A stretch of DNA of 64,000 nucleotides from Halorubellus sp. JP-L1 (GTDB taxonomy: Archaea; Halobacteriota; Halobacteria; Halobacteriales; Natrialbaceae). A model generated the notes under the pieces. It searched no databases, was not told the origin of the DNA, and saw only the letters and a list, made by a program, of their open reading frames with translations. The DNA lies in contig NZ_JAAOIR010000001.1 of NCBI RefSeq assembly GCF_011440375.1, forward strand, positions 434,001 through 498,000, in the 5' to 3' direction. Shown in pieces: positions 1 to 64,000 of this stretch. Every line of letters starts with the position of its first letter. Position 1 is the first letter of the stretch. The position numbers were made by a program, and so were the translations under genes.

Positions 1-63
1 GACCGCGTGTCGAGCGACCGCGCCGAGGGCGCCACCGATACCGACGAGGACGGCCGGGTTCAC
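1..63 (-). CDS. crcB: Fluoride channel subunit CrcB/FluC, partial (first copy cut by window edge downstream)
   Basis: Only the first 21 codons are visible, read leftward off the edge. The start is GTG and the peptide continues NPAVLVGIGGALGAVAR, the glycine-rich first helix of CrcB/FluC fluoride exporters, whose family members carry a GxxR pair near the N-terminus. The GTG start shares bases with the TGA stop of the upstream crcB copy (GTGA overlap), so the two are almost certainly co-translated. Tandem crcB pairs are common in haloarchaea and are thought to form heterodimeric channels. The remainder lies outside the window. Confidence 0.8.
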   Translation of the reverse strand, partial: MNPAVLVGIGGALGAVARHAV

Positions 64-449
64 GCCTCCACGCTCCGTGCGAGTGCGAGCGCGACGTGCC
101 GGCCGAGGAGGACGCCGCCGATCCCGAGCGCGTAGTTCCCGGCGACGTTCCCGGCGGCGACGAGCGGCGCGGCCTGGTACGTCTGGACGGCGAACGTCGA
201 GTACGTCGTGAGCGAGGAGAGGAACCCGGTGCCGACTGCGGTCCGCATCCGACCGGAGAACGCGCCGAGGTACGCCTCCTCGTACAGGAGGAAGCCGAGG
301 AGCGCGCTCCCGACGACGTTCACGGCGAGCGTCGCGGATAGCCCTCCGACGGCGACGTCGACGCCGTACCGCGCGTTCGCACCGGCGAACCCGCCGAGTG
401 CGACGAGCGCGTACGTCTCGACGGACGCGAGCGGGTGGCCGTCAGTCAT
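60..449 (-). CDS. crcB: Fluoride channel subunit CrcB/FluC
   Basis: A 129-residue, four-helix membrane protein of the CrcB/FluC family, which exports fluoride as dual-topology dimers. Diagnostic features are the N-terminal GGFAGANARYG stretch, NVVGSALLGFL (the conserved Asn of helix 2) and the GFLSSLTTYSTFA motif, which matches the family's GxxGGLTTFSTF signature and holds the pore Phe/Ser/Thr residues. An upstream in-frame ATG would add 17 residues of non-membrane sequence; I chose the inner ATG (MTDGHPLA) because a TATA-like box lies at about 475-481. The 3' end overlaps the start of a second crcB by the GTGA arrangement. Confidence 0.9.
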   Translation of the reverse strand: MTDGHPLASVETYALVALGGFAGANARYGVDVAVGGLSATLAVNVVGSALLGFLLYEEAYLGAFSGRMRTAVGTGFLSSLTTYSTFAVQTYQAAPLVAAGNVAGNYALGIGGVLLGRHVALALARSVEA

Positions 450-456
450 CGACCGC

Positions 457-474
457 CACTCCACATCGGGAGTG
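457..474. promoter_or_regulatory. Inverted repeat between the TATA-like box and start of crcB
   Basis: CACTCC-acatcg-GGAGTG is a perfect 6-bp inverted repeat with a 6-nt spacer, ending 7 nt upstream of the crcB ATG and just downstream of an A/T-rich TATA-like stretch (about 475-481, read on the minus strand). The position would suit a repressor operator or a short 5' hairpin. No fluoride riboswitch fold was recognised. Function is inferred from position only. Confidence 0.3.
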
Positions 475-620
475 CAAAAATCCGGCGGGTCGCTCACCAA
501 CCGAGGGCGAGCGCGAGTGGCCGTGCTTGCGAGTAGACGAGACGGGAGCCGATTCGCCGTACTCGGTAGTGTGCGTGGCGAGCGCGGGGAGGACGCGAGT
601 AGAGGAGAGAACGGAGCGGG

Positions 621-845
621 TTAGAAGACGTACTCGTCGTCGTGACCCATCATGCCGTCGTCCTCGAACCCGGACTCGAGGCGTTCGTCCTCGTCGTCCA
701 TCGGCCCGCTCGTCTTGTACGCCTTCAGACCGGCGGCGAGGAGGTCCTCGATGGCCTCGTCCCGGTTGACGAACTCGCCCTGCTCGACCATCTGCGTGAT
801 CTGCATCTCGAGATGCTCGGGGATGTTTATCTCGACCTTGGGCAT
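621..845 (-). CDS. Ribbon-helix-helix (CopG/Arc-like) DNA-binding protein
   Basis: A 74-residue protein. Residues 1-45 (MPKVEINIPEHLEMQITQM, then EAIEDLLAAGL) form the beta-strand/two-helix pattern of ribbon-helix-helix regulators that bind DNA as dimers through the paired strands. The C-terminus (MDDEDERLESGFEDDGM) is an acidic, probably disordered tail ending in DDEYVF. It stands alone on the minus strand with its own TATA-like box at 873-880, 28 nt upstream, so the transcript is probably leaderless. Small RHH proteins of this type are widespread in haloarchaea; the target is unknown. Confidence 0.8.
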   Translation of the reverse strand: MPKVEINIPEHLEMQITQMVEQGEFVNRDEAIEDLLAAGLKAYKTSGPMDDEDERLESGFEDDGMMGHDDEYVF

Positions 846-1147
846 CAGTAATTGGGGCTATCGGTAAGGGGGTATTTAAGCCTGTTGGGGACGTGAATCC
901 GCCGCGGTCAGGCGCTTCAGGGCCGCGATCGCGGGTTGCTCGGCAGTCGCGTCCCGTGACGACCGACGCTGTCCACCGGGCCGTAACCGTGAACTGACAA
1001 ACAAGCGTCGGGAACCCGCGACCACGCGTGGCCATCGTTCGGTGCAACCCCCACTCGCCGTCGGTCGATCTGCTCGCGCTCGCAGTCGTCCGCGCGACGA
1101 CGAACGGTCCGTCACGCCTACGGTCCTCGACGCGCTACCAGAGAGCG
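846..1147. other. Intergenic region, 302 bp, between divergent genes
   Basis: It holds the promoter of the minus-strand RHH gene at its left end. Open frames cross it on both strands, but their translations are Arg/Ser-rich and non-acidic, like antisense shadows, and none has a convincing start signal. I see no further gene here. Confidence 0.5.
873..880 (-). promoter_or_regulatory. TATA-like box of the RHH gene
   Basis: On the minus strand this reads CTTAAATA, an archaeal TATA-box match. It lies about 28 nt before the ATG at 845, the spacing expected for a leaderless haloarchaeal transcript. Confidence 0.5.
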
Positions 1148-1744
1148 ATGACTGTCAGGGACGTCACGGACATCCACGAGGAGTTCGACGGGGAGCGCGT
1201 ACCGCCGGGCCAGCGCGAGACGTCGAAGTTCCCCGTGCTCTCGAAGAGCGGCACGCCGAACTACGACCCCGAGAACTACTCGCTGGACGTCTGGGGCGCC
1301 GTCGACGACGAACTATCCTTCTCGCTCGAGGAGTTCCAGGGCGTCGAGAGCGAGACCCAGCGCCAGGACTTCCACTGCGTCACCGGCTGGTCGAAGCTCG
1401 ACTGCGAGTTCGCGGGCGTGACGTTCCCGACGCTCGCGGACCTCGCGGGCGTCCACGACGACGCGGTCCACGTCATGTTCCACGCCCTCGACGGCTACAC
1501 GACGAACCTCCCGCTCGAAGACTGCATGCGCGAGGAGGTGCTGCTCGCGTGGGCGTTCGACGGCGACGACCTCCCCAGGGAGCACGGCGGCCCGCTCCGC
1601 GTCGTCACGCCCCACCGGTACGCGTACAAGGGCGCGAAGTGGGTGGACGGCGTCGAGTTCCTCACCGAACCAGAGCGCGGGTACTGGGAGAAGCGCGGGT
1701 ACTCGAACACCGCGAACCCCTGGAACGAAGAACGGTACGCCTGA
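1148..1744 (+). CDS. Molybdopterin-dependent oxidoreductase, sulfite-oxidase/YedY-type fold
   Basis: A 198-residue protein made of little more than the molybdopterin-binding domain of the sulfite oxidase family. The key motif is FHCVTGWSKLDCEFAGV at about residues 75-91: the Cys of HCVTGWS is the expected molybdenum ligand, and GxxF follows as in MsrP/YedY. HGGPLRVVTPHRYAYKGAKW (from about residue 155) is the second family signature, contacting the cofactor. No Tat signal or membrane segment is present, so it is probably cytoplasmic. I chose the ATG at 1148 because the 40 upstream codons are not haloarchaeal in composition. The substrate is unknown; methionine sulfoxide or other S/N-oxides are possible from the family. 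Confidence 0.85.
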   Translation: MTVRDVTDIHEEFDGERVPPGQRETSKFPVLSKSGTPNYDPENYSLDVWGAVDDELSFSLEEFQGVESETQRQDFHCVTGWSKLDCEFAGVTFPTLADLAGVHDDAVHVMFHALDGYTTNLPLEDCMREEVLLAWAFDGDDLPREHGGPLRVVTPHRYAYKGAKWVDGVEFLTEPERGYWEKRGYSNTANPWNEERYA

Positions 1745-1821
1745 TTCGAGCCGCGACCGAGCAGCGCTTTAGACCTTGCGCGTGTGATACCGTCGGCTCC
1801 GCGTCTCGGATATGAACACCC

Positions 1822-1827
1822 TTTATA
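1822..1827 (+). promoter_or_regulatory. TATA box of menF-menD
   Basis: TTTATA lies 25-30 nt upstream of the menF ATG at 1852, the standard spacing for a leaderless archaeal mRNA. It probably drives the coupled menF-menD transcript. Confidence 0.55.
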
Positions 1828-1851
1828 GGGCCGGTCCCTGAGTTGGGTGCG

Positions 1852-3201
1852 ATGGAACGAGCGGGCAGCGGCGGGCGCTCGAGCGAGGTGGGTCGGGACG
1901 CCGGGCGTCTGGTGAGTCGCAGCCGCGAGGTGGGTGACGTCTCGTTTCGGGCGTTCCTCGCGTCGCGAGCGCCGCCGCGGCTCCAGTGGGCGAGCCCGGG
2001 CGGGCTGGAACTCGCGGGCGCGGGCGTCGCCGTTGAACTGACCGCGGACGGCCCCGGCCGGTTCGACGCCGTGCGCAACCGTGCAGACGCGGTGTTCGCG
2101 GACGTCGACGCGAACGGCGCGGCCGAGGGCGCGCCCCGCCCGCGATTCGTGGGCGGGTTCGCGTTCCGCGACGATCACGTCCCGGATGGCTCCTGGTCGG
2201 GGTTCCCGGCGGCGTCGTTCGTCCTGCCGGCGATCCAGTTGACGCGCACCGACGACGGGACGTGGGTGACCGTGAACCGGTACGGGCCGGACGCCGATGC
2301 CGACGCCGTCGAGGCGGCGCTCGACGAGGCGGTCGACGCGGTTGCGGCGCTCCCGAAGATGCGACCCGTCGGCGACGCACCGGGAGTCGCGGCGACGCGC
2401 CGGACGACGTCGAAGGACGCGTGGACGACGCAGGTCGCGGACGCGACCGAGCGCATTCGCGCCGGCGACCTGGAGAAGGTCGTGCTCGCGACCGCGCTGG
2501 AGGTCGACCTCCGCGGCGACGTGGACCTCCCGGACGTCCTCGAACGGCTCCGGCGGACGTACCCGAACTGCTATCGCTTCCTCGTCCAGCCGACCGAGAC
2601 TGGGGGGTTCCTCGGCGCACCCCCCGAGCGCCTCGTCGCCCAAACTGGCCGGCGCGTCGAGACGGAGGCGCTCGCGGGGTCCGTCGGCCGGGGCGGAACG
2701 CCCGAAGCGGACGCGGAGCTCGCGCAGTCGCTCGTCGACTCGGAGAAGATACAGCACGAGCAGCGTCTCGTCGTGGACGCGATCTGCGAGCAACTCGCCG
2801 GGTTCGGCGCGGTCGCCGAGGGAGAGCAGCGCGTGCGCAAGCTCGACAACATCCAGCACCTCCAGACGCCGATCTCGGCGGAACTGGACGTGGATGCGCA
2901 CGTGCTCGACATCGTCGAGGCGCTGCATCCGACGCCGGCGGTCGGCGGGCTGCCGCCGGCAGCCGCTGCGGCGACGATCCGGGACGTGGAGACGTTCGAG
3001 CGCGGCTGGTACGCCGCCCCCGTCGGGTGGTTCGACGCGACGGGCGACGGCGAGTTCCTCGTCGCGATCCGCTCGGGCGTGGCGGGCGGCGACCGGGCGA
3101 CGCTGTTCGCGGGCAACGGCATCGTGCGGGACTCGGACCCCCAGGAGGAGTGGGACGAGATCCAACTCAAGTACCGGCCGCTGCTCGAGGAGTTCCGATG
3201 A
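1852..3201 (+). CDS. menF: Isochorismate synthase MenF
   Basis: A 449-residue chorismate-utilising enzyme that isomerises chorismate to isochorismate, the first step of classical menaquinone synthesis. The C-terminal catalytic domain (about residues 190-449) shows IRAGDLEKVVLA, LGAPPERLV, TEALAGS, KIQHEQRLVVDAI, LHPTPAVGG and GNGIVRDSDPQEEWDE, the conserved isochorismate synthase/anthranilate synthase blocks with the Mg-binding Glu residues. The start at 1852 is favoured over an ATG three codons upstream by the TATA spacing. Its TGA overlaps the menD ATG (ATGA), indicating translational coupling. The cluster of men genes supports a role in menaquinone rather than siderophore synthesis. Confidence 0.93.
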   Translation: MERAGSGGRSSEVGRDAGRLVSRSREVGDVSFRAFLASRAPPRLQWASPGGLELAGAGVAVELTADGPGRFDAVRNRADAVFADVDANGAAEGAPRPRFVGGFAFRDDHVPDGSWSGFPAASFVLPAIQLTRTDDGTWVTVNRYGPDADADAVEAALDEAVDAVAALPKMRPVGDAPGVAATRRTTSKDAWTTQVADATERIRAGDLEKVVLATALEVDLRGDVDLPDVLERLRRTYPNCYRFLVQPTETGGFLGAPPERLVAQTGRRVETEALAGSVGRGGTPEADAELAQSLVDSEKIQHEQRLVVDAICEQLAGFGAVAEGEQRVRKLDNIQHLQTPISAELDVDAHVLDIVEALHPTPAVGGLPPAAAAATIRDVETFERGWYAAPVGWFDATGDGEFLVAIRSGVAGGDRATLFAGNGIVRDSDPQEEWDEIQLKYRPLLEEFR

Positions 3202-5057
3202 CGGCGAACGGCGACGAACCCGGCGACGGGTATCCGAATCGCAACGTACTCTGGGCGGAGACGCTCGTCGAGGAACTGGCGGCGGGCGGTCTCGAGGCGG
3301 TCGTGGTGTCGCCGGGGAGTCGGTCGACGCCGTTGACGGTGGCGGTCGCTGACCGCGACGACCTCTCCGCGTTCTCGGTGCTCGACGAGCGCGCGGCGGC
3401 GTTCTTCGCGCTCGGTCGCGCCCGGCGGACGGGCGAGCCGACGGCGCTCGTCTGCACGTCCGGAACGGCTGCAGCGAACTATCATCCCGCCATACTGGAG
3501 GCGAGTCAGGCGCGCGTGCCGCTGCTGGCGTTGACTGCGGACCGGCCGCCGGAGTTGCGGGACTCGGGCGCGAACCAGACCGTCGACCAGGAGAAGCTCT
3601 ACGGCGACGCGGTCCGCTGGTACCGCGACCTGCCGGAACCGGAGGCGACGCCGCGGAAGCTCAAGCGGCTTCGCACGGACGCGGCGCGAGCGCTCGCGGA
3701 GACGCGCGGGACGCCAGCGGGGCCAGTGCACCTGAACTGTCCGTTCCGGAAGCCACTGGAGCCCACGGACGTACCGGGCGACGTCCCGGAGGGATGGGAC
3801 GAGGGCGACGACCGTGCGTCGGCCGGGCGCTTCGAGGACGGGGAGCGACGACCGTTCGTCCGCACGGAGGCGGGGCGACCGACGCTCTCCGCGGCGCGAC
3901 TCGACGCGCTCGCGGACGTCGTCGCGGACGCCGAGACGGGCGTCGTCGTCGCCGGGCCCGCGGACCCGGTGGACGTCGCTCGCGAGGACTACGCACCAGC
4001 CGTCGCGGGCCTTGGCGCCACTGTGGGGTTCCCGGTGCTCGCGGACGTGCTCTCGACGGTCCGGTACGGCCCGCACGTCGCGGACGCACCGGTCGTCGGC
4101 GGATACGACGGCTACGTCGACGGGCTCCTGGACGCGGTCGACCCGGACGTCGCGCTCCGCTTCGGGGCGTCGCCGACGTCGAAGCCGCTCCGGAAGGCAC
4201 TCGCGGAACGGGACGTCCAGCAGGTGCTCGTCGACCCGGCTGGCGAGTGGCGGGACGCCGAGTTCGCGACGGACACGCTCGTCGCCGCGGACCCGGTCCA
4301 CGTCGCCCGCGAACTCGCCGAGCGCCTCGAGGGGGCAGTCAGTGAACGCGAGAGCGGCGAGCGATCCGCGACCGAGCGGGCGCTCGCGCTCGACGAGGCG
4401 TTCTCGGATGGGGTCGCGAGCGCACGCGTGGACGTCTCCGTGGGTGCGTTCGAGGGCGAGGTGCTCGCGGACGTTGTCGCTGGCGCACCGGACCCGTCGA
4501 CGGTCGTCGTCTCGAACTCGATGCCGGTCCGGGACGCCGACCGGTTCGCGGCCGCCAGCGAGGCGGACGTGACCGTGGTCGCGAACCGCGGCGCGAGCGG
4601 CATCGACGGCGTCACCTCCACCGCGCTCGGAGCAGGGAGTGCCACGAGCGACGAGCTCGTGTACGTCACGGGCGATCTCGCGTACTACCACGACATGAAC
4701 GGCCTGCTCTCGCTCTCGCGGTGCGGCGTCGACGCGACGATCGTCGTCGTGAACAACGACGGCGGCGGCATCTTCCACGAACTCCCGATCGCCGAGTTCG
4801 AACCGCCGTTCACCGAGCAGTTCCAGACTCCCCACGGCATGGATTTCGCGGCGACCGGCGACCTCTACGACCTCGCGTTCGAACGCGTCGCACCGGACGC
4901 GTTCGCCGACGCGTACGAGCGCGTGCTCGGAACGGCGGGGACGGCGGTCCTCGAGGTCGGGTTCGACGCGGCCGCGAGCCACGACGCCCGCGACGCCGCG
5001 ACGGAACGCGCTCGCGAGACCGTCCGGGCCGAAGTCGACGACTTCGACGCCCAGTAG
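3198..5057 (+). CDS. menD: SEPHCHC synthase MenD (thiamine-diphosphate enzyme)
   Basis: A 619-residue enzyme that condenses isochorismate with 2-oxoglutarate (with decarboxylation) to SEPHCHC, the second menaquinone step. Visible motifs are VVSPGSRSTPL near the N-terminus, CTSGTAAANYHPAILEAS, PELRDSGANQTVDQ, and the thiamine diphosphate/Mg site in the C-terminal third: TGDLAYYHDMNGLL followed by VVNNDGGGIFHELP. Length matches the family's three-domain architecture. It starts inside the menF stop codon (ATGA), so the two are made together. A much longer open frame continues upstream, but that part is an Arg-rich shadow of menF. Confidence 0.94.
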   Translation: MTANGDEPGDGYPNRNVLWAETLVEELAAGGLEAVVVSPGSRSTPLTVAVADRDDLSAFSVLDERAAAFFALGRARRTGEPTALVCTSGTAAANYHPAILEASQARVPLLALTADRPPELRDSGANQTVDQEKLYGDAVRWYRDLPEPEATPRKLKRLRTDAARALAETRGTPAGPVHLNCPFRKPLEPTDVPGDVPEGWDEGDDRASAGRFEDGERRPFVRTEAGRPTLSAARLDALADVVADAETGVVVAGPADPVDVAREDYAPAVAGLGATVGFPVLADVLSTVRYGPHVADAPVVGGYDGYVDGLLDAVDPDVALRFGASPTSKPLRKALAERDVQQVLVDPAGEWRDAEFATDTLVAADPVHVARELAERLEGAVSERESGERSATERALALDEAFSDGVASARVDVSVGAFEGEVLADVVAGAPDPSTVVVSNSMPVRDADRFAAASEADVTVVANRGASGIDGVTSTALGAGSATSDELVYVTGDLAYYHDMNGLLSLSRCGVDATIVVVNNDGGGIFHELPIAEFEPPFTEQFQTPHGMDFAATGDLYDLAFERVAPDAFADAYERVLGTAGTAVLEVGFDAAASHDARDAATERARETVRAEVDDFDAQ

Positions 5058-5088
5058 CGATTGGGCCCTGTCCAGGGGTGCGCTCTGC

Positions 5089-6165
5089 CTACCGCAGCAC
5101 TCGCATGAACAGCACGCTGTACCCGAAGGGAATCCACGTGCCGCCGAGGAAGACGAGTCCGAGGAGCGAGAGGACCTCCAGTCCGGGGACGGCGAGGAGG
5201 ACGGCGGGTGCGATGACGCTCCACGCGCCGAAGACGTAGCACCCGATGCGGGGCATCGTCAGGAGGTAGCCGGTGAGCGCGAGCGCGCAGACGGCGACGG
5301 TGACGTTCACGAACAGCGAGAACTGCGGCGAGACCGCCGAGTACGCGACGAACGGGTAGAGGACGAACATGATGCCGACGACGACCGCCTCGCTCCCCTG
5401 GAGCTCGTAGGACACACGGCTGGTGTCGAGTTCCTCGTCGTCCCAGTCGTGCACCGAGTAACCGCCGTCGTCGTCGCCGTCGGTCGACCCGCGGCCCTGG
5501 CGCTGTCTCTCCTTCGACCACTCGCGTGCGCTCCGTCGTGCTCGTTCACGATAGCCGTCCGCGCTCGTCGCGCTCGCGGACGTACCACCGTCACCGGCAG
5601 CAGTGTTGTCGCCGCCAGCGCCGTCGCCACCTGCACCGTTGCCACCAGCGCCGTCGACGCTCTCGCCGCCGACGTCGTAACTCCGCTCGCTCGGGTTGCC
5701 GTCGCCCGCACGCGCCCGCGTCCGGTCGTACGCACCCGGGTCGAACCCGAAGCGGTCGTCCGCGCCGACGCCACCGTTGGCGTCCGCACCGCCGGCCTCC
5801 GCGCCGCCAGCATCTGCGCCGCCGTCATCCGCGCCTGCACCGCTGTCGGCGGTGGCCGTTCCGGACCGTCCGGCCTCGTCCGCGCGCCGGTCCGAACCGA
5901 CGTCCCAGCGACTGCCGTCGCCGCCGGTGCCGCCAGCGACGTGAGTCGTGTACGACGCGTGGCCGAGGCGGTCGTAGCGAGCGCGCTCGTCGGGGTCCCC
6001 GAGGACGTCCTCCGCGGCCTGCACGCGCTGGAAGGCGTCGGTCGCGTCCGGCGAGTCGTTCAGGTCGGGATGGGTCTCCTTGACCCGCTCGCGGTAGGCT
6101 GCCTCGATCTCGTCCTGGGTCGCGGTCCGCTCGACCCCGAGGACGTCGTAGAACGTCTCGGCCAT
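5089..6165 (-). CDS. J-domain (DnaJ-like) membrane protein
   Basis: A 358-residue protein. Residues 1-65 are a J-domain (FYDVLGVERTATQDEIEAAY, then HPD within KETHPDLND), which stimulates the ATPase of Hsp70/DnaK. It lacks the Gly/Phe and zinc-finger regions of true DnaJ. Residues about 75-235 are a low-complexity linker rich in Gly, Ala, Asp and Ser. The C-terminal 115 residues hold about four membrane helices ending RVLR. The likely role is tethering DnaK activity to the membrane, an inference from architecture. It lies on the minus strand between menD and menB. The ATG at 6165 is the only sensible start; the open frame upstream is a menB shadow. Confidence 0.85.
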   Translation of the reverse strand: MAETFYDVLGVERTATQDEIEAAYRERVKETHPDLNDSPDATDAFQRVQAAEDVLGDPDERARYDRLGHASYTTHVAGGTGGDGSRWDVGSDRRADEAGRSGTATADSGAGADDGGADAGGAEAGGADANGGVGADDRFGFDPGAYDRTRARAGDGNPSERSYDVGGESVDGAGGNGAGGDGAGGDNTAAGDGGTSASATSADGYRERARRSAREWSKERQRQGRGSTDGDDDGGYSVHDWDDEELDTSRVSYELQGSEAVVVGIMFVLYPFVAYSAVSPQFSLFVNVTVAVCALALTGYLLTMPRIGCYVFGAWSVIAPAVLLAVPGLEVLSLLGLVFLGGTWIPFGYSVLFMRVLR

Positions 6166-6306
6166 CGCTGCTTGGTGGACGGTGGGGCCGGATCGAGAAA
6201 AACGTTCGCGGCCATGATCCACCGCAATCCGGTCACCAAGGGAGCCCCGACACGGGGCCGGGTCGAGACGCGAACCTCCAAGTGCGCGCCGCGGGTCAGG
6301 TCCGGT

Positions 6307-7206
6307 ATGGTCAGCGAACTCTTCGACCCGGATCGGTGGGAGGCGACGGCGTTGAACGACGAGTTCAGGGACGTCACGTACCATCGCGGCACCGACGTCG
6401 GCGCGGTCCGCATCGCGTTCGACCGGCCGGAGGTGCGGAACGCGTTCCGCCCGGGGACCGTCGACGAACTCTACCGCGCGCTCGATCACGCGAAGCGCCA
6501 GACGGACGTCGGGTGCGTGCTCCTCACCGGGAACGGGCCGAGCCCGGACGACGGCGGATGGGCGTTCTGCTCGGGCGGCGACCAGCGCGTCCGCGGCGCG
6601 GACGGTTACGAGTACCGCGAGGACGACGCCGACCGCGACACGGCGAGCGACGCGGGGCGCCTGCACATCCTCGAGGTCCAGCGACTCATCCGGCACATCC
6701 CGAAGCCCGTCGTCTGCGTCGCGCCGGGGTGGGCGGTCGGTGGCGGGCACAGCCTCCACGTCGTCTGCGACATGACGCTCGCGAGCGCGGAGCACGCGAA
6801 GTTCAAGCAGACCGACCCGGACGTCGCGAGCTTCGACGGCGGGTTCGGGAGCGCGTACCTCGCGAAGCAGGTCGGCCAGAAGAAGGCCCGCGAGGTGTTC
6901 TTCCTCGGGAAGACGTACGACGCCGCGGAGGCCGCCGACATGGGGATGGTGAACGAGGCCGTCCCGCACGAGGACCTCGAGGACGTCGCGCTCGACTGGG
7001 CGGAGGAGATGCTCGGGAAGAGCCCGACGGCGATGCGGATGCTCAAGTACGCGTTCAACGCGACCGACGACGGCATGGTCGGCCAGCAGGTGTTCGCGGG
7101 CGAGGCGACGCGGCTCGCGTACCAGACCGACGAAGCGCAAGAGGGCCGGGACGCGTTCAACGAGGACCGCGACCCCGAGTTCGGCGACTTCGAGTACCAC
7201 TACTAG
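6307..7206 (+). CDS. menB: 1,4-dihydroxy-2-naphthoyl-CoA synthase MenB
   Basis: A 299-residue crotonase-fold enzyme that cyclises O-succinylbenzoyl-CoA to DHNA-CoA. Diagnostic MenB sequence includes FCSGGDQRVRG (oxyanion loop), GWAVGGGHSLHVVCDMTLAS (second oxyanion-hole glycine and the active-site region), and KQTDPDVASFDGGFGSAYLA with the conserved catalytic Asp/Gly stretch. The C-terminal KSPTAMRMLKYAFNA and the short tail ending FEYHY are typical of MenB. It is a single gene on the + strand, about 1.2 kb beyond menD, and completes the ring-forming step of the local menaquinone pathway. Confidence 0.95.
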   Translation: MVSELFDPDRWEATALNDEFRDVTYHRGTDVGAVRIAFDRPEVRNAFRPGTVDELYRALDHAKRQTDVGCVLLTGNGPSPDDGGWAFCSGGDQRVRGADGYEYREDDADRDTASDAGRLHILEVQRLIRHIPKPVVCVAPGWAVGGGHSLHVVCDMTLASAEHAKFKQTDPDVASFDGGFGSAYLAKQVGQKKAREVFFLGKTYDAAEAADMGMVNEAVPHEDLEDVALDWAEEMLGKSPTAMRMLKYAFNATDDGMVGQQVFAGEATRLAYQTDEAQEGRDAFNEDRDPEFGDFEYHY

Positions 7207-7380
7207 CCAGCCGTCGGGGTTCGTCGCCGTCGCCGCCGTCGTCGCCGTCGTCGCCGTGACCGCCGTCGCTGTCCGCGGTTCGCCGCCCGCGGGTCCCTCG
7301 AGCGACCGTCTTCAGATCGCGAGTTAACGGTGTGATTTATGTCGGCGAGGGATGAAGTGCTCGGCTAGTGAGCGCTAACT

Positions 7381-8796
7381 GTGAGGGATGATGGCACGGC
7401 TGACGGCGCGTCGTCCGTGCTGGTCGTCGCCCCCACACCGACGATCGCGGCCGGTACCGACGCGGAGGCCGAGGGCGAACCCGACGACCTCCGGTTCGAT
7501 CACGCGAGGAGTCTCGAGACGGCGCGGCACGTGCTGGCGTCGGGGACGCGGGACTGCGTCGTCGTCGACGGGTCGCTCCTGACCGACGACGGGTCCGGGT
7601 TCATCGACGACGTCCGGGCGCTCGCCCCCGGGTGTCCCGTCATCCTCCTCGCCAGGGGCGACGGCGTACTACCGGACGAACTCGTCTCGAAGGCGACGAC
7701 GATAGTCGAGACGTCCGCCGGCGGAGAGAACGCGTTCCTCCTCGAGAAGGTCCGTTCGACCGTCCGGAGCACCGAACCGTACGACGACGGCCACCAGATG
7801 TATCGAGCGCTCGTTGAGACCGCCCGCGACGGCCTCTACCGGCTGGATGCGACCGGCGAGTTCGTGTACGCGAACGAGTCGTTCGCGGAGATGCTCGGCT
7901 ACGAGCGCGCCGAACTCATCGGCAGTCACGGCTCTCGCCCGCTGGTCGACGGCGAGCTCGAACGCGGTCAGCGCGTCATTCAGCAAGTGCTGGCGGACGA
8001 GGACCGGGAGAGCGAGATCCTGGACATGGAGATGGTGACGAAGGCGGGCGATCGGATCGTCGTCGCCGTCCACTTCGTCGTGCTGACGACGGACGACGGC
8101 GCGTACGACGGCGTGATGGGCGTCGTCCGAGACGTGACGGAGCGCCGCGAACGTGAGCGCGAACTCGAGCGCAAGAACGAGCGACTGGACTCGTTCGCGT
8201 CGATGGTCAGTCACGACCTCCGGAACCCCCTGAACGTCGCCACGGGTCGACTCGAGTTGGTTCGGGACGCGATCGATCACGCGGACCTCGAGGAGATCGC
8301 CGTCTCGCTCGATCGGATGGACGCGCTGATCGAGGACTTGCTGACGCTCGCGCGCGCCGGCAAGCGCGTCGACGACGTGGAACCGGTCGCGCTCGCGTCG
8401 GTCGCCGAGGCCTGCTGGCGTAACGTGGCGACGCCGGAGGCGACGCTCGCGGTCGAGTCGGCGCTGACGCTGCGCGCCGACCCGAACCGGTTGAAGCAGC
8501 TGCTGGAGAACCTCGTGCGGAACGCGCTGGAGCACGGCCGCCGGGACGCTCACGTCGTCGTCAGCGACCTCGACGACGGGGACGGATTCTACGTCGCCGA
8601 CGACGGCCCGGGAATCCCGGTCGAGGCACGCGAGGACGTGTTCGACGCCGGGGTCTCGACGAACGACGGCACCGGGTTGGGGCTGGCCATCGTCGAGGAC
8701 GTCGTCGAGGCGCACGGCTGGTCGATCGTCGTGACCGACAGCGAGTCGGGCGGTGCGCGATTCGAGATCTCGGGCGTCGCGATCGGTTCGACGTGA
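7381..8796 (+). CDS. PAS-domain sensor histidine kinase with N-terminal receiver-like domain
   Basis: A 471-residue soluble kinase starting at GTG. Residues about 12-125 resemble a receiver domain with Asp63 (CVVVDGSLL) at the phospho-acceptor position, although the acidic pocket near the N-terminus is not obvious. A PAS domain spans about 140-255 (GLYRLDATGEFVYANESFAE) and ends with the usual DVTERRERE linker. HisKA carries His278 in MVSHDLRNPLNV. HATPase_c shows the N box LLENLVRNALEHG, DDGPGIP and GTGLGLAIVEDV. All catalytic boxes are intact. It lies in the men region but no cognate regulator is adjacent, so any link to menaquinone or redox sensing is speculative. Confidence 0.9.
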   Translation: MRDDGTADGASSVLVVAPTPTIAAGTDAEAEGEPDDLRFDHARSLETARHVLASGTRDCVVVDGSLLTDDGSGFIDDVRALAPGCPVILLARGDGVLPDELVSKATTIVETSAGGENAFLLEKVRSTVRSTEPYDDGHQMYRALVETARDGLYRLDATGEFVYANESFAEMLGYERAELIGSHGSRPLVDGELERGQRVIQQVLADEDRESEILDMEMVTKAGDRIVVAVHFVVLTTDDGAYDGVMGVVRDVTERRERERELERKNERLDSFASMVSHDLRNPLNVATGRLELVRDAIDHADLEEIAVSLDRMDALIEDLLTLARAGKRVDDVEPVALASVAEACWRNVATPEATLAVESALTLRADPNRLKQLLENLVRNALEHGRRDAHVVVSDLDDGDGFYVADDGPGIPVEAREDVFDAGVSTNDGTGLGLAIVEDVVEAHGWSIVVTDSESGGARFEISGVAIGST

Positions 8797-8898
8797 GGCG
8801 TTCCCGTGACCGAGGGCGGGTCTCCCGTCTCCCGAGTCGGTGCTATCGTCGTTTCACCTTGCCGAAGGCACTTACCCGACTCGCCGGAACGAACGCGT

Positions 8899-9549
8899 AT
8901 GCGATTGCCCTCCAACGCGGCGCTCGCGGTCCTGGCGGCCGTCGCGCTCGTCGCGACCGCTGGCTGTCTGACCGGACCGCTCGGTGCCGGTACGGACGCG
9001 ACCGATTCCACGGACTCGACCGGAGCGGACACGAGCGAGCCGGACACGGAACGGACGACGAACGACGACCGTCACTCGAGCGACACTGGGTCGAGCGACG
9101 GGACCAGCGAACGGAACGACGTCCGCGTGTGGGACGCCGACCCCGGTGACGCGCCGGACCTCGCCGCCGACCTCCCCGACCCCGTCGCGTGCGACGGCGC
9201 CTGGGTGAGTTACTGGGGCACCGGCCAGGAGGGGATGCTCTGGGACGAGGACGGCCAGCTCCGCGTCGGCTGGACGGTGCCCGGGAACCAGAGCATGCTC
9301 TTCGTCGGGTTCGAGAACGAGACCGCCGTGGGGTACGATCACGTCCAGTACGAGCAGAGCGTCACCGCGGACGGTGCCGGCGTTCCCGTCGACGACGACA
9401 GCGGGACGGGGCGGTACGCGGTCGTCGCGATGCTCGACGTGAACGGGAACGGCAAGTACGACCCCGGGACGGATCGACCGTGCAGCGACGACGAGCGCGG
9501 TATCGAGACCACCGGCTGGCTGTGGGTGGACTGGGACGCCGACGACTGA
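8899..9549 (+). CDS. Secreted lipoprotein of unknown function
   Basis: A 216-residue protein with an N-terminal hydrophobic signal (AALAVLAAVALVATAGC) ending in a lipobox whose Cys (about residue 19) would be lipid-modified. A Thr/Ser/Asp-rich linker follows (about 25-75), as in most haloarchaeal lipoproteins. The folded part (about 85-216) contains WVSYWGTGQEGMLWDEDGQL and LDVNGNGKYDPGTDRPCSDD. The latter resembles a calcium-binding EF-hand-like or dockerin-like loop (DVNGNGKYDPGTD). I do not recognise the family. I chose the ATG at 8899 because it directly precedes the signal peptide. Confidence 0.75.
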   Translation: MRLPSNAALAVLAAVALVATAGCLTGPLGAGTDATDSTDSTGADTSEPDTERTTNDDRHSSDTGSSDGTSERNDVRVWDADPGDAPDLAADLPDPVACDGAWVSYWGTGQEGMLWDEDGQLRVGWTVPGNQSMLFVGFENETAVGYDHVQYEQSVTADGAGVPVDDDSGTGRYAVVAMLDVNGNGKYDPGTDRPCSDDERGIETTGWLWVDWDADD

Positions 9550-10077
9550 CGCCGACGACTGGTGTCTACGCTGCCGGCGCCGACCGTCGGTTCACGCAAC
9601 GCGCGTCCCTCCCGGACCCTCAAGTCCATGGTAAGTGTTAACATTACTGTCGTCGTCTCTCAGCTAGGTGTTCGAATCGCCGAGTCGTCGCCCCGGCATC
9701 GCCATCGTCGTCGCGAACGCCACCAGATCACCACCATGGGACGAACAATCGCGACTGGGGACGCGCGGAGCAGCGAATCGCGAGGCGCATCCGACGACCG
9801 CGGGCGCCACCACCGACGGGGACGCCCGGCAGGCCGACCAGCCCGGACGGCGGCGGTACTCCTCCTGGCTGCCGGGGTCGTGCTCGTCGTCGCCACCATA
9901 GCGGCCGTCGCCCGACGAACGTATCACCCGTACCGCGGCTGTTGACGCGCTGACTGGCGGACCACGCTCGGAGCGGCGATCGACTTCCCGCAGGACGGAC
10001 GACCGCGGGACGAACGGCCGTGACTGCCCGGCGTCGAAGGCCAACGTTTTGGTGCGAGCGCCCCGGAGACGGACGTA
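9550..10077. other. Intergenic region before menA
   Basis: 528 bp with no confident gene. It contains the weak small membrane ORF at 9736-9945 and a locally A/T-richer patch around 9625-9665 (with GTTAACATTACTG). The opposite strand is also open, but its product is Arg-rich and looks like a shadow. No clear terminator hairpin or repeat was noticed. Confidence 0.4.
9736..9945 (+). CDS. Possible small one-helix membrane protein
   Basis: A 69-residue frame from ATG GGA CGA. The first half is very basic (Arg/His-rich) and is followed by one clear hydrophobic helix (AAVLLLAAGVVLVVATIAAV), ending in a short basic tail. It would sit in the membrane with the basic half inside, by the positive-inside rule. 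The composition of the basic part is unlike the neighbouring acidic proteins, so it could be an accidental frame. The hydrophobic helix is the only positive evidence. No promoter was clearly seen. Confidence 0.35.
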   Translation: MGRTIATGDARSSESRGASDDRGRHHRRGRPAGRPARTAAVLLLAAGVVLVVATIAAVARRTYHPYRGC

Positions 10078-11103
10078 ATGAGTACGGAAGCGGTCTCGCG
10101 ACGGAAGGCGTGGGTGATGGCGGCGCGGCCGCAGACGCTCCCGGCGGCGGCGGCGCCGGTCGTCGTCGGGTCGGCGGTCGCGGCCTGGGCGGGCGCGTTC
10201 CAGGCGCTGCCCGCGATCGCAGCGTTCGTCGGCGCGGCCCTCATCCAGGTGGGGACGAATTTCGCGAACGACTACTACGACGCCGTGCAGGGCGCGGACA
10301 CCGCCGACCGCGAGGGATTCACGAGAGTCACGGCGGGCGGCCTCATCGAACCGGCTGAAGTCAAGCGCGCGATGCTCGTGACGTTCGCGCTCGCCGTCCT
10401 TTCCGGAACCTACCTCGTCTACGTCGGCGGCGTCCCGATCCTCGTCGTGGGGATCGTGAGCGTCGTCTGCGGCGTCGCGTACACGGGCGGCCCGTACCCG
10501 CTGGGGTACAACGGCCTCGGCGACGCGTTCGTGTTCGTGTTCTTCGGACTCGTCGCCGTCACCGGCACGTACTACGTCCAGGCCGCGGCCGTCGCTGCGG
10601 ACGCCGTCGGCTACGGCCCGCTCGCAGTCGGCCTGCCGCCACTGCCCGCGCTCGGACTCGCCGTCCTCGCGAGCCTCCCCATCGCGGCGATCTCGACGAA
10701 CATCCTCGTCGTGAACAACGTCCGCGATCGCGAGGAGGACGCTCGGACGGGGAAGACGACGCTCGCGGTCGCGTTCGGGTACGCGTTCGCGCGCGCCGAG
10801 TTCCTCGCGCTGCTCGCGCTCGCGTACGCCACGCCGCTCTACCTCTGGGTCGGCCGCGGGCTCTCGCCGACGGTGCTCGCGCCCATGCTCTCCGTCCCCC
10901 TCGCCGTCTCCGTCGCCCGCACCGTCACGAACGAGACCGGCGGCGACGCACTGAATCCCGCCCTGGAACGCACCGGGCAGCTGCTCGCGCTGTACGCGGC
11001 GCTGTTCGCGGCCGGATTCGTTGTCGCGGGCCAGGGTGGCCTCTCGGGTGCGACCGACCTCGTCGCTGCAGCGGACCTCGCGAACGCAGCGGGGGGAGTC
11101 TGA
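10078..11103 (+). CDS. menA: 1,4-dihydroxy-2-naphthoate polyprenyltransferase MenA
   Basis: A 341-residue integral membrane prenyltransferase of the UbiA superfamily that attaches the isoprenoid tail to DHNA, giving demethylmenaquinone. It has about nine hydrophobic helices. The two Asp-rich, Mg-diphosphate-binding loops are visible: FANDYYDAVQGAD (about residues 61-73) and NNVRDREEDARTGKTTLAV (about 214-232). The N-terminal AARPQTLPAAAAPV is the usual MenA opening. It is followed by menC after a single base, so menA-menC-menE form one operon. Confidence 0.94.
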   Translation: MSTEAVSRRKAWVMAARPQTLPAAAAPVVVGSAVAAWAGAFQALPAIAAFVGAALIQVGTNFANDYYDAVQGADTADREGFTRVTAGGLIEPAEVKRAMLVTFALAVLSGTYLVYVGGVPILVVGIVSVVCGVAYTGGPYPLGYNGLGDAFVFVFFGLVAVTGTYYVQAAAVAADAVGYGPLAVGLPPLPALGLAVLASLPIAAISTNILVVNNVRDREEDARTGKTTLAVAFGYAFARAEFLALLALAYATPLYLWVGRGLSPTVLAPMLSVPLAVSVARTVTNETGGDALNPALERTGQLLALYAALFAAGFVVAGQGGLSGATDLVAAADLANAAGGV

Positions 11104-11104
11104 G

Positions 11105-12148
11105 ATGGACGCCGAGTTCCGCGAGTTCGCGGTGTCGCTGTCGCGGCCGCTCGCGACGGCGAACGGCGAGATCACGGACCGCGAGGGGTTCCTGGTTCGC
11201 GTGAGCGACGGCGAGCACGAGGGGTTCGGGGAGGCGACGCCGCTCGCGCAGTGGACGGAGTCCCACGCCGAGTGTCGGGGAGCGCTATCCGACGCCGTCT
11301 CGCGACTGCAGGACGACGAAGCGGCGTTGCGCGCGGACCTCGACCGGAACCCGGCCGCGCGTCACGGGGTCGCGCTCGCGCTCGCGGACCTCCGCGCGAA
11401 GCAGCACGACCGCCCGCTCTACCGGCTGCTCGGGCGACGGAGCGAGCGCGAGTGGGTGCCGGTGAACGCCACCGTCGGCGACGCCGCACCCGACGACACC
11501 GCGGCGGCCGCGGAGCGCGCGGTCGCGGAGGGCTACGAGACGGTGAAGGTGAAGGTCGGCACGCGCGGCGTCGAGCGCGACGTCGAGCGCCTGCGCGCGG
11601 TCCGGGACGCCGTCGGCGACGACGTCTCGCTCCGTGCTGACGCGAACGGCGCGTGGGACCGCGAGGAAGCAGAGCGCGCGCTCTCCGGGTTCGCCGACGC
11701 CGGCGTGCGCTACGTCGAGCAGCCGCTCCCGGCGGACGACCTCGCCGGCATGGCCGCGCTCCGCGGCGGCCCGGTGGGCGTGGCGGTCGACGAGACGCTC
11801 GCAGCGCACTCCGTCCAGCAGGTCCTCGACGCCGGGGCGGCGGACGTGCTCGTGCTGAAGCCGATGGCGCTCGGCGGCGTCGAGCGCGCGCGCCGCGCCG
11901 CGGTCGAGGCGCGCGAGGAGAACGTCGCGAGCGTCGTGACGACGACGATCGACGCCGTCGTCGCGCGCGCCGGCGCGGTCCACGTCGCCGCGTCGCTCGC
12001 GGGCGTCCTGTCCTGTGGCCTCGCGACCGGAGACTGGCTGTCGACCGACCTCGGACCGGACCCGTGCTTCGTCGACGACGGCTCCGTCCGCGTGCCCCAG
12101 GAGGCCGGCCTGGGCGTCCATGCGGTCTGGGAGGACGACGATGCCTGA
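11105..12148 (+). CDS. menC: o-Succinylbenzoate synthase MenC
   Basis: A 347-residue enolase-superfamily dehydratase converting SHCHC to o-succinylbenzoate. Conserved features in order: KVKVG (about 148, the KxK catalytic lysines), RADANGAW (Mg ligand Asp, about 173), VEQPLP (Glu ligand, about 199), VDETL (Asp ligand, about 224), and VLKPMALGG (catalytic Lys, about 248). It starts one base after the menA stop. Its stop lies 8 bases inside menE, so all three genes are coupled. Confidence 0.92.
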   Translation: MDAEFREFAVSLSRPLATANGEITDREGFLVRVSDGEHEGFGEATPLAQWTESHAECRGALSDAVSRLQDDEAALRADLDRNPAARHGVALALADLRAKQHDRPLYRLLGRRSEREWVPVNATVGDAAPDDTAAAAERAVAEGYETVKVKVGTRGVERDVERLRAVRDAVGDDVSLRADANGAWDREEAERALSGFADAGVRYVEQPLPADDLAGMAALRGGPVGVAVDETLAAHSVQQVLDAGAADVLVLKPMALGGVERARRAAVEAREENVASVVTTTIDAVVARAGAVHVAASLAGVLSCGLATGDWLSTDLGPDPCFVDDGSVRVPQEAGLGVHAVWEDDDA

Positions 12149-13793
12149 CGGCGACGCAGACGCCGGCCAGCGACCGGCCGGCGGGTCGTGGCCGACGACG
12201 GACCTCGTCCGGGCGCGCGCCGACGCCACCCCGGAGCGCGAGGCGCTCGTCGACGCGCCGACCGGCGAGTCGTGGACGTACCGGGAACTCGACGCGTGGG
12301 TCGAGCGCGTCGCCGCGACGCTCGCCGGTGACGACCCTCTCGGCGGCGACCGCTCGGACGCTGCGGGACCGGCGCGCATCGGCGTGCTCTCGCACCCGCG
12401 ACCCGAGGTGGTCGCACTCCTGCACGCCGCGTGGCGGACCGGCCGGGAACTCGTCCCGCTTTCCGTCCAGCTCCCGCCCGCTGACCTCGCCGACCAGCTG
12501 GCTCGCGCGGACGTCGACGTCCTCCTCGCGGACGCTGACGCCCGGTCGCTCGCCACCGACGCAGTGGACGATGCGGCCACGCTCGCAGACCTCGTCGTCC
12601 GCGCGCTCGAGGACCTCACGCGGACGGAGACCGACGCGTCGGAACCAGGCGCGACCGGGCGGGCATCCTACGCGGTCGAAGGCGACGACGTGCCCGTGAC
12701 GCTCATGACGTCCGGGTCGACCGGAGAGCCGAAGGCGGTCCGACTGACCGTCGGGAACCTCGTGTCGTCGGCGACCGCGTCCGCGTTCCGGCTCGGCGTC
12801 GCGCGCGGCGACCGCTGGCTGTCGCCGCTCCCGACGTACCACATGGGCGGGATAGCACCGGTCGTCCGCTGCGCGCTCTACGGGTCGACGGTCGTCCTCC
12901 AGCGCGAGTTCGACGTCGACGCGACCGCAGACGCGCTCGCGGCACACGACGCGACCGGCGTCTCGCTCGTCCCGACCGCACTCAAGCGACTTCTGGACGC
13001 GGACTGGCGACCGGACTCGTCGCTCCGGTACGTCCTCCTCGGTGGCGCGGCCGCCGACGCCGACCTCCTCGCGCGCTGCGAGCGCGCGGCCGTCCCGGTC
13101 TATCCGTCGTACGGGATGACCGAGACCGCGTCCCAGATCGCGACCGCGACCCCCGAGCAGGCGTTCGCGGACCCGGAGACCGTCGGTCAGCCACTCGTGA
13201 ACACGACCGTCCACGTCGTCGACGCCGGAGGCGACGCAGTCTCGCCGGGCGAGGTCGGGGAACTCGTCGTCTCCGGGCCGACCGTCACGCCCGGCTACCT
13301 CGACGCCGCCGCAGACGACGCGGACGCAGGTCGGAACGACGCCGCCGCAGACGACGCGGACGCGGGTCGCGACGACGCGTTCTCCGGGCGCGGGTTCCAC
13401 ACGGGCGACCGCGGGTACCGCGACGCCGACGGCAAGGTGTACGTCACGGGGCGCGTCGACGACATGATCGTCACCGGCGGCGAGAACGTCCAGCCCGCCG
13501 TCGTCGCCGACGCCCTCCGGGCGCTCCCGGCGGTCGCGGACGCCGCCGTCGTCGGCCTCGACGACCCCGAGTGGGGCGAGCGCGTCGTCGCACTCGTCGT
13601 CCACGACGCGGACGCGGACGCGAACGCCGAGAAGGAAGCGAAGCGGGACGCCGAAGCAGTCCGGGACGCGGTCAGCGACGCCCTCGCCGACCACGAGGTC
13701 CCGAAGACCGTCGCGTTCGCAGCCTCGATTCCACGGACGGCGTCCGGCACCGTCGACCGCGACGCGGTCCGGGAGCGAGTGGGCGAGGACTGA
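12141..13793 (+). CDS. menE: o-Succinylbenzoate-CoA ligase MenE
   Basis: A 550-residue ANL-superfamily acyl-CoA synthetase that activates o-succinylbenzoate. Motifs: LMTSGSTGEPKAVRLT (P-loop), YGMTETASQI, HTGDRGYRDADGKVYVTGR (adenine/ribose contacts and hinge), and MIVTGGENVQP. At the C-terminus the usual catalytic Lys of the A10 motif (SGK) is Thr here: PRTASGTVDRDAV. Residues 388-411 are a 12-residue tandem repeat (DAAADDADAGRN, then DAAADDADAGRD), so this acidic loop has probably slipped and duplicated. It overlaps menC by 8 bases and ends one base before the stop codon of the convergent gene. Confidence 0.9.
   Translation: MPDGDADAGQRPAGGSWPTTDLVRARADATPEREALVDAPTGESWTYRELDAWVERVAATLAGDDPLGGDRSDAAGPARIGVLSHPRPEVVALLHAAWRTGRELVPLSVQLPPADLADQLARADVDVLLADADARSLATDAVDDAATLADLVVRALEDLTRTETDASEPGATGRASYAVEGDDVPVTLMTSGSTGEPKAVRLTVGNLVSSATASAFRLGVARGDRWLSPLPTYHMGGIAPVVRCALYGSTVVLQREFDVDATADALAAHDATGVSLVPTALKRLLDADWRPDSSLRYVLLGGAAADADLLARCERAAVPVYPSYGMTETASQIATATPEQAFADPETVGQPLVNTTVHVVDAGGDAVSPGEVGELVVSGPTVTPGYLDAAADDADAGRNDAAADDADAGRDDAFSGRGFHTGDRGYRDADGKVYVTGRVDDMIVTGGENVQPAVVADALRALPAVADAAVVGLDDPEWGERVVALVVHDADADANAEKEAKRDAEAVRDAVSDALADHEVPKTVAFAASIPRTASGTVDRDAVRERVGED
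13302..13373 (+). repeat. In-frame 36-bp tandem duplication inside menE
   Basis: Two 36-bp copies (13302-13337 and 13338-13373), nearly identical, encode the same 12-residue Asp/Ala-rich unit twice. The length is a multiple of three, so the frame is kept. It sits in a loop just before the GFHTGDRG motif. Confidence 0.8.
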
Positions 13794-14567
13794 CTATCCG
13801 TCGCTGGGCGACAGTTCCGCCTGGAGTGCGGCTCCGAGCTGGCGTGCGGCGACGCCCGTCCCGACCAACAAGAGGGGAACGATCGCCGGAGCGAGGAAGA
13901 CCACGCTGACGCCGGCCAGCGGGAGGCCGACCACGGCCGGGAGCACCGCCAGGGCACCACCGAGGACGCCGGCGGTGCGCGGCGGGAGCGTCGCTCCGGC
14001 GCCGACGAGCGTGCCGGCGGTCACCAGGCCCGTCCAGCCGAGCGCGAGCCACAGCTGCTGGTCGAGGACGACGGCCGCGGTCACCGCGACGAGCGCCGTC
14101 GCCCCGACGGCACCGGCCCACGCCGAGAACCGCGCATCGGGGTCGGATCGCGCGCCGACGGCGAGTCCGACGAGTGCGACGCCGAGGTACGCGAGGACGC
14201 CGGCGGCGATCGGCACCTCGGGGAGGAGGTCGTTCTGGTAGGTCGTGAGGACGTACCGCGTGTCGTCCTCGACGACGACGTACTGGCTCCGGTCGACGCC
14301 GTACTCGAACTCCTCGGGGCACGCGTCGCCGGTGACCGTCACGGAGCCGTAACCGGATTGCGCTCGGTCGAACGCGCGCTTCGCGTTCGGGGACAACTCG
14401 TCGTACTGGAGGACCGGCGCGTCTGCCGCGACGTCCGCGGCGTCACTCGCCGGGTCGACGTGGTTCGCGCACTCTCTCGGTTCCTGGAACTGGAGCAAGA
14501 GGGCGGGACTGCCGAGCAGCGCGAGACCGACGAGGAGGGCGACGAGCGCGGGACGGGCGACGTTCAC
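13794..14567 (-). CDS. Membrane protein with N-terminal anchor and extracytoplasmic Cys-pair domain
   Basis: A 257-residue protein. One hydrophobic helix at residues 6-26 is followed by a domain of about 85 residues, predicted outside the cell, with two cysteines (ECANH and DACPEE) and the segment APVLQYDELSPNAKRAFDRA. Four to five further membrane helices follow (about 120-245), and the C-terminus is short and acidic. The domain order (helix, Cys-pair domain, helices) resembles the duplicated protein at 24100-24996. Function unknown. Convergent with menE and ending directly next to it. The promoter is probably in the 14568-14743 gap shared with the divergent NRDE gene. Confidence 0.75.
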   Translation of the reverse strand: MNVARPALVALLVGLALLGSPALLLQFQEPRECANHVDPASDAADVAADAPVLQYDELSPNAKRAFDRAQSGYGSVTVTGDACPEEFEYGVDRSQYVVVEDDTRYVLTTYQNDLLPEVPIAAGVLAYLGVALVGLAVGARSDPDARFSAWAGAVGATALVAVTAAVVLDQQLWLALGWTGLVTAGTLVGAGATLPPRTAGVLGGALAVLPAVVGLPLAGVSVVFLAPAIVPLLLVGTGVAARQLGAALQAELSPSDG

Positions 14568-14712
14568 ACGTTGGAGTCAGAGACCATCGATAAGTGCTTT
14601 CAGGTCGCTGTCGTGACTGCTGGTCCGTCGCGAGCGCCAGCAGACGAACGGTTCTCCGTCGACCCGGCAGCCGTCGACGGGCACGGGTCGTCGGTGTCGA
14701 CCCACGCTCCAC

Positions 14713-14720
14713 GCTTAAGT
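14713..14720 (+). promoter_or_regulatory. TATA-like box of the NRDE gene
   Basis: GCTTAAGT lies 24-31 nt upstream of the GTG at 14744. The position supports this GTG as the true start of a leaderless gene. Confidence 0.55.
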
Positions 14721-14743
14721 CGCTCGCGCGTCTATTCGCGGTC

Positions 14744-15496
14744 GTGTGTACGTTGACGTTCGCGTGGCGCGCGTTCGAGGACGCGCCGCTCGTGGTCGCG
14801 GCGAATCGCGACGAGGCGCTGGACCGACCGTCCGTCGGTCCCGCTCTAATCGAGGGTGACGACGGCGACCCCGCCGTCGTCGCGCCGCGGGACGAGGACG
14901 CCGGCGGGACGTGGATCGGCACGAACGAGGACGGCGTGTTCGTCGGCATCACGAACCGCTGGACGGACGCGGACCTCGCCGGCGAGCGCTCGCGTGGCCT
15001 GCTCGTCCGTGACGCGCTCGCCGAGCGGTCCGCCACGGCCGCGACGGCCGTCGTCGAGGACGCGGTCGCGCACGACGAGTACGACGGCTTCAACCTCGTC
15101 GTCGCGGACGCCGACGACTGCAACTACCTCGAGTGGGACGGCGCGCTCGCCGTCGAGCACCTCGAACCCGGCGTGCACGTCGTCGTGAACGTCGGCAAAG
15201 TCGACGACTTCGAGATTCCCAACGAGAGGCGCGAGTACGGCGAGCGACAGGCGGAGAACGCTCGCGCGGTCCACGACGAACTCCGGGGACGACCGGGGGA
15301 GACGGCCGAGGAGTGGCGCGAGCGCGCCGCCGCGGTCCTCCGCGACCACGACTACGGCGTGTGCGTGCACGGCGACGGCTACGGGACGCGGTCGTCGTCG
15401 CTCGTCCGCGTCGGGGACGCGTTCGCGTACTGGTTCGCGGACGGTCCGCCGTGCGAGACCGACTACGAGCGCGTGAGCGCCTCCTTCGAGAACTGA
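14744..15496 (+). CDS. NRDE family protein (TANGO2-like)
   Basis: A 250-residue protein of the NRDE/TANGO2 family. The N-terminal MCTLTFAW puts a Cys at position 2, as expected for this Ntn-hydrolase-like family, and VVAANRDEALDRPS carries the eponymous NRDE motif. DEDAGGTWIGTNEDGVFVGITNRW is the second conserved block. The GTG start is chosen because it exposes Cys2 and lies at the right distance from a TATA-like box; the 50 codons upstream are non-acidic. The family has proposed roles in lipid or heme handling in eukaryotes; no firm function is known in archaea. Confidence 0.88.
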   Translation: MCTLTFAWRAFEDAPLVVAANRDEALDRPSVGPALIEGDDGDPAVVAPRDEDAGGTWIGTNEDGVFVGITNRWTDADLAGERSRGLLVRDALAERSATAATAVVEDAVAHDEYDGFNLVVADADDCNYLEWDGALAVEHLEPGVHVVVNVGKVDDFEIPNERREYGERQAENARAVHDELRGRPGETAEEWRERAAAVLRDHDYGVCVHGDGYGTRSSSLVRVGDAFAYWFADGPPCETDYERVSASFEN

Positions 15497-15525
15497 CGCA
15501 CAAAGAGAACGGTTTCGCCCGGGTG

Positions 15526-16611
15526 TCAGTTCGGGTCGGGGTCGAAGATCTCGTCGTCCTCGGGGCCCTCTGCGCGGACGACGGCCATGGCGCCCTTCCG
15601 CGCGACCCGCGAGAGCGCGTGGTCGACGAGCTTGAAGTCGCCCGGCACCGGGAACGACATGTGCGTGACGCAGGAACTCCCGGGCGCGACCGGAAGCGTC
15701 TGCACGTACCGCTGCGGGTCGTTCGCGAGCGCGCCCTCGGCCCAGACCTCGTCCCAGACCGAACCGATGGCGTGGAACGAACTCGTGAGGTTCGGACCGC
15801 CGACCGCGTAGAACACGCGAGCGGTGTCGCCCGTCTGCACGTTCATCTCGTCGTGCGTGTCCGGCGTGATCGCGTACTTCTCGCCGTTCATCAGGACGTA
15901 CGTCGGGTCCTCCGCGGCCATCGACGCGAAGTCGAACTCGTGGTGGCCCTCCTCGCCCGCGCTCCCTTTCGTGTAGACCTCGTGCTGGCCGAGGTAGAAC
16001 TCGTGGTCGACCGCGGGGAGGCCGTCCTCGGGTTCGACGACGATGAGACCGAACATTCCCGCGGAGATGTGGTAGTCGACGTTCGCGACCGCGCAGTGGT
16101 AGACGAACGCGCCCGGGTACGTCACCTCGAACCGGAGGCGTTCGGTCTCGCCGGGCGCGACCATCGTCGCCTCCGCGCCGCCGCCAGGGCCGCGGGTCGC
16201 GTGGAAGTCGACGTTGTGCGCCATCGAGTTGCTCTCCGGGTTCCGGATGGTGAGGTCGACCGTGTCGCCTATACGCGTCCGGACCATCGGGCCCGGGATC
16301 TGGCCGTCGAACGTCATGTACGTGAACGTGACGCCGTCCTCGACCTCCGCGACGACCTCCTTCGTGACGAGTTCGACCTCGACGGTCGCGGGCTCGTCGC
16401 GGTCGATCTGTGCGGGGACGTCCCGCGGGTCCGCGGCGACGCGGTCGACGTCCACGGACTCGGCCGCCGACAGCGACTCCTCTCCGACCGAGGTCGGGAC
16501 TGCGGTGAGGTCGTCGCGCTGTACCCCGCCGATGGTGCAGCCGGCGAGCGCCGTCGCACCGGTCACGCCGACCCCTTGCAGGAACCGCCGTCGCGTCGTG
16601 GTCTGAGTCAT
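15526..16611 (-). CDS. nirK: Copper-containing nitrite reductase NirK
   Basis: A 361-residue two-domain cupredoxin enzyme reducing nitrite to nitric oxide outside the cell. The N-terminus has a twin-arginine signal (TTRRRFLQGVGVTG) and a following ALAGC, so it may be Tat-exported and lipid-anchored. Copper ligands are evident: HNVDFHATRG (His to type 1 and type 2 copper, and the catalytic Asp), FVYHCA (His to type 2, Cys to type 1), HISAGMFG (His and Met to type 1), SFHAIGSVWDE (second-shell catalytic His region) and LVDHALSR (third type 2 His). I chose the ATG directly before the Tat signal; 16 upstream codons lack one. Divergent from a double halocyanin gene. Confidence 0.93.
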   Translation of the reverse strand: MTQTTTRRRFLQGVGVTGATALAGCTIGGVQRDDLTAVPTSVGEESLSAAESVDVDRVAADPRDVPAQIDRDEPATVEVELVTKEVVAEVEDGVTFTYMTFDGQIPGPMVRTRIGDTVDLTIRNPESNSMAHNVDFHATRGPGGGAEATMVAPGETERLRFEVTYPGAFVYHCAVANVDYHISAGMFGLIVVEPEDGLPAVDHEFYLGQHEVYTKGSAGEEGHHEFDFASMAAEDPTYVLMNGEKYAITPDTHDEMNVQTGDTARVFYAVGGPNLTSSFHAIGSVWDEVWAEGALANDPQRYVQTLPVAPGSSCVTHMSFPVPGDFKLVDHALSRVARKGAMAVVRAEGPEDDEIFDPDPN

Positions 16612-16756
16612 TGGCTTGTGTCCTCGACTCGTACTTGGCGCAGCACACAGATAGACCACCTCGACGGTTTCCTGGCCGTGAGAAGCGTTCTAACGGAATG
16701 AGAAGGACGTCCCGTCGTTATCTCGACGCGTCGCCTCGTTCGAGACGTGAACGACA

Positions 16757-17845
16757 GTGCACCCTACTGACTCATCAACGCGAGGCATCGACCGGCGGGC
16801 GTTCATCGGTGCGGTCGGGGCGAGCGCGACGGCGGGTGCGCTCGCGACCGGGCCGTCGGCGGTCGGCGCCAGCGAGACCGAACCGGATCTCGAGGAGTGG
16901 TTCGCGAACGCGGACAACTACGACGGCGTCGCGAACAAGACGGGCCTCGACGAGGTCGTGGTCGAGGTCGGGACGGACGCGAACGGCGGCGCGTTCGGGT
17001 ACGGACCGGCGGCGATCCGCGTCGACCCGGGAACGACCGTCGTCTGGGAGTGGACGGGCGACGGCGGCCAGCACGACGTCGCCGCGACCGACGACTCGTT
17101 TGGGTCGCCGCTCACGGACGAAGCGGGTGCGACGTTCGAGCACACGTTCGAGGCGGAGGGAACGACGACGTACTCGTGCACGCCCCACGAGGCGATTGGG
17201 ATGAAGGGTGCGGTCGTCGTCGGCGACGCCCCTGCGGGCACCGCAGCCGATAGCGTGGAGCCGGACTACGGCGACTGGTTCGCGGACGTGGACAACTACG
17301 AGTCGACCGTGGACGCGCGCGGCACTGACGAGGTCGCGGTCTCGGTCGGTGCCGAGGGCAACGGCGGCGCGCTCGCGTTCGACCCGCCCGCGGTCCACGT
17401 CGACCCGGGGACGACCGTCGTCTGGAAGTGGACGGGCGACGGCGGCACGCACGACGTCGCGGACGCCGACGGCGACTTCGCGTCCGAGGCCGCCGCGGAC
17501 GCCGGCCACACGTACGCAGTTACGTTCGACGGTGCCGGCATCAGCAAGTACCGCTGCACGCCGCACGAGGGCGCGGGGATGAAGGGCGCGGTCGTCGTCG
17601 GCGAGTACAGCACCGCCGGCATCACCGTCGGGCCGGAGGTCCTCGGCGTCGGCGGCAGCCTCCTCGCCGCGGTCCTCTCGCCGATCGCGTTCTACGTGTT
17701 CCTCGTCGCACGCGGCGTCGGCGGTCGTCCGCCCGTGGGACGGTCGTACCGGCCGGGCGACGAAGACGCGCCGTTCGACCGGGAGACGGTACCGCGCCGT
17801 GACGACTCCCGGGACGACTCCGCGTACTCGGGCCGCACGTCCTGA
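16757..17845 (+). CDS. Membrane-anchored protein with two halocyanin (blue copper) domains
   Basis: A 362-residue protein starting at GTG. It has a Tat signal (IDRRAFIGAVGASA), two tandem halocyanin domains (about 45-155 and 170-285), a C-terminal membrane helix (about 295-320) and a charged cytoplasmic tail. Each domain keeps a full type 1 copper set: GGQHDV with CTPHEAIGM in the first, GGTHDV with CTPHEGAGM in the second (His, Cys, His, Met). Both should therefore bind copper and carry electrons at the outer face. It is divergent from nirK with 145 bp between starts, which suggests it supplies electrons to NirK; that link is inferred from context. Confidence 0.92.
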   Translation: MHPTDSSTRGIDRRAFIGAVGASATAGALATGPSAVGASETEPDLEEWFANADNYDGVANKTGLDEVVVEVGTDANGGAFGYGPAAIRVDPGTTVVWEWTGDGGQHDVAATDDSFGSPLTDEAGATFEHTFEAEGTTTYSCTPHEAIGMKGAVVVGDAPAGTAADSVEPDYGDWFADVDNYESTVDARGTDEVAVSVGAEGNGGALAFDPPAVHVDPGTTVVWKWTGDGGTHDVADADGDFASEAAADAGHTYAVTFDGAGISKYRCTPHEGAGMKGAVVVGEYSTAGITVGPEVLGVGGSLLAAVLSPIAFYVFLVARGVGGRPPVGRSYRPGDEDAPFDRETVPRRDDSRDDSAYSGRTS

Positions 17846-17865
17846 CGCTACCCCAGCCGTGGTCG

Positions 17866-18129
17866 TCAGTCGCTGACCGCCGTCCGGGTCGACGCGCCGA
17901 CCTCGGGTGCGGGCTCGTCGACGTCGACGTGGCCGTCCGCGCGCACGGTGACGGTCCGGTCCGCGTAGGTGAACGCAACGGCGCCCTCCGCCATCCCCTC
18001 GACGAGCGTCTCCAGCCCGTCGGGGTCGACCGCGTCGTACAGGGGTGGCAGTTCGAGCGCGTCACTGTCCGTTGCGTCTGCGACGCTCCGTACGATTCTC
18101 GTGGTCACCGACTCCGTCGTGCTTGCCAT
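17866..18129 (-). CDS. HalOD1 (halobacterial output domain 1) protein
   Basis: An 87-residue, single-domain protein matching the small HalOD1 family found in haloarchaea as a stand-alone protein or at the end of response regulators. Typical features are RIVRSVADATDSDALELPPL followed by LYDAVDPDGLETLVEGM and a final beta-rich part (VTVRADGHVDVDE). The start MASTTES is preferred over an ATG five codons upstream because a TATA-like box lies 24 nt before it. Likely a signalling or regulatory partner; no ligand is known. Confidence 0.8.
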   Translation of the reverse strand: MASTTESVTTRIVRSVADATDSDALELPPLYDAVDPDGLETLVEGMAEGAVAFTYADRTVTVRADGHVDVDEPAPEVGASTRTAVSD

Positions 18130-18151
18130 GGTTCGCCATTCCACCGACGGG

Positions 18152-18159
18152 GCTTAAGC
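18152..18159 (-). promoter_or_regulatory. TATA-like box of the HalOD1 gene
   Basis: GCTTAAGC is palindromic and centred about 26 nt upstream of the ATG at 18129, the expected position for a leaderless transcript. Confidence 0.45.
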
Positions 18160-18316
18160 CTCAGTCAGACAGGTATCTGACGGGCGATAGTAACGGCTCT
18201 ATACGGTGTCGAAGCAGGAAGGATCCGCGACGCGAGTGGCGACCCGCGAAGGTGACATTTATGCCGCGTCCGCTACTTCGTTCCAACGAATCCATGTCCG
18301 GACACCAGTCGCCGAG

Positions 18317-18673
18317 GTGGTGCGCGTGAGCGTCGCCGCAGAGGAGGAACTCACAGACGACGAGCGCGCGGGTCTCGAACTCGTCCGTGAGACGGGAGGC
18401 ATCCACCAGAGCGACTTCTGGAAGGAACTCGGCGTCTCCTCGCGAAAGGGCTCGCGCGTCGTCGAGAGCCTCGTCGAGAAGGGCCTCGTCGACCGCGAGG
18501 ACACCATCTACAACGGGCACAACACGTACTACATCTCGCCGACCGCGCGCGACCTCGAGTTCTCGCTGTTGATGGCCGGGGACATGCTCTCGCCGTTCAT
18601 CGGCGAAGAGGAAGTCAACGGGAATAGCGACGCCTTCTCGCAGTGGATCATGAACCTCGCGTACGAAGAGTGA
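18317..18673 (+). CDS. Winged-helix transcriptional regulator (MarR/Lrp-like HTH)
   Basis: A 118-residue version is reported, from GTG 18317. The core ERAGLELVRETGGIHQSDFW, then WKELGVSSRKGSRVVESLVE and GLVDREDTIYNGHNTYYI is a winged helix with recognition helix and wing. The C-terminal MAGDMLSPFIGEEE segment may be a dimerisation or regulatory tail. The start is uncertain. The frame is open back to GTG 18206, but those codons are non-acidic. GAGGTG at 18313 could be a ribosome site for GTG 18326. The ATG at 18294, placed well for the TATA-like box near 18256, is in another frame and stops after 11 codons. Confidence 0.8.
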   Translation: MVRVSVAAEEELTDDERAGLELVRETGGIHQSDFWKELGVSSRKGSRVVESLVEKGLVDREDTIYNGHNTYYISPTARDLEFSLLMAGDMLSPFIGEEEVNGNSDAFSQWIMNLAYEE

Positions 18674-18712
18674 CCGCCGTCAACACGACGCCGTCCACAA
18701 CCGCGTAGCGAG

Positions 18713-20470
18713 TCAGGCCGACGCCGACGACGCCGAGTCCCGTCGTACCCGCATCCGTTCTGCGTCACCGTCGACCCGCCCGCTAGCGTCGACTCCACCG
18801 ACCGGTGCCGCGCGGGAATCGGTCGCCGGGGTGGCCTCGGCCATGCGGTTCGCTTCGGGTGTCGGATCCGCCTCGGTCGTCCGGTTCGCTTCGGTCGTCG
18901 CGTTCGTCTCGTTCCCGGCCGTGGCGTTCGTGTCGTTCGTCTCCTGGACGACGTACTGCTGGCCGACCATCGGGTCGAGCAGGCTGTCGACGGGCGCGTA
19001 GTCGTCCGTGAGAACCGGGACGTCGCTCGTCTTCGGTGGGTCGCGGTAGTTCCGGATCTCGCCTTCGAGGTCGATCCCGATGTCGCGGCGGTCGTTGCGC
19101 GCGAGCAGCGCCGCCTCGTCGAGGCGCGTCTCGTTCTTCGTCGCGACGACCTCGACGTTCTGGACGACGGCGCCGCCGACGGTCGGGAATGTGTACACAG
19201 CGCCGAACGCGCTGTCGATCGTCTTGTACTCGGCGCGGTAGAACTCGGAGGCGGGGCCGCTCGGCGCGCTGATGAGGTTCGTCAGGAGGACGCCGTCCTC
19301 GTCGAGGCGGTCGCTCGCGAGTTGCATGAACTCCTGGGTCGTCAACTGGAACGGTACCTTGTCCTTCTTGTACGCGTCCAGGACGATGACGTCGTACGTG
19401 CGGTTCGTCTGCCGGAGGTACTCGCGGCCGTCGGCGTTGTACACGCGGAGGTCGTCGGACTCCTCCAGCCGGAAGTACTCCTCGGCGACCGAGATGACTT
19501 CGGGGTCGATCTCGACGACGTCCACGGTCGCGTCGTACTCGTTCGCGAACCGCTTCGGGCCAGTGAACCCGCCGCCGCCGACGAACAGGACGCTGTCGAC
19601 GTCGTCTGTCATGAGCATCGTCAGGTGGAAGTACCGCGTGTAGTCGAAGACGTGCCGGTTCGGCGCGGACTTGTCCATCGCGCTGTGCTTCTGGCCGTCG
19701 AGGTAGAGCGTGCGCGTGTCCCCGCGGTCAACGACGCGGAGTTCCTGGTACGGCGTCTGCGTCTCGTAGACGACCGCGCCGTCGATAGAGAGGCCCGCCG
19801 CGCCGCCGCCGATGGCGGCGACGAGGAGCGCGAGCGCGAACCCGGTCGCGGCGACGTTCTCGCGCGTCAACCCCGGGAGGTGGAGCGCGACGGCGGTCGC
19901 GACGGAGACGACGCCGAATACGAACGCGATCGCTTCGACGCCCAGCGACGGGATGAGGACGAACGTGGTCGCGAACGCCCCGACGATGCTCCCGACGGTC
20001 CCGAGCGCGTACACGTGCCCGGAGGCCGCCCCGAGGCCGTCCTTCTCGGAGAGTTCTGCGGCGTACGGACTCACGTACCCGAGGAGGTACGTCGGCGGCC
20101 CGAACAGGAGCGTGATCGCCGGGAGCGATGCGAAGCGACTCGGGAGCGGGACCGTCCCGAGGCCGCGCACGAGCGCGTCGCCGAGCACGATGAGCGCCGC
20201 GACGTACACCGCGGTGAGGAGGAACACGCGCGCCATGCGGCCGTTCGTCGCCCGCCGCGCCGCTCGCTTCCCGCCGCGGTAGTAGCCGTAGCTGAGCGCG
20301 GCGAGGAACACGCCGATGATGCTCCCCCACGTGTAGATGCTGCTCCCGAACTGCGGCGCGATCATCCGCCCGGCGAGTATCTCGAGGCCCATGCTCGTGA
20401 CGCCGGAGACGACGACCGCGAGCTCGGGCTTCGTCGGCCGAACCCGCTCGAGGACGGGACCGTCTGGCAT
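18713..20470 (-). CDS. Seven-helix membrane protein fused to a spermidine-synthase-like domain
   Basis: A 585-residue protein. Residues 1-240 hold seven predicted membrane helices with a strongly basic loop after helix 2 (GGKRAARRATNGRMAR). Residues about 255-500 are a spermidine-synthase-like Rossmann domain: QTPYQELRVVDRGDTRTLY, DGQKHSAMDK, VLFVGGGGFTGPKRF (SAM-type loop), VDVVEIDPEV and YDVIVLDAYKKDKVPF. The polyamine-site Asp-Glu pair typical of SpeE is DK here, so amine transfer is doubtful. The C-terminal tail is Thr/Glu-rich with at least five N-glycosylation sequons. Topology puts the C-terminus outside. The start MPDGPVLERV is the first sensible ATG. Membrane-fused SpeE-like proteins are widespread but poorly characterised. 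Confidence 0.82.
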   Translation of the reverse strand: MPDGPVLERVRPTKPELAVVVSGVTSMGLEILAGRMIAPQFGSSIYTWGSIIGVFLAALSYGYYRGGKRAARRATNGRMARVFLLTAVYVAALIVLGDALVRGLGTVPLPSRFASLPAITLLFGPPTYLLGYVSPYAAELSEKDGLGAASGHVYALGTVGSIVGAFATTFVLIPSLGVEAIAFVFGVVSVATAVALHLPGLTRENVAATGFALALLVAAIGGGAAGLSIDGAVVYETQTPYQELRVVDRGDTRTLYLDGQKHSAMDKSAPNRHVFDYTRYFHLTMLMTDDVDSVLFVGGGGFTGPKRFANEYDATVDVVEIDPEVISVAEEYFRLEESDDLRVYNADGREYLRQTNRTYDVIVLDAYKKDKVPFQLTTQEFMQLASDRLDEDGVLLTNLISAPSGPASEFYRAEYKTIDSAFGAVYTFPTVGGAVVQNVEVVATKNETRLDEAALLARNDRRDIGIDLEGEIRNYRDPPKTSDVPVLTDDYAPVDSLLDPMVGQQYVVQETNDTNATAGNETNATTEANRTTEADPTPEANRMAEATPATDSRAAPVGGVDASGRVDGDAERMRVRRDSASSASA

Positions 20471-20580
20471 ATCCGGAGCGACGGGGTGCGTGGAGTTAAC
20501 TCTAGGACAAGCGGCGGGGTCGAATCGGCCGTTGCGTCGAGAAATCGACGGGGAAGCGGGGCGTCCGTGCGGGCTCGTCG

Positions 20581-20994
20581 TCAGGCGGTCGGCGTGGTGC
20601 GTTCGACGAGGACGAACGGGTCGCGGTCGCGATTGTAGTAGGAGACGTCGCCGTCGATGGCCTCGATGATGCGACGATGGACTTCGCGGGCGGCCCGTCC
20701 CTCGTCTGGCGAGAGGTTGTGTTCGCGGCGGAGTCGGGACCAGAACTGGTCGTCGAGCCAGTACAGGGTCTCGTCGTTGGACTGGTGCAGTTCCTCGCCG
20801 AGGTCGGCGAGTTCGTCCGGGCCGTACTCGCGGCCGGAGAGCTGTGCGCGGGCGAGGACGGCGACGAGTTGCCGACGGGAGACCGGGGCGTGGAGGGCGA
20901 CGTCGTCGACGAGGTCGCCGAAGTACGCCTCGACGAGGTCGCACGCGCGGGAGAATTCGCCGAATTCGACGTCGGTATCCTTCGATAGTTTCAT
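20581..20994 (-). CDS. Conserved haloarchaeal protein of unknown function
   Basis: A 137-residue soluble, largely helical acidic protein, with no membrane segment or Cys. Segments such as SRACDLVEAYFGDLVDDVAL, HAPVSRRQLVAVLARAQLSG and LYWLDDQFWSRLRREHNLSP suggest a compact helical bundle. The ATG is followed by a Lys-containing start (MKLSKDTD), which is typical of a genuine N-terminus. It lies 110 bp upstream of the spermidine-synthase-like gene on the same strand, so they might be co-transcribed. I do not recognise the family. Confidence 0.75.
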   Translation of the reverse strand: MKLSKDTDVEFGEFSRACDLVEAYFGDLVDDVALHAPVSRRQLVAVLARAQLSGREYGPDELADLGEELHQSNDETLYWLDDQFWSRLRREHNLSPDEGRAAREVHRRIIEAIDGDVSYYNRDRDPFVLVERTTPTA

Positions 20995-21275
20995 TGTTTT
21001 GTCACCTCTTTGCGTGGAGGGGTCGGCTCCAGTACGTCAGTACCGGGAGAACCCATTTAGTCCTTCGCTCGATTTCGAGACGTGAGTCGTCCGGATGCCG
21101 GGGGTTTCAGTGGTCCGACGGCGGGTTCGGGGCGTGTCGCCGGTCTCGGTCGGGCGAACGAACCGACCGCATAACTGTCACGGCCCTCAGGTCCGTTCGC
21201 TACAGCGCGATTCGCATCGGATGATTGAGACGGCATGGTAGTTCATGCAGCCAGGGCGACTCAACCGTGGCGCGA

Positions 21276-22544
21276 CTATTCGAGCGCGCTCGCCGCGCGG
21301 ATCGCCGTCGCCTCCTCGAACGCCGGCGCGACGAACTGCATCCCGACGGGAAGGCCGTCCGTCTCGCCCGCGGGCACCGACACCGCGGGGAGGTCCGCGA
21401 GGTTCACCGGGACCGTGTTCGCGTCCGCGAGGTACATCTGGAGCGGGTCCGAGAGGCTCTCGCCGAGCTCCATCGGCGGCACCGGCATCGTCGGACTCGC
21501 GAGCACGTCCACGTCCTCGAAGGCCGCGTCGAAGTCCTGTTTCACCCACGCGCGAGCGTTCTGCGCTTGCTTGTAGTACTTGTCGTGGTAGCCCGCCGAG
21601 AGCGCGTACGTCCCGAGGAGCACGCGGCGCTTGACCTCCGCGCCGAACCCTTCCTCGCGCGCCTCCCCGAAGACCTCGTTCCAGTTCCCGTCGTAGCCGC
21701 CGGAATGCCCGTACCGGACGCCGTCGAACCGCGCCAGGTTCGAGGAAGCCTCCGACATCGCGATGACGTAGTACGCCTGGACCGCGTACTCGACGGACTC
21801 GAGTCCGACGTCGACGACGTCGACGCCCTGCGCGCGGAGGTCGTTGAGCGCGTCCTCGAACGTCTCGACCACGCCCTCGTCCGCGCCCTCGACGAGTTCC
21901 GTCGGGACGCCGACGGTCATCCCGTCCACGTCGCCGTCCGCTGCTTTCGCGTACGGTTCGTCGCGCTCGGGGTCGCGCGTCGTCGCGTCCTTCGCGTCCG
22001 GGCCGCCGATGACGTCGAGCACGGCCGCAGCTTCCTCGACGGTCGGCGCCAGCGGCCCGATCTGCTCGAGCGAGTTCGCGTACGCCACGAGGCCGTAGCG
22101 GGATACCACACCGTACGTCGGCTTGATGCCGGCGACGCCGCACCACGCGGCCGGACAGCGAATGGAGCCGCCCGTGTCCGAGCCGAGTGCGACGTCGGCT
22201 TCGCCCGCCGCGACCGCCGCGGCGGACCCACCGGAGGAGCCGCCGGGGACGTGCCCGGGCGCGACCGGGTTCTCGGTCGCTCCCCACGCGCTCGTCTCCG
22301 TCGTCGTCCCCATCCCGAACTCGTCCATGTTCGCTTTCCCGACGATGGTCGCGCCCGCGGCCTTCAGCCGCGAGACGACCGTCGCGTCGTACGGCGGCAC
22401 GTAGTCCGCGAGCATCTCCGACCCGCAGGTCGTCCGCACGCCCTCCGTCGAGATGTTGTCCTTCACGGCGACGGTCGTGTCAGCGAGCGGCCCGTCGTCG
22501 GCGCCCTCGACGACGTCCTCGGTGACGAAGACGTTCTCGCTCAT
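21276..22544 (-). CDS. gatA: Asp-tRNA(Asn)/Glu-tRNA(Gln) amidotransferase subunit A
   Basis: A 422-residue amidase-signature enzyme, the glutaminase subunit of GatCAB, which converts mischarged Glu-tRNA(Gln) or Asp-tRNA(Asn) to the amide form. The Ser-cisSer-Lys triad is visible: Lys28 in VAVKDN, the serines of GGSSGGSAAAVAAG (about 103-104) and Ser127 in GSDTGGSIRCP. It lacks the extended N-terminal helices of some bacterial GatA. The ATG lies within the stop of gatC (ATGA overlap), so the two subunits are coupled. gatB is not in the window. Confidence 0.94.
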   Translation of the reverse strand: MSENVFVTEDVVEGADDGPLADTTVAVKDNISTEGVRTTCGSEMLADYVPPYDATVVSRLKAAGATIVGKANMDEFGMGTTTETSAWGATENPVAPGHVPGGSSGGSAAAVAAGEADVALGSDTGGSIRCPAAWCGVAGIKPTYGVVSRYGLVAYANSLEQIGPLAPTVEEAAAVLDVIGGPDAKDATTRDPERDEPYAKAADGDVDGMTVGVPTELVEGADEGVVETFEDALNDLRAQGVDVVDVGLESVEYAVQAYYVIAMSEASSNLARFDGVRYGHSGGYDGNWNEVFGEAREEGFGAEVKRRVLLGTYALSAGYHDKYYKQAQNARAWVKQDFDAAFEDVDVLASPTMPVPPMELGESLSDPLQMYLADANTVPVNLADLPAVSVPAGETDGLPVGMQFVAPAFEEATAIRAASALE

Positions 22545-22819
22545 GAGACGTTCGGCCCCTTGAAGTGGCCGTCCTCGGTTCCGTCCGCGTTCGAGAGGGC
22601 GTCCTCGCGGTCGAGGCAGTCGTGGACCTCGTCGGGTCGCATCACGTTCACGAGGTCGGGGTCGCGGTCCACGTCCGGTACCTCGTCGAGTGCGTCGAAG
22701 TACTCGAGGATGTCCGCGAACTGGGCCGCGAAGTCGTCGACCTCGTCGTCGTCCAGGTCGACGCGCGCCAGCTCCGCGACGTGCCGGACGTCTGCTGTAG
22801 TGGCGACGTCGTCGCTCAT
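22541..22819 (-). CDS. gatC: Asp-tRNA(Asn)/Glu-tRNA(Gln) amidotransferase subunit C
   Basis: A 92-residue small subunit that wraps around and stabilises the GatA-GatB interface. It shows the GatC pattern: VRHVAELARVDLDDDEVDDF at the N-terminus, FADILEYFDALDEVPD in the middle, then NVMRPDEVHDCLDREDALSN and DGHFKGPNVS near the end, the last matching the family's FxVP-like terminal motif. It is the first gene of the gatC-gatA pair. The open frame upstream is a shadow of the TFB gene. Confidence 0.92.
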   Translation of the reverse strand: MSDDVATTADVRHVAELARVDLDDDEVDDFAAQFADILEYFDALDEVPDVDRDPDLVNVMRPDEVHDCLDREDALSNADGTEDGHFKGPNVS

Positions 22820-23007
22820 GCCCGAACCCACTCCGCTGTGCGGAGTAAGGGTTTCGATACCGACCCCGAGAACGGGGTCGCTGGACGCGACCAACCGGGA
22901 GAGAGTGACCGATTCCAGCCGAACGAACGACCCCGTATGCGACAATTCTTCATCGAAACATAGTTTCGTTTGAGGATTCACGAAGATTCCTACGTATCTG
23001 GCCAATG

Positions 23008-23015
23008 CGTTTAAG
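23008..23015 (+). promoter_or_regulatory. TATA-like box of the TFB gene
   Basis: CGTTTAAG lies about 70 nt upstream of the ATG at 23084. If used, the mRNA would have an untranslated leader of roughly 45 nt, longer than for most genes here. Confidence 0.4.
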
Positions 23016-23083
23016 TCGTCATGGAGAGGACGGTATACAGAGAGCCTCGGTTTTTCCAATCGGCTCACCCTCCCCCATCCACG

Positions 23084-24049
23084 ATGACAGATACCACCAT
23101 CCGGCGCCGCGAGACCGAACCAGCGCGTTCGGAGCAGCACGAAGAGCGAAGCGAGGACGTACTGGAGTGCCCCGAGTGCGAGGGGCAGCTCGTAAGCGAC
23201 GAAGCCCAGGGCGAGACCGTCTGCGCGGACTGCGGGCTCGTGGTCGACGAGGACGCCGTCGACCGCGGCCCGGAGTGGCGCGCGTTCAACGCGAGCGAGA
23301 AGGACGAGAAGTCCCGCGTCGGCGCCCCGACGACCAACATGATGCACGACCAGGGGTTGTCGACGAACATCGGCTGGCAGAACAAGGACGCCTACGGCAA
23401 CAGCCTCTCCTCGAACCAGCGTCAGAAGATGCAGCGCCTGCGCACCTGGAACGAGCGCTTTCGCACGCGCGACTCGAAGGAACGCAACCTCAAGCAGGCG
23501 CTCGGCGAGATCGACCGCATGGCCAGCGCGCTCGGCCTGCCGAAGAACGTCCGCGAGACCGCCAGCGTCATCTACCGGCGCGCACTCGCCGAGGACCTCC
23601 TGCCAGGTCGTAGCATCGAGGGCGTCGCCACCGCGAGCCTCTACGCCGCCGCCCGCCAGGCCGGCACACCGCGCAGCCTCGACGAGGTCGCGAACGTCTC
23701 CCGCGTCGAGAAGGACGAGATCGCGCGCACGTACCGGTACGTCGCCCGCGAACTCGGTCTCGAGATCGAACCCGCGGACCCCCTCCAGTACGTGCCGCGG
23801 TTCGCGAGCGAACTCACGATGAGCGACGAGGGCGAACGCCGCGCCCGCGAACTCTTGGACGCCGCCAAGCGCGAGGGCATCCACTCCGGGAAGTCCCCCG
23901 TCGGTCTCGCCGCCGCCGCCGTCTACGCCGCCAGCCTCCTCGCCAACGAGAAGGTCACCCAGAAGGAAGTCTCGAACGTCGCGAACATCAGCGAGGTCAC
24001 CATCCGCAACCGCTACCACGAGTTGCTCGAAGCCGCACAACCCGTCTAG
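23084..24049 (+). CDS. tfb: Transcription initiation factor IIB (TFB)
   Basis: A 321-residue general transcription factor that bridges TBP-TATA complexes and RNA polymerase. The N-terminal zinc ribbon has Cys29, Cys32, Cys47 and Cys50 (CPEC and CADCG). The B-finger/linker region follows (EWRAFNASEKDEKSRVGAP), then two cyclin-like repeats (about 110-205 and 210-310), with SIEGVATASLYAAARQ in the first and GLAAAAVYAASLLA in the second. The recognition helix is EVTIRNRYHELLE. The first ATG in this frame is 21 codons upstream, but MTDTTIRRRE is a typical TFB start. Haloarchaea carry several TFBs; which paralogue this is cannot be told. Confidence 0.95.
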   Translation: MTDTTIRRRETEPARSEQHEERSEDVLECPECEGQLVSDEAQGETVCADCGLVVDEDAVDRGPEWRAFNASEKDEKSRVGAPTTNMMHDQGLSTNIGWQNKDAYGNSLSSNQRQKMQRLRTWNERFRTRDSKERNLKQALGEIDRMASALGLPKNVRETASVIYRRALAEDLLPGRSIEGVATASLYAAARQAGTPRSLDEVANVSRVEKDEIARTYRYVARELGLEIEPADPLQYVPRFASELTMSDEGERRARELLDAAKREGIHSGKSPVGLAAAAVYAASLLANEKVTQKEVSNVANISEVTIRNRYHELLEAAQPV

Positions 24050-24099
24050 CGGCCCCCCCCGGTTTCGTCTTCTCGAGGACGGCCGGTCGATGCGACGAC

Positions 24100-24996
24100 C
24101 TACAGTACTTTCTCGCCGTGGTCGAACGTCACGAGGAGCGCGAGCGCGACCGCGCCGATCGTCCCGACGACGAGTCCGACGACGAGGAGCGCGTCGTCGA
24201 GGCCGCCGCCGCAGTCCTGGACGAGTACCAGGTCGGCGTCGTAGACCGTCCCGTCGTACCGCAGACTCCGGTTCTCGAGGTGCTCGCGGTAGGCGGCGCG
24301 GTCGACGAACGCGGTCTGGTTCGATTCGACGGCGCGCTCGGCGACGTCCGCGAGTGCGGACGGGAGCGACGACGCGTCGACGACCCGCTCGTCGGTGGCG
24401 TTCTCGCCGACGAGTTCCCTCGTCTCCAGCGCGTAGTTGTCCGTGCAGCCAGCGGGCGCGGCGACGCCACCCGTGAACACGACGGCGCCGACGACGAGCG
24501 CCGCCGCGGCCGCGTAGTGGAGGACCGTGAGCGGCGGTCCGAGGTCGTCGCGGTAGAGCCAGAGGAGGACGACCGCGAGCGCACCGAGGGTCGTCGCGGC
24601 GGCCCCAGCGACGAACAGGACGTCCTCGAGGAGCCCGCCACAGGCCTCGACGACGACGAGGTCGGTCTCGTACGTCGTCCCCTCGAACCGGACGTTGCGG
24701 TCCTCGAGATGCGTCTTGTACGCGGCCCGCGTGACGGTCGCGCGCTCGCCGGCGACGGTCCGGTTCACCGCGCCGCGGACGTCGGCCGGGAGCGCGCTCG
24801 CGTTCACGACCGACCCGTCGGCGGACGTCTGGTCGGACGTCTCACCGGACGAGACGGCGGTCGCGTCCAACGCGTACGTTCGGTCGCAGCCGACCGACGG
24901 GGCGAGTCCAGCACCGAGCGCGAGGACGCCGACGAGGAGGACGACGGCGGCGACGTAGTGACGCTTCACGGTCGGACTCGTGGGCGGGAGTACCAT
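24100..24996 (-). CDS. Internally duplicated membrane protein with two extracytoplasmic domains
   Basis: A 298-residue protein built of two homologous halves. Each half has a membrane helix, a domain of about 80 residues with two Cys, and a second helix. Half 1 has RAAYKTHLEDRNVRF and VVVEACGGLLEDVLF; half 2 has RAAYREHLENRSLRY and LVLVQDCGGGLDDALL. The Cys just after each first helix (VGCDRTYAL; AGCTDNYAL) could pair with the Cys of CGG. A short basic loop between the halves (LYRDDLGPP) would be cytoplasmic. The ATG is used; a GTG nine codons later (VKRHYVAAV) is an equally good start. The domain layout resembles the protein at 13794-14567. Function unknown. Confidence 0.78.
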   Translation of the reverse strand: MVLPPTSPTVKRHYVAAVVLLVGVLALGAGLAPSVGCDRTYALDATAVSSGETSDQTSADGSVVNASALPADVRGAVNRTVAGERATVTRAAYKTHLEDRNVRFEGTTYETDLVVVEACGGLLEDVLFVAGAAATTLGALAVVLLWLYRDDLGPPLTVLHYAAAAALVVGAVVFTGGVAAPAGCTDNYALETRELVGENATDERVVDASSLPSALADVAERAVESNQTAFVDRAAYREHLENRSLRYDGTVYDADLVLVQDCGGGLDDALLVVGLVVGTIGAVALALLVTFDHGEKVL

Positions 24997-25048
24997 TTGC
25001 GTTTCGTCAGCGGGTCGGGTCGCCGGAACCGACTCGCACCTGCGGAAC

Positions 25049-26035
25049 TCAGCGGTCTCCGTCCCGGAGCCGACTCCGGACGTACGCGGTGACGTGGTCG
25101 TCCTCGCGGCGCTTGAACCCGGCCTGGCGGGCGAGCCGATCGAGTTCGCGGCCGACGAGGCTCCCGTACTGGACGGCCTTCTTCTCGCGGAACGCGACGC
25201 CGTCGGGCACCCACTCGCGGGCGGCGAGCCGGAGCGCGAACTTGCGTTCGCCCCGTTCACTGACGAGGAGGTCGCCTTGGAGCGAGCGGGCGGCGTCGAT
25301 CACGCGCTCGTCGAGCAGCGGCGCGACCGGTGCGACGTCGGCGGCGTCGAGCGCGCGGACGTCCCGGTCGAGCTGGTCGGTGAGCGTCCGCAGCATCTCG
25401 TCGCGCGCACCGCGAACGGTGTCGGCGTCGACGCGCGGGTCCGTCGGCGCCTTCGCGACCTTCGCGTACCCGCCGAACAGTTCGTCCGCACCCTGGCCGA
25501 CCGCGAGCCGGTCGTGGCCGTCCGCGGCGACGCGCTCGGCGACGAGGAGGAGCGGGAGCGCGATCTGGACGGCCATCGCGTTCTCGCGGCCGATGGCGCG
25601 CGCGACCCGCGGGACGGCGTCGGCGAGCGCGTCGTGGTCGAGTTCGACGACCGTCAGGTCCACGTCCATCGCTCGCGCAGCCGACCGGGCGGCCCGGACG
25701 TCGTGACTCCCCGGGAACCCGACGACGTAACACGGCGCGTCGAACAGACCGGCGACGAGCGCGCTGTCAACGCCCCCGGAGAACGCCACCGCGAGGCTCC
25801 CGTCGGCGCCGCCGCGGGCGTCATCGTCCGCGTCACCACTCGGTACGTCCTCCGCGGCCGCACGAATCGCCTCGCGCACCCTCTCGACGGCCTGCTCGCG
25901 ATCCGCGACCGCGTCCGGAGCGGGACGCGCCAGCGCGCGCTCGACGGCGGCGACCGCGTCCAGCGTGCCGGACTCCCCGTCGTCGCTATCGTCTCCGGGA
26001 GCAGCGACGTCGTCTGGAGCGTCGTCCGGCGTCAC
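25049..26035 (-). CDS. Asparagine-synthase-like ATP pyrophosphatase, no glutaminase domain
   Basis: A 328-residue protein that corresponds to the C-terminal synthetase half of AsnB. The PP-loop LAVAFSGGVDSALVAGL (about residues 80-96) and VGQGADELFGGYAKV are the ATP-binding and acyl-adenylate signatures, followed by LDERVIDAARSLQ and REWVPDGVAFREKKAVQYG. The N-terminal Ntn glutaminase domain of AsnB is absent, so it must take ammonia or another amine, or use a different partner. It starts at a GTG that overlaps the stop of the PHP-domain gene (GTGA), so the two are coupled. Substrate unknown. Confidence 0.85.
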   Translation of the reverse strand: MTPDDAPDDVAAPGDDSDDGESGTLDAVAAVERALARPAPDAVADREQAVERVREAIRAAAEDVPSGDADDDARGGADGSLAVAFSGGVDSALVAGLFDAPCYVVGFPGSHDVRAARSAARAMDVDLTVVELDHDALADAVPRVARAIGRENAMAVQIALPLLLVAERVAADGHDRLAVGQGADELFGGYAKVAKAPTDPRVDADTVRGARDEMLRTLTDQLDRDVRALDAADVAPVAPLLDERVIDAARSLQGDLLVSERGERKFALRLAAREWVPDGVAFREKKAVQYGSLVGRELDRLARQAGFKRREDDHVTAYVRSRLRDGDR

Positions 26036-26718
26036 AGGAACTCGGCGATCCGGTTCTTCACGCGGCGCTTCGCGCCGCCGGCGGCCTGCCGGAAGCTGAT
26101 GCGCCACGGCGTGCGCTTGCCCTCGACGGTCGTGTCGCCGCGGCGGATCGCCGAGAGGATGGCGTCGACCGTGCGCTCCCCGCCCGTGTCGACCTTCGTC
26201 ACCGCCTGGCCGACCATCTCGGAGATGTGCGCGTCGCTCCCCGCGGTCCGCGGGAGTTCGAAGTCGCGCGCGAACCGGTCGGCTTGCCGGTTCGCGCGAC
26301 CCGTGAGGAGCCGCGAGTTGTACACCTCGATCGCGTCCGCGGTCGCGAGCGTCGTCCGGTCGATGTTCGCCATCACGCCCGACCGCGACTCCTGGAACGG
26401 ATGCGGGACGACCGCGATCCCGCCGAGTTCCCGGACGTACGAGAGGGTCTCCTCGAAGGACAACCCCGGAGGGACTCGCTCGCGGACGCCGAGCGCGAGC
26501 ACGTGCCCGGCGGCCGTCGTCACCTCCATGCCGGGGATGCCGATCAGGCCGTACTCGCCGGCCTTCGCGGCGGCGTCGAGGCTCGCGTCGATCTCGTCGT
26601 GGTCCGTGACGGCGATGGCGTCGAGTCCCACGGCCTCGGCTTGCTCGAGCAGGAGTTCGACGGGGTCTCGCCCGTCGTAACTCATCGCCGAGTGCGTGTG
26701 TAACTCGACCGATAGCAC
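26032..26718 (-). CDS. PHP-domain phosphoesterase
   Basis: A 228-residue stand-alone PHP protein, probably a metal-dependent phosphatase or nuclease. The metal-ligand motifs are in order: VELHTHSAMSYDG (HxH), AVTDHDEID, PGMEVTT, VVPHPFQ and AGSDAHISEM. Start is GTG (LSVELHTH follows), with an A/T-rich TATA-like stretch about 25 nt upstream. Its stop overlaps the start of the asparagine-synthase-like gene, so the pair probably acts in one process. Homologous single-domain PHP proteins include nucleoside 3',5'-bisphosphate phosphatases; this specificity cannot be assigned. Confidence 0.86.
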   Translation of the reverse strand: MLSVELHTHSAMSYDGRDPVELLLEQAEAVGLDAIAVTDHDEIDASLDAAAKAGEYGLIGIPGMEVTTAAGHVLALGVRERVPPGLSFEETLSYVRELGGIAVVPHPFQESRSGVMANIDRTTLATADAIEVYNSRLLTGRANRQADRFARDFELPRTAGSDAHISEMVGQAVTKVDTGGERTVDAILSAIRRGDTTVEGKRTPWRISFRQAAGGAKRRVKNRIAEFL

Positions 26719-26831
26719 GCGTGACCGTTACTTGGGGCCAGTAAAAAACAACTCGGTTACCGCCCGGCGGGACGAGTGGCGCGACGTCGAGTTCGGTTCG
26801 CGGACGCGACCCACTCTCGGCGACGTCGGCC

Positions 26832-27689
26832 TCACGTGGTGGAGGTCCGCGAGGCGGACGCGCTCCGGGATGCGCCGTAGGTCTCCGCGAGCCACGCCCC
26901 CCACGTCGGACCGGGTGCGTCGTCCGCAGAGATTTTGTCGGTGTCGTCGCCGGACGGTCCGCAGGTGGCGTCGCCGGCGCGGAACGCGCTCGCGACGGCG
27001 CCCGGAATCGGCACGCGGACCACGAGCCGCCGGAGGGCACGAGCCTGGCGGTACGCGGCAGCGATCTCTCGGACCGAGAGCACCTCGGGCCCGCAGACGG
27101 GCGGGACGCGACCGCGCGCCTCCGGCGTGGCGTTCGCGACGACTGCGTTCGCGACCGCTCGGGCGTCCACGGGCTGCACGCGGAACTTCGTGGGGAGCGG
27201 CCACACCGGCGAGCGCGCGACCAGTCCCAACAGCTCGTCGAGGAACTGGTGGAACTGCGTCGCCCTCACGACGGTCGTCGGGACGGCCGCGGCCTCGACG
27301 AGTTCCTCCGCGGCGAGCTTGTGCCGGTAGTACGAGTACGGGACGTCCTCGATGCCGACGATGGACGGGTAGACGACGTTCGAGACGCCCGCCTCGGTCG
27401 CCGCGTCGAGGAGCCGTTCGGTGCCGTCGACGTCGACGGCCTCGGTGTCGCCGGTCGGTGCCGTCGCCGCGTGCACGACGACGTCGACGTCAGCGACGGC
27501 GTCCGCGACGCCGGTGCCGTCGGCGAGGTCCATTGCGACCCACTCGACGAGGTCCTCGTTCTCGAATCCGCTCCCGTCCGCGGGTGGCGAGCGACTGGTC
27601 GCTCTGACGTCGTGGCCGGCCTCGCGGAGTCGCGGGACGAGCGCGGCGCCGAGCGTTCCCGTGGCGCCGGTGACGAGCGTGCGAACCAT
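26832..27689 (-). CDS. NAD(P)-dependent epimerase/NmrA-like SDR protein
   Basis: A 285-residue atypical short-chain dehydrogenase. LVTGATGTLGAALVPRL is the NAD(P)-binding TGxxGxxG loop. VVVHAATAPTGDT and SYYRHKLAAEELV (YxxxK-like YYRHK) complete the Rossmann core, and VVRATQFHQFLDELLG matches the NDUFA9/NmrA-like branch. The last 30 residues (SADDAPGPTWGAWL and the Ser/Thr-rich end) are variable. Members of this branch are often regulatory or quinone-associated; the substrate is unknown. The start ATG precedes VRTLVTGA directly; the longer open frame upstream is a shadow of the divergent gene. Confidence 0.87.
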   Translation of the reverse strand: MVRTLVTGATGTLGAALVPRLREAGHDVRATSRSPPADGSGFENEDLVEWVAMDLADGTGVADAVADVDVVVHAATAPTGDTEAVDVDGTERLLDAATEAGVSNVVYPSIVGIEDVPYSYYRHKLAAEELVEAAAVPTTVVRATQFHQFLDELLGLVARSPVWPLPTKFRVQPVDARAVANAVVANATPEARGRVPPVCGPEVLSVREIAAAYRQARALRRLVVRVPIPGAVASAFRAGDATCGPSGDDTDKISADDAPGPTWGAWLAETYGASRSASASRTSTT

Positions 27690-27776
27690 GTAACTCGTCG
27701 TTCGCGCTCGGGGACCGAGTGTCGACTGCCGGAGTGCTCTGGTGGGTTCAAGTGCCTGGTGGACGAACGGTGAAAG

Positions 27777-28439
27777 ATGCAGTCGGTCAGGGTCACGTTG
27801 ACGGCGAACGGTCGCGAGGCCGAGATCCACCCGATGTTCGACGTGGTGGCGAACGCGTCGTTCGTCGAGTACGCCACGGCGATGCAGTGGAACCTCTCCC
27901 CGTCCGGGTTCGGCATCCTCCACTACGTCGAGGGCGACGTCGAGGCGTTCGAGGACGCGGTCGCGGACGTCGCCGTCGTCGTCGACTACGCGCTGGAACC
28001 GGTGACGGACGACGCGTTCTACGCGTACGTCCGGGACGAGGCGACGCCGGGGCTGCGGGCGATGCTCGACCCGCTGGAGAACGGCGGCGTCGTGGTCGTC
28101 CCACCGGTCGTCTACCACGGGGACGGAACGGTGACGCTGTCCGCGTTCGGCCCCTCGAGCGAACTACAGGGGCTCGTCGAGCGGACGCCCGCGCCGCTTT
28201 CGGTCGAGGTGGAGGCGGTCGGGTCGCTCGGGTCCATCCACTCGCTCGTGGACGCGCGGCTCTCCACGCGCCAGCGCCGCGCCGTCGAGATCGCGCTCGA
28301 ACTCGGGTACTACGAGGTCCCGCGGGAGGCGACCCACGAGGACGTCGCCGCGGCACTCGACTGCGCGCCGAGCACGGCCGCCGAGCACCTCCGGAAGGCC
28401 GAGTCGACGCTCCTGCGGTCCGCGCTCGCTCGCACGTAG
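27777..28439 (+). CDS. HTH-10 family transcriptional regulator (Bat-like)
   Basis: A 220-residue regulator. The N-terminal 155 residues are the conserved sensory/structural domain that precedes HTH-10 in haloarchaeal Bat-type proteins. The C-terminal part (about 165-215) is the HTH-10 domain: STRQRRAVEIALELGYYEVP, then REATHEDVAAALDCAPSTAA and EHLRKAESTLL. HTH-10 proteins are named for bacterioopsin activator and control diverse haloarchaeal genes. It starts 87 bp from the divergent epimerase gene, which may be its target; that is an inference. No cofactor motif is evident. Confidence 0.88.
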   Translation: MQSVRVTLTANGREAEIHPMFDVVANASFVEYATAMQWNLSPSGFGILHYVEGDVEAFEDAVADVAVVVDYALEPVTDDAFYAYVRDEATPGLRAMLDPLENGGVVVVPPVVYHGDGTVTLSAFGPSSELQGLVERTPAPLSVEVEAVGSLGSIHSLVDARLSTRQRRAVEIALELGYYEVPREATHEDVAAALDCAPSTAAEHLRKAESTLLRSALART

Positions 28440-28529
28440 TCGCCAGAACCGAGCGCTGCGCTCGCGGCCGATGCACACGTTCGTGGACATGGAAACGCAT
28501 TTACTGGGGGTCGATGTACACCGAAGTGA

Positions 28530-30710
28530 ATGAGTCTCGCCGATTCGGACCGCGAACTCGTCGAGGAGGAACTTGGACGAGCGGCGACGCCGGCGGAGGC
28601 GGCGCTGTTCGAGAACCTCTGGAGCGAGCACTGCGCCTACCGTTCCTCGCGACCCCTGCTCTCCGCGTTCGACAGCGAGGGCGACCAGGTCGTCGTTGGT
28701 CCGGGCGACGACGCGGCCGTCGTCGCGCTCCCGGACCCCGACGGGGAGGGGTACTCGGACACGTACGTGACGCTGGGCATCGAGAGCCACAACCACCCGA
28801 GCTACGTCGACCCGTTCGACGGCGCCGCGACCGGCGTCGGCGGCATCGTCCGGGACACGATGTCGATGGGCGCGTACCCGATCGCGCTCGCGGACTCGCT
28901 GTACTTCGGCGACTTCGACGCGGAGCACTCGAAGTACCTCTTCGAGGGCGTCGTCGAGGGCATCAGTCACTACGGGAACTGTATCGGCGTGCCGACGGTC
29001 GCGGGGAGCGTCGACTTCCACGGCGACTACGAGGGGAACCCGCTCGTGAACGTCGCCTGCGTCGGCCTCACCGACGACGAGCGATTGATCACTGCGATCG
29101 CGCAGGAACCGGGGAACGAGTTGCTGCTCGTCGGGAACGCGACCGGCCGGGACGGACTCGGTGGCGCGTCGTTCGCGAGCGAGGACCTGAGCGAGGACGC
29201 GGAGACCGAGGACCGCCCCGCCGTCCAGGTCGGCGACCCCTATTCGGAGAAGCTCCTGATCGAGACGAACGAGGTGCTCGTCGAGGAGAACCTCGTCGAG
29301 TCCGCGCGCGACCTGGGCGCGGCCGGCCTCGGCGGTGCGTCCAGCGAACTCGTCGCGAAGGGCGGCCTCGGTGCGAACGTCCGCCTCGAGGACGTCCACC
29401 AGCGCGAGCCGGACATGAACGCGCTCGAGATCCTGCTCGCGGAATCCCAGGAGCGCATGGTGTACGAGGTCCAGCCGGAGAACGTCGAGCGCGTGCGCGA
29501 GGTCTGCGAGCGCTTCGACGTCGGCTGTTCGGTCATCGGGGAGGTCACCGACGAGAACTACGTCGCGACGTTCCAGGGCGAGACCGTGGTCGACGTGGAC
29601 GCCCACTTCCTCGGCGAGGGCGCGCCGATGAACGACCTGGAGTGGACGGAACCGACTCAGCCCGAGCGCGACCTGCCGACGGTCGACCTCCCGGAAGCTT
29701 TCGAGGCGGTCGTTTCGTCCCCGAACACCGCGAGCAAGCGCTGGGTGTACCGCCAGTACGACCACGAGGTCGGCGTGCGGACGAGCCTGCGGCCGGGCGA
29801 CGACGCGGGCATCGTCGCGGTCCGGGAGGCGGGCGTCGGCGTCGCGATCTCCTCGGGTGCGGCGCCGAACTGGACGAGCGTCGCGCCGTACGAGGGCGCG
29901 CGCGCGGTGGCGCTGGAGAACGCGACGAACCTCGCCGCGAAGGGGACGCGGCCGCTCGCCGCGGTCGACTGCCTGAACGGCGGGAACCCGGAGAAGCCCG
30001 ACGTCTACGGCGGCTTCAAGGGCATCGTCGACGGGCTCGCGGACATGTGCGCGGACCTGGACGTCCCGGTGGTCGGTGGGAACGTCTCGCTGTACAACGA
30101 CTCGCCGACGGGGCCGATTCCGCCGACGCCGACGCTCGCGATGGTCGGCACGAAGCCCGGCTACGACGCGCCGACGATGGCGGCGAGCGCAGAGGGCGAA
30201 CTCCTGCTCGTCGGCGACCGCGTGCTCGCGGAGGCGGACGCGACCGCTCGCCTCGGCGGGAGCGAGTACCTGAACCAGCAGGGCGGTAGCGACCGGTTCC
30301 CGGACGTCCCCCCGCAGGCGAGTGCGTTCGTGCAGTTGCTCGCTGCGGTGGCACGCGAGGACCACGTGGAGGCGACCCACGACGTGAGCGACGGCGGGCT
30401 CGCGGTCGCGCTCGCCGAGATGGTGCACGAGGACGCCGGCATCCGGGCGACCGTGCCCGAGCAGGGCGGGCTCTCGGAGGTCGGCGAACAGGTCGGGTGG
30501 CTGTTCCACGAGCAGACGGGGCGTGCGCTCGTGCAGACGACCGACCCCGAGCGCGTTCGCGAGGCGTTCGCGGGCGTCGCACCGGTCGTCCGCGTCGGCG
30601 AGGGCCAGCGCGACCCGACGCTCGACGTCTCGATGTCCTGGACGGACCTGTCGTACGACGTCGACGAGATCGCAGCGCTGCGCGCGACGATCGAGCGCGA
30701 ACTCGACTGA
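28530..30710 (+). CDS. purL: Phosphoribosylformylglycinamidine synthase subunit PurL
   Basis: A 726-residue small-type PurL that forms FGAM from FGAR with ATP and ammonia from PurQ, in purine synthesis. It contains two AIRS-type halves. Recognisable blocks are [56 protein letters not shown], and in the second half [26 protein letters not shown] and [14 protein letters not shown]. Length and order match the family. A TATA-like box (CATTTACT) lies about 30 nt before the ATG. purS and purQ are not adjacent. Confidence 0.96.
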
Positions 30711-30820
30711 CGCGGTCGCGACGCGGCCGCTGCCAGGGGCGAGGGCCGAGCTGGCCCCGTCAACTACTTGACGGAGAAGTTTGAACTACGAGTCGATGCG
30801 TTCCACCGCGGGGGGAGAGG

Positions 30821-31393
30821 ATGCCTAACGAACCGACGGTACTCATCGTCGAGGACGAACCCGACCTCGCGAACCTGTACGCCGCGTGGCTCCGGGAGGC
30901 CTGCGACGTCGAGACCGCCTACAACGGCAGTCAAGCGCTGGAGGCGATCGACGAGACCGTCGACATCGTCCTGCTGGACCGGCGGATGCCGGGCCTGTCC
31001 GGCGACGAGGTCCTGTCGACGATCCGGGATCGCGACCTGGAGACGCGCGTGGCGATGGTGACCGCGGTCGAGCCGGACTTCGACATCATCGAGATGGGGT
31101 TCGACGACTACCTCGTCAAGCCCGTGTCGAAGGACGACCTGTTGTCGACGGTCGACCAGTTGCTCCTCCGGTCGACGTACGACGAGCAGCTCCAGGAGTT
31201 CTTCGCGCTCGCGTCGAAGAAGGCGCTACTGGACTCCCAGAAGACGGAAGCGGAGCTGCGTGCGAGCGAGGAGTACCGTCGCCTGGAGGATCGACTCGCG
31301 GTGATGCGGTCGAAGGTCGACGACACGATCAGCGAGCTCTCGAATCACGACGCCTACCAGCGCGTCGTCCGGGACATCTCGCGGAAGACCTGA
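30821..31393 (+). CDS. HalX-type response regulator
   Basis: A 190-residue two-domain protein. The receiver (1-120) keeps the acidic pair at 11-12, phospho-acceptor Asp53 (LLDRRMPGLSGDE), the switch Thr81 (MVTAVE) and Lys100 (YLVKPVS). The HalX domain (about 125-190) is a coiled-coil-like output domain (EYRRLEDRLAVMRSKVD) typical of haloarchaea, with no DNA-binding fold. A purine-rich GGGGGAGAGG just before the ATG looks like a ribosome-binding site. It is a paralogue of the regulator at 58134-58742, sharing the stretch from LLDRRMPG to YLVKPVSKD almost unchanged. No kinase is immediately adjacent. Confidence 0.92.
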   Translation: MPNEPTVLIVEDEPDLANLYAAWLREACDVETAYNGSQALEAIDETVDIVLLDRRMPGLSGDEVLSTIRDRDLETRVAMVTAVEPDFDIIEMGFDDYLVKPVSKDDLLSTVDQLLLRSTYDEQLQEFFALASKKALLDSQKTEAELRASEEYRRLEDRLAVMRSKVDDTISELSNHDAYQRVVRDISRKT

Positions 31394-31501
31394 CGGCTAT
31401 CGACTCCGTCTCGTGGCGGTCGGCTAGAGTCGTTCCCCGGTGGAGGGTCGGGCCGACCGCAGTTCGCAATACGTTTGGTTCTTGGTAACGTGTGTCTATG
31501 T

Positions 31502-31984
31502 ATGCCGTCGAGTCGGCGCGCCGTCACGGTCGGGCTGGGGATCGCACTCGCGGGCTGTGCGAGCTTCGGTCGCGCCACCGACCGGGCGGCGAGCGAGTCC
31601 ACAACTCGACCGGCGACGGCCAGCGACCGGTCGCGTCGACGGTCCGGGAGCAACGAGCCGCCGGAGTGGTGGCGGTCACCGCCCGACCTCGTAGTCGTCA
31701 ACGACGGGCCGGGCAGCGCGACCGCGTACCTCGCGGTCTTCGGCCCGCACCGGGTCCTGCCGCGCTTCCGCGAGACGGTGTCGCTGCGAGCGGCGGTCGC
31801 GGGACAGCCCGCGGCGCGGTGGTCCTTCGAGGACGTGGACCTCGCAAGCGCTCGCGGCGTGCTGAGCGTCGAGACCGCAGACGGGCGCGAAGGGCGAACG
31901 AACTGGCACGGCGGAGGGCCGCGAGACGGCATCGGCGTCCACCTGCATACCGCTGGCGTCGACTTCGTCTCCCTCGCCCGATGA
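31502..31984 (+). CDS. Small Tat-type lipoprotein of unknown function
   Basis: A 160-residue protein with a short twin-arginine-like signal (SSRRAVTVGLGIALAGC), Cys at about residue 18 as the lipidation site, then a Ser/Arg/Thr-rich linker and a domain of about 100 residues (PDLVVVNDGPGSATAYLAVF and onward) that looks beta-rich, like an immunoglobulin-type or C2-like fold. I do not recognise the family. The ATG at 31502 is preferred over an out-of-frame ATG four bases upstream and an in-frame GTG nine codons upstream. Confidence 0.65.
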   Translation: MPSSRRAVTVGLGIALAGCASFGRATDRAASESTTRPATASDRSRRRSGSNEPPEWWRSPPDLVVVNDGPGSATAYLAVFGPHRVLPRFRETVSLRAAVAGQPAARWSFEDVDLASARGVLSVETADGREGRTNWHGGGPRDGIGVHLHTAGVDFVSLAR

Positions 31985-32026
31985 ACGCGTCGCGGGCGGG
32001 CCCTAACGGAGCCGGGTACTGGCTCG

Positions 32027-33886
32027 TCACTCGCGGTCGACGGTGAACGTCGGCGCGCCCGTCAGCGAGAACCGCGTGCCGCCTGGATCGCCCGTCGTCA
32101 CGTCCACCGACCAGCCGTGCGCTTGCGCCACCTGGCGAGCGACTGGGAGGCCGAGCCCGATCCCGGCGTCGCTCGACCCCTGCGGTTCGAAGACGCGATC
32201 GAACTCCGTCTCCGGGATCTCCTCGGCGTCGTCGAGGATGTAGAATCCCGTCGGTCGACCTTCGGGACCGCGCTCGGGGCCGATACGGACGGTCGCGCCC
32301 CCGCCGTTCGCGCGACTGTGGATGTCGTTGAAGAACGTCTCCAGCATGTGCACGAACCGATCGCGGTCCGCGCGCAGCGACCCCTGGAACTCGAGGTACA
32401 CCGTCATGTCGTCCGCGAGCGATCCGTCGAGCGCGTCCGCGAGCGCGTCCTCGAACCCGACTGACTCCCGCGACCCGAGCGTCGCGGAGTCCTTCGCGAA
32501 CTCGAGGATGTCGTCGACGAGCGCCTCGGCGCGCGACAGCGTCTCCGCGGGCGCCGCCTCCGAGGTCGCCGAGACCGCCGCCAGGTCGTCGGCGGCCGTC
32601 TCCAGGTGCTCCTGGAGGTCCTCGGAGAGGATGTCCGCGACCGCGCCGAGTCGCTCGCGTTGCTCCTCGAGACTCTTCCGACGTTCGGCGAGCATCTGCT
32701 CGCGGTCCATCCGATCGAGTGCCGCGGTCGTGTTCTCCGCGAGCAGACTGACGAGCTCCAGGTCCGTCTCGTCGAACGCGTCCGCCTCGAGCGCGCCCGT
32801 CATCACGACGCCGTGCGGGCCGAGCGGCGCGATGATCTCCGCGTGCAGCGGCGTGTCGTCGTTGAACCGCCGCTCGTGCTCGTGGACGTCCTCGAACAGT
32901 CTCGGTTCGCCGTCGCGATACACCTCCCAGATGAGGCCGTCGCCCTCCGGGAACTGCGGGAGCCCGCCGAGTTCCTCGTGCGCGCCCGCCGTCGCCGCGA
33001 TCGGGTCCATGACGCCGCGTTCGTCGTCGAGGAGCCACACGCCCGAGATCGGGAGGCCGAGCAGTTTGCCGGTGGCGTGGGTCGCGACCGAGCAGATCTC
33101 GGGTGCGTCCTCGGCCTGGAACAGCCAGCGCGTGACGTCGTGGAGCCGCTCGACGACGCGCTCGTACTCGCGCTGGTCGGTGACGTCCCGGACGACGCCC
33201 GCGACGCGAACGCGACTCTCGTCCAGGGGGACCATGCGGACCTCGCCGATTCGTTGTTCGCCGTGCTCGGGCTCGAACGCGAGCTCGAACCGCTCGAAGC
33301 TCGTGTCGCCGCGACGGATCGCCTCGATCGCTTGCCCGAGGTCCGTCGTCGCCTGCGCGTCCACGGCCGCGATGTCGTGGAGCCGGTCGACGTGCTCGCC
33401 GACGAGGTGCTCGCGGTCCGTCGACAGCGCGTCCTCGATCGCCCGGTTCACGGAGGCGACGTGGTTGTCGCCGTCGACGACGATCACGCCGTCGTTGACG
33501 GCTTCGACGACGCGCGCGTGCTCGTCGAGCCGCCGCTTCTGTACTCTGCGTTCCGTGACGTCCTGCATGAAGACGCTGAGGCCGTGCTCGCCGGGGTACG
33601 CGCGCGCCTCGAACCACGTGTCCAGGGGCTTGTGGTAGACGTCGAACGCGACCGGGTCGCCGGTCTCCATCGCCTCGTGGAAGCTCTCCGGGAACTGCGT
33701 CTCGACGGTCTCGGGGAACTCGTCCCACATCACGCGCCCGAGGAGGTCCTCTCGGGAGCGCCACAGCAGGGACTCGGCGCGGTCGTTGAGGTACGTGAAC
33801 CGCCAGTCGGTGTCGAGCGCGAAGAATACGTCCTCGACGCGATCGAGGACGGGTTCGGTCGGGTCGGGGATGGGGGATTCGCTCAT
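32027..33886 (-). CDS. PAS-PAS-GAF sensor protein with degenerate histidine-kinase module
   Basis: A 619-residue soluble protein. Two PAS domains (about 10-115 and 120-240), a GAF domain (about 245-390), and a C-terminal module with the layout of HisKA plus HATPase_c. The expected phospho-acceptor His is Glu422 (ILSEDLQEHL, where neighbours have SHDLRNPL). The G1 box, normally DDGPGIP, reads LDDAEEIPE (about 551-559). The N-box region keeps Asn520, and the G2 box GIGLGLPVARQVAQAHGW is intact. It may be a non-autophosphorylating sensor or regulator of other kinases. It starts at ATG, and a leaderless-type promoter is not obvious. Confidence 0.85.
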   Translation of the reverse strand: MSESPIPDPTEPVLDRVEDVFFALDTDWRFTYLNDRAESLLWRSREDLLGRVMWDEFPETVETQFPESFHEAMETGDPVAFDVYHKPLDTWFEARAYPGEHGLSVFMQDVTERRVQKRRLDEHARVVEAVNDGVIVVDGDNHVASVNRAIEDALSTDREHLVGEHVDRLHDIAAVDAQATTDLGQAIEAIRRGDTSFERFELAFEPEHGEQRIGEVRMVPLDESRVRVAGVVRDVTDQREYERVVERLHDVTRWLFQAEDAPEICSVATHATGKLLGLPISGVWLLDDERGVMDPIAATAGAHEELGGLPQFPEGDGLIWEVYRDGEPRLFEDVHEHERRFNDDTPLHAEIIAPLGPHGVVMTGALEADAFDETDLELVSLLAENTTAALDRMDREQMLAERRKSLEEQRERLGAVADILSEDLQEHLETAADDLAAVSATSEAAPAETLSRAEALVDDILEFAKDSATLGSRESVGFEDALADALDGSLADDMTVYLEFQGSLRADRDRFVHMLETFFNDIHSRANGGGATVRIGPERGPEGRPTGFYILDDAEEIPETEFDRVFEPQGSSDAGIGLGLPVARQVAQAHGWSVDVTTGDPGGTRFSLTGAPTFTVDRE

Positions 33887-34198
33887 CGAGGAGCGCCACC
33901 TCGCGCGACACGGTACAGAAGCTCTGGCGGGTGCGCCGGACGCTTCTGTCGTATCGAGTTCGTCGGTCGTGTCGAGTTCGTTCGTCGTGTCGTTTTCGTC
34001 GGTCGCGGGGAGGGGGCCGGGGAGGAAGCGCGCACGGTGAGGGCGGGGTGCGCTGTGGCGTCGGCGGACGCCTCGCGAGTGGGGTGAGGCCCGGGGCTGG
34101 GCGGGGGACTCATCTGGTCGTCTCGACGTAGGCGGGGTGAGGTACTTGACTCTCGTGGCCGAGTCGGCGCGTCCCGCTCGCCGGGTCCGCGTCCGAGG
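33887..34198. other. Intergenic region, 312 bp, with degenerate TCG/GTT repeats
   Basis: Between the start of the sensor gene and the end of the acetyltransferase gene. The stretch 33950-34015 contains several imperfect copies of a GTCGTGTCGAGTTCGTT-like unit and related TCGTC tracts. No acidic, start-supported ORF was found. It should hold the promoter of the sensor gene, but I could not pick a clear TATA box. Confidence 0.4.
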
Positions 34199-35509
34199 TC
34201 AGAAGAACTGGAGCATGCAGACGTCGGATTCGGGGTACGTCGCGTCGAGCGCTGCGAGGACGTCCGCGCCCGGGGACTCGTCGGCTGGCGCGTCGTCCCC
34301 CGCGGCACCGCTTGCGGCCGCGAGGTCGCCGGTGCGTGCGAGGTCGCCGGTGCGTGCGAGGTCGCTCGCGGTGCGCGTGCCGAGGATGAGTTGCGTGAGA
34401 GCGCCGATGTCGAGCGCCACGTCGGGGGTAGCGTCGGGGGCGCGTTCCGCGGTGCTGTCGCTGGTCGCGTCGTCGCCGATCGAGAGCGCGATCGGGTCGT
34501 CGTGCCAGTCGACGAGCGGGTCCGCGACGTCGAGGACGACGTGGGCGTCCGTGGGTCCCGTGGTGACGCCATCGAACGCGCCGACGGCTTCCGTCGGAAC
34601 GGCTTCGAGCGCGTCGACGGCGTCGACGACGCGCCCCATCGGACCGGTGCGGAGGTCGGTCTCGACCTCGTCGGGGTTCTCGACGAGGTACGTGAGCCCC
34701 CAGTCGACGGGCGTCTTCAGCCTGACAGCGTCGACCTGCGAGTCGTGCGCGTGACAGAACGACAGCACGGCGAGGACGGCGTCGTGGTCGACCGCCCCGA
34801 AGTACGAGACGCTCAGCCGAGTGTCGTCGCCGTCCTCGACGGTGTACGTGAGGTACGCGACGGGGTCGCCGTCGCGGTATCCGACGTACGCGAACGGGTC
34901 GGTCCCCCACGATTCGAAGACGCGGTGCCGCCAGAACGCCTCGCCGCGGTCGACGGCGAGCGTCTGCGTCCACGTCCGGTCGTCGACCGCGTCGATGACG
35001 TCCCAGTCGTCGGCGTCGACGCGCTCGAACTGGACGGCGTCGGCCGCGTCGGAATCGGTCGCGAACGAGAGCGCGGCCGGGTCGACGTCGTGAACCGCGT
35101 ACCGGTTCGTGGTCGCCCACCCGTACTGGCCGTAGAACGGCGTCGAGAACGGCCACAGCAAGCTCAGGGGGTCGCCGCGCTCGCGGTACTCTTCGAGCGA
35201 GTGCTCGAGGAGTCGACGGACGTTTCCACCACGGCGGTGCTCGGGCGGCGACGCGACCATCGACAGGCCGGGCGCGGCGACGCGTCGGCCGCGGACGTCG
35301 ACGTCGAACCAGTAGTGCCCGCAGACGGCGAGGAGGTCGTCGCCGTCGAACAGGCCGCGCTGGCCGCCGACGGCCTCCGGCGCGTCCTCGGGGTCGAACT
35401 CGTCCGGGTCGAACGGCCCGGACTGCGCGTCGAACGCGTACCGGGCGATCTCCGTGACGCGCGCGTCGGGCGGGTCGATCTCGCGGTACTCCATATCGGG
35501 GGATTCCAT
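34199..35509 (-). CDS. GNAT acetyltransferase, Eis-like
   Basis: A 436-residue protein with the three-part Eis architecture: N-terminal GNAT (about 1-140), second GNAT-like half (about 150-300), and a C-terminal SCP2-type domain ending in a Phe (terminal MLQFF), whose carboxylate serves as general base in Eis. The acetyl-CoA segment SPPEHRRGGNVRRLLEHSLE and PFSTPFYGQYGWATTNRYA are typical. A short hexapeptide tandem repeat (DLARTG twice, then DLA) lies near residue 385. Eis enzymes N-acetylate amines such as aminoglycosides; substrate here is unknown. The start MESPDME is used; an ATG five codons in is an alternative. Confidence 0.85.
   Translation of the reverse strand: MESPDMEYREIDPPDARVTEIARYAFDAQSGPFDPDEFDPEDAPEAVGGQRGLFDGDDLLAVCGHYWFDVDVRGRRVAAPGLSMVASPPEHRRGGNVRRLLEHSLEEYRERGDPLSLLWPFSTPFYGQYGWATTNRYAVHDVDPAALSFATDSDAADAVQFERVDADDWDVIDAVDDRTWTQTLAVDRGEAFWRHRVFESWGTDPFAYVGYRDGDPVAYLTYTVEDGDDTRLSVSYFGAVDHDAVLAVLSFCHAHDSQVDAVRLKTPVDWGLTYLVENPDEVETDLRTGPMGRVVDAVDALEAVPTEAVGAFDGVTTGPTDAHVVLDVADPLVDWHDDPIALSIGDDATSDSTAERAPDATPDVALDIGALTQLILGTRTASDLARTGDLARTGDLAAASGAAGDDAPADESPGADVLAALDATYPESDVCMLQFF
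34322..34357 (+). repeat. 18-bp tandem duplication within the acetyltransferase gene
   Basis: GAGGTCGCCGGTGCGTGC occurs twice in direct succession and a third partial copy (GAGGTCGC) follows. On the coding strand it encodes a repeated DLARTG hexapeptide in the C-terminal domain of the Eis-like protein, so the frame is preserved. Confidence 0.8.
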
Positions 35510-35604
35510 ACCCGAGAAGCGACCGGCGCCCTCAAGAACCTTCCCGAACGTTGTGAATCGGTCGCACGCTCGCCGCGACCGAGTGCGAGAGCCGTCCGCG
35601 ACCG

Positions 35605-36753
35605 TCAGTCGAGGAATCGCTCGATGCGGTCGGTCGCCTCCCTGAGCTCGTCCATCCCGGTCGCGTACGACACGCGCAGGTGGCCCTCGCCGCCGGAACC
35701 GAACACGCTCCCGGGGACGACCGCGACGCCCTCCGCCTCGAGCAGGTCCTCCGCGAACTCGTCGCCGGTCTGTTCCGTCGGGACCTCCGGGAACGCGTAG
35801 AACGCGCCCTTCGCGCGGAAGCACTCGATCCCGAGTTCCTCGAAGCGCGCGAGGAGGAACTGCCGGCGGCGATCGTACGCCGCCGTCATCTCGTCGACGG
35901 CGTCGTCGCAGTGCTCGAGCGCCTCGAGCGCCGCGTGCTGGGCGGTCGTCGGCGCGGACAGCATCCCGTACTGGTGGATGCGGTTCATGCCCGTTATCGC
36001 CTCGGCCGGACCCATCACGTACCCGAGGCGGAGGCCAGTCATCGCGTACGCCTTCGAGAACCCGTTCACGACCACGGTCCGCGAAGCCATTCCGGGCAAC
36101 GTCGCGATGCTCGTGTGCTCGTGCTCGTACTGGAGTGCAGCGTAGATCTCGTCGCTGATCACGGTGAGGTCGTGCTCGCGAGCGAACTCCGCGACCGGCG
36201 CGAGGTGTTCCAGTTCCATCGTCGCCCCCGTCGGGTTGTTCGGGAAGCACATGACGAGCACCTCCGCGTCCGCCGCCCCCGACGCCTCGAGGGCCTCGCG
36301 CGTCAGTCGGAACTCGTCGCGCTCGTACGTCGGCACCGGCAGCACTTCGCCGCCCGCGAACGTCACGCCCGGCGCGTACGACACGTACGCCGGCTCCGCG
36401 ACCGCGACGGTGTCGCCGGGGTTCACGAACGCGCGGAACGCCAGGTCGACCGCTTCGCTCGCCCCGGCCGTGACGAGGATCTCCTCGTCCGGGTCGTATT
36501 CGAGGTCGTACTCGGCGTCCACGTGCTCGCCGATCGCCTCGCGCAGTTCCCGCATCCCGCGGTTCGCCGTATAGCTCGTCTGGCCGCGTTCGAGCGAGTC
36601 GACGGCCGCGGTCCGTGCGCGCCACGGCGTCGCGAAGTCGGGTTCGCCGACGCCCAGCGAGATGACGTCGTCGCGCTCCTCGGCGAGCTCGAAGAACTTC
36701 CGGATGCCAGAGGGCGGCACGGCCTGCACGCGCTCCGAGAGTTGGATGCCCAT
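35605..36753 (-). CDS. Pyridoxal-phosphate aminotransferase, class I/II
   Basis: A 382-residue fold-type I aminotransferase of the aspartate/aromatic type. GVGEPDFATPW, TAGASEAVDLAFRAF, CFPNNPTGATM (Asn-Pro), SDEIYAAL (Asp201 and Tyr204) and the Schiff-base Lys234 in NGFSKAYAMTGLRLGYVMG are all present. LRVSYATG near the C-terminus supplies the substrate-carboxylate Arg. It is 9 nt downstream of an Lrp-type regulator gene, with which it forms a likely two-gene operon. Substrate unresolved; similar haloarchaeal enzymes are annotated as aspartate or aromatic transaminases. Confidence 0.92.
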   Translation of the reverse strand: MGIQLSERVQAVPPSGIRKFFELAEERDDVISLGVGEPDFATPWRARTAAVDSLERGQTSYTANRGMRELREAIGEHVDAEYDLEYDPDEEILVTAGASEAVDLAFRAFVNPGDTVAVAEPAYVSYAPGVTFAGGEVLPVPTYERDEFRLTREALEASGAADAEVLVMCFPNNPTGATMELEHLAPVAEFAREHDLTVISDEIYAALQYEHEHTSIATLPGMASRTVVVNGFSKAYAMTGLRLGYVMGPAEAITGMNRIHQYGMLSAPTTAQHAALEALEHCDDAVDEMTAAYDRRRQFLLARFEELGIECFRAKGAFYAFPEVPTEQTGDEFAEDLLEAEGVAVVPGSVFGSGGEGHLRVSYATGMDELREATDRIERFLD

Positions 36754-36762
36754 CTGGTCACC

Positions 36763-37257
36763 TCAGGGACTGACCGAGAGGCGGTCGTCGTCGTCGCCGT
36801 CGCCGAAGTCGACGCCGCTCTCCTTGTACGTCGTCATCGCGTAGTGCGTCACGGTCTGCGTGACGGCTGGAATGGGCGCGATCTCGTCCGCAATGAATGC
36901 GGACACGTCCCGCATCGAATCGCCGATCACCTCCACGTGGAAGTCGTAGTCACCCGAGACCAGCCGGAGGGTGTCGACTGCGTCGTAGCCCGCGAGCCGC
37001 CGCGAGACGTCGCCGTACCCGGTCTCGCGGTCGAGTTCCACGTTCACCTCGACGACGGCGCGGACGCGCTCGCGGTCCGTGGACTCCCAGTCGACGACCG
37101 CGCGATACCCGCGTACGACGCCATCCTCTTCGAGGTCCGCGATCGCCGCCTCCACGTCGCTCTCGTCGAGGCCCGTCATCCGTGCGAGGTCGGCCGTCGA
37201 GTACCGCGCGTTCTCCAGGAGCGAATCGAGCAAGGCGTCTCGCGCACTCGCAGTCAT
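36763..37257 (-). CDS. Lrp/AsnC family transcriptional regulator
   Basis: A 164-residue regulator. Residues about 5-55 form the winged HTH (SLLENARYSTADLARMTGLD, then ESDVEAAIADLEEDGVVRGY). Residues about 65-145 form the RAM/AsnC effector domain (VRAVVEVNVELDRETGYG, LRLVSGDYDFHVEVIGDSM). It has an acidic C-terminal tail. It directly precedes the aminotransferase gene on the same strand, so it probably controls that gene in response to an amino acid; the effector is not known. Confidence 0.9.
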   Translation of the reverse strand: MTASARDALLDSLLENARYSTADLARMTGLDESDVEAAIADLEEDGVVRGYRAVVDWESTDRERVRAVVEVNVELDRETGYGDVSRRLAGYDAVDTLRLVSGDYDFHVEVIGDSMRDVSAFIADEIAPIPAVTQTVTHYAMTTYKESGVDFGDGDDDDRLSVSP

Positions 37258-37357
37258 ACACGAACGACCACCGGGGACCGGGTTAAGGGTTACTTCCGCG
37301 GCGGCACTCGCGGCGCCCCCTCAAGGCACTTACCGACGGCCCGCGCAGTCGAGCGCG

Positions 37358-38083
37358 ATGCCAGCGAATCGCCCTCCACAAACCGTCGATCGCCGGCGCG
37401 TCCTCGCCGCGCTCACCGCGACGTCCGTCGGCCTCGCGGGCTGCCAGACCCTCGACGACGACGGAACGTCGGACGCGACCGATCCCGGAACGCGCACGCT
37501 GACCACCCAGACCCGGTCGAGTACGACGTCGGAAACTCGCGCGAAGACGTCCGAGACCGACGGAGCGTCCTCCGAGACGGACGCATCGACCACAGAGGCC
37601 GACCCGACGACGACCGAGCGACCGCGCGCTCCGGCGTGCGCGGACTGCTCGCTCCTGTCGACGAACTACGGCGGCGACGACGGCAGGGGGCACGCCCTCG
37701 AACCCGTCGACGACGAGCTCGACGCGGCGGTCGCCGTCCTCACCGACGCCTGGCGAACCACGGTCGACGAGCGCGAACTCACGTCCGAGGCGCGTCGGTT
37801 CCTCGCGGACACGGACTTTTCGCGCGAGCACGTCGTCGCCGTCCAGTTCCGAGAGCACAGCTGCTGTCAGCGGCTCTCGCTCGCGCGCTTCGACCGCGAC
37901 GGCGACCGCGTGCGACTCCGACTCGACGCGCCCGCGTTCGGGCCGCTGCAGGCCGAAAACGACAAGCTCGTCCTCGTCAGGGCGCCGACCGAGGACCGCG
38001 GCGTGCCCGACAGCGCCGTCGCTCGCATCGTAATCGGCGACGAGTTCGACGTCACGATCACGCCCGACGACGTCGAACGCTGA
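37358..38083 (+). CDS. Tat-type lipoprotein of unknown function
   Basis: A 241-residue protein. The signal VDRRRVLAALTATSVGLAGC contains a twin-arginine motif and lipobox Cys. A long Thr/Ser/Asp-rich linker spans about residues 35-90. The folded domain starts with PACADCSLLST and later has FREHSCCQRLSLARFDRDG, giving four to five Cys that could form disulfides. Similar small extracytoplasmic domains exist in haloarchaeal lipoproteins, but I cannot name the family. The ATG immediately before the signal is used. Confidence 0.75.
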   Translation: MPANRPPQTVDRRRVLAALTATSVGLAGCQTLDDDGTSDATDPGTRTLTTQTRSSTTSETRAKTSETDGASSETDASTTEADPTTTERPRAPACADCSLLSTNYGGDDGRGHALEPVDDELDAAVAVLTDAWRTTVDERELTSEARRFLADTDFSREHVVAVQFREHSCCQRLSLARFDRDGDRVRLRLDAPAFGPLQAENDKLVLVRAPTEDRGVPDSAVARIVIGDEFDVTITPDDVER

Positions 38084-38102
38084 ACGATACCACGGCGACC
38101 GA

Positions 38103-38603
38103 TCAGTCGTAGTTCTTGAATATGTGCGCGCGAACGTCGTCCTTCGTCTGCACGTACTCGGTCGTGCCGTCGGGCATGTCGACCTCGTACCGGGCGTCCT
38201 CCTTCGAGGCCTCCCGCCACTTTTCGTCGTGCGTGTCGAGCAAGTTCATCATCGCGTTCAGGCGGTCGTCGTCGTCGCCTTCGGCGGACGGCGTCGGCCC
38301 GCTCGAGGACCCACCGTCGTCGTCAGCGTCCTCGTCGGCGGCCACGTCCGAACCGGCGTCCGCAGAGGCGTCGGCGGTGACCGTACCACCGTCTGCGCTC
38401 GCGTCCGCTTCGTCCTCGACGCTTCCCGCGTTCACCTCGACGTCGGCGTCCACGTCGAGCTCGCCGCCGCCCTCGAAGTGGTCGATGAGGTACTGGAGCG
38501 CGTCCTGCTCGCGCACCGAACCGTACTGGACCTCGTTCTGGAGTTCGTCCCGCAACGCACGCAAGAACGCCTGCTGCTGGTCTGATACGTCGATGGTCGG
38601 CAT
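38103..38603 (-). CDS. Conserved haloarchaeal protein with acidic central linker
   Basis: A 166-residue soluble protein of three parts: an N-terminal helical segment (DQQQAFLRALRDELQNEVQY, about residues 8-27), a very acidic Asp/Ala/Ser linker (about 50-110), and a C-terminal segment (LLDTHDEKWREASKEDARYE, then DDVRAHIFKNYD). No membrane segment. A TATA-like box (about 38627-38635 on the minus strand) sits about 27 nt upstream of the ATG. Function unknown. Confidence 0.75.
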   Translation of the reverse strand: MPTIDVSDQQQAFLRALRDELQNEVQYGSVREQDALQYLIDHFEGGGELDVDADVEVNAGSVEDEADASADGGTVTADASADAGSDVAADEDADDDGGSSSGPTPSAEGDDDDRLNAMMNLLDTHDEKWREASKEDARYEVDMPDGTTEYVQTKDDVRAHIFKNYD

Positions 38604-38763
38604 ACCCCCACGTATCCCCCCAGTCCCCTTAAGCGTGGACGCTTCGTGGAACCGGCGGGCCCCGTCGGTCCCTCACTGCCACGCGGAGAGACGCACCCGA
38701 CTCGCGGATTGGTCTGGTATCGCGAACGCCAGTTCTTAACCCCCCGACGGTCTACGGACGGAC

Positions 38764-39327
38764 ATGGTTCTGAAGGAATCCGAGTCCGAACTCGGCGCGG
38801 GCGACGAGGCCATCGACTTCGAGCTCCAGGGTACCGACGGCGAGACGTACACCCTCGACTCGTTCGCCGGCAACGAGGCACTGCTGCTCGTGTTCACGTG
38901 CAACCACTGTCCGTACGCGAAGGCGAAGTTCGACCTCCTGAACGAACTCGCGGCCGAGTACGACGACGTCGCCGTCGTCGGCATCAACCCGAACGACGCC
39001 GAAGAGTACCCCGACGACTCGTTCGAGCGCATGCAGGAACTCGTCGAGGACGGCACCGTCGCGTACGACGCGTACCTCCGCGACGAATCCCAGGCCGTCG
39101 CCGAGGCCTACGGCGCGGTCTGCACCCCGGACCCGTTCCTGTTCGAGAACGACGACGGGACGTTCCGGCTCGCGTACCACGGCCGGCTCGACGACGCACT
39201 CAACCCCGACGACGACCCGACGCGATACCAGGTGCGCGAGGCCATCGACGCCATCCTCGCGAACGAACCCGTGGACGTCGACTGGAAGCCGTCGCAGGGC
39301 TGTTCGATCAAGTGGACGGAGAACTGA
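38764..39327 (+). CDS. Thioredoxin-fold protein (AhpC/TlpA-like)
   Basis: A 187-residue thioredoxin-fold protein. The motif LVFTCNHCPYAKAKF carries a CNHC redox pair, typical of the AhpC/TSA-thioredoxin-like group that processes or reduces disulfides or peroxides. GINPNDAEEYPDDSFERMQE and CTPDPFLFENDDGTFRLAYH (cis-Pro region TPDP) complete the fold. There is no signal sequence, so it is cytoplasmic. A TATA-like box TTCTTAAC (38733-38740) is about 27 nt upstream of the start. The substrate is unknown. Confidence 0.9.
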   Translation: MVLKESESELGAGDEAIDFELQGTDGETYTLDSFAGNEALLLVFTCNHCPYAKAKFDLLNELAAEYDDVAVVGINPNDAEEYPDDSFERMQELVEDGTVAYDAYLRDESQAVAEAYGAVCTPDPFLFENDDGTFRLAYHGRLDDALNPDDDPTRYQVREAIDAILANEPVDVDWKPSQGCSIKWTEN

Positions 39328-39376
39328 ACCCGGCCGGGCGAGCGGCGAACGCAGACGACTCGTCTTCGGTTGCGAG

Positions 39377-40342
39377 TCAGTGCCGGACGAGGGACCGAGA
39401 GACGTTCCGTCGCAACGACCGGGTTCGTTCGAGCAGGTGCGTTCCGACGGAGAGCACGGGGTAGCTCGACGGCAACGCGTCGTAGACGTACTCGTAGAGC
39501 GCGGTCGGACCGTCGCCCTGACCGACGACGTGTCGTTGCTCGTGGATGGCTGATTGTCGCGACTCCAGGAGCGACACGAGTTCCTCGCGTCTCCCGTGAA
39601 CGGTGTGCCAGTCGTGGACGAGGTCCTCGCGGTCGACAGTCGACGCTGGCACGTCGGCGTCGGCGCCGGTCGTCGCGTCATCGACGACTCGATCGACGGC
39701 GGCCACGTCCGCTTCGACGGCGTCGAGGTCGTCGTCGATCTCACGGAGCGTCCGCGTGCACGCCGAGAGAGAGTCGTCTTCGGCGTCGATGGCGGACAGG
39801 AGGCGGTCTCGGCGCTGCTTCGCTTGCGTGCCGCGCGCACACAGCGTCTGCTGGAGTTGTGGCGAGAGGATGGCGCCGTTGCGGACCGCGAGCGCGACGT
39901 CGTCGCCGAACTCCGCGGCCATGTGTTCCGCGAGCGTGTCGTCGTACTCGTCGTCGTAGTGGGGGACGGCGAGGACGGTGTCGCGGTAGGCGTCGACGAC
40001 GTGCGAGAGCGTCCCGCCGTGCCCGGCGTCGACCGTTGTCGGCCCACCGTCGGTGAGGCCGGGATTCTGGGGGTCGATACTGGCGACGCTGTCGACGAAC
40101 GTCGCGAACGCGTCCCGTTCGAGGCGCGTCCGCTCGCGTTCGGCGGCGAGCGCGTCGGCGGCGTCGTAGAGCCGGGAGAGGGCCATCAGGACGGCGACGG
40201 CGAACGCGAGCGTGGCGGCGAGCGCGAGTCCCTGCGTCAGGACGTCCGCGGGAACGCAGAGACCGTCCGCGACGCACGCTTCGGCAGTCGCCCCGATGTT
40301 CTGTTGCGACACGCGCGTGAGGGCCGGAGGGGCGAAGAGCAT
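39377..40342 (-). CDS. Membrane-anchored coiled-coil protein
   Basis: A 321-residue protein with one hydrophobic helix (TQGLALAATLAFAVAVLMAL, about 36-55) after a short extracytoplasmic part bearing two Cys (ACVADGLCVP), then a long cytoplasmic region rich in heptad-like helices (RERTRLERDAFATFVDSV; LREIDDDLDAVEADVAAVDR). The C-terminus is basic (RSLRRNVSRSLVRH). Proteins of this layout are frequent in haloarchaea and carry only DUF names. No enzymatic motif is seen. Confidence 0.75.
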   Translation of the reverse strand: MLFAPPALTRVSQQNIGATAEACVADGLCVPADVLTQGLALAATLAFAVAVLMALSRLYDAADALAAERERTRLERDAFATFVDSVASIDPQNPGLTDGGPTTVDAGHGGTLSHVVDAYRDTVLAVPHYDDEYDDTLAEHMAAEFGDDVALAVRNGAILSPQLQQTLCARGTQAKQRRDRLLSAIDAEDDSLSACTRTLREIDDDLDAVEADVAAVDRVVDDATTGADADVPASTVDREDLVHDWHTVHGRREELVSLLESRQSAIHEQRHVVGQGDGPTALYEYVYDALPSSYPVLSVGTHLLERTRSLRRNVSRSLVRH

Positions 40343-40504
40343 CGTATGTTCACCATTGCCACGGCGACCGAATAACAGTTACTCCTCCTCACAGTCCCGC
40401 AACCATTCCGACGCAGTGGAGTCGGCACTGGCAGTTTCCGGGGCGAGGCAGTCGGTCGGCGAACTTCGATAGTCGGTCGCAGAACCGCAACTGTCAGCGT
40501 TCTA

Positions 40505-41629
40505 TTAGACTGCGCGGCGGTACTGTCGCGGCCACTCCAGGGCGTCCTCGCGGTCGAGAGCTTCGGCGGCGTGTAGCGCGAAGTACGGGTCCCGGAGGTG
40601 CTGGCGACCGACGATAGCGAGGTCAGCGCGGTCGTTCCGGACGATCGCGTCCGCCTGCTCGGGCGTCGTGATGCCCCCGACCGCGCCGACGAGTGCGTCG
40701 TCGCCGACCGCGTCCCCGACGCGTTCGGCGTACGGCACCTGGTAGTTCGCACCGGTCGACGGGATCGACTGGTCGGGGTGGAGGCCGCCAGAAGACACGT
40801 CGACCAGGTCCACGACGCCGTCGCTCGCCAGATCGGCGGCGAGCGCGGCGGTGTCGTCGACCGTCCAGGACTCGCGGTCGTCGAGCCAGTCCGTCGCGGA
40901 GAACCGGACGAACACCGCCTGGTCGTCCGGCCAGACGTCGCGGACGCGCTCGCAGACCTCGCGCACGAGACGCGTCCGGGCGTCGAATGACCCGCCGTAG
41001 CGGTCCTCGCGGCGGTTCGTCACCGGACTCAGGAACTCGTGGAGGAGGTAGCCGTGCGCGGCGTGGACCTCTGCAACGTCGAACCCGGCGTCGCGGGCGC
41101 GCTCGGCGGCGCGAGCGAAGTCCTCGACGAGCGCTTCCACGTCGCTCGTCGACATCGTCTCGACGCGCTTCGCGTTCGGTTCGTCGCTCCGTTCGTCGTC
41201 GCCGGCGCGCCACGGGTACGCGTCGGCCGAGGGCGACGGTGCGATCCAGCCGTGACCGTCGGGCCCGAGCGGTTCGGAGTCGTCCCACGGCGGGCGCTTG
41301 CTGCCCTTGTGGCCGGCGTGGGCGAGTTGGATGGCCGAGAGTGCACCGTACTCCTCGCAGAACTCCGTGATCGGCCGGAGCGCGTCGGCGTGCGCGTCGC
41401 TCCAGAGGCCGAGGTCCTGGGGACTGATGCGGCCGTCCGGGCGGACGGCCGTCGCCTCGGTCATCACGATGCCGGCGCCACCGACGGCGCGCGACTCGAG
41501 GTGCTGTCGGTGCCACTCGGTCGCGACGCCGTCGCGGTCGGGACACGAATACTGGCACATCGGGGAGACCATCACGCGATTGCGCGCGGTCGTCCCTCGC
41601 ATCTCGAGGTCGCTGAAGAGGTCGGTCAT
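40505..41629 (-). CDS. NADH:flavin oxidoreductase, Old Yellow Enzyme (YqjM-like)
   Basis: A 374-residue FMN enzyme of the YqjM/thermophilic-like OYE subgroup, reducing activated C=C bonds with NAD(P)H. Cys26 in MVSPMCQYSCPD is the redox-tuning cysteine. QLAHAGHKGSK holds the flavin-contacting Gln and His. VEVHAAHGYLLHEFLSP, RREDRYGGS and the C-terminal phosphate-binding region (GGITTPEQADAIV; ADLAIVGRQHLRDP) are canonical. It starts at ATG on the minus strand, divergent from the BtpA gene across a 359-bp gap. Confidence 0.93.
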   Translation of the reverse strand: MTDLFSDLEMRGTTARNRVMVSPMCQYSCPDRDGVATEWHRQHLESRAVGGAGIVMTEATAVRPDGRISPQDLGLWSDAHADALRPITEFCEEYGALSAIQLAHAGHKGSKRPPWDDSEPLGPDGHGWIAPSPSADAYPWRAGDDERSDEPNAKRVETMSTSDVEALVEDFARAAERARDAGFDVAEVHAAHGYLLHEFLSPVTNRREDRYGGSFDARTRLVREVCERVRDVWPDDQAVFVRFSATDWLDDRESWTVDDTAALAADLASDGVVDLVDVSSGGLHPDQSIPSTGANYQVPYAERVGDAVGDDALVGAVGGITTPEQADAIVRNDRADLAIVGRQHLRDPYFALHAAEALDREDALEWPRQYRRAV

Positions 41630-41988
41630 CGAGTACGGTCTACCGCGGCCGAGGGAAAAACGCTCGCGCTACGCGGCCGTCTTGCCGGCTCGCTCGACGC
41701 GGCCGTCTTGCCGGCTCGCGCGAGCGATGGGTCGCGCTCCCCTCGGTCGTGCGAGTCCTGCGACTGTGGGTCGCTGTCGCTAGCGAGTGCTTGGCGGGCA
41801 GGCCACCCGTCCGCGTTCGTGCGTCGGCAGGTGGCGCTCCCGCCTGGACCGACGCACGCGACCGCTCAGTGCATCGTCGACCGTCGCCGCGGCATCCGCC
41901 TTGAACCCTCGGTGCGGGTCGACGCTGGTCGATCGTCGGCGGTTGCGCGAAGCCGAACGGTCTTGATTCGGGCGGCGCGAAGGAGCGT
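41630..41988. other. Intergenic region, 359 bp, with a direct repeat
   Basis: Divergent promoter region between the OYE and BtpA genes. It contains a 23-bp direct repeat at 41671-41719. The rest is GC-rich with no start-supported ORF of haloarchaeal composition. An A-run at 41655-41660 lies about 27 nt upstream of the OYE start and could be part of its promoter. Confidence 0.45.
41671..41719 (+). repeat. 23-bp direct repeat upstream of the OYE gene
   Basis: ACGCGGCCGTCTTGCCGGCT followed by CGC is present twice (41671-41693 and 41697-41719), separated by TCG, giving a 26-bp period. It lies 42-90 nt upstream of the OYE ATG, in a possible regulatory position, but may be only a local tandem duplication. 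Confidence 0.75.
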
Positions 41989-42795
41989 ATGAACGTGGAG
42001 ACGCGATTCGGGACGGAGTCGCCGGTCGTCGGGATGGTCCACCTGCCGCCGCTCCCGGGGTCGCCGCGCTACGACGGCGACCGGGCGTCGATCAGGGAGC
42101 GTGCGGTGACTGACGCGCGGACGCTGGAGGCGGGTGGCGTGGACGCGGTGCTCGTGGAGAACTTCGGGGACGCGCCGTTCTACCCGGACGAGGTCCCGTC
42201 GCACACGGTCGCCGACGTGAGCGTGCTGTCGCGAGCGGTCGTCGAGGCCGTGGACGTCCCCGTCGGCGTGAACGTCCTGCGGAACGACGTGGACGCGGCA
42301 CTGTCGGCGGCCGCAGCGGCCGGCGGGTCGTTCGTGCGCGTGAACGTCCACGTCGGGTCGAGCGTGACGGACCAGGGCGTGATCGAGGGACGGGCGTTCG
42401 AGACGATGCGGGAGCGCGAGCGCCTGGACGCGGACGTGGCGGTGCTCGCGGACGTCGACGTGAAGCACGCGACGCCGCACGGTGGGCGGCCGCTCGCGGA
42501 GCGCGTCGCGGACGTCGTCGAGCGCGGGCTGGCCGACGGCGTGGTGGTGTCGGGGTCGGGAACGGGGCGGCCGGCTGACGCCGACACGCTCGCCGCGGTC
42601 CGGGCGACGCTCGACGAGGTGGCGCCGGAGACGCCGCTGTTCGTCGGAAGTGGCGTGACGGAGGCGTCGGTCGCGGAGACGTTCGCGGTCGCGGACGGCG
42701 CGATCGTCGGGACGGCGTTCAAGCCCGACGGCGACGTCGACGCGCCGGTCGCGGAGGACCGGGTGCGTGCGCTCGTCGACGCGGCCGGCGAGTGA
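41989..42795 (+). CDS. BtpA/SgcQ family TIM-barrel protein
   Basis: A 268-residue protein of the BtpA family. GMVHLPPLPGSPRYDGD at the N-terminus is the family signature. GVDAVLVENFGDAPFY, VPVGVNVLRNDVDAALS, DVDVKHATPHGGRP, VSGSGTGRPAD and GSGVTEASVAETFAVADGAI are further beta/alpha-barrel segments with phosphate-binding loops. In cyanobacteria BtpA affects photosystem I accumulation; archaeal members have no photosynthetic role and are of unknown specificity. Single-gene unit. Confidence 0.9.
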   Translation: MNVETRFGTESPVVGMVHLPPLPGSPRYDGDRASIRERAVTDARTLEAGGVDAVLVENFGDAPFYPDEVPSHTVADVSVLSRAVVEAVDVPVGVNVLRNDVDAALSAAAAAGGSFVRVNVHVGSSVTDQGVIEGRAFETMRERERLDADVAVLADVDVKHATPHGGRPLAERVADVVERGLADGVVVSGSGTGRPADADTLAAVRATLDEVAPETPLFVGSGVTEASVAETFAVADGAIVGTAFKPDGDVDAPVAEDRVRALVDAAGE

Positions 42796-42846
42796 GTGAG
42801 TGAGCGAGTTTTGCGGAAGTGAAGACGGCGAATCCGTCCCTGGAGT

Positions 42847-43287
42847 TCACTCCGGGCCGGACTCGTTCGAGAGGGGCCGAAGCGTCGAGATGCGTGCGTT
42901 CTCCTTGATGCGAATGCCTGCACCGCCGACGCTCAATGGCACGAGTGGCAAGTGATCGTCCACGCGCAGCGACGGATGCGACGCGCCGCGAGCGAGCACC
43001 TTGTTCCGGGCCTGCAGGTGCATCGGGTCGTCGCCGACGAAGAACTCGTTGTACTGGACGACGTACTGGCCGGCCTCCAGGTGCCACCACTGGTACTCGT
43101 CGTCGGGGTTCCGGCGCGTCACGTCGCACGGTTCCAGGTCTGCCTCCGCGACCTCGTCGCCGCCGAAGTCGATGCGTCCCGGCGCGGCGACCTCGTGGAT
43201 GCCTGCGACGGTGAGGTCGACGCCACGGTCGTGGACCTGCGTCTCTGGGTGCAGCAGTCCGTCGACGACGTCGGTGAGTTCCTGCAT
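42847..43287 (-). CDS. dUTPase/dCTP deaminase-like protein
   Basis: A 146-residue protein of the dUTPase-like beta-barrel superfamily. Relevant segments: QVHDRGVDLTVAGIHEVAAP, WWHLEAGQYVVQYNEFFVGD, LQARNKVLARGASH and PLSVGGAGIRIKENARISTL. The gene is shorter than typical Dcd, and I do not see the complete dUTPase catalytic Tyr/Asp motif set, so activity is uncertain. The start MQELTDVV is favoured because the 26 upstream codons are basic and Pro-rich. It is divergent from the MscS gene. Confidence 0.72.
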   Translation of the reverse strand: MQELTDVVDGLLHPETQVHDRGVDLTVAGIHEVAAPGRIDFGGDEVAEADLEPCDVTRRNPDDEYQWWHLEAGQYVVQYNEFFVGDDPMHLQARNKVLARGASHPSLRVDDHLPLVPLSVGGAGIRIKENARISTLRPLSNESGPE

Positions 43288-43380
43288 ACGCGCCCGTTCG
43301 AGCGGCGGCGTCAAAAAGCCCCACGGCGGCGCCCCCGCTCGGGGCGAAGGCCTTTGTGGGACCACGCCGAGGGTGCGGTC

Positions 43381-44328
43381 GTGAAACGATCGGTCGGGTA
43401 CGGGTCACTGCTCGTCGCCGCCCTCATTGCGGTCGGAGCGAACGTCCTCAGCGGGACGTGGGAGGTGTCGACGGCGAACGAGGTGCTGAAGGCGTGGACG
43501 CTGAAGGGGGCGATCGCGTTCGCGGTCGCGCTCGCGACGTACGGCAGTTACGTGCTCGTCTCGCAGTTCGTCGCGCGGTGGGCGACGGACAAGCGACGCA
43601 TCCACGACGTCAGGAACCTGCTCCGGCTGGCGTTCGGTCTCGTCGGCGCGGTCGGCGTCGCGGGCGCGCTCACCGACCAGTGGCTCGGCGTCGTGTTCAG
43701 TCTCGGCGTCGCGGGGTTCGCGGTGACGTTCGCGCTCCAGACGCCCATTCTCTCGGTCATCGGGTGGGTGTACATCATGGCCAAGCGCCCGTATTCGGTC
43801 GGCGACCGCGTCCGCATCGAGGACGCGAAGGGCGACGTCGTCGACGTCAGCTTCCTCGTGACGACGCTCTGGGAGGTCCAGGGCGACCTCGTGACGACCC
43901 ACCAGCCGTCGGGACGCACCGTCACCGTCCCGAACGCGGTCGTCCTCGACTCGCAGGTGTTCAACTACACGCAGGACGAGTTCCCGTTCGTCTGGGCGGA
44001 ACTCCCGATCCAGCTCTCCTACGAGACGGACCTCGAGTACGCACGGGAGGTCGCGCAAGCGGTCGCGGACGACTACCTCGGGGACGAGATGGCCGCGCGC
44101 GTCGAACGGCACCGCGAACGCATCGCGGACTCGCCCGTCGACCTCGAGGTGAAGTCCAGGCCGTCGGTGAACGTCTCGCAGTCCGAATCCTGGGTCGAGT
44201 TGCGCGTGCGATTCCTCACGAGGCCACGTGGCGTGCAGGCGACGCGGAACGAACTGTACGCGCGCATCCTTGACCGGTACAAGGAGAATCCGGACCGCGT
44301 CAGCTACCCGGTCGGTCGACCGCGGTGA
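43381..44328 (+). CDS. Small-conductance mechanosensitive channel (MscS family)
   Basis: A 315-residue channel starting at GTG. It has four membrane helices (about 4-22, 38-60, 80-98, 102-130). The pore helix GVAGFAVTFALQTPILSVIG has the small-residue pattern of MscS TM3. It is followed by the beta domain (KRPYSVGDRVRIEDAKGDVV, VTVPNAVVLDSQVFNYTQ) and an alpha/beta C-terminal cytoplasmic vestibule domain ending near residue 315. It would release osmolytes upon hypo-osmotic shock. The start in VKRSVGYG directly precedes the first helix. An in-frame extension upstream is a shadow of the dUTPase-like gene. Confidence 0.9.
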   Translation: MKRSVGYGSLLVAALIAVGANVLSGTWEVSTANEVLKAWTLKGAIAFAVALATYGSYVLVSQFVARWATDKRRIHDVRNLLRLAFGLVGAVGVAGALTDQWLGVVFSLGVAGFAVTFALQTPILSVIGWVYIMAKRPYSVGDRVRIEDAKGDVVDVSFLVTTLWEVQGDLVTTHQPSGRTVTVPNAVVLDSQVFNYTQDEFPFVWAELPIQLSYETDLEYAREVAQAVADDYLGDEMAARVERHRERIADSPVDLEVKSRPSVNVSQSESWVELRVRFLTRPRGVQATRNELYARILDRYKENPDRVSYPVGRPR

Positions 44329-44379
44329 CGCCCCGACGCCGCTCCGGTCGCTCGACGCCGCACTCGACTCCGGCCGTGG

Positions 44380-45690
44380 CTACTGCGGCGGGGCGAGCCC
44401 GTGGACGCCGTCAGCGGCGTGCACCCAGAGCGCGCCATCGAGCGGCGTGATGCCGTAGACCGTGCGGTTGATGGTGTCGCTGATCTGGACCTCCGGCGTC
44501 GTGTACGACCACAGCATCTGGTCGTCGCCGTCGGCGACGCTGACCGCCTGGATTCGACCGCGTGGGTCGTTGGCGACGTAGAGGACGTCGTCGACGCGAG
44601 CGAGCGGCTTCCCACCGTAGAACGTTCGCTGCTCTGAGCCGTCGGCCGCGGCGTACGCGCCGACGTCGCCGTCGGTACCGGCGTAGAGTTCGCCGTCGGC
44701 GAGCACGGGCGTCCCGGAGAAGTCTGCGTCGTTCACCCGCCAGGCCTCCTCGCCGCTGCCGGCGTCGACCGCGACGAGGTCGTCGTCGTCGACCGTGAAC
44801 GCGTGGTCGTCGCCGACGACGGGGTCGACCCAGGAGCCGTTCCGGAGGTCCGAACGCTCGAAGACGACATTCCCGCTCTCGGCGTCGAAGGCGTGCAGGC
44901 CGTCGCGGCTCTGGACGTACGCGACGCCGCCACCGACCGCGACGCTCCCCGTCCGCGTCGTCTCGAGTTCCCGACGCCAGCGCTCGGTCCCGTCCGCGAG
45001 GTCGAACGCGCGCACCTGCGCCGGGACGCCCTGGTAGCCGCCCGAAGCGACGTATACCGTCCCATCTGCGACCGTCGGCGCACCGTGGATGCCGTCCATC
45101 TCCGGGCCGCGCCACGCGAGGTCGCCCGTCTCGAGGTCGTACGCGAACGCCTCGATGAACGTCGTCACGACGACGACGCCGTCGGCGACCGCGGGCGAGC
45201 TGTTCACGCCGTACTCGACGAGCGACGACGCGCGCCTGACCTCGGCGGTTCCGGGGTCCCGGACCGTCAGCGGCTGGCCGTCCGCGCGTCCGTGGACGTT
45301 CACCACGCTGTCGTCGACGACCGCACCTTCGCCGCCGGCGTCGAGCGTCCAGTACGCGTCCACACCTTCGACCGGGTCGCCGTCAGGCCAGTAGCCGGTG
45401 CGTGCGGCGTCGTATCCTTCCTGGGGCCAGTCGCCGCCGTCGGTCGGGAGCGCCGGGTCGCCGGGCGGCTTCGCGTCGACGCGCTCGTCGACGTCGGACC
45501 CGGTGGTTCGGTACGTCGTCGTGGACGTCGTCGGGTTCTCGCTCGTCACGCGCGACCGCGTTCCGGTCGACGTCGCGCTCCCGTGGGTGGTCTCGGTGCC
45601 GGTCGGGACGCCGTCGCCGTGCGTGACGCACCCGGCGACGCCGAGCGCCGCGGCGGCGGCGAGGAACCGTCGTCTGTTCGTGGAGGGCAT
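44380..45690 (-). CDS. PQQ-repeat (BamB-like) beta-propeller lipoprotein
   Basis: A 436-residue protein. NRRRFLAAAAALGVAGC is a Tat signal plus lipobox Cys. A Thr/Ser-rich linker (about 25-75) is followed by a beta-propeller of PQQ-type blades: repeated units such as YDLETGDLAWRG, FDLADGTERWRRELE, FDAESGNVVFERS and VDAGSGEEAWRVND. Such proteins act as extracytoplasmic scaffolds; no catalytic residues for quinoprotein dehydrogenase activity are evident. The second ATG (MPSTNRRRF) is chosen as start because it places the Arg motif at a normal distance. Confidence 0.9.
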   Translation of the reverse strand: MPSTNRRRFLAAAAALGVAGCVTHGDGVPTGTETTHGSATSTGTRSRVTSENPTTSTTTYRTTGSDVDERVDAKPPGDPALPTDGGDWPQEGYDAARTGYWPDGDPVEGVDAYWTLDAGGEGAVVDDSVVNVHGRADGQPLTVRDPGTAEVRRASSLVEYGVNSSPAVADGVVVVTTFIEAFAYDLETGDLAWRGPEMDGIHGAPTVADGTVYVASGGYQGVPAQVRAFDLADGTERWRRELETTRTGSVAVGGGVAYVQSRDGLHAFDAESGNVVFERSDLRNGSWVDPVVGDDHAFTVDDDDLVAVDAGSGEEAWRVNDADFSGTPVLADGELYAGTDGDVGAYAAADGSEQRTFYGGKPLARVDDVLYVANDPRGRIQAVSVADGDDQMLWSYTTPEVQISDTINRTVYGITPLDGALWVHAADGVHGLAPPQ

Positions 45691-45806
45691 GCACGACACT
45701 TGACGAACGCGTGGTAAATGCTTTCTCGCGGAAGACTCGGTGCGTACGAGGACGGCGCCCGGACGCCGAGGGAACGCTTACGGTCCCGTCGACCCCACGC
45801 TCTCGC

Positions 45807-46469
45807 ATGGACTTCGCTGACGTCACCAGGTTCGTCGAGGCGACCGCGCCCGAACCGGACGCGCTCGCTCGCGAGATGGACGCGCACGCCGAGGAGATGG
45901 GGTTCCCGCACGTCGGGCCCGCGGTCGGCGGCCAGCTCAGGATGCTCGCCCGGATGGCCGACGCCGAGCGCGTGTTCGAGTTCGGCTCGGGGTTCGGCTA
46001 TAGCGCGTACTGGTTCGCGCAAGCACTCCCCGAGGACGGCGAGGTCGTGCTCACGGAGTTCGACGCCGAGGAACTCGACGAGGCCCGCGAGTTCATGCGT
46101 CGCGGCGGCTACGACCACCTCGCGCGCTACGAGCACGGCGACGCGATGGAGGCCGTCGAGCGCTACGACGGCCCGTTCGACGTCGTCCTCGTCGACCACC
46201 AGAAGGAGCGCTACGCCGACGCGTTCCGCGCCGTCCGCGAGAAGGTCCCCGAGGGCGGCGTCGTCGTCGCCGACAACGCGATGTCCGCCGGCATCATCGA
46301 CTTCGACGCGCTCCTCGCGCACTTCGCCGACGACGAGTCTCTGTCGGACGCGAGCGACGCGACGAAGGGCATCGCCGAGTACCTGCGAACCGTCCGCGAC
46401 GACGACGCCTTCGAGACCGTCGTCCTCCCCCTCGGCGAAGGCATCGCCGTCAGCTACCGCGTCGCGTAG
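45807..46469 (+). CDS. SAM-dependent O-methyltransferase
   Basis: A 220-residue class I methyltransferase related to the catechol-O-methyltransferase-type (OMT_3) family. RVFEFGSGFGYSAYWFAQAL is the SAM loop I, VVLTEFDAEELDEAREFM loop II, and FDVVLVDHQKERYADAF carries the metal/substrate-contacting Asp. VVVADNAMSAGII has the conserved Asp-Asn pair (DN), as in the COMT-like enzymes. Start at ATG 45807; 32 upstream codons are non-acidic. Divergent from the PQQ lipoprotein gene. Substrate unknown. Confidence 0.9.
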   Translation: MDFADVTRFVEATAPEPDALAREMDAHAEEMGFPHVGPAVGGQLRMLARMADAERVFEFGSGFGYSAYWFAQALPEDGEVVLTEFDAEELDEAREFMRRGGYDHLARYEHGDAMEAVERYDGPFDVVLVDHQKERYADAFRAVREKVPEGGVVVADNAMSAGIIDFDALLAHFADDESLSDASDATKGIAEYLRTVRDDDAFETVVLPLGEGIAVSYRVA

Positions 46470-46544
46470 CGACCGGGATCACTTCTCAACAGACCACGCG
46501 AGGGAGTCGATTCACGATTCGCCGAATCACACGACGGAACCGGT

Positions 46545-48929
46545 TCACTCCTCGCCGGACCACTCGAACGGCCCTGTGCCACCGTCCGGCGACGGGCTCG
46601 GCGCTGGTGCCTCGACCGGACTCCCCTGGCCGTCGCGGTCGTCGTCTCCGTCGCGGTCGTCGTCGCCCTGACTGCCGTCCCTGACGCTGCCGTCGTCGTC
46701 GCGGACCTCGAACGCTTCGAGCGCGTCCCAGAGGTCAGACGCCCGCACACTCAGGCGGTCCGCGCTGTCGGAGACGCTCGAGAGGTTCGCGGTTTGCTCC
46801 TCGGCGGCCGCCGCGACCGTCTCCGCCTCCGACGCGGTCCGGTTCGAGATCTCGGTCGCGCCCTCCGTCATCGCAACGACCTCCTCCGTGCTCGCGGCCT
46901 GCTCCTCGGTCGCCGCCGAGATCTCCTGGACGCCCGTGTTCGTCTCCTCCGCGTACGAGGCCATCTCGTCGAGCGCCGACGCCGCCGCGAGCACCGAATC
47001 GGCGTTCTCCGCGACGCGCTCGTTCACGTCACGAACCTGCGCGGCCGTGCGCTCGGTCTGCTCGTCGATGCGCTCCAGTCGCTCCTCGATGTCCTCCGCG
47101 GCGTCCTTCGCCTCCGCGGCGAGCTCCTTGACCTCCTTGGCGACGACCGCGAACCCGTCGTCGTTCCCGTCGCCGCTGCTCCCGCGCGACGCCTCGATGT
47201 TCGCGTTCAACGCCAGCATGTTCGTCTGGTGCGCGACGTTCGAGATGAACTCCACGAGCTTGTCGATCTCCCGCATCTGGGATTCGAGCGCGTCGATCTC
47301 CGCGACCGCGTCCTCTGTCTCGCCCTCGATCTCGCGCATCCCCTCGATCGCGTCCTCCGCGGCGTCCCGGCCCTCGCGGCCGACGGTCGCCGACCGCTCG
47401 GCGGTGTCCGCGACCTCGTTCGCTGACGCCGCGATCTCCTCGGTCGTCGTCGCGAGTCCCTCCATCTCCGTACTCACCGCCTCGAGCTTCTCGCGTTGCT
47501 CGTCCGCGCCGACCGAGATCTCCTGGACGGACTCCGTGACCTGCGCGCTCGCCGTCTTGACCTCGTCCGTCGACGTCGCGACGCTCCCGGACTCGGTCTC
47601 GACGGACGACGCGAACTCGCGGGTCGCTCGCACCGTCTCCTCGAGGTCGTCCATCATGGCGTTGAACGACGTCGCGACCGCCGTCATCGCCTCGCTCTCC
47701 TCGGAGCCCGCGAGCCGCCGGGTGAGGTCGCCGTCGGCGCACGCGTCCATCGTCTCGCTGTAATCGTCCGCGGTCGCCTGCAGGTGCTCGGAGAACGCGT
47801 CCGCCGCCCGACGACGGGATTCGGCCTCGTCGCGGGCCTCCTGGGCGGCCGTGATCTGGTCGTCGAGGGAGACGCGCATCTCGTCGAACGCAGCCCCGAG
47901 TTCGCCGAGTTCGTCCCGGCGGTCGACCTCGACTGGCGACTCCAGGTCGCCCCCGCGGAGGCGACGCGCGTGCTCGGAGAGGTCCGAGATGCCCGAGACC
48001 GTGTTCCGGACGAGCGTCAGTCCGACGACGCCGAGGACCAGCGAGAGCGCGACGAGCATCCCGCCGACGCCGAACTCGACGAACGACTGCACGGCGAACG
48101 CGCTCTCCGCGGTCGTTCGCCGCGTCACGTACCAGTCAGCGTTCGAGACGGACGCGACGCCGACGACCTTCGGGGCGCCGCTCGCGTTCGTCGCCCGATC
48201 GAACGATTCCGAGAGGTCCAGGCCGGCGGTCACGAGCTCGTCGGACGCCATGATGTCGTTCGCGTCGTCCGAGAGCACCGTCTGGCCGTCGTCGCCGACG
48301 ACGACGTACGACCCGTCGGTCGTCGCCGGGAGCACGCTCTCGGAGAGCGCTTCGAGTTCGACGACGAGGACGATCGATCGCTCCGGGTGGTTCTTGACCG
48401 GCGTGGAGACGAGCACGACGGGCGGCACGTCCTCCCGGAGCGTCGTCGGCTCCGACATCCCGACCTCGCCGGGCGTCTCGCCCTGCGTCTCCCTGACCGT
48501 GGTCGCCCACTCGTCGGTCAGGTCGGTGCTGTTCGACCGGAACAGCCCCCAGTCCTGGCCGGCGCGAGCGTACGTCTCGCCGGTCGTCGAGTTCACGTAC
48601 ATGGCTGCGGCGACGTAGGACGGTTCCTCCGCTCCACGTAAGAGGACCACCGAGTCGCCGTCAACGTCGTTCTGGACGGGTCGCGTCTTCGTCAACGTCA
48701 CCGCACGTCGTTCCAGTCCCGAGAGCGTCGCGTCGAGGTGCTGGCTCTGGACGGCCGCGTCCTGCTCGTATTCGGCCTGGACGTCCTCGCTCAGGTTCTG
48801 GCTGACGGCACCGTAGACCGCGCCGCCGATGCCGCCGAGTACGACCAGGACGATAACGCCAGCGATCAGGAACTTCCGTCTGAGACTACTCGCCAGCACG
48901 TCGGGCACCAGACGCCGAATCAGGGTCAT
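46545..48929 (-). CDS. Halobacterial transducer (methyl-accepting chemotaxis protein)
   Basis: A 794-residue sensory transducer. Helix 1 (about 18-42), an extracytoplasmic sensing domain (about 43-285) containing dCache-like sequence (YVVVGDDGQTVLSDDAND), helix 2 (about 290-312), a HAMP domain (about 313-365) with an added linker helix (EHLQATADDYSETMDACADG), and the long methyl-accepting helical hairpin (about 430-740). The hairpin tip is HQTNMLALNANIEASRG then GFAVVAKEVKELAAEA, which binds CheW/CheA. Probable methylation sites flank it. The C-terminal tail is acidic. The sensed ligand is not identifiable; the start MTLIRRLVPD precedes the first helix. Confidence 0.93.
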   Translation of the reverse strand: MTLIRRLVPDVLASSLRRKFLIAGVIVLVVLGGIGGAVYGAVSQNLSEDVQAEYEQDAAVQSQHLDATLSGLERRAVTLTKTRPVQNDVDGDSVVLLRGAEEPSYVAAAMYVNSTTGETYARAGQDWGLFRSNSTDLTDEWATTVRETQGETPGEVGMSEPTTLREDVPPVVLVSTPVKNHPERSIVLVVELEALSESVLPATTDGSYVVVGDDGQTVLSDDANDIMASDELVTAGLDLSESFDRATNASGAPKVVGVASVSNADWYVTRRTTAESAFAVQSFVEFGVGGMLVALSLVLGVVGLTLVRNTVSGISDLSEHARRLRGGDLESPVEVDRRDELGELGAAFDEMRVSLDDQITAAQEARDEAESRRRAADAFSEHLQATADDYSETMDACADGDLTRRLAGSEESEAMTAVATSFNAMMDDLEETVRATREFASSVETESGSVATSTDEVKTASAQVTESVQEISVGADEQREKLEAVSTEMEGLATTTEEIAASANEVADTAERSATVGREGRDAAEDAIEGMREIEGETEDAVAEIDALESQMREIDKLVEFISNVAHQTNMLALNANIEASRGSSGDGNDDGFAVVAKEVKELAAEAKDAAEDIEERLERIDEQTERTAAQVRDVNERVAENADSVLAAASALDEMASYAEETNTGVQEISAATEEQAASTEEVVAMTEGATEISNRTASEAETVAAAAEEQTANLSSVSDSADRLSVRASDLWDALEAFEVRDDDGSVRDGSQGDDDRDGDDDRDGQGSPVEAPAPSPSPDGGTGPFEWSGEE

Positions 48930-48951
48930 CGCCGACGCAAAGAGAGCCCCA

Positions 48952-48960
48952 ATTGAAATA
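48952..48960 (-). promoter_or_regulatory. TATA-like box of the transducer gene
   Basis: The minus strand reads ATTTCAATT, 23-31 nt upstream of the ATG at 48929. A second A/T-rich box (ATATATTT, about 48995-49003) could give a longer leader. The 48930-49070 gap is markedly more A/T-rich than surrounding DNA. Confidence 0.4.
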
Positions 48961-49200
48961 CGTACGTGGTTCGAGCGCCGTATGGGAGAGCCTTCCAAAT
49001 ATATTCGAGTCCAGAAGTACGTATATTCTACCCTGCATGTGTCGAACTTTCCAGGATCCAACGCTGAATACACGCCGAGAGGCATCGTACGAAACGTCGC
49101 TCCCAGTCGTTGCGCTCGGCACTCGTCGCCCGAGTAGTCGCGCGCACCGACACAGACGGACCGCACCACGCCGAAGAAAAGAGCCGACCGCGAGTCCGCC

Positions 49201-50298
49201 TCAGGCTTCGTCGTCGAACCCGTCCTCGAACTTGAACGTGCCGTTGCGCTGGACGACCTCGCCGTCGACCTCGATGCGCGAATCCTCGCTCATGTCGACG
49301 ATCATGTCCTGGTGGACCGCGGACTCGTTGACCTCGTTGTCCTCGCCGACGGTGTCGTCGTACGCGCGTCCGATCGCCATGTGGACGGTGTCGCCCATCT
49401 TCTCGTCGAACAGCATGTTGTACGTGAACCGGTCGATGTCGCGGTTCATCCCGATGCCGAGCTCGCCGAGGCGCCTCGCGCCGTCGTCCGTCTCGAGCAC
49501 GCTCGTGAGGACCTCCTCGTTCTTGTCCGCGGAGTGCTCGACGACCTCGCCGTCCTCGAAGACGAGGCGGACGTTCGTGATCTCGCGACTCTGAACCATC
49601 ACGGGCATGTCGAACAGGACCTCGCCCTCGACGCTCTCGGGCTTCGGCGCCGTGAAGACCTCGCCGCCGGGGAGGTTGTGCTCCGCCCAGTCGTTCTTCG
49701 TCGGGTTCCCGTCGACGCTCATCGTCACGTCCGTCGTCTCGCCGGAGACGATGCGGACCTCGTCGGCGGGATCGAGGATCTCGACCATGTTCTCCTGGAA
49801 CGCCTCCTGGGCCTCCCAGTCCTTGTTCACGGCGTCGAACACGAAGTCCGCGTACCCCTCCGTACTCATCTCGGCGTCCTGCGCGTTCCCGGGCGCCGGG
49901 TACTGCGTGAGCAGCCAGCGCTTGTCCATCATCTCGTCCATCAGCGGCCGCATCTCCTGCTGTCGCGCCTGGTTCGTCTCCGGCGGCACGTCGCTGGACT
50001 CGAACGTGTTCGAGTCGCCGCGGATGGAGATGGAGACGTCCGTCTTCTCCGCCATCGCGAGCACGTGCTCGGGGGTCTCCCACTCGTCGACGTCCTTCGC
50101 GAGCTGGTACGCGCGACTCGCGCGACTCGACCCGAGGTTCAGGGACGCGGTCGCACCGATCTCGCCGAGCTTCTCCATCACCGCGACGCCGAGGTCCTCG
50201 GCCTCGATGGGTGCGTTCACGAGGACGAAGTCGTCCGGTTCGACGCGCGTGCTGTGTTCGACGATGATCTCCGCGTGTTCGTGGAGGCGGTCGTCCAT
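49201..50298 (-). CDS. M29 family aminopeptidase (thermophilic metalloaminopeptidase)
   Basis: A 365-residue cytoplasmic metallopeptidase of the M29 (AmpS/AmpT) family. The C-terminal catalytic half contains the family metal-site residues: LGELGIGMNRDIDRFTYNML (Glu and nearby Glu/Asn), DEKMGDTVHMAIGRAY (His and Tyr), and ESAVHQDMIVDM (His and Asp). The N-terminal half is a Rossmann-like domain. Family length and motif order are complete. It stands alone between the transducer and creatininase-type gene, on the minus strand. Confidence 0.93.
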   Translation of the reverse strand: MDDRLHEHAEIIVEHSTRVEPDDFVLVNAPIEAEDLGVAVMEKLGEIGATASLNLGSSRASRAYQLAKDVDEWETPEHVLAMAEKTDVSISIRGDSNTFESSDVPPETNQARQQEMRPLMDEMMDKRWLLTQYPAPGNAQDAEMSTEGYADFVFDAVNKDWEAQEAFQENMVEILDPADEVRIVSGETTDVTMSVDGNPTKNDWAEHNLPGGEVFTAPKPESVEGEVLFDMPVMVQSREITNVRLVFEDGEVVEHSADKNEEVLTSVLETDDGARRLGELGIGMNRDIDRFTYNMLFDEKMGDTVHMAIGRAYDDTVGEDNEVNESAVHQDMIVDMSEDSRIEVDGEVVQRNGTFKFEDGFDDEA

Positions 50299-50382
50299 AC
50301 CCGAACCTGACCGGAGAATCGTGATATTCGTTTCGAAACACGGACCAGTTGGGAGCCGACGCGAATCGCGTGCGCGGCAGGG

Positions 50383-51183
50383 TCAGTCGACGTGCGGTTT
50401 CGCCATGAGGTCGTCGAACGGCTTCGCGTCGAGCCACTCGCAGAGAGAAACGAGTTCGTCGACGGCGGCGTCGAACAGTTCCGCGCCCTTCGCGGCGGTC
50501 GCGTCGGTCTGGTCGCCGAACACGCCGTTCTCGGAGTTGTCGATGGCGTCGTAGTAGTTCCGCGCACCGTGCACGGTCGGTTCGCCGTCCTCCAGGTGGA
50601 CCTGTCCGCCGTCGCGTGCGTCCTCCAGGCGGTCCTCGCGAACGTTTGCGGGGTCGAGGTGGAGCATCATCGCGGTCTCCTTCGGGCCGCCGTGCGGGCC
50701 GTTGTGCTCGAACAGGTCGTTCACGAGGTCGGGGATGGACTCGTCCCACATCCACTCGACCGCGTACGCGGCCCGGTCCTCGCGGAGCCGGCGGCCGACC
50801 TCGCGGAGGTGCTGCATGTTCCCGCCGTGGGCGTTCACGTACACGACGCGGTCGATGCCGTGCTCGGTGAGGCTCCGCGTCATGCTCTCGACGTAGTCCC
50901 GGAACGCGGGCGGGTCGACGCTCGTCGTTCCGTGGAACTGCATGTGATGCGTGCTGACGCCCACTCGCACCGGCGCGGTACAGAGATAGTCGGCGCGGTC
51001 GGCGGCCTCGCGAGCGAGCGCTTCCGCGATCGTGTGGTCCGTGGACTCCGGGAGGTGGGGGCCGTGCTGTTCGGTCGAGCCGAGGGGGACGAGCGCGAGC
51101 GACTCCCGGTCGAAGTACGCACCGAGGTCGGGCCACGTCTCGTCTGGCAGGTACATACGGCCCGGAGGGGACGCCGACGACAT
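50383..51183 (-). CDS. Creatininase family amidohydrolase (possible ArfB-like)
   Basis: A 266-residue metal-dependent hydrolase. VPLGSTEQHGPHLPESTDHT bears the Glu/His/Asp metal ligands, VGVSTHHMQFHGT follows, VVYVNAHGGNMQHLREV has the His of the HGGN motif, and NGPHGGPKETAMML supplies the later Glu ligand. The archaeal riboflavin/F420 pathway enzyme ArfB (formamide hydrolase) belongs to this family and is a reasonable alternative to a creatinine-type activity; the sequence does not decide. The start ATG AGC AGT is the first in-frame ATG with haloarchaeal coding composition downstream. Confidence 0.88.
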   Translation of the reverse strand: MSSASPPGRMYLPDETWPDLGAYFDRESLALVPLGSTEQHGPHLPESTDHTIAEALAREAADRADYLCTAPVRVGVSTHHMQFHGTTSVDPPAFRDYVESMTRSLTEHGIDRVVYVNAHGGNMQHLREVGRRLREDRAAYAVEWMWDESIPDLVNDLFEHNGPHGGPKETAMMLHLDPANVREDRLEDARDGGQVHLEDGEPTVHGARNYYDAIDNSENGVFGDQTDATAAKGAELFDAAVDELVSLCEWLDAKPFDDLMAKPHVD

Positions 51184-51296
51184 AGCACTTGTGCCATCGT
51201 GGACCCTCGCGCGCGTCGAGGACGGAGGCCGTCGCATCCTGGCACCCTCGCCAGTTGTGGGCAAAGCACAAGCACCTGCCCGTGGTTTGGCGAGAT

Positions 51297-52955
<1,659 letters not shown>

Positions 52956-53063
52956 ACCCGTTCGAACCACGACGCCGCGGACCGTTCGTCGCCGCAGCCG
53001 AGTTGGGGCGCGGCGTCCGCGGACAAACCCGGGCTTTTTGTCCTTCACGCCGAACGCCCCTGC

Positions 53064-54575
53064 ATGCGTCGCCGTGCCCTCCTCGCCGCCGTCGCTGCAG
53101 GCTCCTCCACCCTCGCGGGGTGTTCGGTCCTCGAGTCCGAAGACCCAGAGAGGGGGACGTTCGACGTCTCCGAGACCACGGCGTCGACGACAACCCTCGG
53201 CTTCGACGCGGACCCGAGCTCGCTCTCGCGGGGCTTCGCGGTCCCTGGAACCGACGACCACGAGGTCGCCGTAACGACGCCCGAGGACGTTCCGGACGGA
53301 CTGGAAGTAACGCTCGGGTTCGCGAATCCGCCGTCGCGCGAGGCGCCCGCGACCGTCTACCTCCGCGTGGCCGTCCGCGAGACCGCAGACCGATCCGTCG
53401 ACGTACCCGTCGGTGCGACGCCCCCGTTCTCGACGTACGAGGGCGCGACCGCCGACGGCGGTCGCCGGCTCTACGTCGTTCCGCGCCGAGCGGGCGTCGA
53501 GTTCGACGAACTCGTTCGGCGCGACCGCGGCTGCTGGCGCCCCCGGCTCCCGGTCGGCCCAGACGAACCGACGGCCGGGAGCAGGACGCTCGAGCCAGGA
53601 GACGCCCTCGAACGCGAGTACTACCTCGTGACGCCGTGGGCGAACGACCGGTGCCTCCAGCCCGACCAGTACCGGTTCGAGGCCGACGCCGGCTGGTCGT
53701 TCCACGTCGCTCCCTTCTTCGTCCAGCGACCGGAGGAGTCCGCGTACGCCGACGCGTCCGTTCCAGGCCTCCCGGGGTTCGAGACGACGCACTGGTACCA
53801 CGACGCCGGCCACCGGCTGTACGTCGCGCCCGACGCCGAACAGGTCGGGTTGCCGAGCGCGACGACGACGCTCGACCTCCACAACCACCTGCGTCGCGCC
53901 GTCACGGTCGACGAACGCGCCTGGACGCTCTACAAGCTCGACGCCGGGTCCTGGTACCCCATCGCGCCACTGACCGGCGGGCCAGCACGACGCAGACTTC
54001 TCCCCGGCGAGACGTCGACGCTCGCCCTCCAGTTCTACACCGACCCGGACGCTCCCGACGCCGGCACCCGGTACGCGGTCGGCGGACTCGGACAGGGCCG
54101 GTACGCCGTCGGGTACCCGCTCTCGATGACGATCCCCGGCCGCGACCCCGGCCCCAGCACCGACGCCGGCCCGAGCAGCGAGTCGGTGGAGAGCGGGCCG
54201 CGGGCGGCACTCCTCACTGTCGTCGGCAACGAACCCCCACTCGACACCGCGGACGCGATCGACCACGTCGACGTCCGCGACGGCACCGCACACGCCCACA
54301 CCACCGCCGACGAGTCCGCGCCGGCGTCGGTTCGCGTCGCCCGCAACGGGAGTTCGGACGCGCCACGGCCCGTACGCGAACAGGTCCTCCAGTGCGCGGC
54401 CATCCGGAGCGCAGTCGCGCTCCTCCGCGACGGCGTCGACGGCGAGCGCGTCGATTCCGTACTGTATCACGCGGAGCCAGCCACGATCGACCGCGCGAGG
54501 ACGTGGCTCGCGTCGGTCGTCGGCGCAACCACGTTCGGCTTCGAAGGCGCGACGTACCGGGTCTCGGTCGACTGA
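53064..54575 (+). CDS. Large Tat-type lipoprotein of unknown function
   Basis: A 503-residue protein with a short signal (RRRALLAAVAAGSSTLAGC) and lipobox Cys, then two probable beta-rich halves (about 40-230 and 235-370). The last 140 residues are cytoplasmic-like in composition but must be extracytoplasmic after lipidation. It has several Trp/Tyr-rich strands (PFFVQRPEESAYADAS; THWYHDAGHRLYV). I do not recognise the family. It lies between acyl-CoA synthetase and acyl-CoA dehydrogenase. Directly after the stop is a tandemly duplicated hairpin. Confidence 0.8.
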   Translation: MRRRALLAAVAAGSSTLAGCSVLESEDPERGTFDVSETTASTTTLGFDADPSSLSRGFAVPGTDDHEVAVTTPEDVPDGLEVTLGFANPPSREAPATVYLRVAVRETADRSVDVPVGATPPFSTYEGATADGGRRLYVVPRRAGVEFDELVRRDRGCWRPRLPVGPDEPTAGSRTLEPGDALEREYYLVTPWANDRCLQPDQYRFEADAGWSFHVAPFFVQRPEESAYADASVPGLPGFETTHWYHDAGHRLYVAPDAEQVGLPSATTTLDLHNHLRRAVTVDERAWTLYKLDAGSWYPIAPLTGGPARRRLLPGETSTLALQFYTDPDAPDAGTRYAVGGLGQGRYAVGYPLSMTIPGRDPGPSTDAGPSSESVESGPRAALLTVVGNEPPLDTADAIDHVDVRDGTAHAHTTADESAPASVRVARNGSSDAPRPVREQVLQCAAIRSAVALLRDGVDGERVDSVLYHAEPATIDRARTWLASVVGATTFGFEGATYRVSVD

Positions 54576-54683
54576 GTTCGCCCCTGAAACGGCGACCTCA
54601 CGGTCGCCGTACGCTCCCCAGTCAGTTCGCCCCTGAAACGGCGACCTCACGGTCGCCGTACGCTCCCCAGTCAGTTCGCCCCA
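54575..54683 (+). repeat. Tandem repeat, 49-bp unit with hairpin, after a stop codon
   Basis: Two copies of a 49-bp unit (54575-54623 and 54624-54672) and a 10- to 11-bp start of a third. Each unit contains a perfect 9-bp stem with a 4-nt loop: ACGGCGACC-TCAC-GGTCGCCGT (stems at 54589-54597 and 54602-54610 in copy 1, 49 bp further in copy 2). The first copy begins with the last base of the upstream stop codon. It looks like a duplicated transcription terminator or RNA-stabilising hairpin. Confidence 0.85.
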
Positions 54684-54715
54684 CGCTATTTGTATCCGAG
54701 GCCCGAAGCCGGAGC

Positions 54716-55870
54716 ATGGAACTTCTCGACGATAGCATCGTTCCCGAGGCCGCCCGGGACGTAAAGCAGGAGGCCCGGGAGTTCGCCGCGGAGCACGTCG
54801 CACCGAACGCCGAGGAGTACTACCGGACCGGCGACTACCCCTGGGAGATCCTCGAAGCGGCCCAGGACGCGAACCTCGTCGCGCAAGACATCCCCGAGGC
54901 GTACGGCGGTCGTGGCCTAGACATCCACCAGATCCTCGCGCTCACCGAGGAGTTCTATCGCGCCGACGCCGGCATCGCGCTCACGCTCCAGCTCGCGAGC
55001 TTCGGGTGCGAGATACTCTACGACCACGGCGACGAGAACCAGAAGGAGGAGTACCTCCGGCCCGTCGCCGAGGGCGAGCAGATCTCTGGGCTCGCGGTCT
55101 CCGAGCCCGACACCGGCAGCGACCTCTCGGGCGTGGACACGACCGCCGAGAAGGACGGCGACGAGTACGTCCTGAACGGCGAGAAGTACTGGATCGGGAA
55201 CGGCGTCGAAGCGGACTGGATCACGCTGTACGCGCGCACGGACGACTCCGACAACCGCTACGGGAACCACTCGCTGTTCGTCCTGCCGACGGACGTCGAC
55301 GGGTACGAGGCCGAGCACGTCCCCGAGAAGATGGGATTCCGTGCCTCGAAGCAAGCGCACATCACGCTCGAGGACGCACGCATCCCCGAGGAGAACCTCA
55401 TCGGGTTCGAGGGCAACGGGTTCCTGATGCTCGCGGAGTTCTTCAACATGGGTCGCGTCGTCGTCGCCGGCCACGGCCTCGGGCTCGCCGCCGCCGCCAT
55501 CGAGGAGGCCTGGGAGTTCACGCACGAACGCGAACAGTTCGGTCGCCCAGTCAGCGAGTTCCAGGCCGTCCAGCACGGACTCGCGGACATGCTCATGGAC
55601 TTCGAGAGCGCGCGAGCGCTCACGTGGCGAGCCGCCGACAAGGTACAGAACCACGAGGACGCCGGGTACTGGGCGGCGATGGCGAAGACGCGAGCGACCG
55701 AGACCGCCGTCGACTGCGCCGAACGCGGCATGCAGTTCCACGGCGGCCGCTCCGTGTTCACCGACCGACGGATATCGCGAGTGTACCGTGACGTCCGCAT
55801 CCCCGTCATCTACGAGGGCGCGAACGAAGTCCAGCGGAACCTCGTCTACGGGCAGCGCCCCGGCACCTGA
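54716..55870 (+). CDS. Acyl-CoA dehydrogenase
   Basis: A 384-residue FAD flavoenzyme for the first step of fatty-acid beta-oxidation or a related branched-acyl pathway. LAVSEPDTGSDLSGVDTTAE, KMGFRASKQAHITLEDARIP, REQFGRPVSEFQAVQHGLAD and MQFHGGRSVFTDRRISRVYR match family blocks. The catalytic base is the Glu of VIYEGANEVQRN near residue 370. The ATG follows the duplicated hairpin by about 35 bp, and a TATA-like box (CTATTTGT, about 54687-54694) lies about 25 nt before the start. The stop is inside the first copy of another short tandem repeat. Confidence 0.94.
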   Translation: MELLDDSIVPEAARDVKQEAREFAAEHVAPNAEEYYRTGDYPWEILEAAQDANLVAQDIPEAYGGRGLDIHQILALTEEFYRADAGIALTLQLASFGCEILYDHGDENQKEEYLRPVAEGEQISGLAVSEPDTGSDLSGVDTTAEKDGDEYVLNGEKYWIGNGVEADWITLYARTDDSDNRYGNHSLFVLPTDVDGYEAEHVPEKMGFRASKQAHITLEDARIPEENLIGFEGNGFLMLAEFFNMGRVVVAGHGLGLAAAAIEEAWEFTHEREQFGRPVSEFQAVQHGLADMLMDFESARALTWRAADKVQNHEDAGYWAAMAKTRATETAVDCAERGMQFHGGRSVFTDRRISRVYRDVRIPVIYEGANEVQRNLVYGQRPGT

Positions 55871-55925
55871 CACCTGCGCCTCGACGCAGCGGCCCAGCAC
55901 CTGACACCTGCGCCTCGACGCAGCG
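55863..55925 (+). repeat. Tandem repeat, 34-bp period, spanning the stop codon of acyl-CoA dehydrogenase
   Basis: GCACCTGACACCTGCGCCTC followed by GACGCAGCG occurs twice (55863-55891 and 55897-55925; 29 identical bases, period 34). Each copy carries a small hairpin, CTGCG-cctcga-CGCAG. The duplicated unit includes the last codon and the TGA, so the second copy repeats the coding end. Same pattern as after the upstream lipoprotein gene. Confidence 0.85.
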
Positions 55926-56066
55926 ATAGATTCGAACCGTCGAGTGCGCCCGCGTTCTCGGCGACTGTTCGCTACAACGACAAGCATTATTACGCGTTCT
56001 GGTGAAGGGAGGAGATAGGTAGCGTGGACCATCGCCCGCCAGTGGTCCGACCGGAGAGTTGACCAG

Positions 56067-58088
56067 ATGACCGCGACGAATGCCGTCCTCGTCATCAGCA
56101 ACGACGCACAGTTGCGGGACCGACTGGCCGCACCCCTGGAGTGGTCGTACCCGAACGTCGACGTCGAGACCGCCGCCGGCTTCGACGGCATCATCGACCA
56201 GCTCGCCGCCGACGACCCCGACTGCGTCGTGACGGACGTCGACACCGTCCAGGCGGCCCCCGCGATCCTCCAGGCCGCTCGCGAACGCCACCCGGAGCTG
56301 ACGCTGCTCGTGCTCTCGGAGTACGAGACCGACCGCGGCGACGGCGCCGCGATCATGGAAGTCGTCGAGTACCTCGACGGCATCGGCGAACCGGGGAGCG
56401 ACGACGCGTTCGCGGGCTGGGTCGCGAACTCCGTCGTCAGGACGCCGGGCGGGAGCGACGCCGGCCCGCCGGGCGGGAACCGGCCCGAGGACGTCGTCCG
56501 CGACGTCAAGCGCGCGCTCGTCGACGCGGAGTCCCCGATGGACATCGAGGCCGCGGTCTGCGAGCAGTTGACGCTCGGCGGCCGGTACGCGTTCTCGTTC
56601 ATCGGCGAGTACGACCGCGGCGAGGGCCAGGTCGTCCCCTGGGTGACCGCCGGCATCGACGACTGGCCGGTGAGCACGACGTTCCCCGTCGGGACCGGCG
56701 GCGTCGTCGACCGGGCGCTCCGAACGCGCGAGGTACAGGTCGTCCAGGACGTCACCGATCACTCGCTGACCGTCCCGTGGGCGCAGGCCGCGAGCGACTA
56801 CGGATGCGAGAGCGCCATCGTCGCACCGCTGTACGTCGAGGACGAACTGTACGGCATCCTCGGCGTGTACTCGCGGGACCCCGACGGGTTCGACGACATG
56901 GCGGTCTCCGGGATCGAGGAGATATCCCGGACAGTGTCGTACGTATTGGACACGATGGCGATCCGCGGGCGTATCGACCAGCAGGAACGCACCCTGAAGC
57001 GCTACGAGCGCCTCGTCGAGACCGTCGGCGACGGCATGTACGCGCTCGACTCCGACGGCCACTTCATGACCGTGAACAACGGCCTCATGGAGATGACGGG
57101 GTACTCGCGCGAAGGCTTGCTCGGCGAACACATCTCCATCGTCCTCGACGACGAGGCCGTCGACGCCGGCCGACAGCTCGTCCGCGAGATGTACGAAGCC
57201 GAGCGGATGACCGCGGCGACGAAGGAAGTCCAGGTCATCCCGAAGACCGGCGACCCCTACCCCGGCGAGGCCCAGATTGCACTGCTGCCGTTCGACGACG
57301 AGTTACGCGGGACCGTCGGCGTCGTCCGCGACATCACCGAACGGAAGCGCCGGGAGCGAGAGCTCGAACGCCAAAACGAGCGCCTGGAGGCGTTCGCGAG
57401 CATCGTCAGTCACGACCTCCGGAATCCACTCGGGGTGTCCCAGGGCTACCTCGACCTCGCTCGCGAAGCTGCCTCGCCGGAGGTCGCGGCGTACCTCGAA
57501 CACGTCGGGGACGGCCTCGACCGGATGGAGGACATCGTCGGTGACGTCCTCGCGCTCGCGAGACAGGGCCAGACGGTCACGGAGACCGAACCGGTGACGC
57601 TCGAGGGACTGGCCCGGGAGGCGTGGTCGAACGTCGAGACCGAGGACGCGACCCTGGAAGTCGACGACGACCTGCACTTCGGGGCGGATCGGTCGCGCCT
57701 CCTCCGGTCGTTCGAGAACCTGTTCCGGAACAGCGTGGAACACGGTTCCACGAGCAACCGGACGCAGTCCGGTGACGCGATCGAGCACGGCGGCGGGGAC
57801 GTCACCGTCACCGTCGGCCCCATCGAGCATCGCGCCGGCGGGTTCAGGTTCGGAACTAGCGACGACGCCTCGTCGACGGGGTTCTACGTCGCCGACGACG
57901 GCCCGGGGATGCCCGCGGAGATCCGCGAGCACGCGTTCGACTCCGAGTTCACGACGTCGGACGACGGACTCGGTATCGGGCTGTGGGTCGTCCGAGAGGT
58001 GGCGTCCGCGCACGGCTGGCACGTCGACGTCGTCGAGAACGATGACGGCGGTGCACGCTTCGAGTTCACGGACGTCGAAGCAGTCTGA
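56067..58088 (+). CDS. Sensor histidine kinase with receiver-like, GAF and PAS domains
   Basis: A 673-residue soluble kinase. A receiver-like N-terminus (1-110) with VVTDVD at the phospho-acceptor position, a GAF domain (about 150-305; GRYAFSFIGEYDRGEGQVVP), a PAS domain (about 310-425; MYALDSDGHFMTVNNGLMEM), then HisKA with His449 (IVSHDLRNPLGV) and HATPase_c (FENLFRNSVEHG; DDGPGMP; GLGIGLWVVREVASAHGW). An unusually long insert (about 40 residues) separates the N and G1 boxes. All catalytic motifs are intact. It is convergent with the HalX regulator gene 45 bp downstream, a likely partner. Confidence 0.92.
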   Translation: MTATNAVLVISNDAQLRDRLAAPLEWSYPNVDVETAAGFDGIIDQLAADDPDCVVTDVDTVQAAPAILQAARERHPELTLLVLSEYETDRGDGAAIMEVVEYLDGIGEPGSDDAFAGWVANSVVRTPGGSDAGPPGGNRPEDVVRDVKRALVDAESPMDIEAAVCEQLTLGGRYAFSFIGEYDRGEGQVVPWVTAGIDDWPVSTTFPVGTGGVVDRALRTREVQVVQDVTDHSLTVPWAQAASDYGCESAIVAPLYVEDELYGILGVYSRDPDGFDDMAVSGIEEISRTVSYVLDTMAIRGRIDQQERTLKRYERLVETVGDGMYALDSDGHFMTVNNGLMEMTGYSREGLLGEHISIVLDDEAVDAGRQLVREMYEAERMTAATKEVQVIPKTGDPYPGEAQIALLPFDDELRGTVGVVRDITERKRRERELERQNERLEAFASIVSHDLRNPLGVSQGYLDLAREAASPEVAAYLEHVGDGLDRMEDIVGDVLALARQGQTVTETEPVTLEGLAREAWSNVETEDATLEVDDDLHFGADRSRLLRSFENLFRNSVEHGSTSNRTQSGDAIEHGGGDVTVTVGPIEHRAGGFRFGTSDDASSTGFYVADDGPGMPAEIREHAFDSEFTTSDDGLGIGLWVVREVASAHGWHVDVVENDDGGARFEFTDVEAV

Positions 58089-58133
58089 GTCGAGTGTCGA
58101 AGCGGCGTGAACGCGGCTGCGTCGCGTTCCCGA

Positions 58134-58742
58134 CTACTGTTCGCCGGGGAGGTCCTGGAATGCGCCGACGAAGTCGTCGTGGTCCTCCATCCCATCGACG
58201 GCTTGGTCGACGCGCCCGCGGAGTTCGTCGACGCGCTCCGTGAGGTCCTGGTACTCGTCGTTGTCCGCGAGCTCGCGCTCTGACTTCTCGGACTCGAGCA
58301 GGCTCTTCTTGGAGACGAGCGCGTAGTACTCCTGGATGTCCGTCTCGTACGTCGACCGCCCGCGGATGGATTCGACGACGTCCATCAGTTCGTCCTTCGA
58401 CACGGGCTTGACGAGGTAGTCGTCGAACCCCATCTCGATGATGTCGAAGTCGGGGTCGACCGCGGTCACCATCACGACGCGGCAGTCGTAGCCGCGGTCG
58501 CGGATCTCCGCCAACACCTCGTCGCCGGAGAGGCCAGGCATCCGCCGGTCCAGCAGGACGACCTCGACGGACTCGCTCATGAGCTCCAGCGCCGACTCGC
58601 CGTCGTAGGCGGCCTCCACCTCGTACTCGGTCGTAAGCCAGGCGGTGAACAGGTCCGCTAGCCGGGACTCGTCGTCCACGACGAGCACCTCGAGTCCCGA
58701 CCCGGGTGGACCACCTCCCTCTTGTCCGTCGTTGGCTGCCAC
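58134..58742 (-). CDS. HalX-type response regulator
   Basis: A 202-residue protein with an N-terminal Gly-rich lead, a receiver domain (about 17-130) with acidic residues at VVDDES, phospho-acceptor Asp65 (LLDRRMPGLSGDE), and Lys112 (YLVKPVSKDEL), and a C-terminal HalX domain with coiled-coil segments (DEYQDLTERVDELRGRVD). It starts at GTG, with a TATA-like box about 25 nt upstream. It is convergent to and ends 45 bp from the GAF/PAS kinase gene. A close paralogue lies at 30821-31393. Confidence 0.92.
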   Translation of the reverse strand: MAANDGQEGGGPPGSGLEVLVVDDESRLADLFTAWLTTEYEVEAAYDGESALELMSESVEVVLLDRRMPGLSGDEVLAEIRDRGYDCRVVMVTAVDPDFDIIEMGFDDYLVKPVSKDELMDVVESIRGRSTYETDIQEYYALVSKKSLLESEKSERELADNDEYQDLTERVDELRGRVDQAVDGMEDHDDFVGAFQDLPGEQ

Positions 58743-58752
58743 GTTCGACCCA

Positions 58753-58769
58753 ATGAGTCAATGATTCAT
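58753..58769. promoter_or_regulatory. Imperfect palindrome overlapping the HalX promoter
   Basis: ATGAGTCAATGATTCAT is an imperfect 17-bp palindrome (6 of 8 half-site pairs match) between the start codon and TATA-like box of the HalX gene, partly overlapping the box. The position suits an operator for autoregulation or a repressor. This is inferred from sequence symmetry alone. Confidence 0.35.
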
Positions 58770-58774
58770 AAATG
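58765..58774 (-). promoter_or_regulatory. TATA-like box of the HalX regulator gene
   Basis: The minus strand reads CATTTATGAA, 23-32 nt upstream of the GTG start at 58742, matching the usual distance for leaderless transcripts. Confidence 0.5.
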
Positions 58775-59025
58775 CCGCGACCACTGCCCTAACTTCTGAT
58801 ACTTCATGCGGCGTGGACAAGTGCCGGCGACGACGTCGCCGGGAACGGGCCGGGCACGTCGTCCCGGTCGCCCACACCGACCGAACGCGTCCCCCACGTG
58901 AACAGTTCACGCAACGCGAGACGTCACCGCGACCGACACGACTCGGTGCGCAACCGCCGGCCCGGCCAGCAGTCGACGACTCGACCGCAGACCACGGCGA
59001 CCTGACCGAGGCCGCCACGTCGAGC

Positions 59026-59433
59026 CTACGGCGACGTGTCCGACGGATACCGCCGCTGTTCCTCGAGGCGCTGACAACCATCGACCATCCCGTCGGGGAT
59101 CGAATCCGCGCAATCCATCAACGACCGCAGTATCGACGCCACCTCGTCGAACGACTCCCCGCGACGCACGCGAAGCGGCTCGCGCTCCCACTCCACGTAC
59201 GACCGCGCCGCCAACATCGGCAGATGCTCGTGCACCAGTTCGACGCACAACTCCTCCGGGTCGAGCAACATGAACGGCGGATTCGCCGCCTCCGGCAACT
59301 CGAGTTCACGCCCCTCGGGCGCCTCGAGGAGCGACACCACGATCTGCCGCCGTGGCTCCGCGGACAACGCCCGGAACGCGCCGTTCCAGGACTCGATCAC
59401 GGCCTCCCCGTCAACAGGGTCCGTCACGGCCAT
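59026..59433 (-). CDS. Winged-helix (ArsR-like) haloarchaeal regulator
   Basis: A 135-residue protein. Residues about 18-75 look like a winged helix (AFRALSAEPRRQIVVSLLEA, then HEHLPMLAARSYVEWERE), of the group common as small haloarchaeal DNA-binding proteins next to mobile elements. The C-terminal part (ESFDEVASILRSLMDCADSI) is helical and may mediate dimerisation. It lies just left of the integrase gene and reads away from it, so it could belong to the integrated element or to the host flank. Target unknown. Confidence 0.75.
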   Translation of the reverse strand: MAVTDPVDGEAVIESWNGAFRALSAEPRRQIVVSLLEAPEGRELELPEAANPPFMLLDPEELCVELVHEHLPMLAARSYVEWEREPLRVRRGESFDEVASILRSLMDCADSIPDGMVDGCQRLEEQRRYPSDTSP

Positions 59434-59650
59434 ACTACACGGGAGCGCACTACACGCCGAAAAAACCTACGCCCAACGTCACCTAGCACGTGATTTCCGA
59501 AATACGACCACGAACTGCCCACTACCGAACCACGACCACCCGACCCCCGAACAACCACGACCGCGCCCCTCCCACCAGCCAACGCGACGAGCCAGAACAC
59601 TCCGCACCGTCGTTCGGAGCGACAAGCCAGGAGGGGGCTTTGAACCAAAT

Positions 59651-59658
59651 GCTTAACG
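59651..59658 (+). promoter_or_regulatory. TATA-like box of the integrase gene
   Basis: GCTTAACG lies 23-30 nt before the integrase ATG at 59681. Between box and start is an inverted repeat ATCCT...AGGAT (59662-59666 and 59676-59680) that abuts the start codon and could serve as operator or hairpin. Confidence 0.45.
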
Positions 59659-59680
59659 TCCATCCTATAATGGCAAGGAT

Positions 59681-60910
59681 ATGGTCAGCGACCCCGAACG
59701 CGCCGTCGACACACTCCGACGGAAGATCCGCGAGGGAGAACGCGACGTGGACGACGATCGCGACGTCGACGTCCTCATCGAGTTCAGCGACCAGCTCCAC
59801 CTGCTTCGCGAGAGCTACGGGCATCACCGACACGAGAAGCTCCTCCGGCACCTCACCAGGATCGCCGAGCACGCGCCGGCCTCGCTCGCCGACACGCTCG
59901 AGGACAGGGAGGCGGCCGAGGAGGTCGTCCGTTGGATCCACTCCGAGTACGACCTCGACGCCAGCCCGGAGACCAACCAGGACTACCGGGTCGCACTCCG
60001 CGTCTTCGGGCGACGAACGACCGACGAGAACGGCGAGGACCCCCCGGCGTCGATCGACTGGGTGTCCTCGACGCTCCCGAACGACTACGACCCGAGCCCC
60101 GACCCGCAGATGATGCTGCGGTGGGAGGACGACGTCGAGCCGATGCTCCAGCACTGCCGGAACGCGCGCGACAAGGCCGCGATCGCGCTCCAGTTCGACG
60201 CCGGTCTGCGTGGGGGCGAACTCAAGGACCTCACCGTCGGCGACATCAGCGACACGAAGCACGGGCTCGCCGTCCGCGTCGACGGGAAGACCGGCCAGCG
60301 CTCGGTCGACCTGATCCCGGCGACGCCGCACGTGAACCGCTGGCTGTCCGAGCACCCTGGCGGCGGCGACGACCCGATCTGGTCGAAGCTCTCCAATCCG
60401 GATGCGCTCTCCTACAACGCGTTCCTCGACATGTTCAAGCGCCCCGCCGCGCGCGCTGGCGTCGAGAAGACCGTCACGCCCACCGCCTTCCGGAAGAGCA
60501 ACCTTGCGTGGCTCTGCCGACAGGGGATGAACGCACGCCACATCGAGCGCCGCCAGGGCCGCGTCCACGGGTCGGACGCAGTCGCGCGCTACACCGGGAT
60601 CTTCGACGACGACGTCGGCGACGAGTACGCTGCGATGATGGGCCTCGAGGTCGCGGAGGACGAGACCGACGACGAGTTCGCGCCGGTCCCCTGCCCGCGG
60701 TGTGACCGCGAGACGCCCGCGAGCGAGAGTCGGTGCATGTGGTGCGGGCAGGCTATCGACCACGACGCGCACGCGGAGGCGGCCGAGCAGGACCAGGACA
60801 TGATGCAAACGATCGCCGAGCATCCCGAAGCCGCTGAGGCCATCATGCAGATCAAGGAGACCACCGACGACGTCCCCGGCCTCCGCATCAGCTTCGACAG
60901 CGACGACTGA
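59681..60910 (+). CDS. Tyrosine recombinase/integrase with C-terminal zinc ribbon
   Basis: A 409-residue XerC/phage-integrase-type recombinase. An N-terminal SAM-like DNA-binding part (about 1-130) is followed by the catalytic domain: Arg177 (FDAGLRGGEL), Lys203 (DGKTGQRSV), Arg271 (TPTAFRKSNLAWL), His296 (GRVHGSDAVARY) and nucleophile Tyr304. The first His of the HxxR box is Thr268 here. A zinc ribbon with Cys338/341/352/355 (CPRC and CMWC) and a helical tail follow, absent from bacterial Xer proteins. It would integrate or excise the element whose other genes lie downstream on the opposite strand, with the two sets converging. Confidence 0.9.
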   Translation: MVSDPERAVDTLRRKIREGERDVDDDRDVDVLIEFSDQLHLLRESYGHHRHEKLLRHLTRIAEHAPASLADTLEDREAAEEVVRWIHSEYDLDASPETNQDYRVALRVFGRRTTDENGEDPPASIDWVSSTLPNDYDPSPDPQMMLRWEDDVEPMLQHCRNARDKAAIALQFDAGLRGGELKDLTVGDISDTKHGLAVRVDGKTGQRSVDLIPATPHVNRWLSEHPGGGDDPIWSKLSNPDALSYNAFLDMFKRPAARAGVEKTVTPTAFRKSNLAWLCRQGMNARHIERRQGRVHGSDAVARYTGIFDDDVGDEYAAMMGLEVAEDETDDEFAPVPCPRCDRETPASESRCMWCGQAIDHDAHAEAAEQDQDMMQTIAEHPEAAEAIMQIKETTDDVPGLRISFDSDD

Positions 60911-60917
60911 AGACTCG

Positions 60918-61109
60918 TTACTCATCGGTCTCCTCCTGGCGGTAGTCCTCGAGGTCGTCGAGTGCGGCCTGGGCGCGCGCCGAGAACGGAGCGTTGAGTG
61001 CGGCGATCTCTCGGAGCTCGTCCTCGATTGCTTCGAGCGCGTTGAACCGGCGTTCGCGAGGGTCGGGCTCGTCGGTGGTGCTGTCGTCTGGGGTGTGGGC
61101 TGTGCTCAT
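60918..61109 (-). CDS. Small acidic helical protein of the integrated element
   Basis: A 63-residue protein. The Thr/Asp/Glu-rich N-terminus is followed by a predicted amphipathic helical hairpin (RRFNALEAIEDELREIAALN, ARAQAALDDLEDYRQEE). It is the last gene of the minus-strand chain and its ATG overlaps the stop of the previous gene (ATGA). The stop lies 8 bases from the convergent integrase stop. Function unknown. Confidence 0.7.
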   Translation of the reverse strand: MSTAHTPDDSTTDEPDPRERRFNALEAIEDELREIAALNAPFSARAQAALDDLEDYRQEETDE

Positions 61110-61432
61110 GATGGGTCGAGGTCGGTCTGGAATTGGTTCGCGACGGCATCGCGGACGATGCGCGTACTCTCGGGGCCACTGGCGGCGAGGACGGTTCGAA
61201 TGACGCTCGTGTACCGCAGCAGCACGGTCTCCGTGGGCTGGTGGTAGCGAGCCTCGTCGATCGACCGGAACTCGGTTCGGGATTCGAGCCGCATCTCGCA
61301 GCCCTCCGTCCACGCGGCTTCTGGGCTGACGCTGTCGGGTGGGGTGCGTTGATCCCAGCGATCGGCGGCGTGCTTGGTGACGACCGGATCGGGGACGTTC
61401 TCCCAGGTGCCGTAGTCCTGGACGCGACTCAC
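61106..61432 (-). CDS. Hypothetical element protein with HAxxRWDxR motif
   Basis: A 108-residue protein starting at GTG, which overlaps the stop of the upstream gene (GTGA). Its core VTKHAADRWDQRTPPDSVSP resembles the HAxxRxxER openings of some phage and toxin-like small proteins. The second half (ARYHQPTETVLLRYTSVIRT) is beta-rich. This arrangement is similar to RelE/ParE-like folds only in outline, so I leave the function open. The longer frame upstream of GTG is Arg/His-rich and unlikely to be translated. Confidence 0.65.
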   Translation of the reverse strand: MSRVQDYGTWENVPDPVVTKHAADRWDQRTPPDSVSPEAAWTEGCEMRLESRTEFRSIDEARYHQPTETVLLRYTSVIRTVLAASGPESTRIVRDAVANQFQTDLDPS

Positions 61433-61731
61433 GCCGGGACACCTCCTGAGGCGATGGTGAGTCCGACAGCGCAGAGGATGGTAATCGCGGCGAGCAGCAC
61501 GATCGGGCCCGTCCACGGGCTGGCCGCACGATCGTCACCACCGATTCTCGTCGTCTCGATGTGGTCGCCGACGTGATCGTGATTCGACTTCGGCCGCATG
61601 ACGTGACACCAGAACGTCGTCGACCAGTTCCAGGCGGCGTACTCGATGAACCAGCCGACGAACTCGTCCTGGCGCATCTCGCCATCGAGGAACTCCTGGC
61701 ACATCTGTCGGATCTGGAGGTCTTCAGACAT
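61429..61731 (-). CDS. Small one-helix membrane protein of the element
   Basis: A 100-residue protein. The N-terminal 70 residues are soluble and rich in Trp and Cys (QMCQEFLDGEMRQDEFVGWF, AAWNWSTTFWCHVMRP). One membrane helix (PIVLLAAITILCAVGLTIAS) ends the protein, so it is a tail-anchored-like topology. Overlaps the upstream gene by 8 bases and the next by 4. Function unknown. Confidence 0.7.
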   Translation of the reverse strand: MSEDLQIRQMCQEFLDGEMRQDEFVGWFIEYAAWNWSTTFWCHVMRPKSNHDHVGDHIETTRIGGDDRAASPWTGPIVLLAAITILCAVGLTIASGGVPA

Positions 61732-62014
61732 CCTCGGCCTCCCGTTCAGCCCCTGTCTCCACTGAACGGCTGTTCCCGCTGGATGGCGGCGAAATCTTGT
61801 GCTGTTCCGTCTCGACCGTATCCAGCACCTCGAAGGCCTCCATGACGGTTACAGCGTGGCTCCCCTTGTCCCGGTGGTCGTAGGCGTGCCAGTAGGCTCC
61901 TCCCTCGCTTGTGACGAGTTCTCCGTCGATGGCGATTACGGCCTTACACCAGGGACACCACAACGGACCATCTACCGACTCGTCTTCGGCACCGTCCGCA
62001 GAGTGCTCAGACAA
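61724..62014 (-). CDS. Small CxxC protein of the element
   Basis: A 96-residue protein using a TTG start (SEHSADGAEDES follows); the start overlaps the previous gene by 8 bases, which supports it despite the rare codon. PLWCPWCKAVIAI gives a CPWC pair, with His residues in AYWHAYDHRDKGSH as possible metal ligands, so a small zinc-binding fold is plausible. The C-terminus is Ser/Glu-rich and disordered-looking. Function unknown. Confidence 0.65.
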   Translation of the reverse strand: MSEHSADGAEDESVDGPLWCPWCKAVIAIDGELVTSEGGAYWHAYDHRDKGSHAVTVMEAFEVLDTVETEQHKISPPSSGNSRSVETGAEREAEDV

Positions 62015-62486
62015 GGTTGCTCACCACCGCGCCCTCGATGACGAATTCGTGCGGGTTCCCGCACTTCGGGCACTCCCAGCGGAATCCCGGGAGCGTGATC
62101 CGTTCGCCGTACTCGTCGAGCGTAGCCGGTTCGTCGAGCTCGACTGTGTCCGTCCAGGCGCAGGATGGACTGGTGCACTCCGTCTCGACCTCGGTCTTCC
62201 CGGCTATCTTCTCCAGCGGGTTCTGGTAGGTATCGCTTGCGGGCGTGCCGCCGTCGGTGCTGACACAGTGATCGGGCCAGGTAGCGCAGTCACCGCAGGG
62301 GTCGTATCCCTTGTACCACGCTGCGCTCTTGTCCCATCCGACGACGGTCCGGTCGTCCAGGTGGTAACAGTCGCGGTCATCGTGGTAGTTCGCGCCGTTC
62401 GGGGTGGCGAAAACTCTGGTCCCGTCGTGGTCCCCGGATGACGGCCACTCGCGTGAGATAGCGTCCGTCGTCTGCTCACTCGGCAT
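62007..62486 (-). CDS. Cysteine-rich zinc-binding protein of the element
   Basis: A 159-residue protein with about nine Cys. Two Cys clusters are visible: RDCYHLDD...DPCGDCATWPDHC in the first half, and ECTSPSCAW...FRWECPKCGNPHEF in the second, the latter a clear zinc ribbon-like half. DWDKSAAW-like aromatic stretches surround them. Such multi-ribbon proteins are frequent in haloarchaeal viruses and plasmids. Function unknown; nucleic acid binding is possible. Confidence 0.7.
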   Translation of the reverse strand: MPSEQTTDAISREWPSSGDHDGTRVFATPNGANYHDDRDCYHLDDRTVVGWDKSAAWYKGYDPCGDCATWPDHCVSTDGGTPASDTYQNPLEKIAGKTEVETECTSPSCAWTDTVELDEPATLDEYGERITLPGFRWECPKCGNPHEFVIEGAVVSNLV

Positions 62487-62802
62487 CGTGCTGTCCTCCG
62501 TCGGCGTGGATTCGGGTGGCGCGCTCGCAGATGACGGGGTCCTTGAGGAGCTGCTGAGCGTCCCGGATCGTATTCGTGATGCCCTCGTGGGTGGCGAGCG
62601 TGTCGGCCTCCTGGAGGAACTCGTCGGCCTCCTGGAGCCAGCGCTCGCGCGTGATAGGTGTCCCGCGCTCGCTGTCCGACAGGCACGCCAGCCGCGACCT
62701 GGCGTGACAGAGTCGGAGACGGAGTCCCGGCTCGTGTGATTCTGGGCCCTGCATGGCGCCCTCGACGAGCTCCTGTGCGTGCTCGAATCGCTCGAGGGAC
62801 AT
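62476..62802 (-). CDS. Helical hypothetical protein of the element
   Basis: A 108-residue, all-helical, charged protein (ERFEHAQELVEGAMQGPES; RERWLQEADEFLQEADTLAT). The reported start is the ATG at 62802; a GTG one codon earlier is equally possible. It shares one base with the stop of the upstream 48-residue gene (TGATG) and overlaps the next gene by 11 bases. No family recognised. Confidence 0.65.
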   Translation of the reverse strand: MSLERFEHAQELVEGAMQGPESHEPGLRLRLCHARSRLACLSDSERGTPITRERWLQEADEFLQEADTLATHEGITNTIRDAQQLLKDPVICERATRIHADGGQHDAE

Positions 62803-62948
62803 CACGCCTCACCTCGGAGTGCGCGGACCTGCTGGAGGCGTCCCTTCGCGTCGTCGAGTGCGGTTTCGACGTCCTCGAGGTCGGCGTCGCCGGCGACGGC
62901 GGTCTCGAGTGCGCGGTCGAGTTGGTCGCGGAAGTCTTCCGCGCTCAT
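62802..62948 (-). CDS. 48-residue coiled-coil protein of the element
   Basis: A 48-residue protein (MSAEDFRDQLDRALETAVAG at its start, VETALDDAKGRLQQVRALRG at its end) with a strong heptad-like charged pattern, likely a short helical hairpin or coiled coil. It begins inside the stop of the gene upstream (ATGA) and ends in the start of the next (TGATG), which is good evidence that it is a real gene despite its size. Function unknown. Confidence 0.65.
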   Translation of the reverse strand: MSAEDFRDQLDRALETAVAGDADLEDVETALDDAKGRLQQVRALRGEA

Positions 62949-63052
62949 GATCCACCTCGCTTCGACAGGATGGGGATGGTGAGGCCGAACTGGAACTGGA
63001 ACTGGATGCCGTCACCGGTTCGGGTGACGTCGACGAGGTCGGGGCCCGGCAT
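62945..63052 (-). CDS. 35-residue protein of the element
   Basis: A 35-residue frame (MPGPDLVDVTRTGDGIQFQF, then QFGLTIPILSKRGGS). The alternating IQFQFQFGLTI is a likely beta hairpin. It is placed by overlaps on both sides: TGATG with the upstream zinc-ribbon gene and ATGA with the downstream 48-residue gene. This makes it plausible as a coding unit, but it is very short. Function unknown. Confidence 0.5.
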   Translation of the reverse strand: MPGPDLVDVTRTGDGIQFQFQFGLTIPILSKRGGS

Positions 63053-63828
63053 CAGGCCTCACTCCCGTCTTCGTCAGCCCGATCTCGGCAGACGATGCAG
63101 AGACCGTCCTTGAGGCCGCGCTCTGGCTCGTTCCCGCAACGATCGCACGTCGGCCCCTCGGGGAGAGCAACGTGGGGAAGGACCTCCTCACGGAGCCAGC
63201 GCCCCCACGTCGCAGCCTGGGTGGCGCCGGCATACACGGCGACGTATCCGCTCTCGGTGATGGTGCCGCGGACGACCGTGCTGTTCCACGGGTAGACGAA
63301 TCCGAGCTGGACGACGTGACTCCCGCCAGAGGGTGGGTGGGCGGCGTCGTGGTAGTCGATGCTGACGTACCCGTTCTCGCTCGCCTGCTCTTCGCCGACC
63401 TGCCAGACGTCCGCGTCTTCGTCTTCGAGCGCACCAGCGAACGAGTTCAAGTCGATCACGGCACGCTCGATCCACGTATCCTTCGCGGCAGACAGGTGCT
63501 CCCAGAGGAACTCGCCGTCCGTACTGGAGACCGCGACGAACCCAGGGTCCGCGGTGAGGTCGGCGGTGAAGTCCACCGCGACTTCGCGTCGTGCCGGCTC
63601 GCTGGAGGTGAAGATGTCGATGATGTCACCGTCGCTGCTGACGGCGGTCTCGACGAACTGTTTCGTCGTGTCGACGTGTCCAGCGGCGGTACCTTCGTAG
63701 ATCTCGGTCTCTCCACTCAGATACGTGATTGCTTCGCTCGCGATGGTGACGCCACCGCCCTTCTTGCCGGTCGTGACGGCGGGCTCGTCGATGAGGTCGT
63801 CAGTGATACCGAGGATGCCTGCCTGCAT
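63052..63828 (-). CDS. Hypothetical element protein with C-terminal zinc ribbon
   Basis: A 258-residue protein. Residues 1-210 form an alpha/beta or beta-rich domain of unknown type (GKKGGGVTIASEAITYLSGE, VDFTADLTADPGFVAVSSTD, WIERAVIDLNSFAG, LGFVYPWNSTVVRGTITES). Residues about 225-250 are a zinc ribbon (TCDRCGNEPERG, then LCIVCRDR). It is the largest of the chain. The ATG at 63828 overlaps the stop of the upstream gene (TGATG); 14 upstream codons are not supported. It might bind nucleic acid; no known family was recognised. Confidence 0.7.
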   Translation of the reverse strand: MQAGILGITDDLIDEPAVTTGKKGGGVTIASEAITYLSGETEIYEGTAAGHVDTTKQFVETAVSSDGDIIDIFTSSEPARREVAVDFTADLTADPGFVAVSSTDGEFLWEHLSAAKDTWIERAVIDLNSFAGALEDEDADVWQVGEEQASENGYVSIDYHDAAHPPSGGSHVVQLGFVYPWNSTVVRGTITESGYVAVYAGATQAATWGRWLREEVLPHVALPEGPTCDRCGNEPERGLKDGLCIVCRDRADEDGSEA

Positions 63829-64000
63829 CACGCCCACCCCCGGAGGTCGACGGTCGGACCACTCAACCACTCGCCGGCCTCGAGCGCCTCGACGGGGAAG
63901 TCGGGGTCGGAGTCAGTGGGCGTGAACATCGTGCGGCCGCCGGTCGTCGGATGCTCGCGGAGCTCTGGGATGTCGGGCGTCCTCTCGTCGCGCTCGAGGG
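63828..64000 (-). CDS. Hypothetical element protein, partial (C-terminal part)
   Basis: The C-terminal 56 codons of a gene entering from the right edge. The visible peptide includes PELREHPTTGGRTMFTPTDS and ends EWLSGPTVDLRGWA. Its stop overlaps the start of the next gene by one base. It is too short to identify. The beginning is outside the window. Confidence 0.6.
   Translation of the reverse strand, partial: LERDERTPDIPELREHPTTGGRTMFTPTDSDPDFPVEALEAGEWLSGPTVDLRGWA

Follow-up and report, generated by a model that had tools for sequence, protein, structure and literature searches.

Spermidine synthases (SpeE) are cytoplasmic enzymes that form dimers. SAM is a cytoplasmic cofactor, and the methyltransferase METTL13 is cytosolic. 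A system in which a spermidine synthase-like (SpdS-like) domain acts on the exported side is the fungal methyltransferase NHMT (AN4663). According to its published description, NHMT has seven helices reaching to residue 215, followed by the SpdS-like domain. It resides in the ER, where it methylates the N-terminal histidine of secreted enzymes. It acts on copper enzymes, and its activity is abolished when the seven helices are removed. In the GxG(D/E)G motif it carries an isoleucine (I322) instead of the acid, which in GGGD is said to be necessary for decarboxylated SAM, and E340 is required. By the authors' BLAST, the 7TM domain occurs essentially only in filamentous Ascomycota (PMC10349129).

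Homologs of SpeE have also been described in halophilic archaea. Their seven helices and the lack of conservation of the putrescine residues have been in print since 2016, and the same source reports that halophiles in general have neither AdoMet decarboxylase nor spermidine, and that deletion of HVO_B0357 gave no phenotype (PMC5178350). Two such homologs differ in motif: HVO_0255 from Haloferax volcanii has GG(GA)G(F/Y) and a long C-terminal extension, and HVO_B0357 has GGGD(W/Y) (PMC6267482). One transposon mutant of HVO_0255 was hypertolerant to hypochlorite, and the protein was interpreted there as a polyamine enzyme whose active-site residues are conserved (PMC6267482). This runs against the methyltransferase reading given below. 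In their statements on HVO_0255, PMC5178350 and PMC6267482 give neither an outside placement nor a methyltransferase reading.

The window analysed here is a stretch of 64,000 nucleotides from Halorubellus sp. JP-L1. It contains a gene on the minus strand that runs from an ATG at 20470 to a stop at 18713 and codes for 585 amino acids. The protein belongs to the NCBIfam family NF037959 (MFS_SpdSyn, "fused MFS/spermidine synthase"), which it matches with 257.5 bits over residues 26-497, the curated cut-off being 40 bits. The gene is the single PF01564 match in its own genome. HVO_0255 fits the same family by its published motif and C-terminal extension (PMC6267482), with identities of 63-69% for the orthologs of other Haloferax species. 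The features of the gene are as follows.

18713..20470, minus strand: whole gene, 585 aa, NF037959 family, HVO_0255-like (open reading frame and family profile score)
19799..20431, minus strand: seven-helix membrane domain, residues 14-224 (AlphaFold2 model; hydropathy)
20366..20383, minus strand: residues 30-35 of helix 1, with Glu30 and Arg35 (identical in 15/15 archaeal and bacterial sequences aligned)
20225..20278, minus strand: basic loop 2, residues 65-82, predicted inside (mean net charge +3.15 over 59 orthologs)
19799..19864, minus strand: helix 7, residues 203-224 (signal peptide in its place in two-gene bacterial versions; AlphaFold2 model)
18950..19786, minus strand: SpeE-fold or class I methyltransferase-like domain, residues 229-507, predicted outside (domain profiles; AlphaFold2 model; fold searches)
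19559..19579, minus strand: GGGGFTG cofactor loop, residues 298-304, with no acid where spermidine synthases have GGGD (alignments)
19511..19513, minus strand: Glu320, invariant, at the position of the SAM-binding Glu (alignment; putative match to NHMT E340 by position)
19367..19378, minus strand: Asp365-Ala-Tyr-Lys368, changed DxxD pair (alignments)
18716..18949, minus strand: tail, residues 508-585, with five N-x-T sequons, disordered in the model (sequon count; AlphaFold2 model)

The family ranges from haloarchaea to mycobacteria and pseudomonads. Within the order, 76 of 145 sampled genomes match the window protein, and 65 of the 145 contain an ortholog; the other 11 give a weak match alone (E 6e-12 to 4e-5), which in those examined is a protein of a second haloarchaeal family. 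The closest named relative, with 84% identity, is found in Halorubellus salinus, where the 137-aa and 155-aa genes that flank the gene have relatives at the locus as well. From the 65 genomes, 59 complete orthologs were aligned, excluding frameshifted, partial or unfetched copies; a second alignment (A2) comprises 63 of 80 named orthologs and the window protein, 64 sequences in all. Two loci, L060 (G134) and L079 (Paracoccus), show an apparent frameshift or misannotation, with the membrane part and the domain in separate frames.

The family itself is already known and named. What is new, as far as the literature searched goes, is the outside placement of the domain and its reading as a methyltransferase. 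Searches on membrane or periplasmic SpeE and on extracytoplasmic SAM enzymes found no outward topology for NF037959 in print, and none of the literature found uses the name "fused MFS spermidine synthase".

The first-pass annotation of this gene had proposed seven hydrophobic helices, a strongly basic second loop and a SpeE-like domain outside the cell, and an even number of helices would have spoken against it. Hydropathy averaged across the 59 orthologs gives seven helices. So does an AlphaFold2 model built on the 64 sequences (mean pLDDT 81), which places them, mostly with high pLDDT, at residues 14-41, 45-73, 76-104, 116-140 (broken at 131-132), 146-175, 178-197 and 203-224; modelled without an alignment, the helix domain is poor (pLDDT 48). 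Loop 2 is indeed basic, with a positive charge in 98% of the 59 orthologs. The parts predicted to lie inside (N-terminus and loops 2, 4 and 6) together have 9.55 lysines plus arginines per protein, and the outer loops 0.95. Net charge over these orthologs is less tidy, inner loop 4 having -1.29 and outer loop 3 +0.88. With seven helices and the N-terminus inside, the domain is therefore placed outside.

A second line of evidence comes from bacteria. Five proteobacterial genera have the protein split over two neighbouring genes. The product of one stops after helix 6, in many cases with basic residues at its end, and the other codes for the SpeE-like protein. Nine intact pairs were collected (four from Pseudoalteromonas, two from Pseudomonas, and one each from Xanthomonas, Sphingomonas and Aeromonas); coming from five genera, they are not nine independent events. 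The membrane partner is shortened in the Aeromonas pair, and that of L194 is annotated at 162 aa only. The Paracoccus locus is excluded from the nine; its second gene, without a domain start or signal peptide, looks broken or misannotated.

In all nine pairs, the start of the SpeE-like protein reads by eye as a cleavable signal peptide at the position of helix 7. A crude mechanical rule accepts eight of the nine, missing Sphingomonas, and also 14 of the 46 other complete genes at these loci; many of these seem to code for secreted proteins. Two invariant cysteines are common to the nine SpeE-like proteins. In two Pseudoalteromonas loci, the end of the SpeE-like gene is overlapped by a TlpA/redoxin gene whose product has the same signal pattern (L073 6511-6987; L190 3385-3861). 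The plain reading is that the separate SpeE-like domain is periplasmic and probably disulfide-bonded. Phages gave no match to a two-gene SpeE-like protein. The plasmid pairs of Xanthomonas and Pseudomonas (L076 2848-4466; L078 2956-4478; L193 1791-3313) lie next to a gene for a lytic transglycosylase and to genes resembling those of conjugation or type IV secretion.

A third line of evidence is the tail, which had been described as that of a surface glycoprotein. The five N-x-T sequons named for it (NDT, NAT, NET, NAT and NRT) are all present from residue 508 onward. Across 81 haloarchaeal proteins (80 named loci and the window protein), the tails contain 92 N-x-S/T sequons and 12 reversed S/T-x-N, compared with 20.7 expected from shuffles, and 61 of the 81 tails have at least one. 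The domain contains 114 against 65 reversed (73.0 from shuffles), and the membrane part 14 against 9 (14.5 from shuffles). A control set of 300 cytosolic-like proteins from similar loci has 182 against 211 reversed, and 13 against 40 in the last 35 residues; this control is rough, its genes having been picked as in the neighbour clustering described below. No p value is attached to these counts, because the proteins are related. The excess of sequons depends on direction and place, as expected for N-glycosylation outside, and the glycoprotein-type tail is thus borne out. A match to STT3-type oligosaccharyltransferase is present in the same genome. Neither HVO_0255 nor HVO_B0357 is mentioned in the main text of a glycoproteomic study of H. 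volcanii (PMC8241124).

With signal peptides, sequon bias and the basic residues of the inner loops in agreement, it is well supported, and very probable, that the SpeE-like domain of the window protein faces outside. The same may hold for the second haloarchaeal family (HVO_B0357-type, L062-L071), which also has a SpeE-like domain, and in which the same rule finds seven hydrophobic windows in 8 of 10 proteins. It differs from the window family in its identity of only 20-39% and in keeping GGGD. A cysteine pair lies near the position of the bacterial pair in the three of its sequences that were inspected.

The domain has lost residues typical of polyamine synthases. SpeE (3gjy, 1inl) has the same fold and keeps both GGGD and DxxD. 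In the haloarchaeal family, the acid of GGGD is replaced by glycine (G301) in 64/64 aligned proteins. E320 and D365 are likewise invariant in all 64, and the glycine loop, the QN and LDG motifs and the loop after D365 are invariant or nearly so. The DxxD motif is D365-A-Y-K368 in the window protein, its first Asp kept in 64/64 and its second being Lys here. The earlier description of the catalytic acidic pair as changed to DK was therefore correct, and an intact polyamine synthase active site did not emerge after alignment. The protein scores 52.3 bits against the spermidine synthase equivalog TIGR00417, which requires 249.55. AdoMet decarboxylase (PF02675) has no match in its genome; 8 of 14 controls have one. 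The doubt about polyamine synthesis is thereby upheld, and the window protein is, judging by its sequence, not a normal polyamine synthase.

The domain also has methyltransferase-like relatives. The best single-sequence PDB match of the window protein is METTL13 (E 9e-9), a human protein methyltransferase. Two SpeE-like proteins from two-gene pairs were searched as well, and each has METTL13 as its best PDB match (5e-13 and 9e-15). Its C-terminal domain (5wcj) likewise has a G-rich loop without the acid, but METTL13 is without a membrane part. With a profile of 28 orthologs, spermidine synthases rank above METTL13. The best structural match of the model is 3gjy, an annotated spermidine synthase (Z 26.1, rmsd 2.7), and the METTL13-SAH structure gives Z 19.6 and rmsd 2.3 over 187 residues. 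The viral structures matched were a giant-virus spermidine synthase and generic methyltransferases only.

In architecture, the protein resembles NHMT as published (PMC10349129). Both have seven helices and then an SpdS-like domain of methyltransferase type, in which GxG(D/E)G lacks the acid and is followed by a conserved Glu. By position, G301 and E320 would correspond to I322 and E340 of NHMT, at a spacing of 19 versus 18. The likeness is one of shared architecture. The first-pass annotation had called an outward SAM-type domain unexpected; the outward placement stands, and the surprise is softened by the fungal precedent (PMC10349129).

The best explanation, which we consider moderately probable, is that the protein is an extracytoplasmic methyltransferase acting on exported molecules. 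It draws on the computed architecture, outward topology, lost polyamine-synthase residues, absence of AdoMet decarboxylase matches and methyltransferase-like relatives; from these we infer SAM binding, methyl transfer, the kind of substrate and cofactor transport. The protein would be a membrane-anchored enzyme of class I SAM-methyltransferase fold with its catalytic domain at the membrane's outer surface. Helices 1-6 would run from N-in to C-in, and helix 7, similar to an uncleaved signal sequence, would carry the domain out. The tail would probably be an N-glycosylated linker. The GGGG loop and Glu320 would bind SAM, and Asp365 and the loop following it would serve, on the model of fungal NHMT, to methylate exported proteins or some other molecule at the surface, and not to make spermidine.

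An outward domain raises the question of the route by which the cofactor reaches the outside. The invariant Glu30 and Arg35 of helix 1 suggest, from conservation, that the membrane half does more than anchor the protein. The simplest proposal is transport of the cofactor, because an outward methyltransferase needs SAM; the membrane half may thus also move SAM out or SAH in. Several points stand against the methyltransferase explanation: the ortholog profile favours spermidine synthases, 3gjy is the best structural match, a supply of SAM outside would have to be assumed, the copper neighbours are not conserved, and HVO_0255 does not appear in the main text of the glycoproteomic study (PMC8241124).

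A broader and more tentative proposal, possible rather than probable, is that NF037959 as a whole is an overlooked class of prokaryotic extracytoplasmic SAM-dependent methyltransferases, with a membrane half that exports SAM or exchanges it for SAH and with proteins methylated after export. The present name spermidine synthase is probably wrong. If so, many database entries of the family are misnamed, and it would be clear why halophiles that lack spermidine have SpeE homologs, a puzzle raised in PMC5178350. Prokaryotes could then carry out methylation beyond the membrane, in a place not thought to contain SAM, and fungal NHMT, whose 7TM domain was described as unique to filamentous fungi, would have prokaryotic counterparts. 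The two-gene bacterial version allows each half to be tested separately.

An unlikely alternative is an outward receptor or transporter. The SpeE-like domain would then bind its ligand outside the cell, either a polyamine or an adenosyl compound, and paired membrane halves would form the transporter or sensor. The invariant Glu30/Arg35, the MFS in the NCBIfam name, the changed catalytic pair and the dimers formed by spermidine synthases are in its favour. Against it, D365 and the loop following it are invariant, as for a catalyst, the Pfam MFS model gives no match to the window protein at E up to 1, and no conserved transport genes were seen beside the orthologs by rough clustering or by tblastn of the 108 loci, both rough surveys. 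The fold-search lists, which were filled by the single soluble domain, contain neither MFS nor another membrane fold. In a fused mycolicibacterial protein (L074 4917-6461), loop 2-3 has what we take to be a resemblance to MFS motif A, and two cysteines stand shortly after helix 7.

Loss of the GGGD acid and of the second Asp of DxxD could also mean that the domain is a degenerate, non-catalytic outward scaffold of SpeE fold. This is improbable, since the 64 haloarchaeal proteins keep Glu320, Asp365, the glycine loop and both the QN and LDG motifs with little or no change.

Still less probable is an inward-facing polyamine aminopropyltransferase, as in the database annotation and PMC6267482. 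The overall fold with its best match to 3gjy, the cytoplasmic location of SAM and the untidy net loop charges would fit it; the signal peptides and cysteine pair of the separate domain, the tail sequons, the lack of PF02675 in the genome and the low equivalog score argue against it. If the domain were an outward aminopropyltransferase, using decarboxylated SAM that is imported or scavenged to modify molecules of the surface, fold and topology would both fit; this is barely plausible, since the acid needed for that cofactor (PMC10349129) is Gly in 64/64 and the PF02675 search found no source of it in the genome.

The neighbourhood of the gene was compared over 109 stretches (108 loci and the window). 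Rough clustering of genes gave lineage-level neighbours only, with a GTPase in 30 of the 109; it is weak, because in GC-rich DNA its gene picking went to ORFs on the wrong strand, the position of the focal gene included. Two copper proteins lie near the gene in the window. One is a multicopper oxidase-domain protein (15526-16659, minus strand), which we take to be NirK-like. The other is a two-domain plastocyanin-type, halocyanin-like protein (16757-17845, plus strand). A link to copper, considered from these neighbours and the analogy to NHMT, was rejected: among 108 ortholog loci, tblastn found the halocyanin in just 1 and the multicopper oxidase in none. Between the halocyanin-like gene and the focal gene lies a small HalOD1-domain protein (17866-18144, minus strand).
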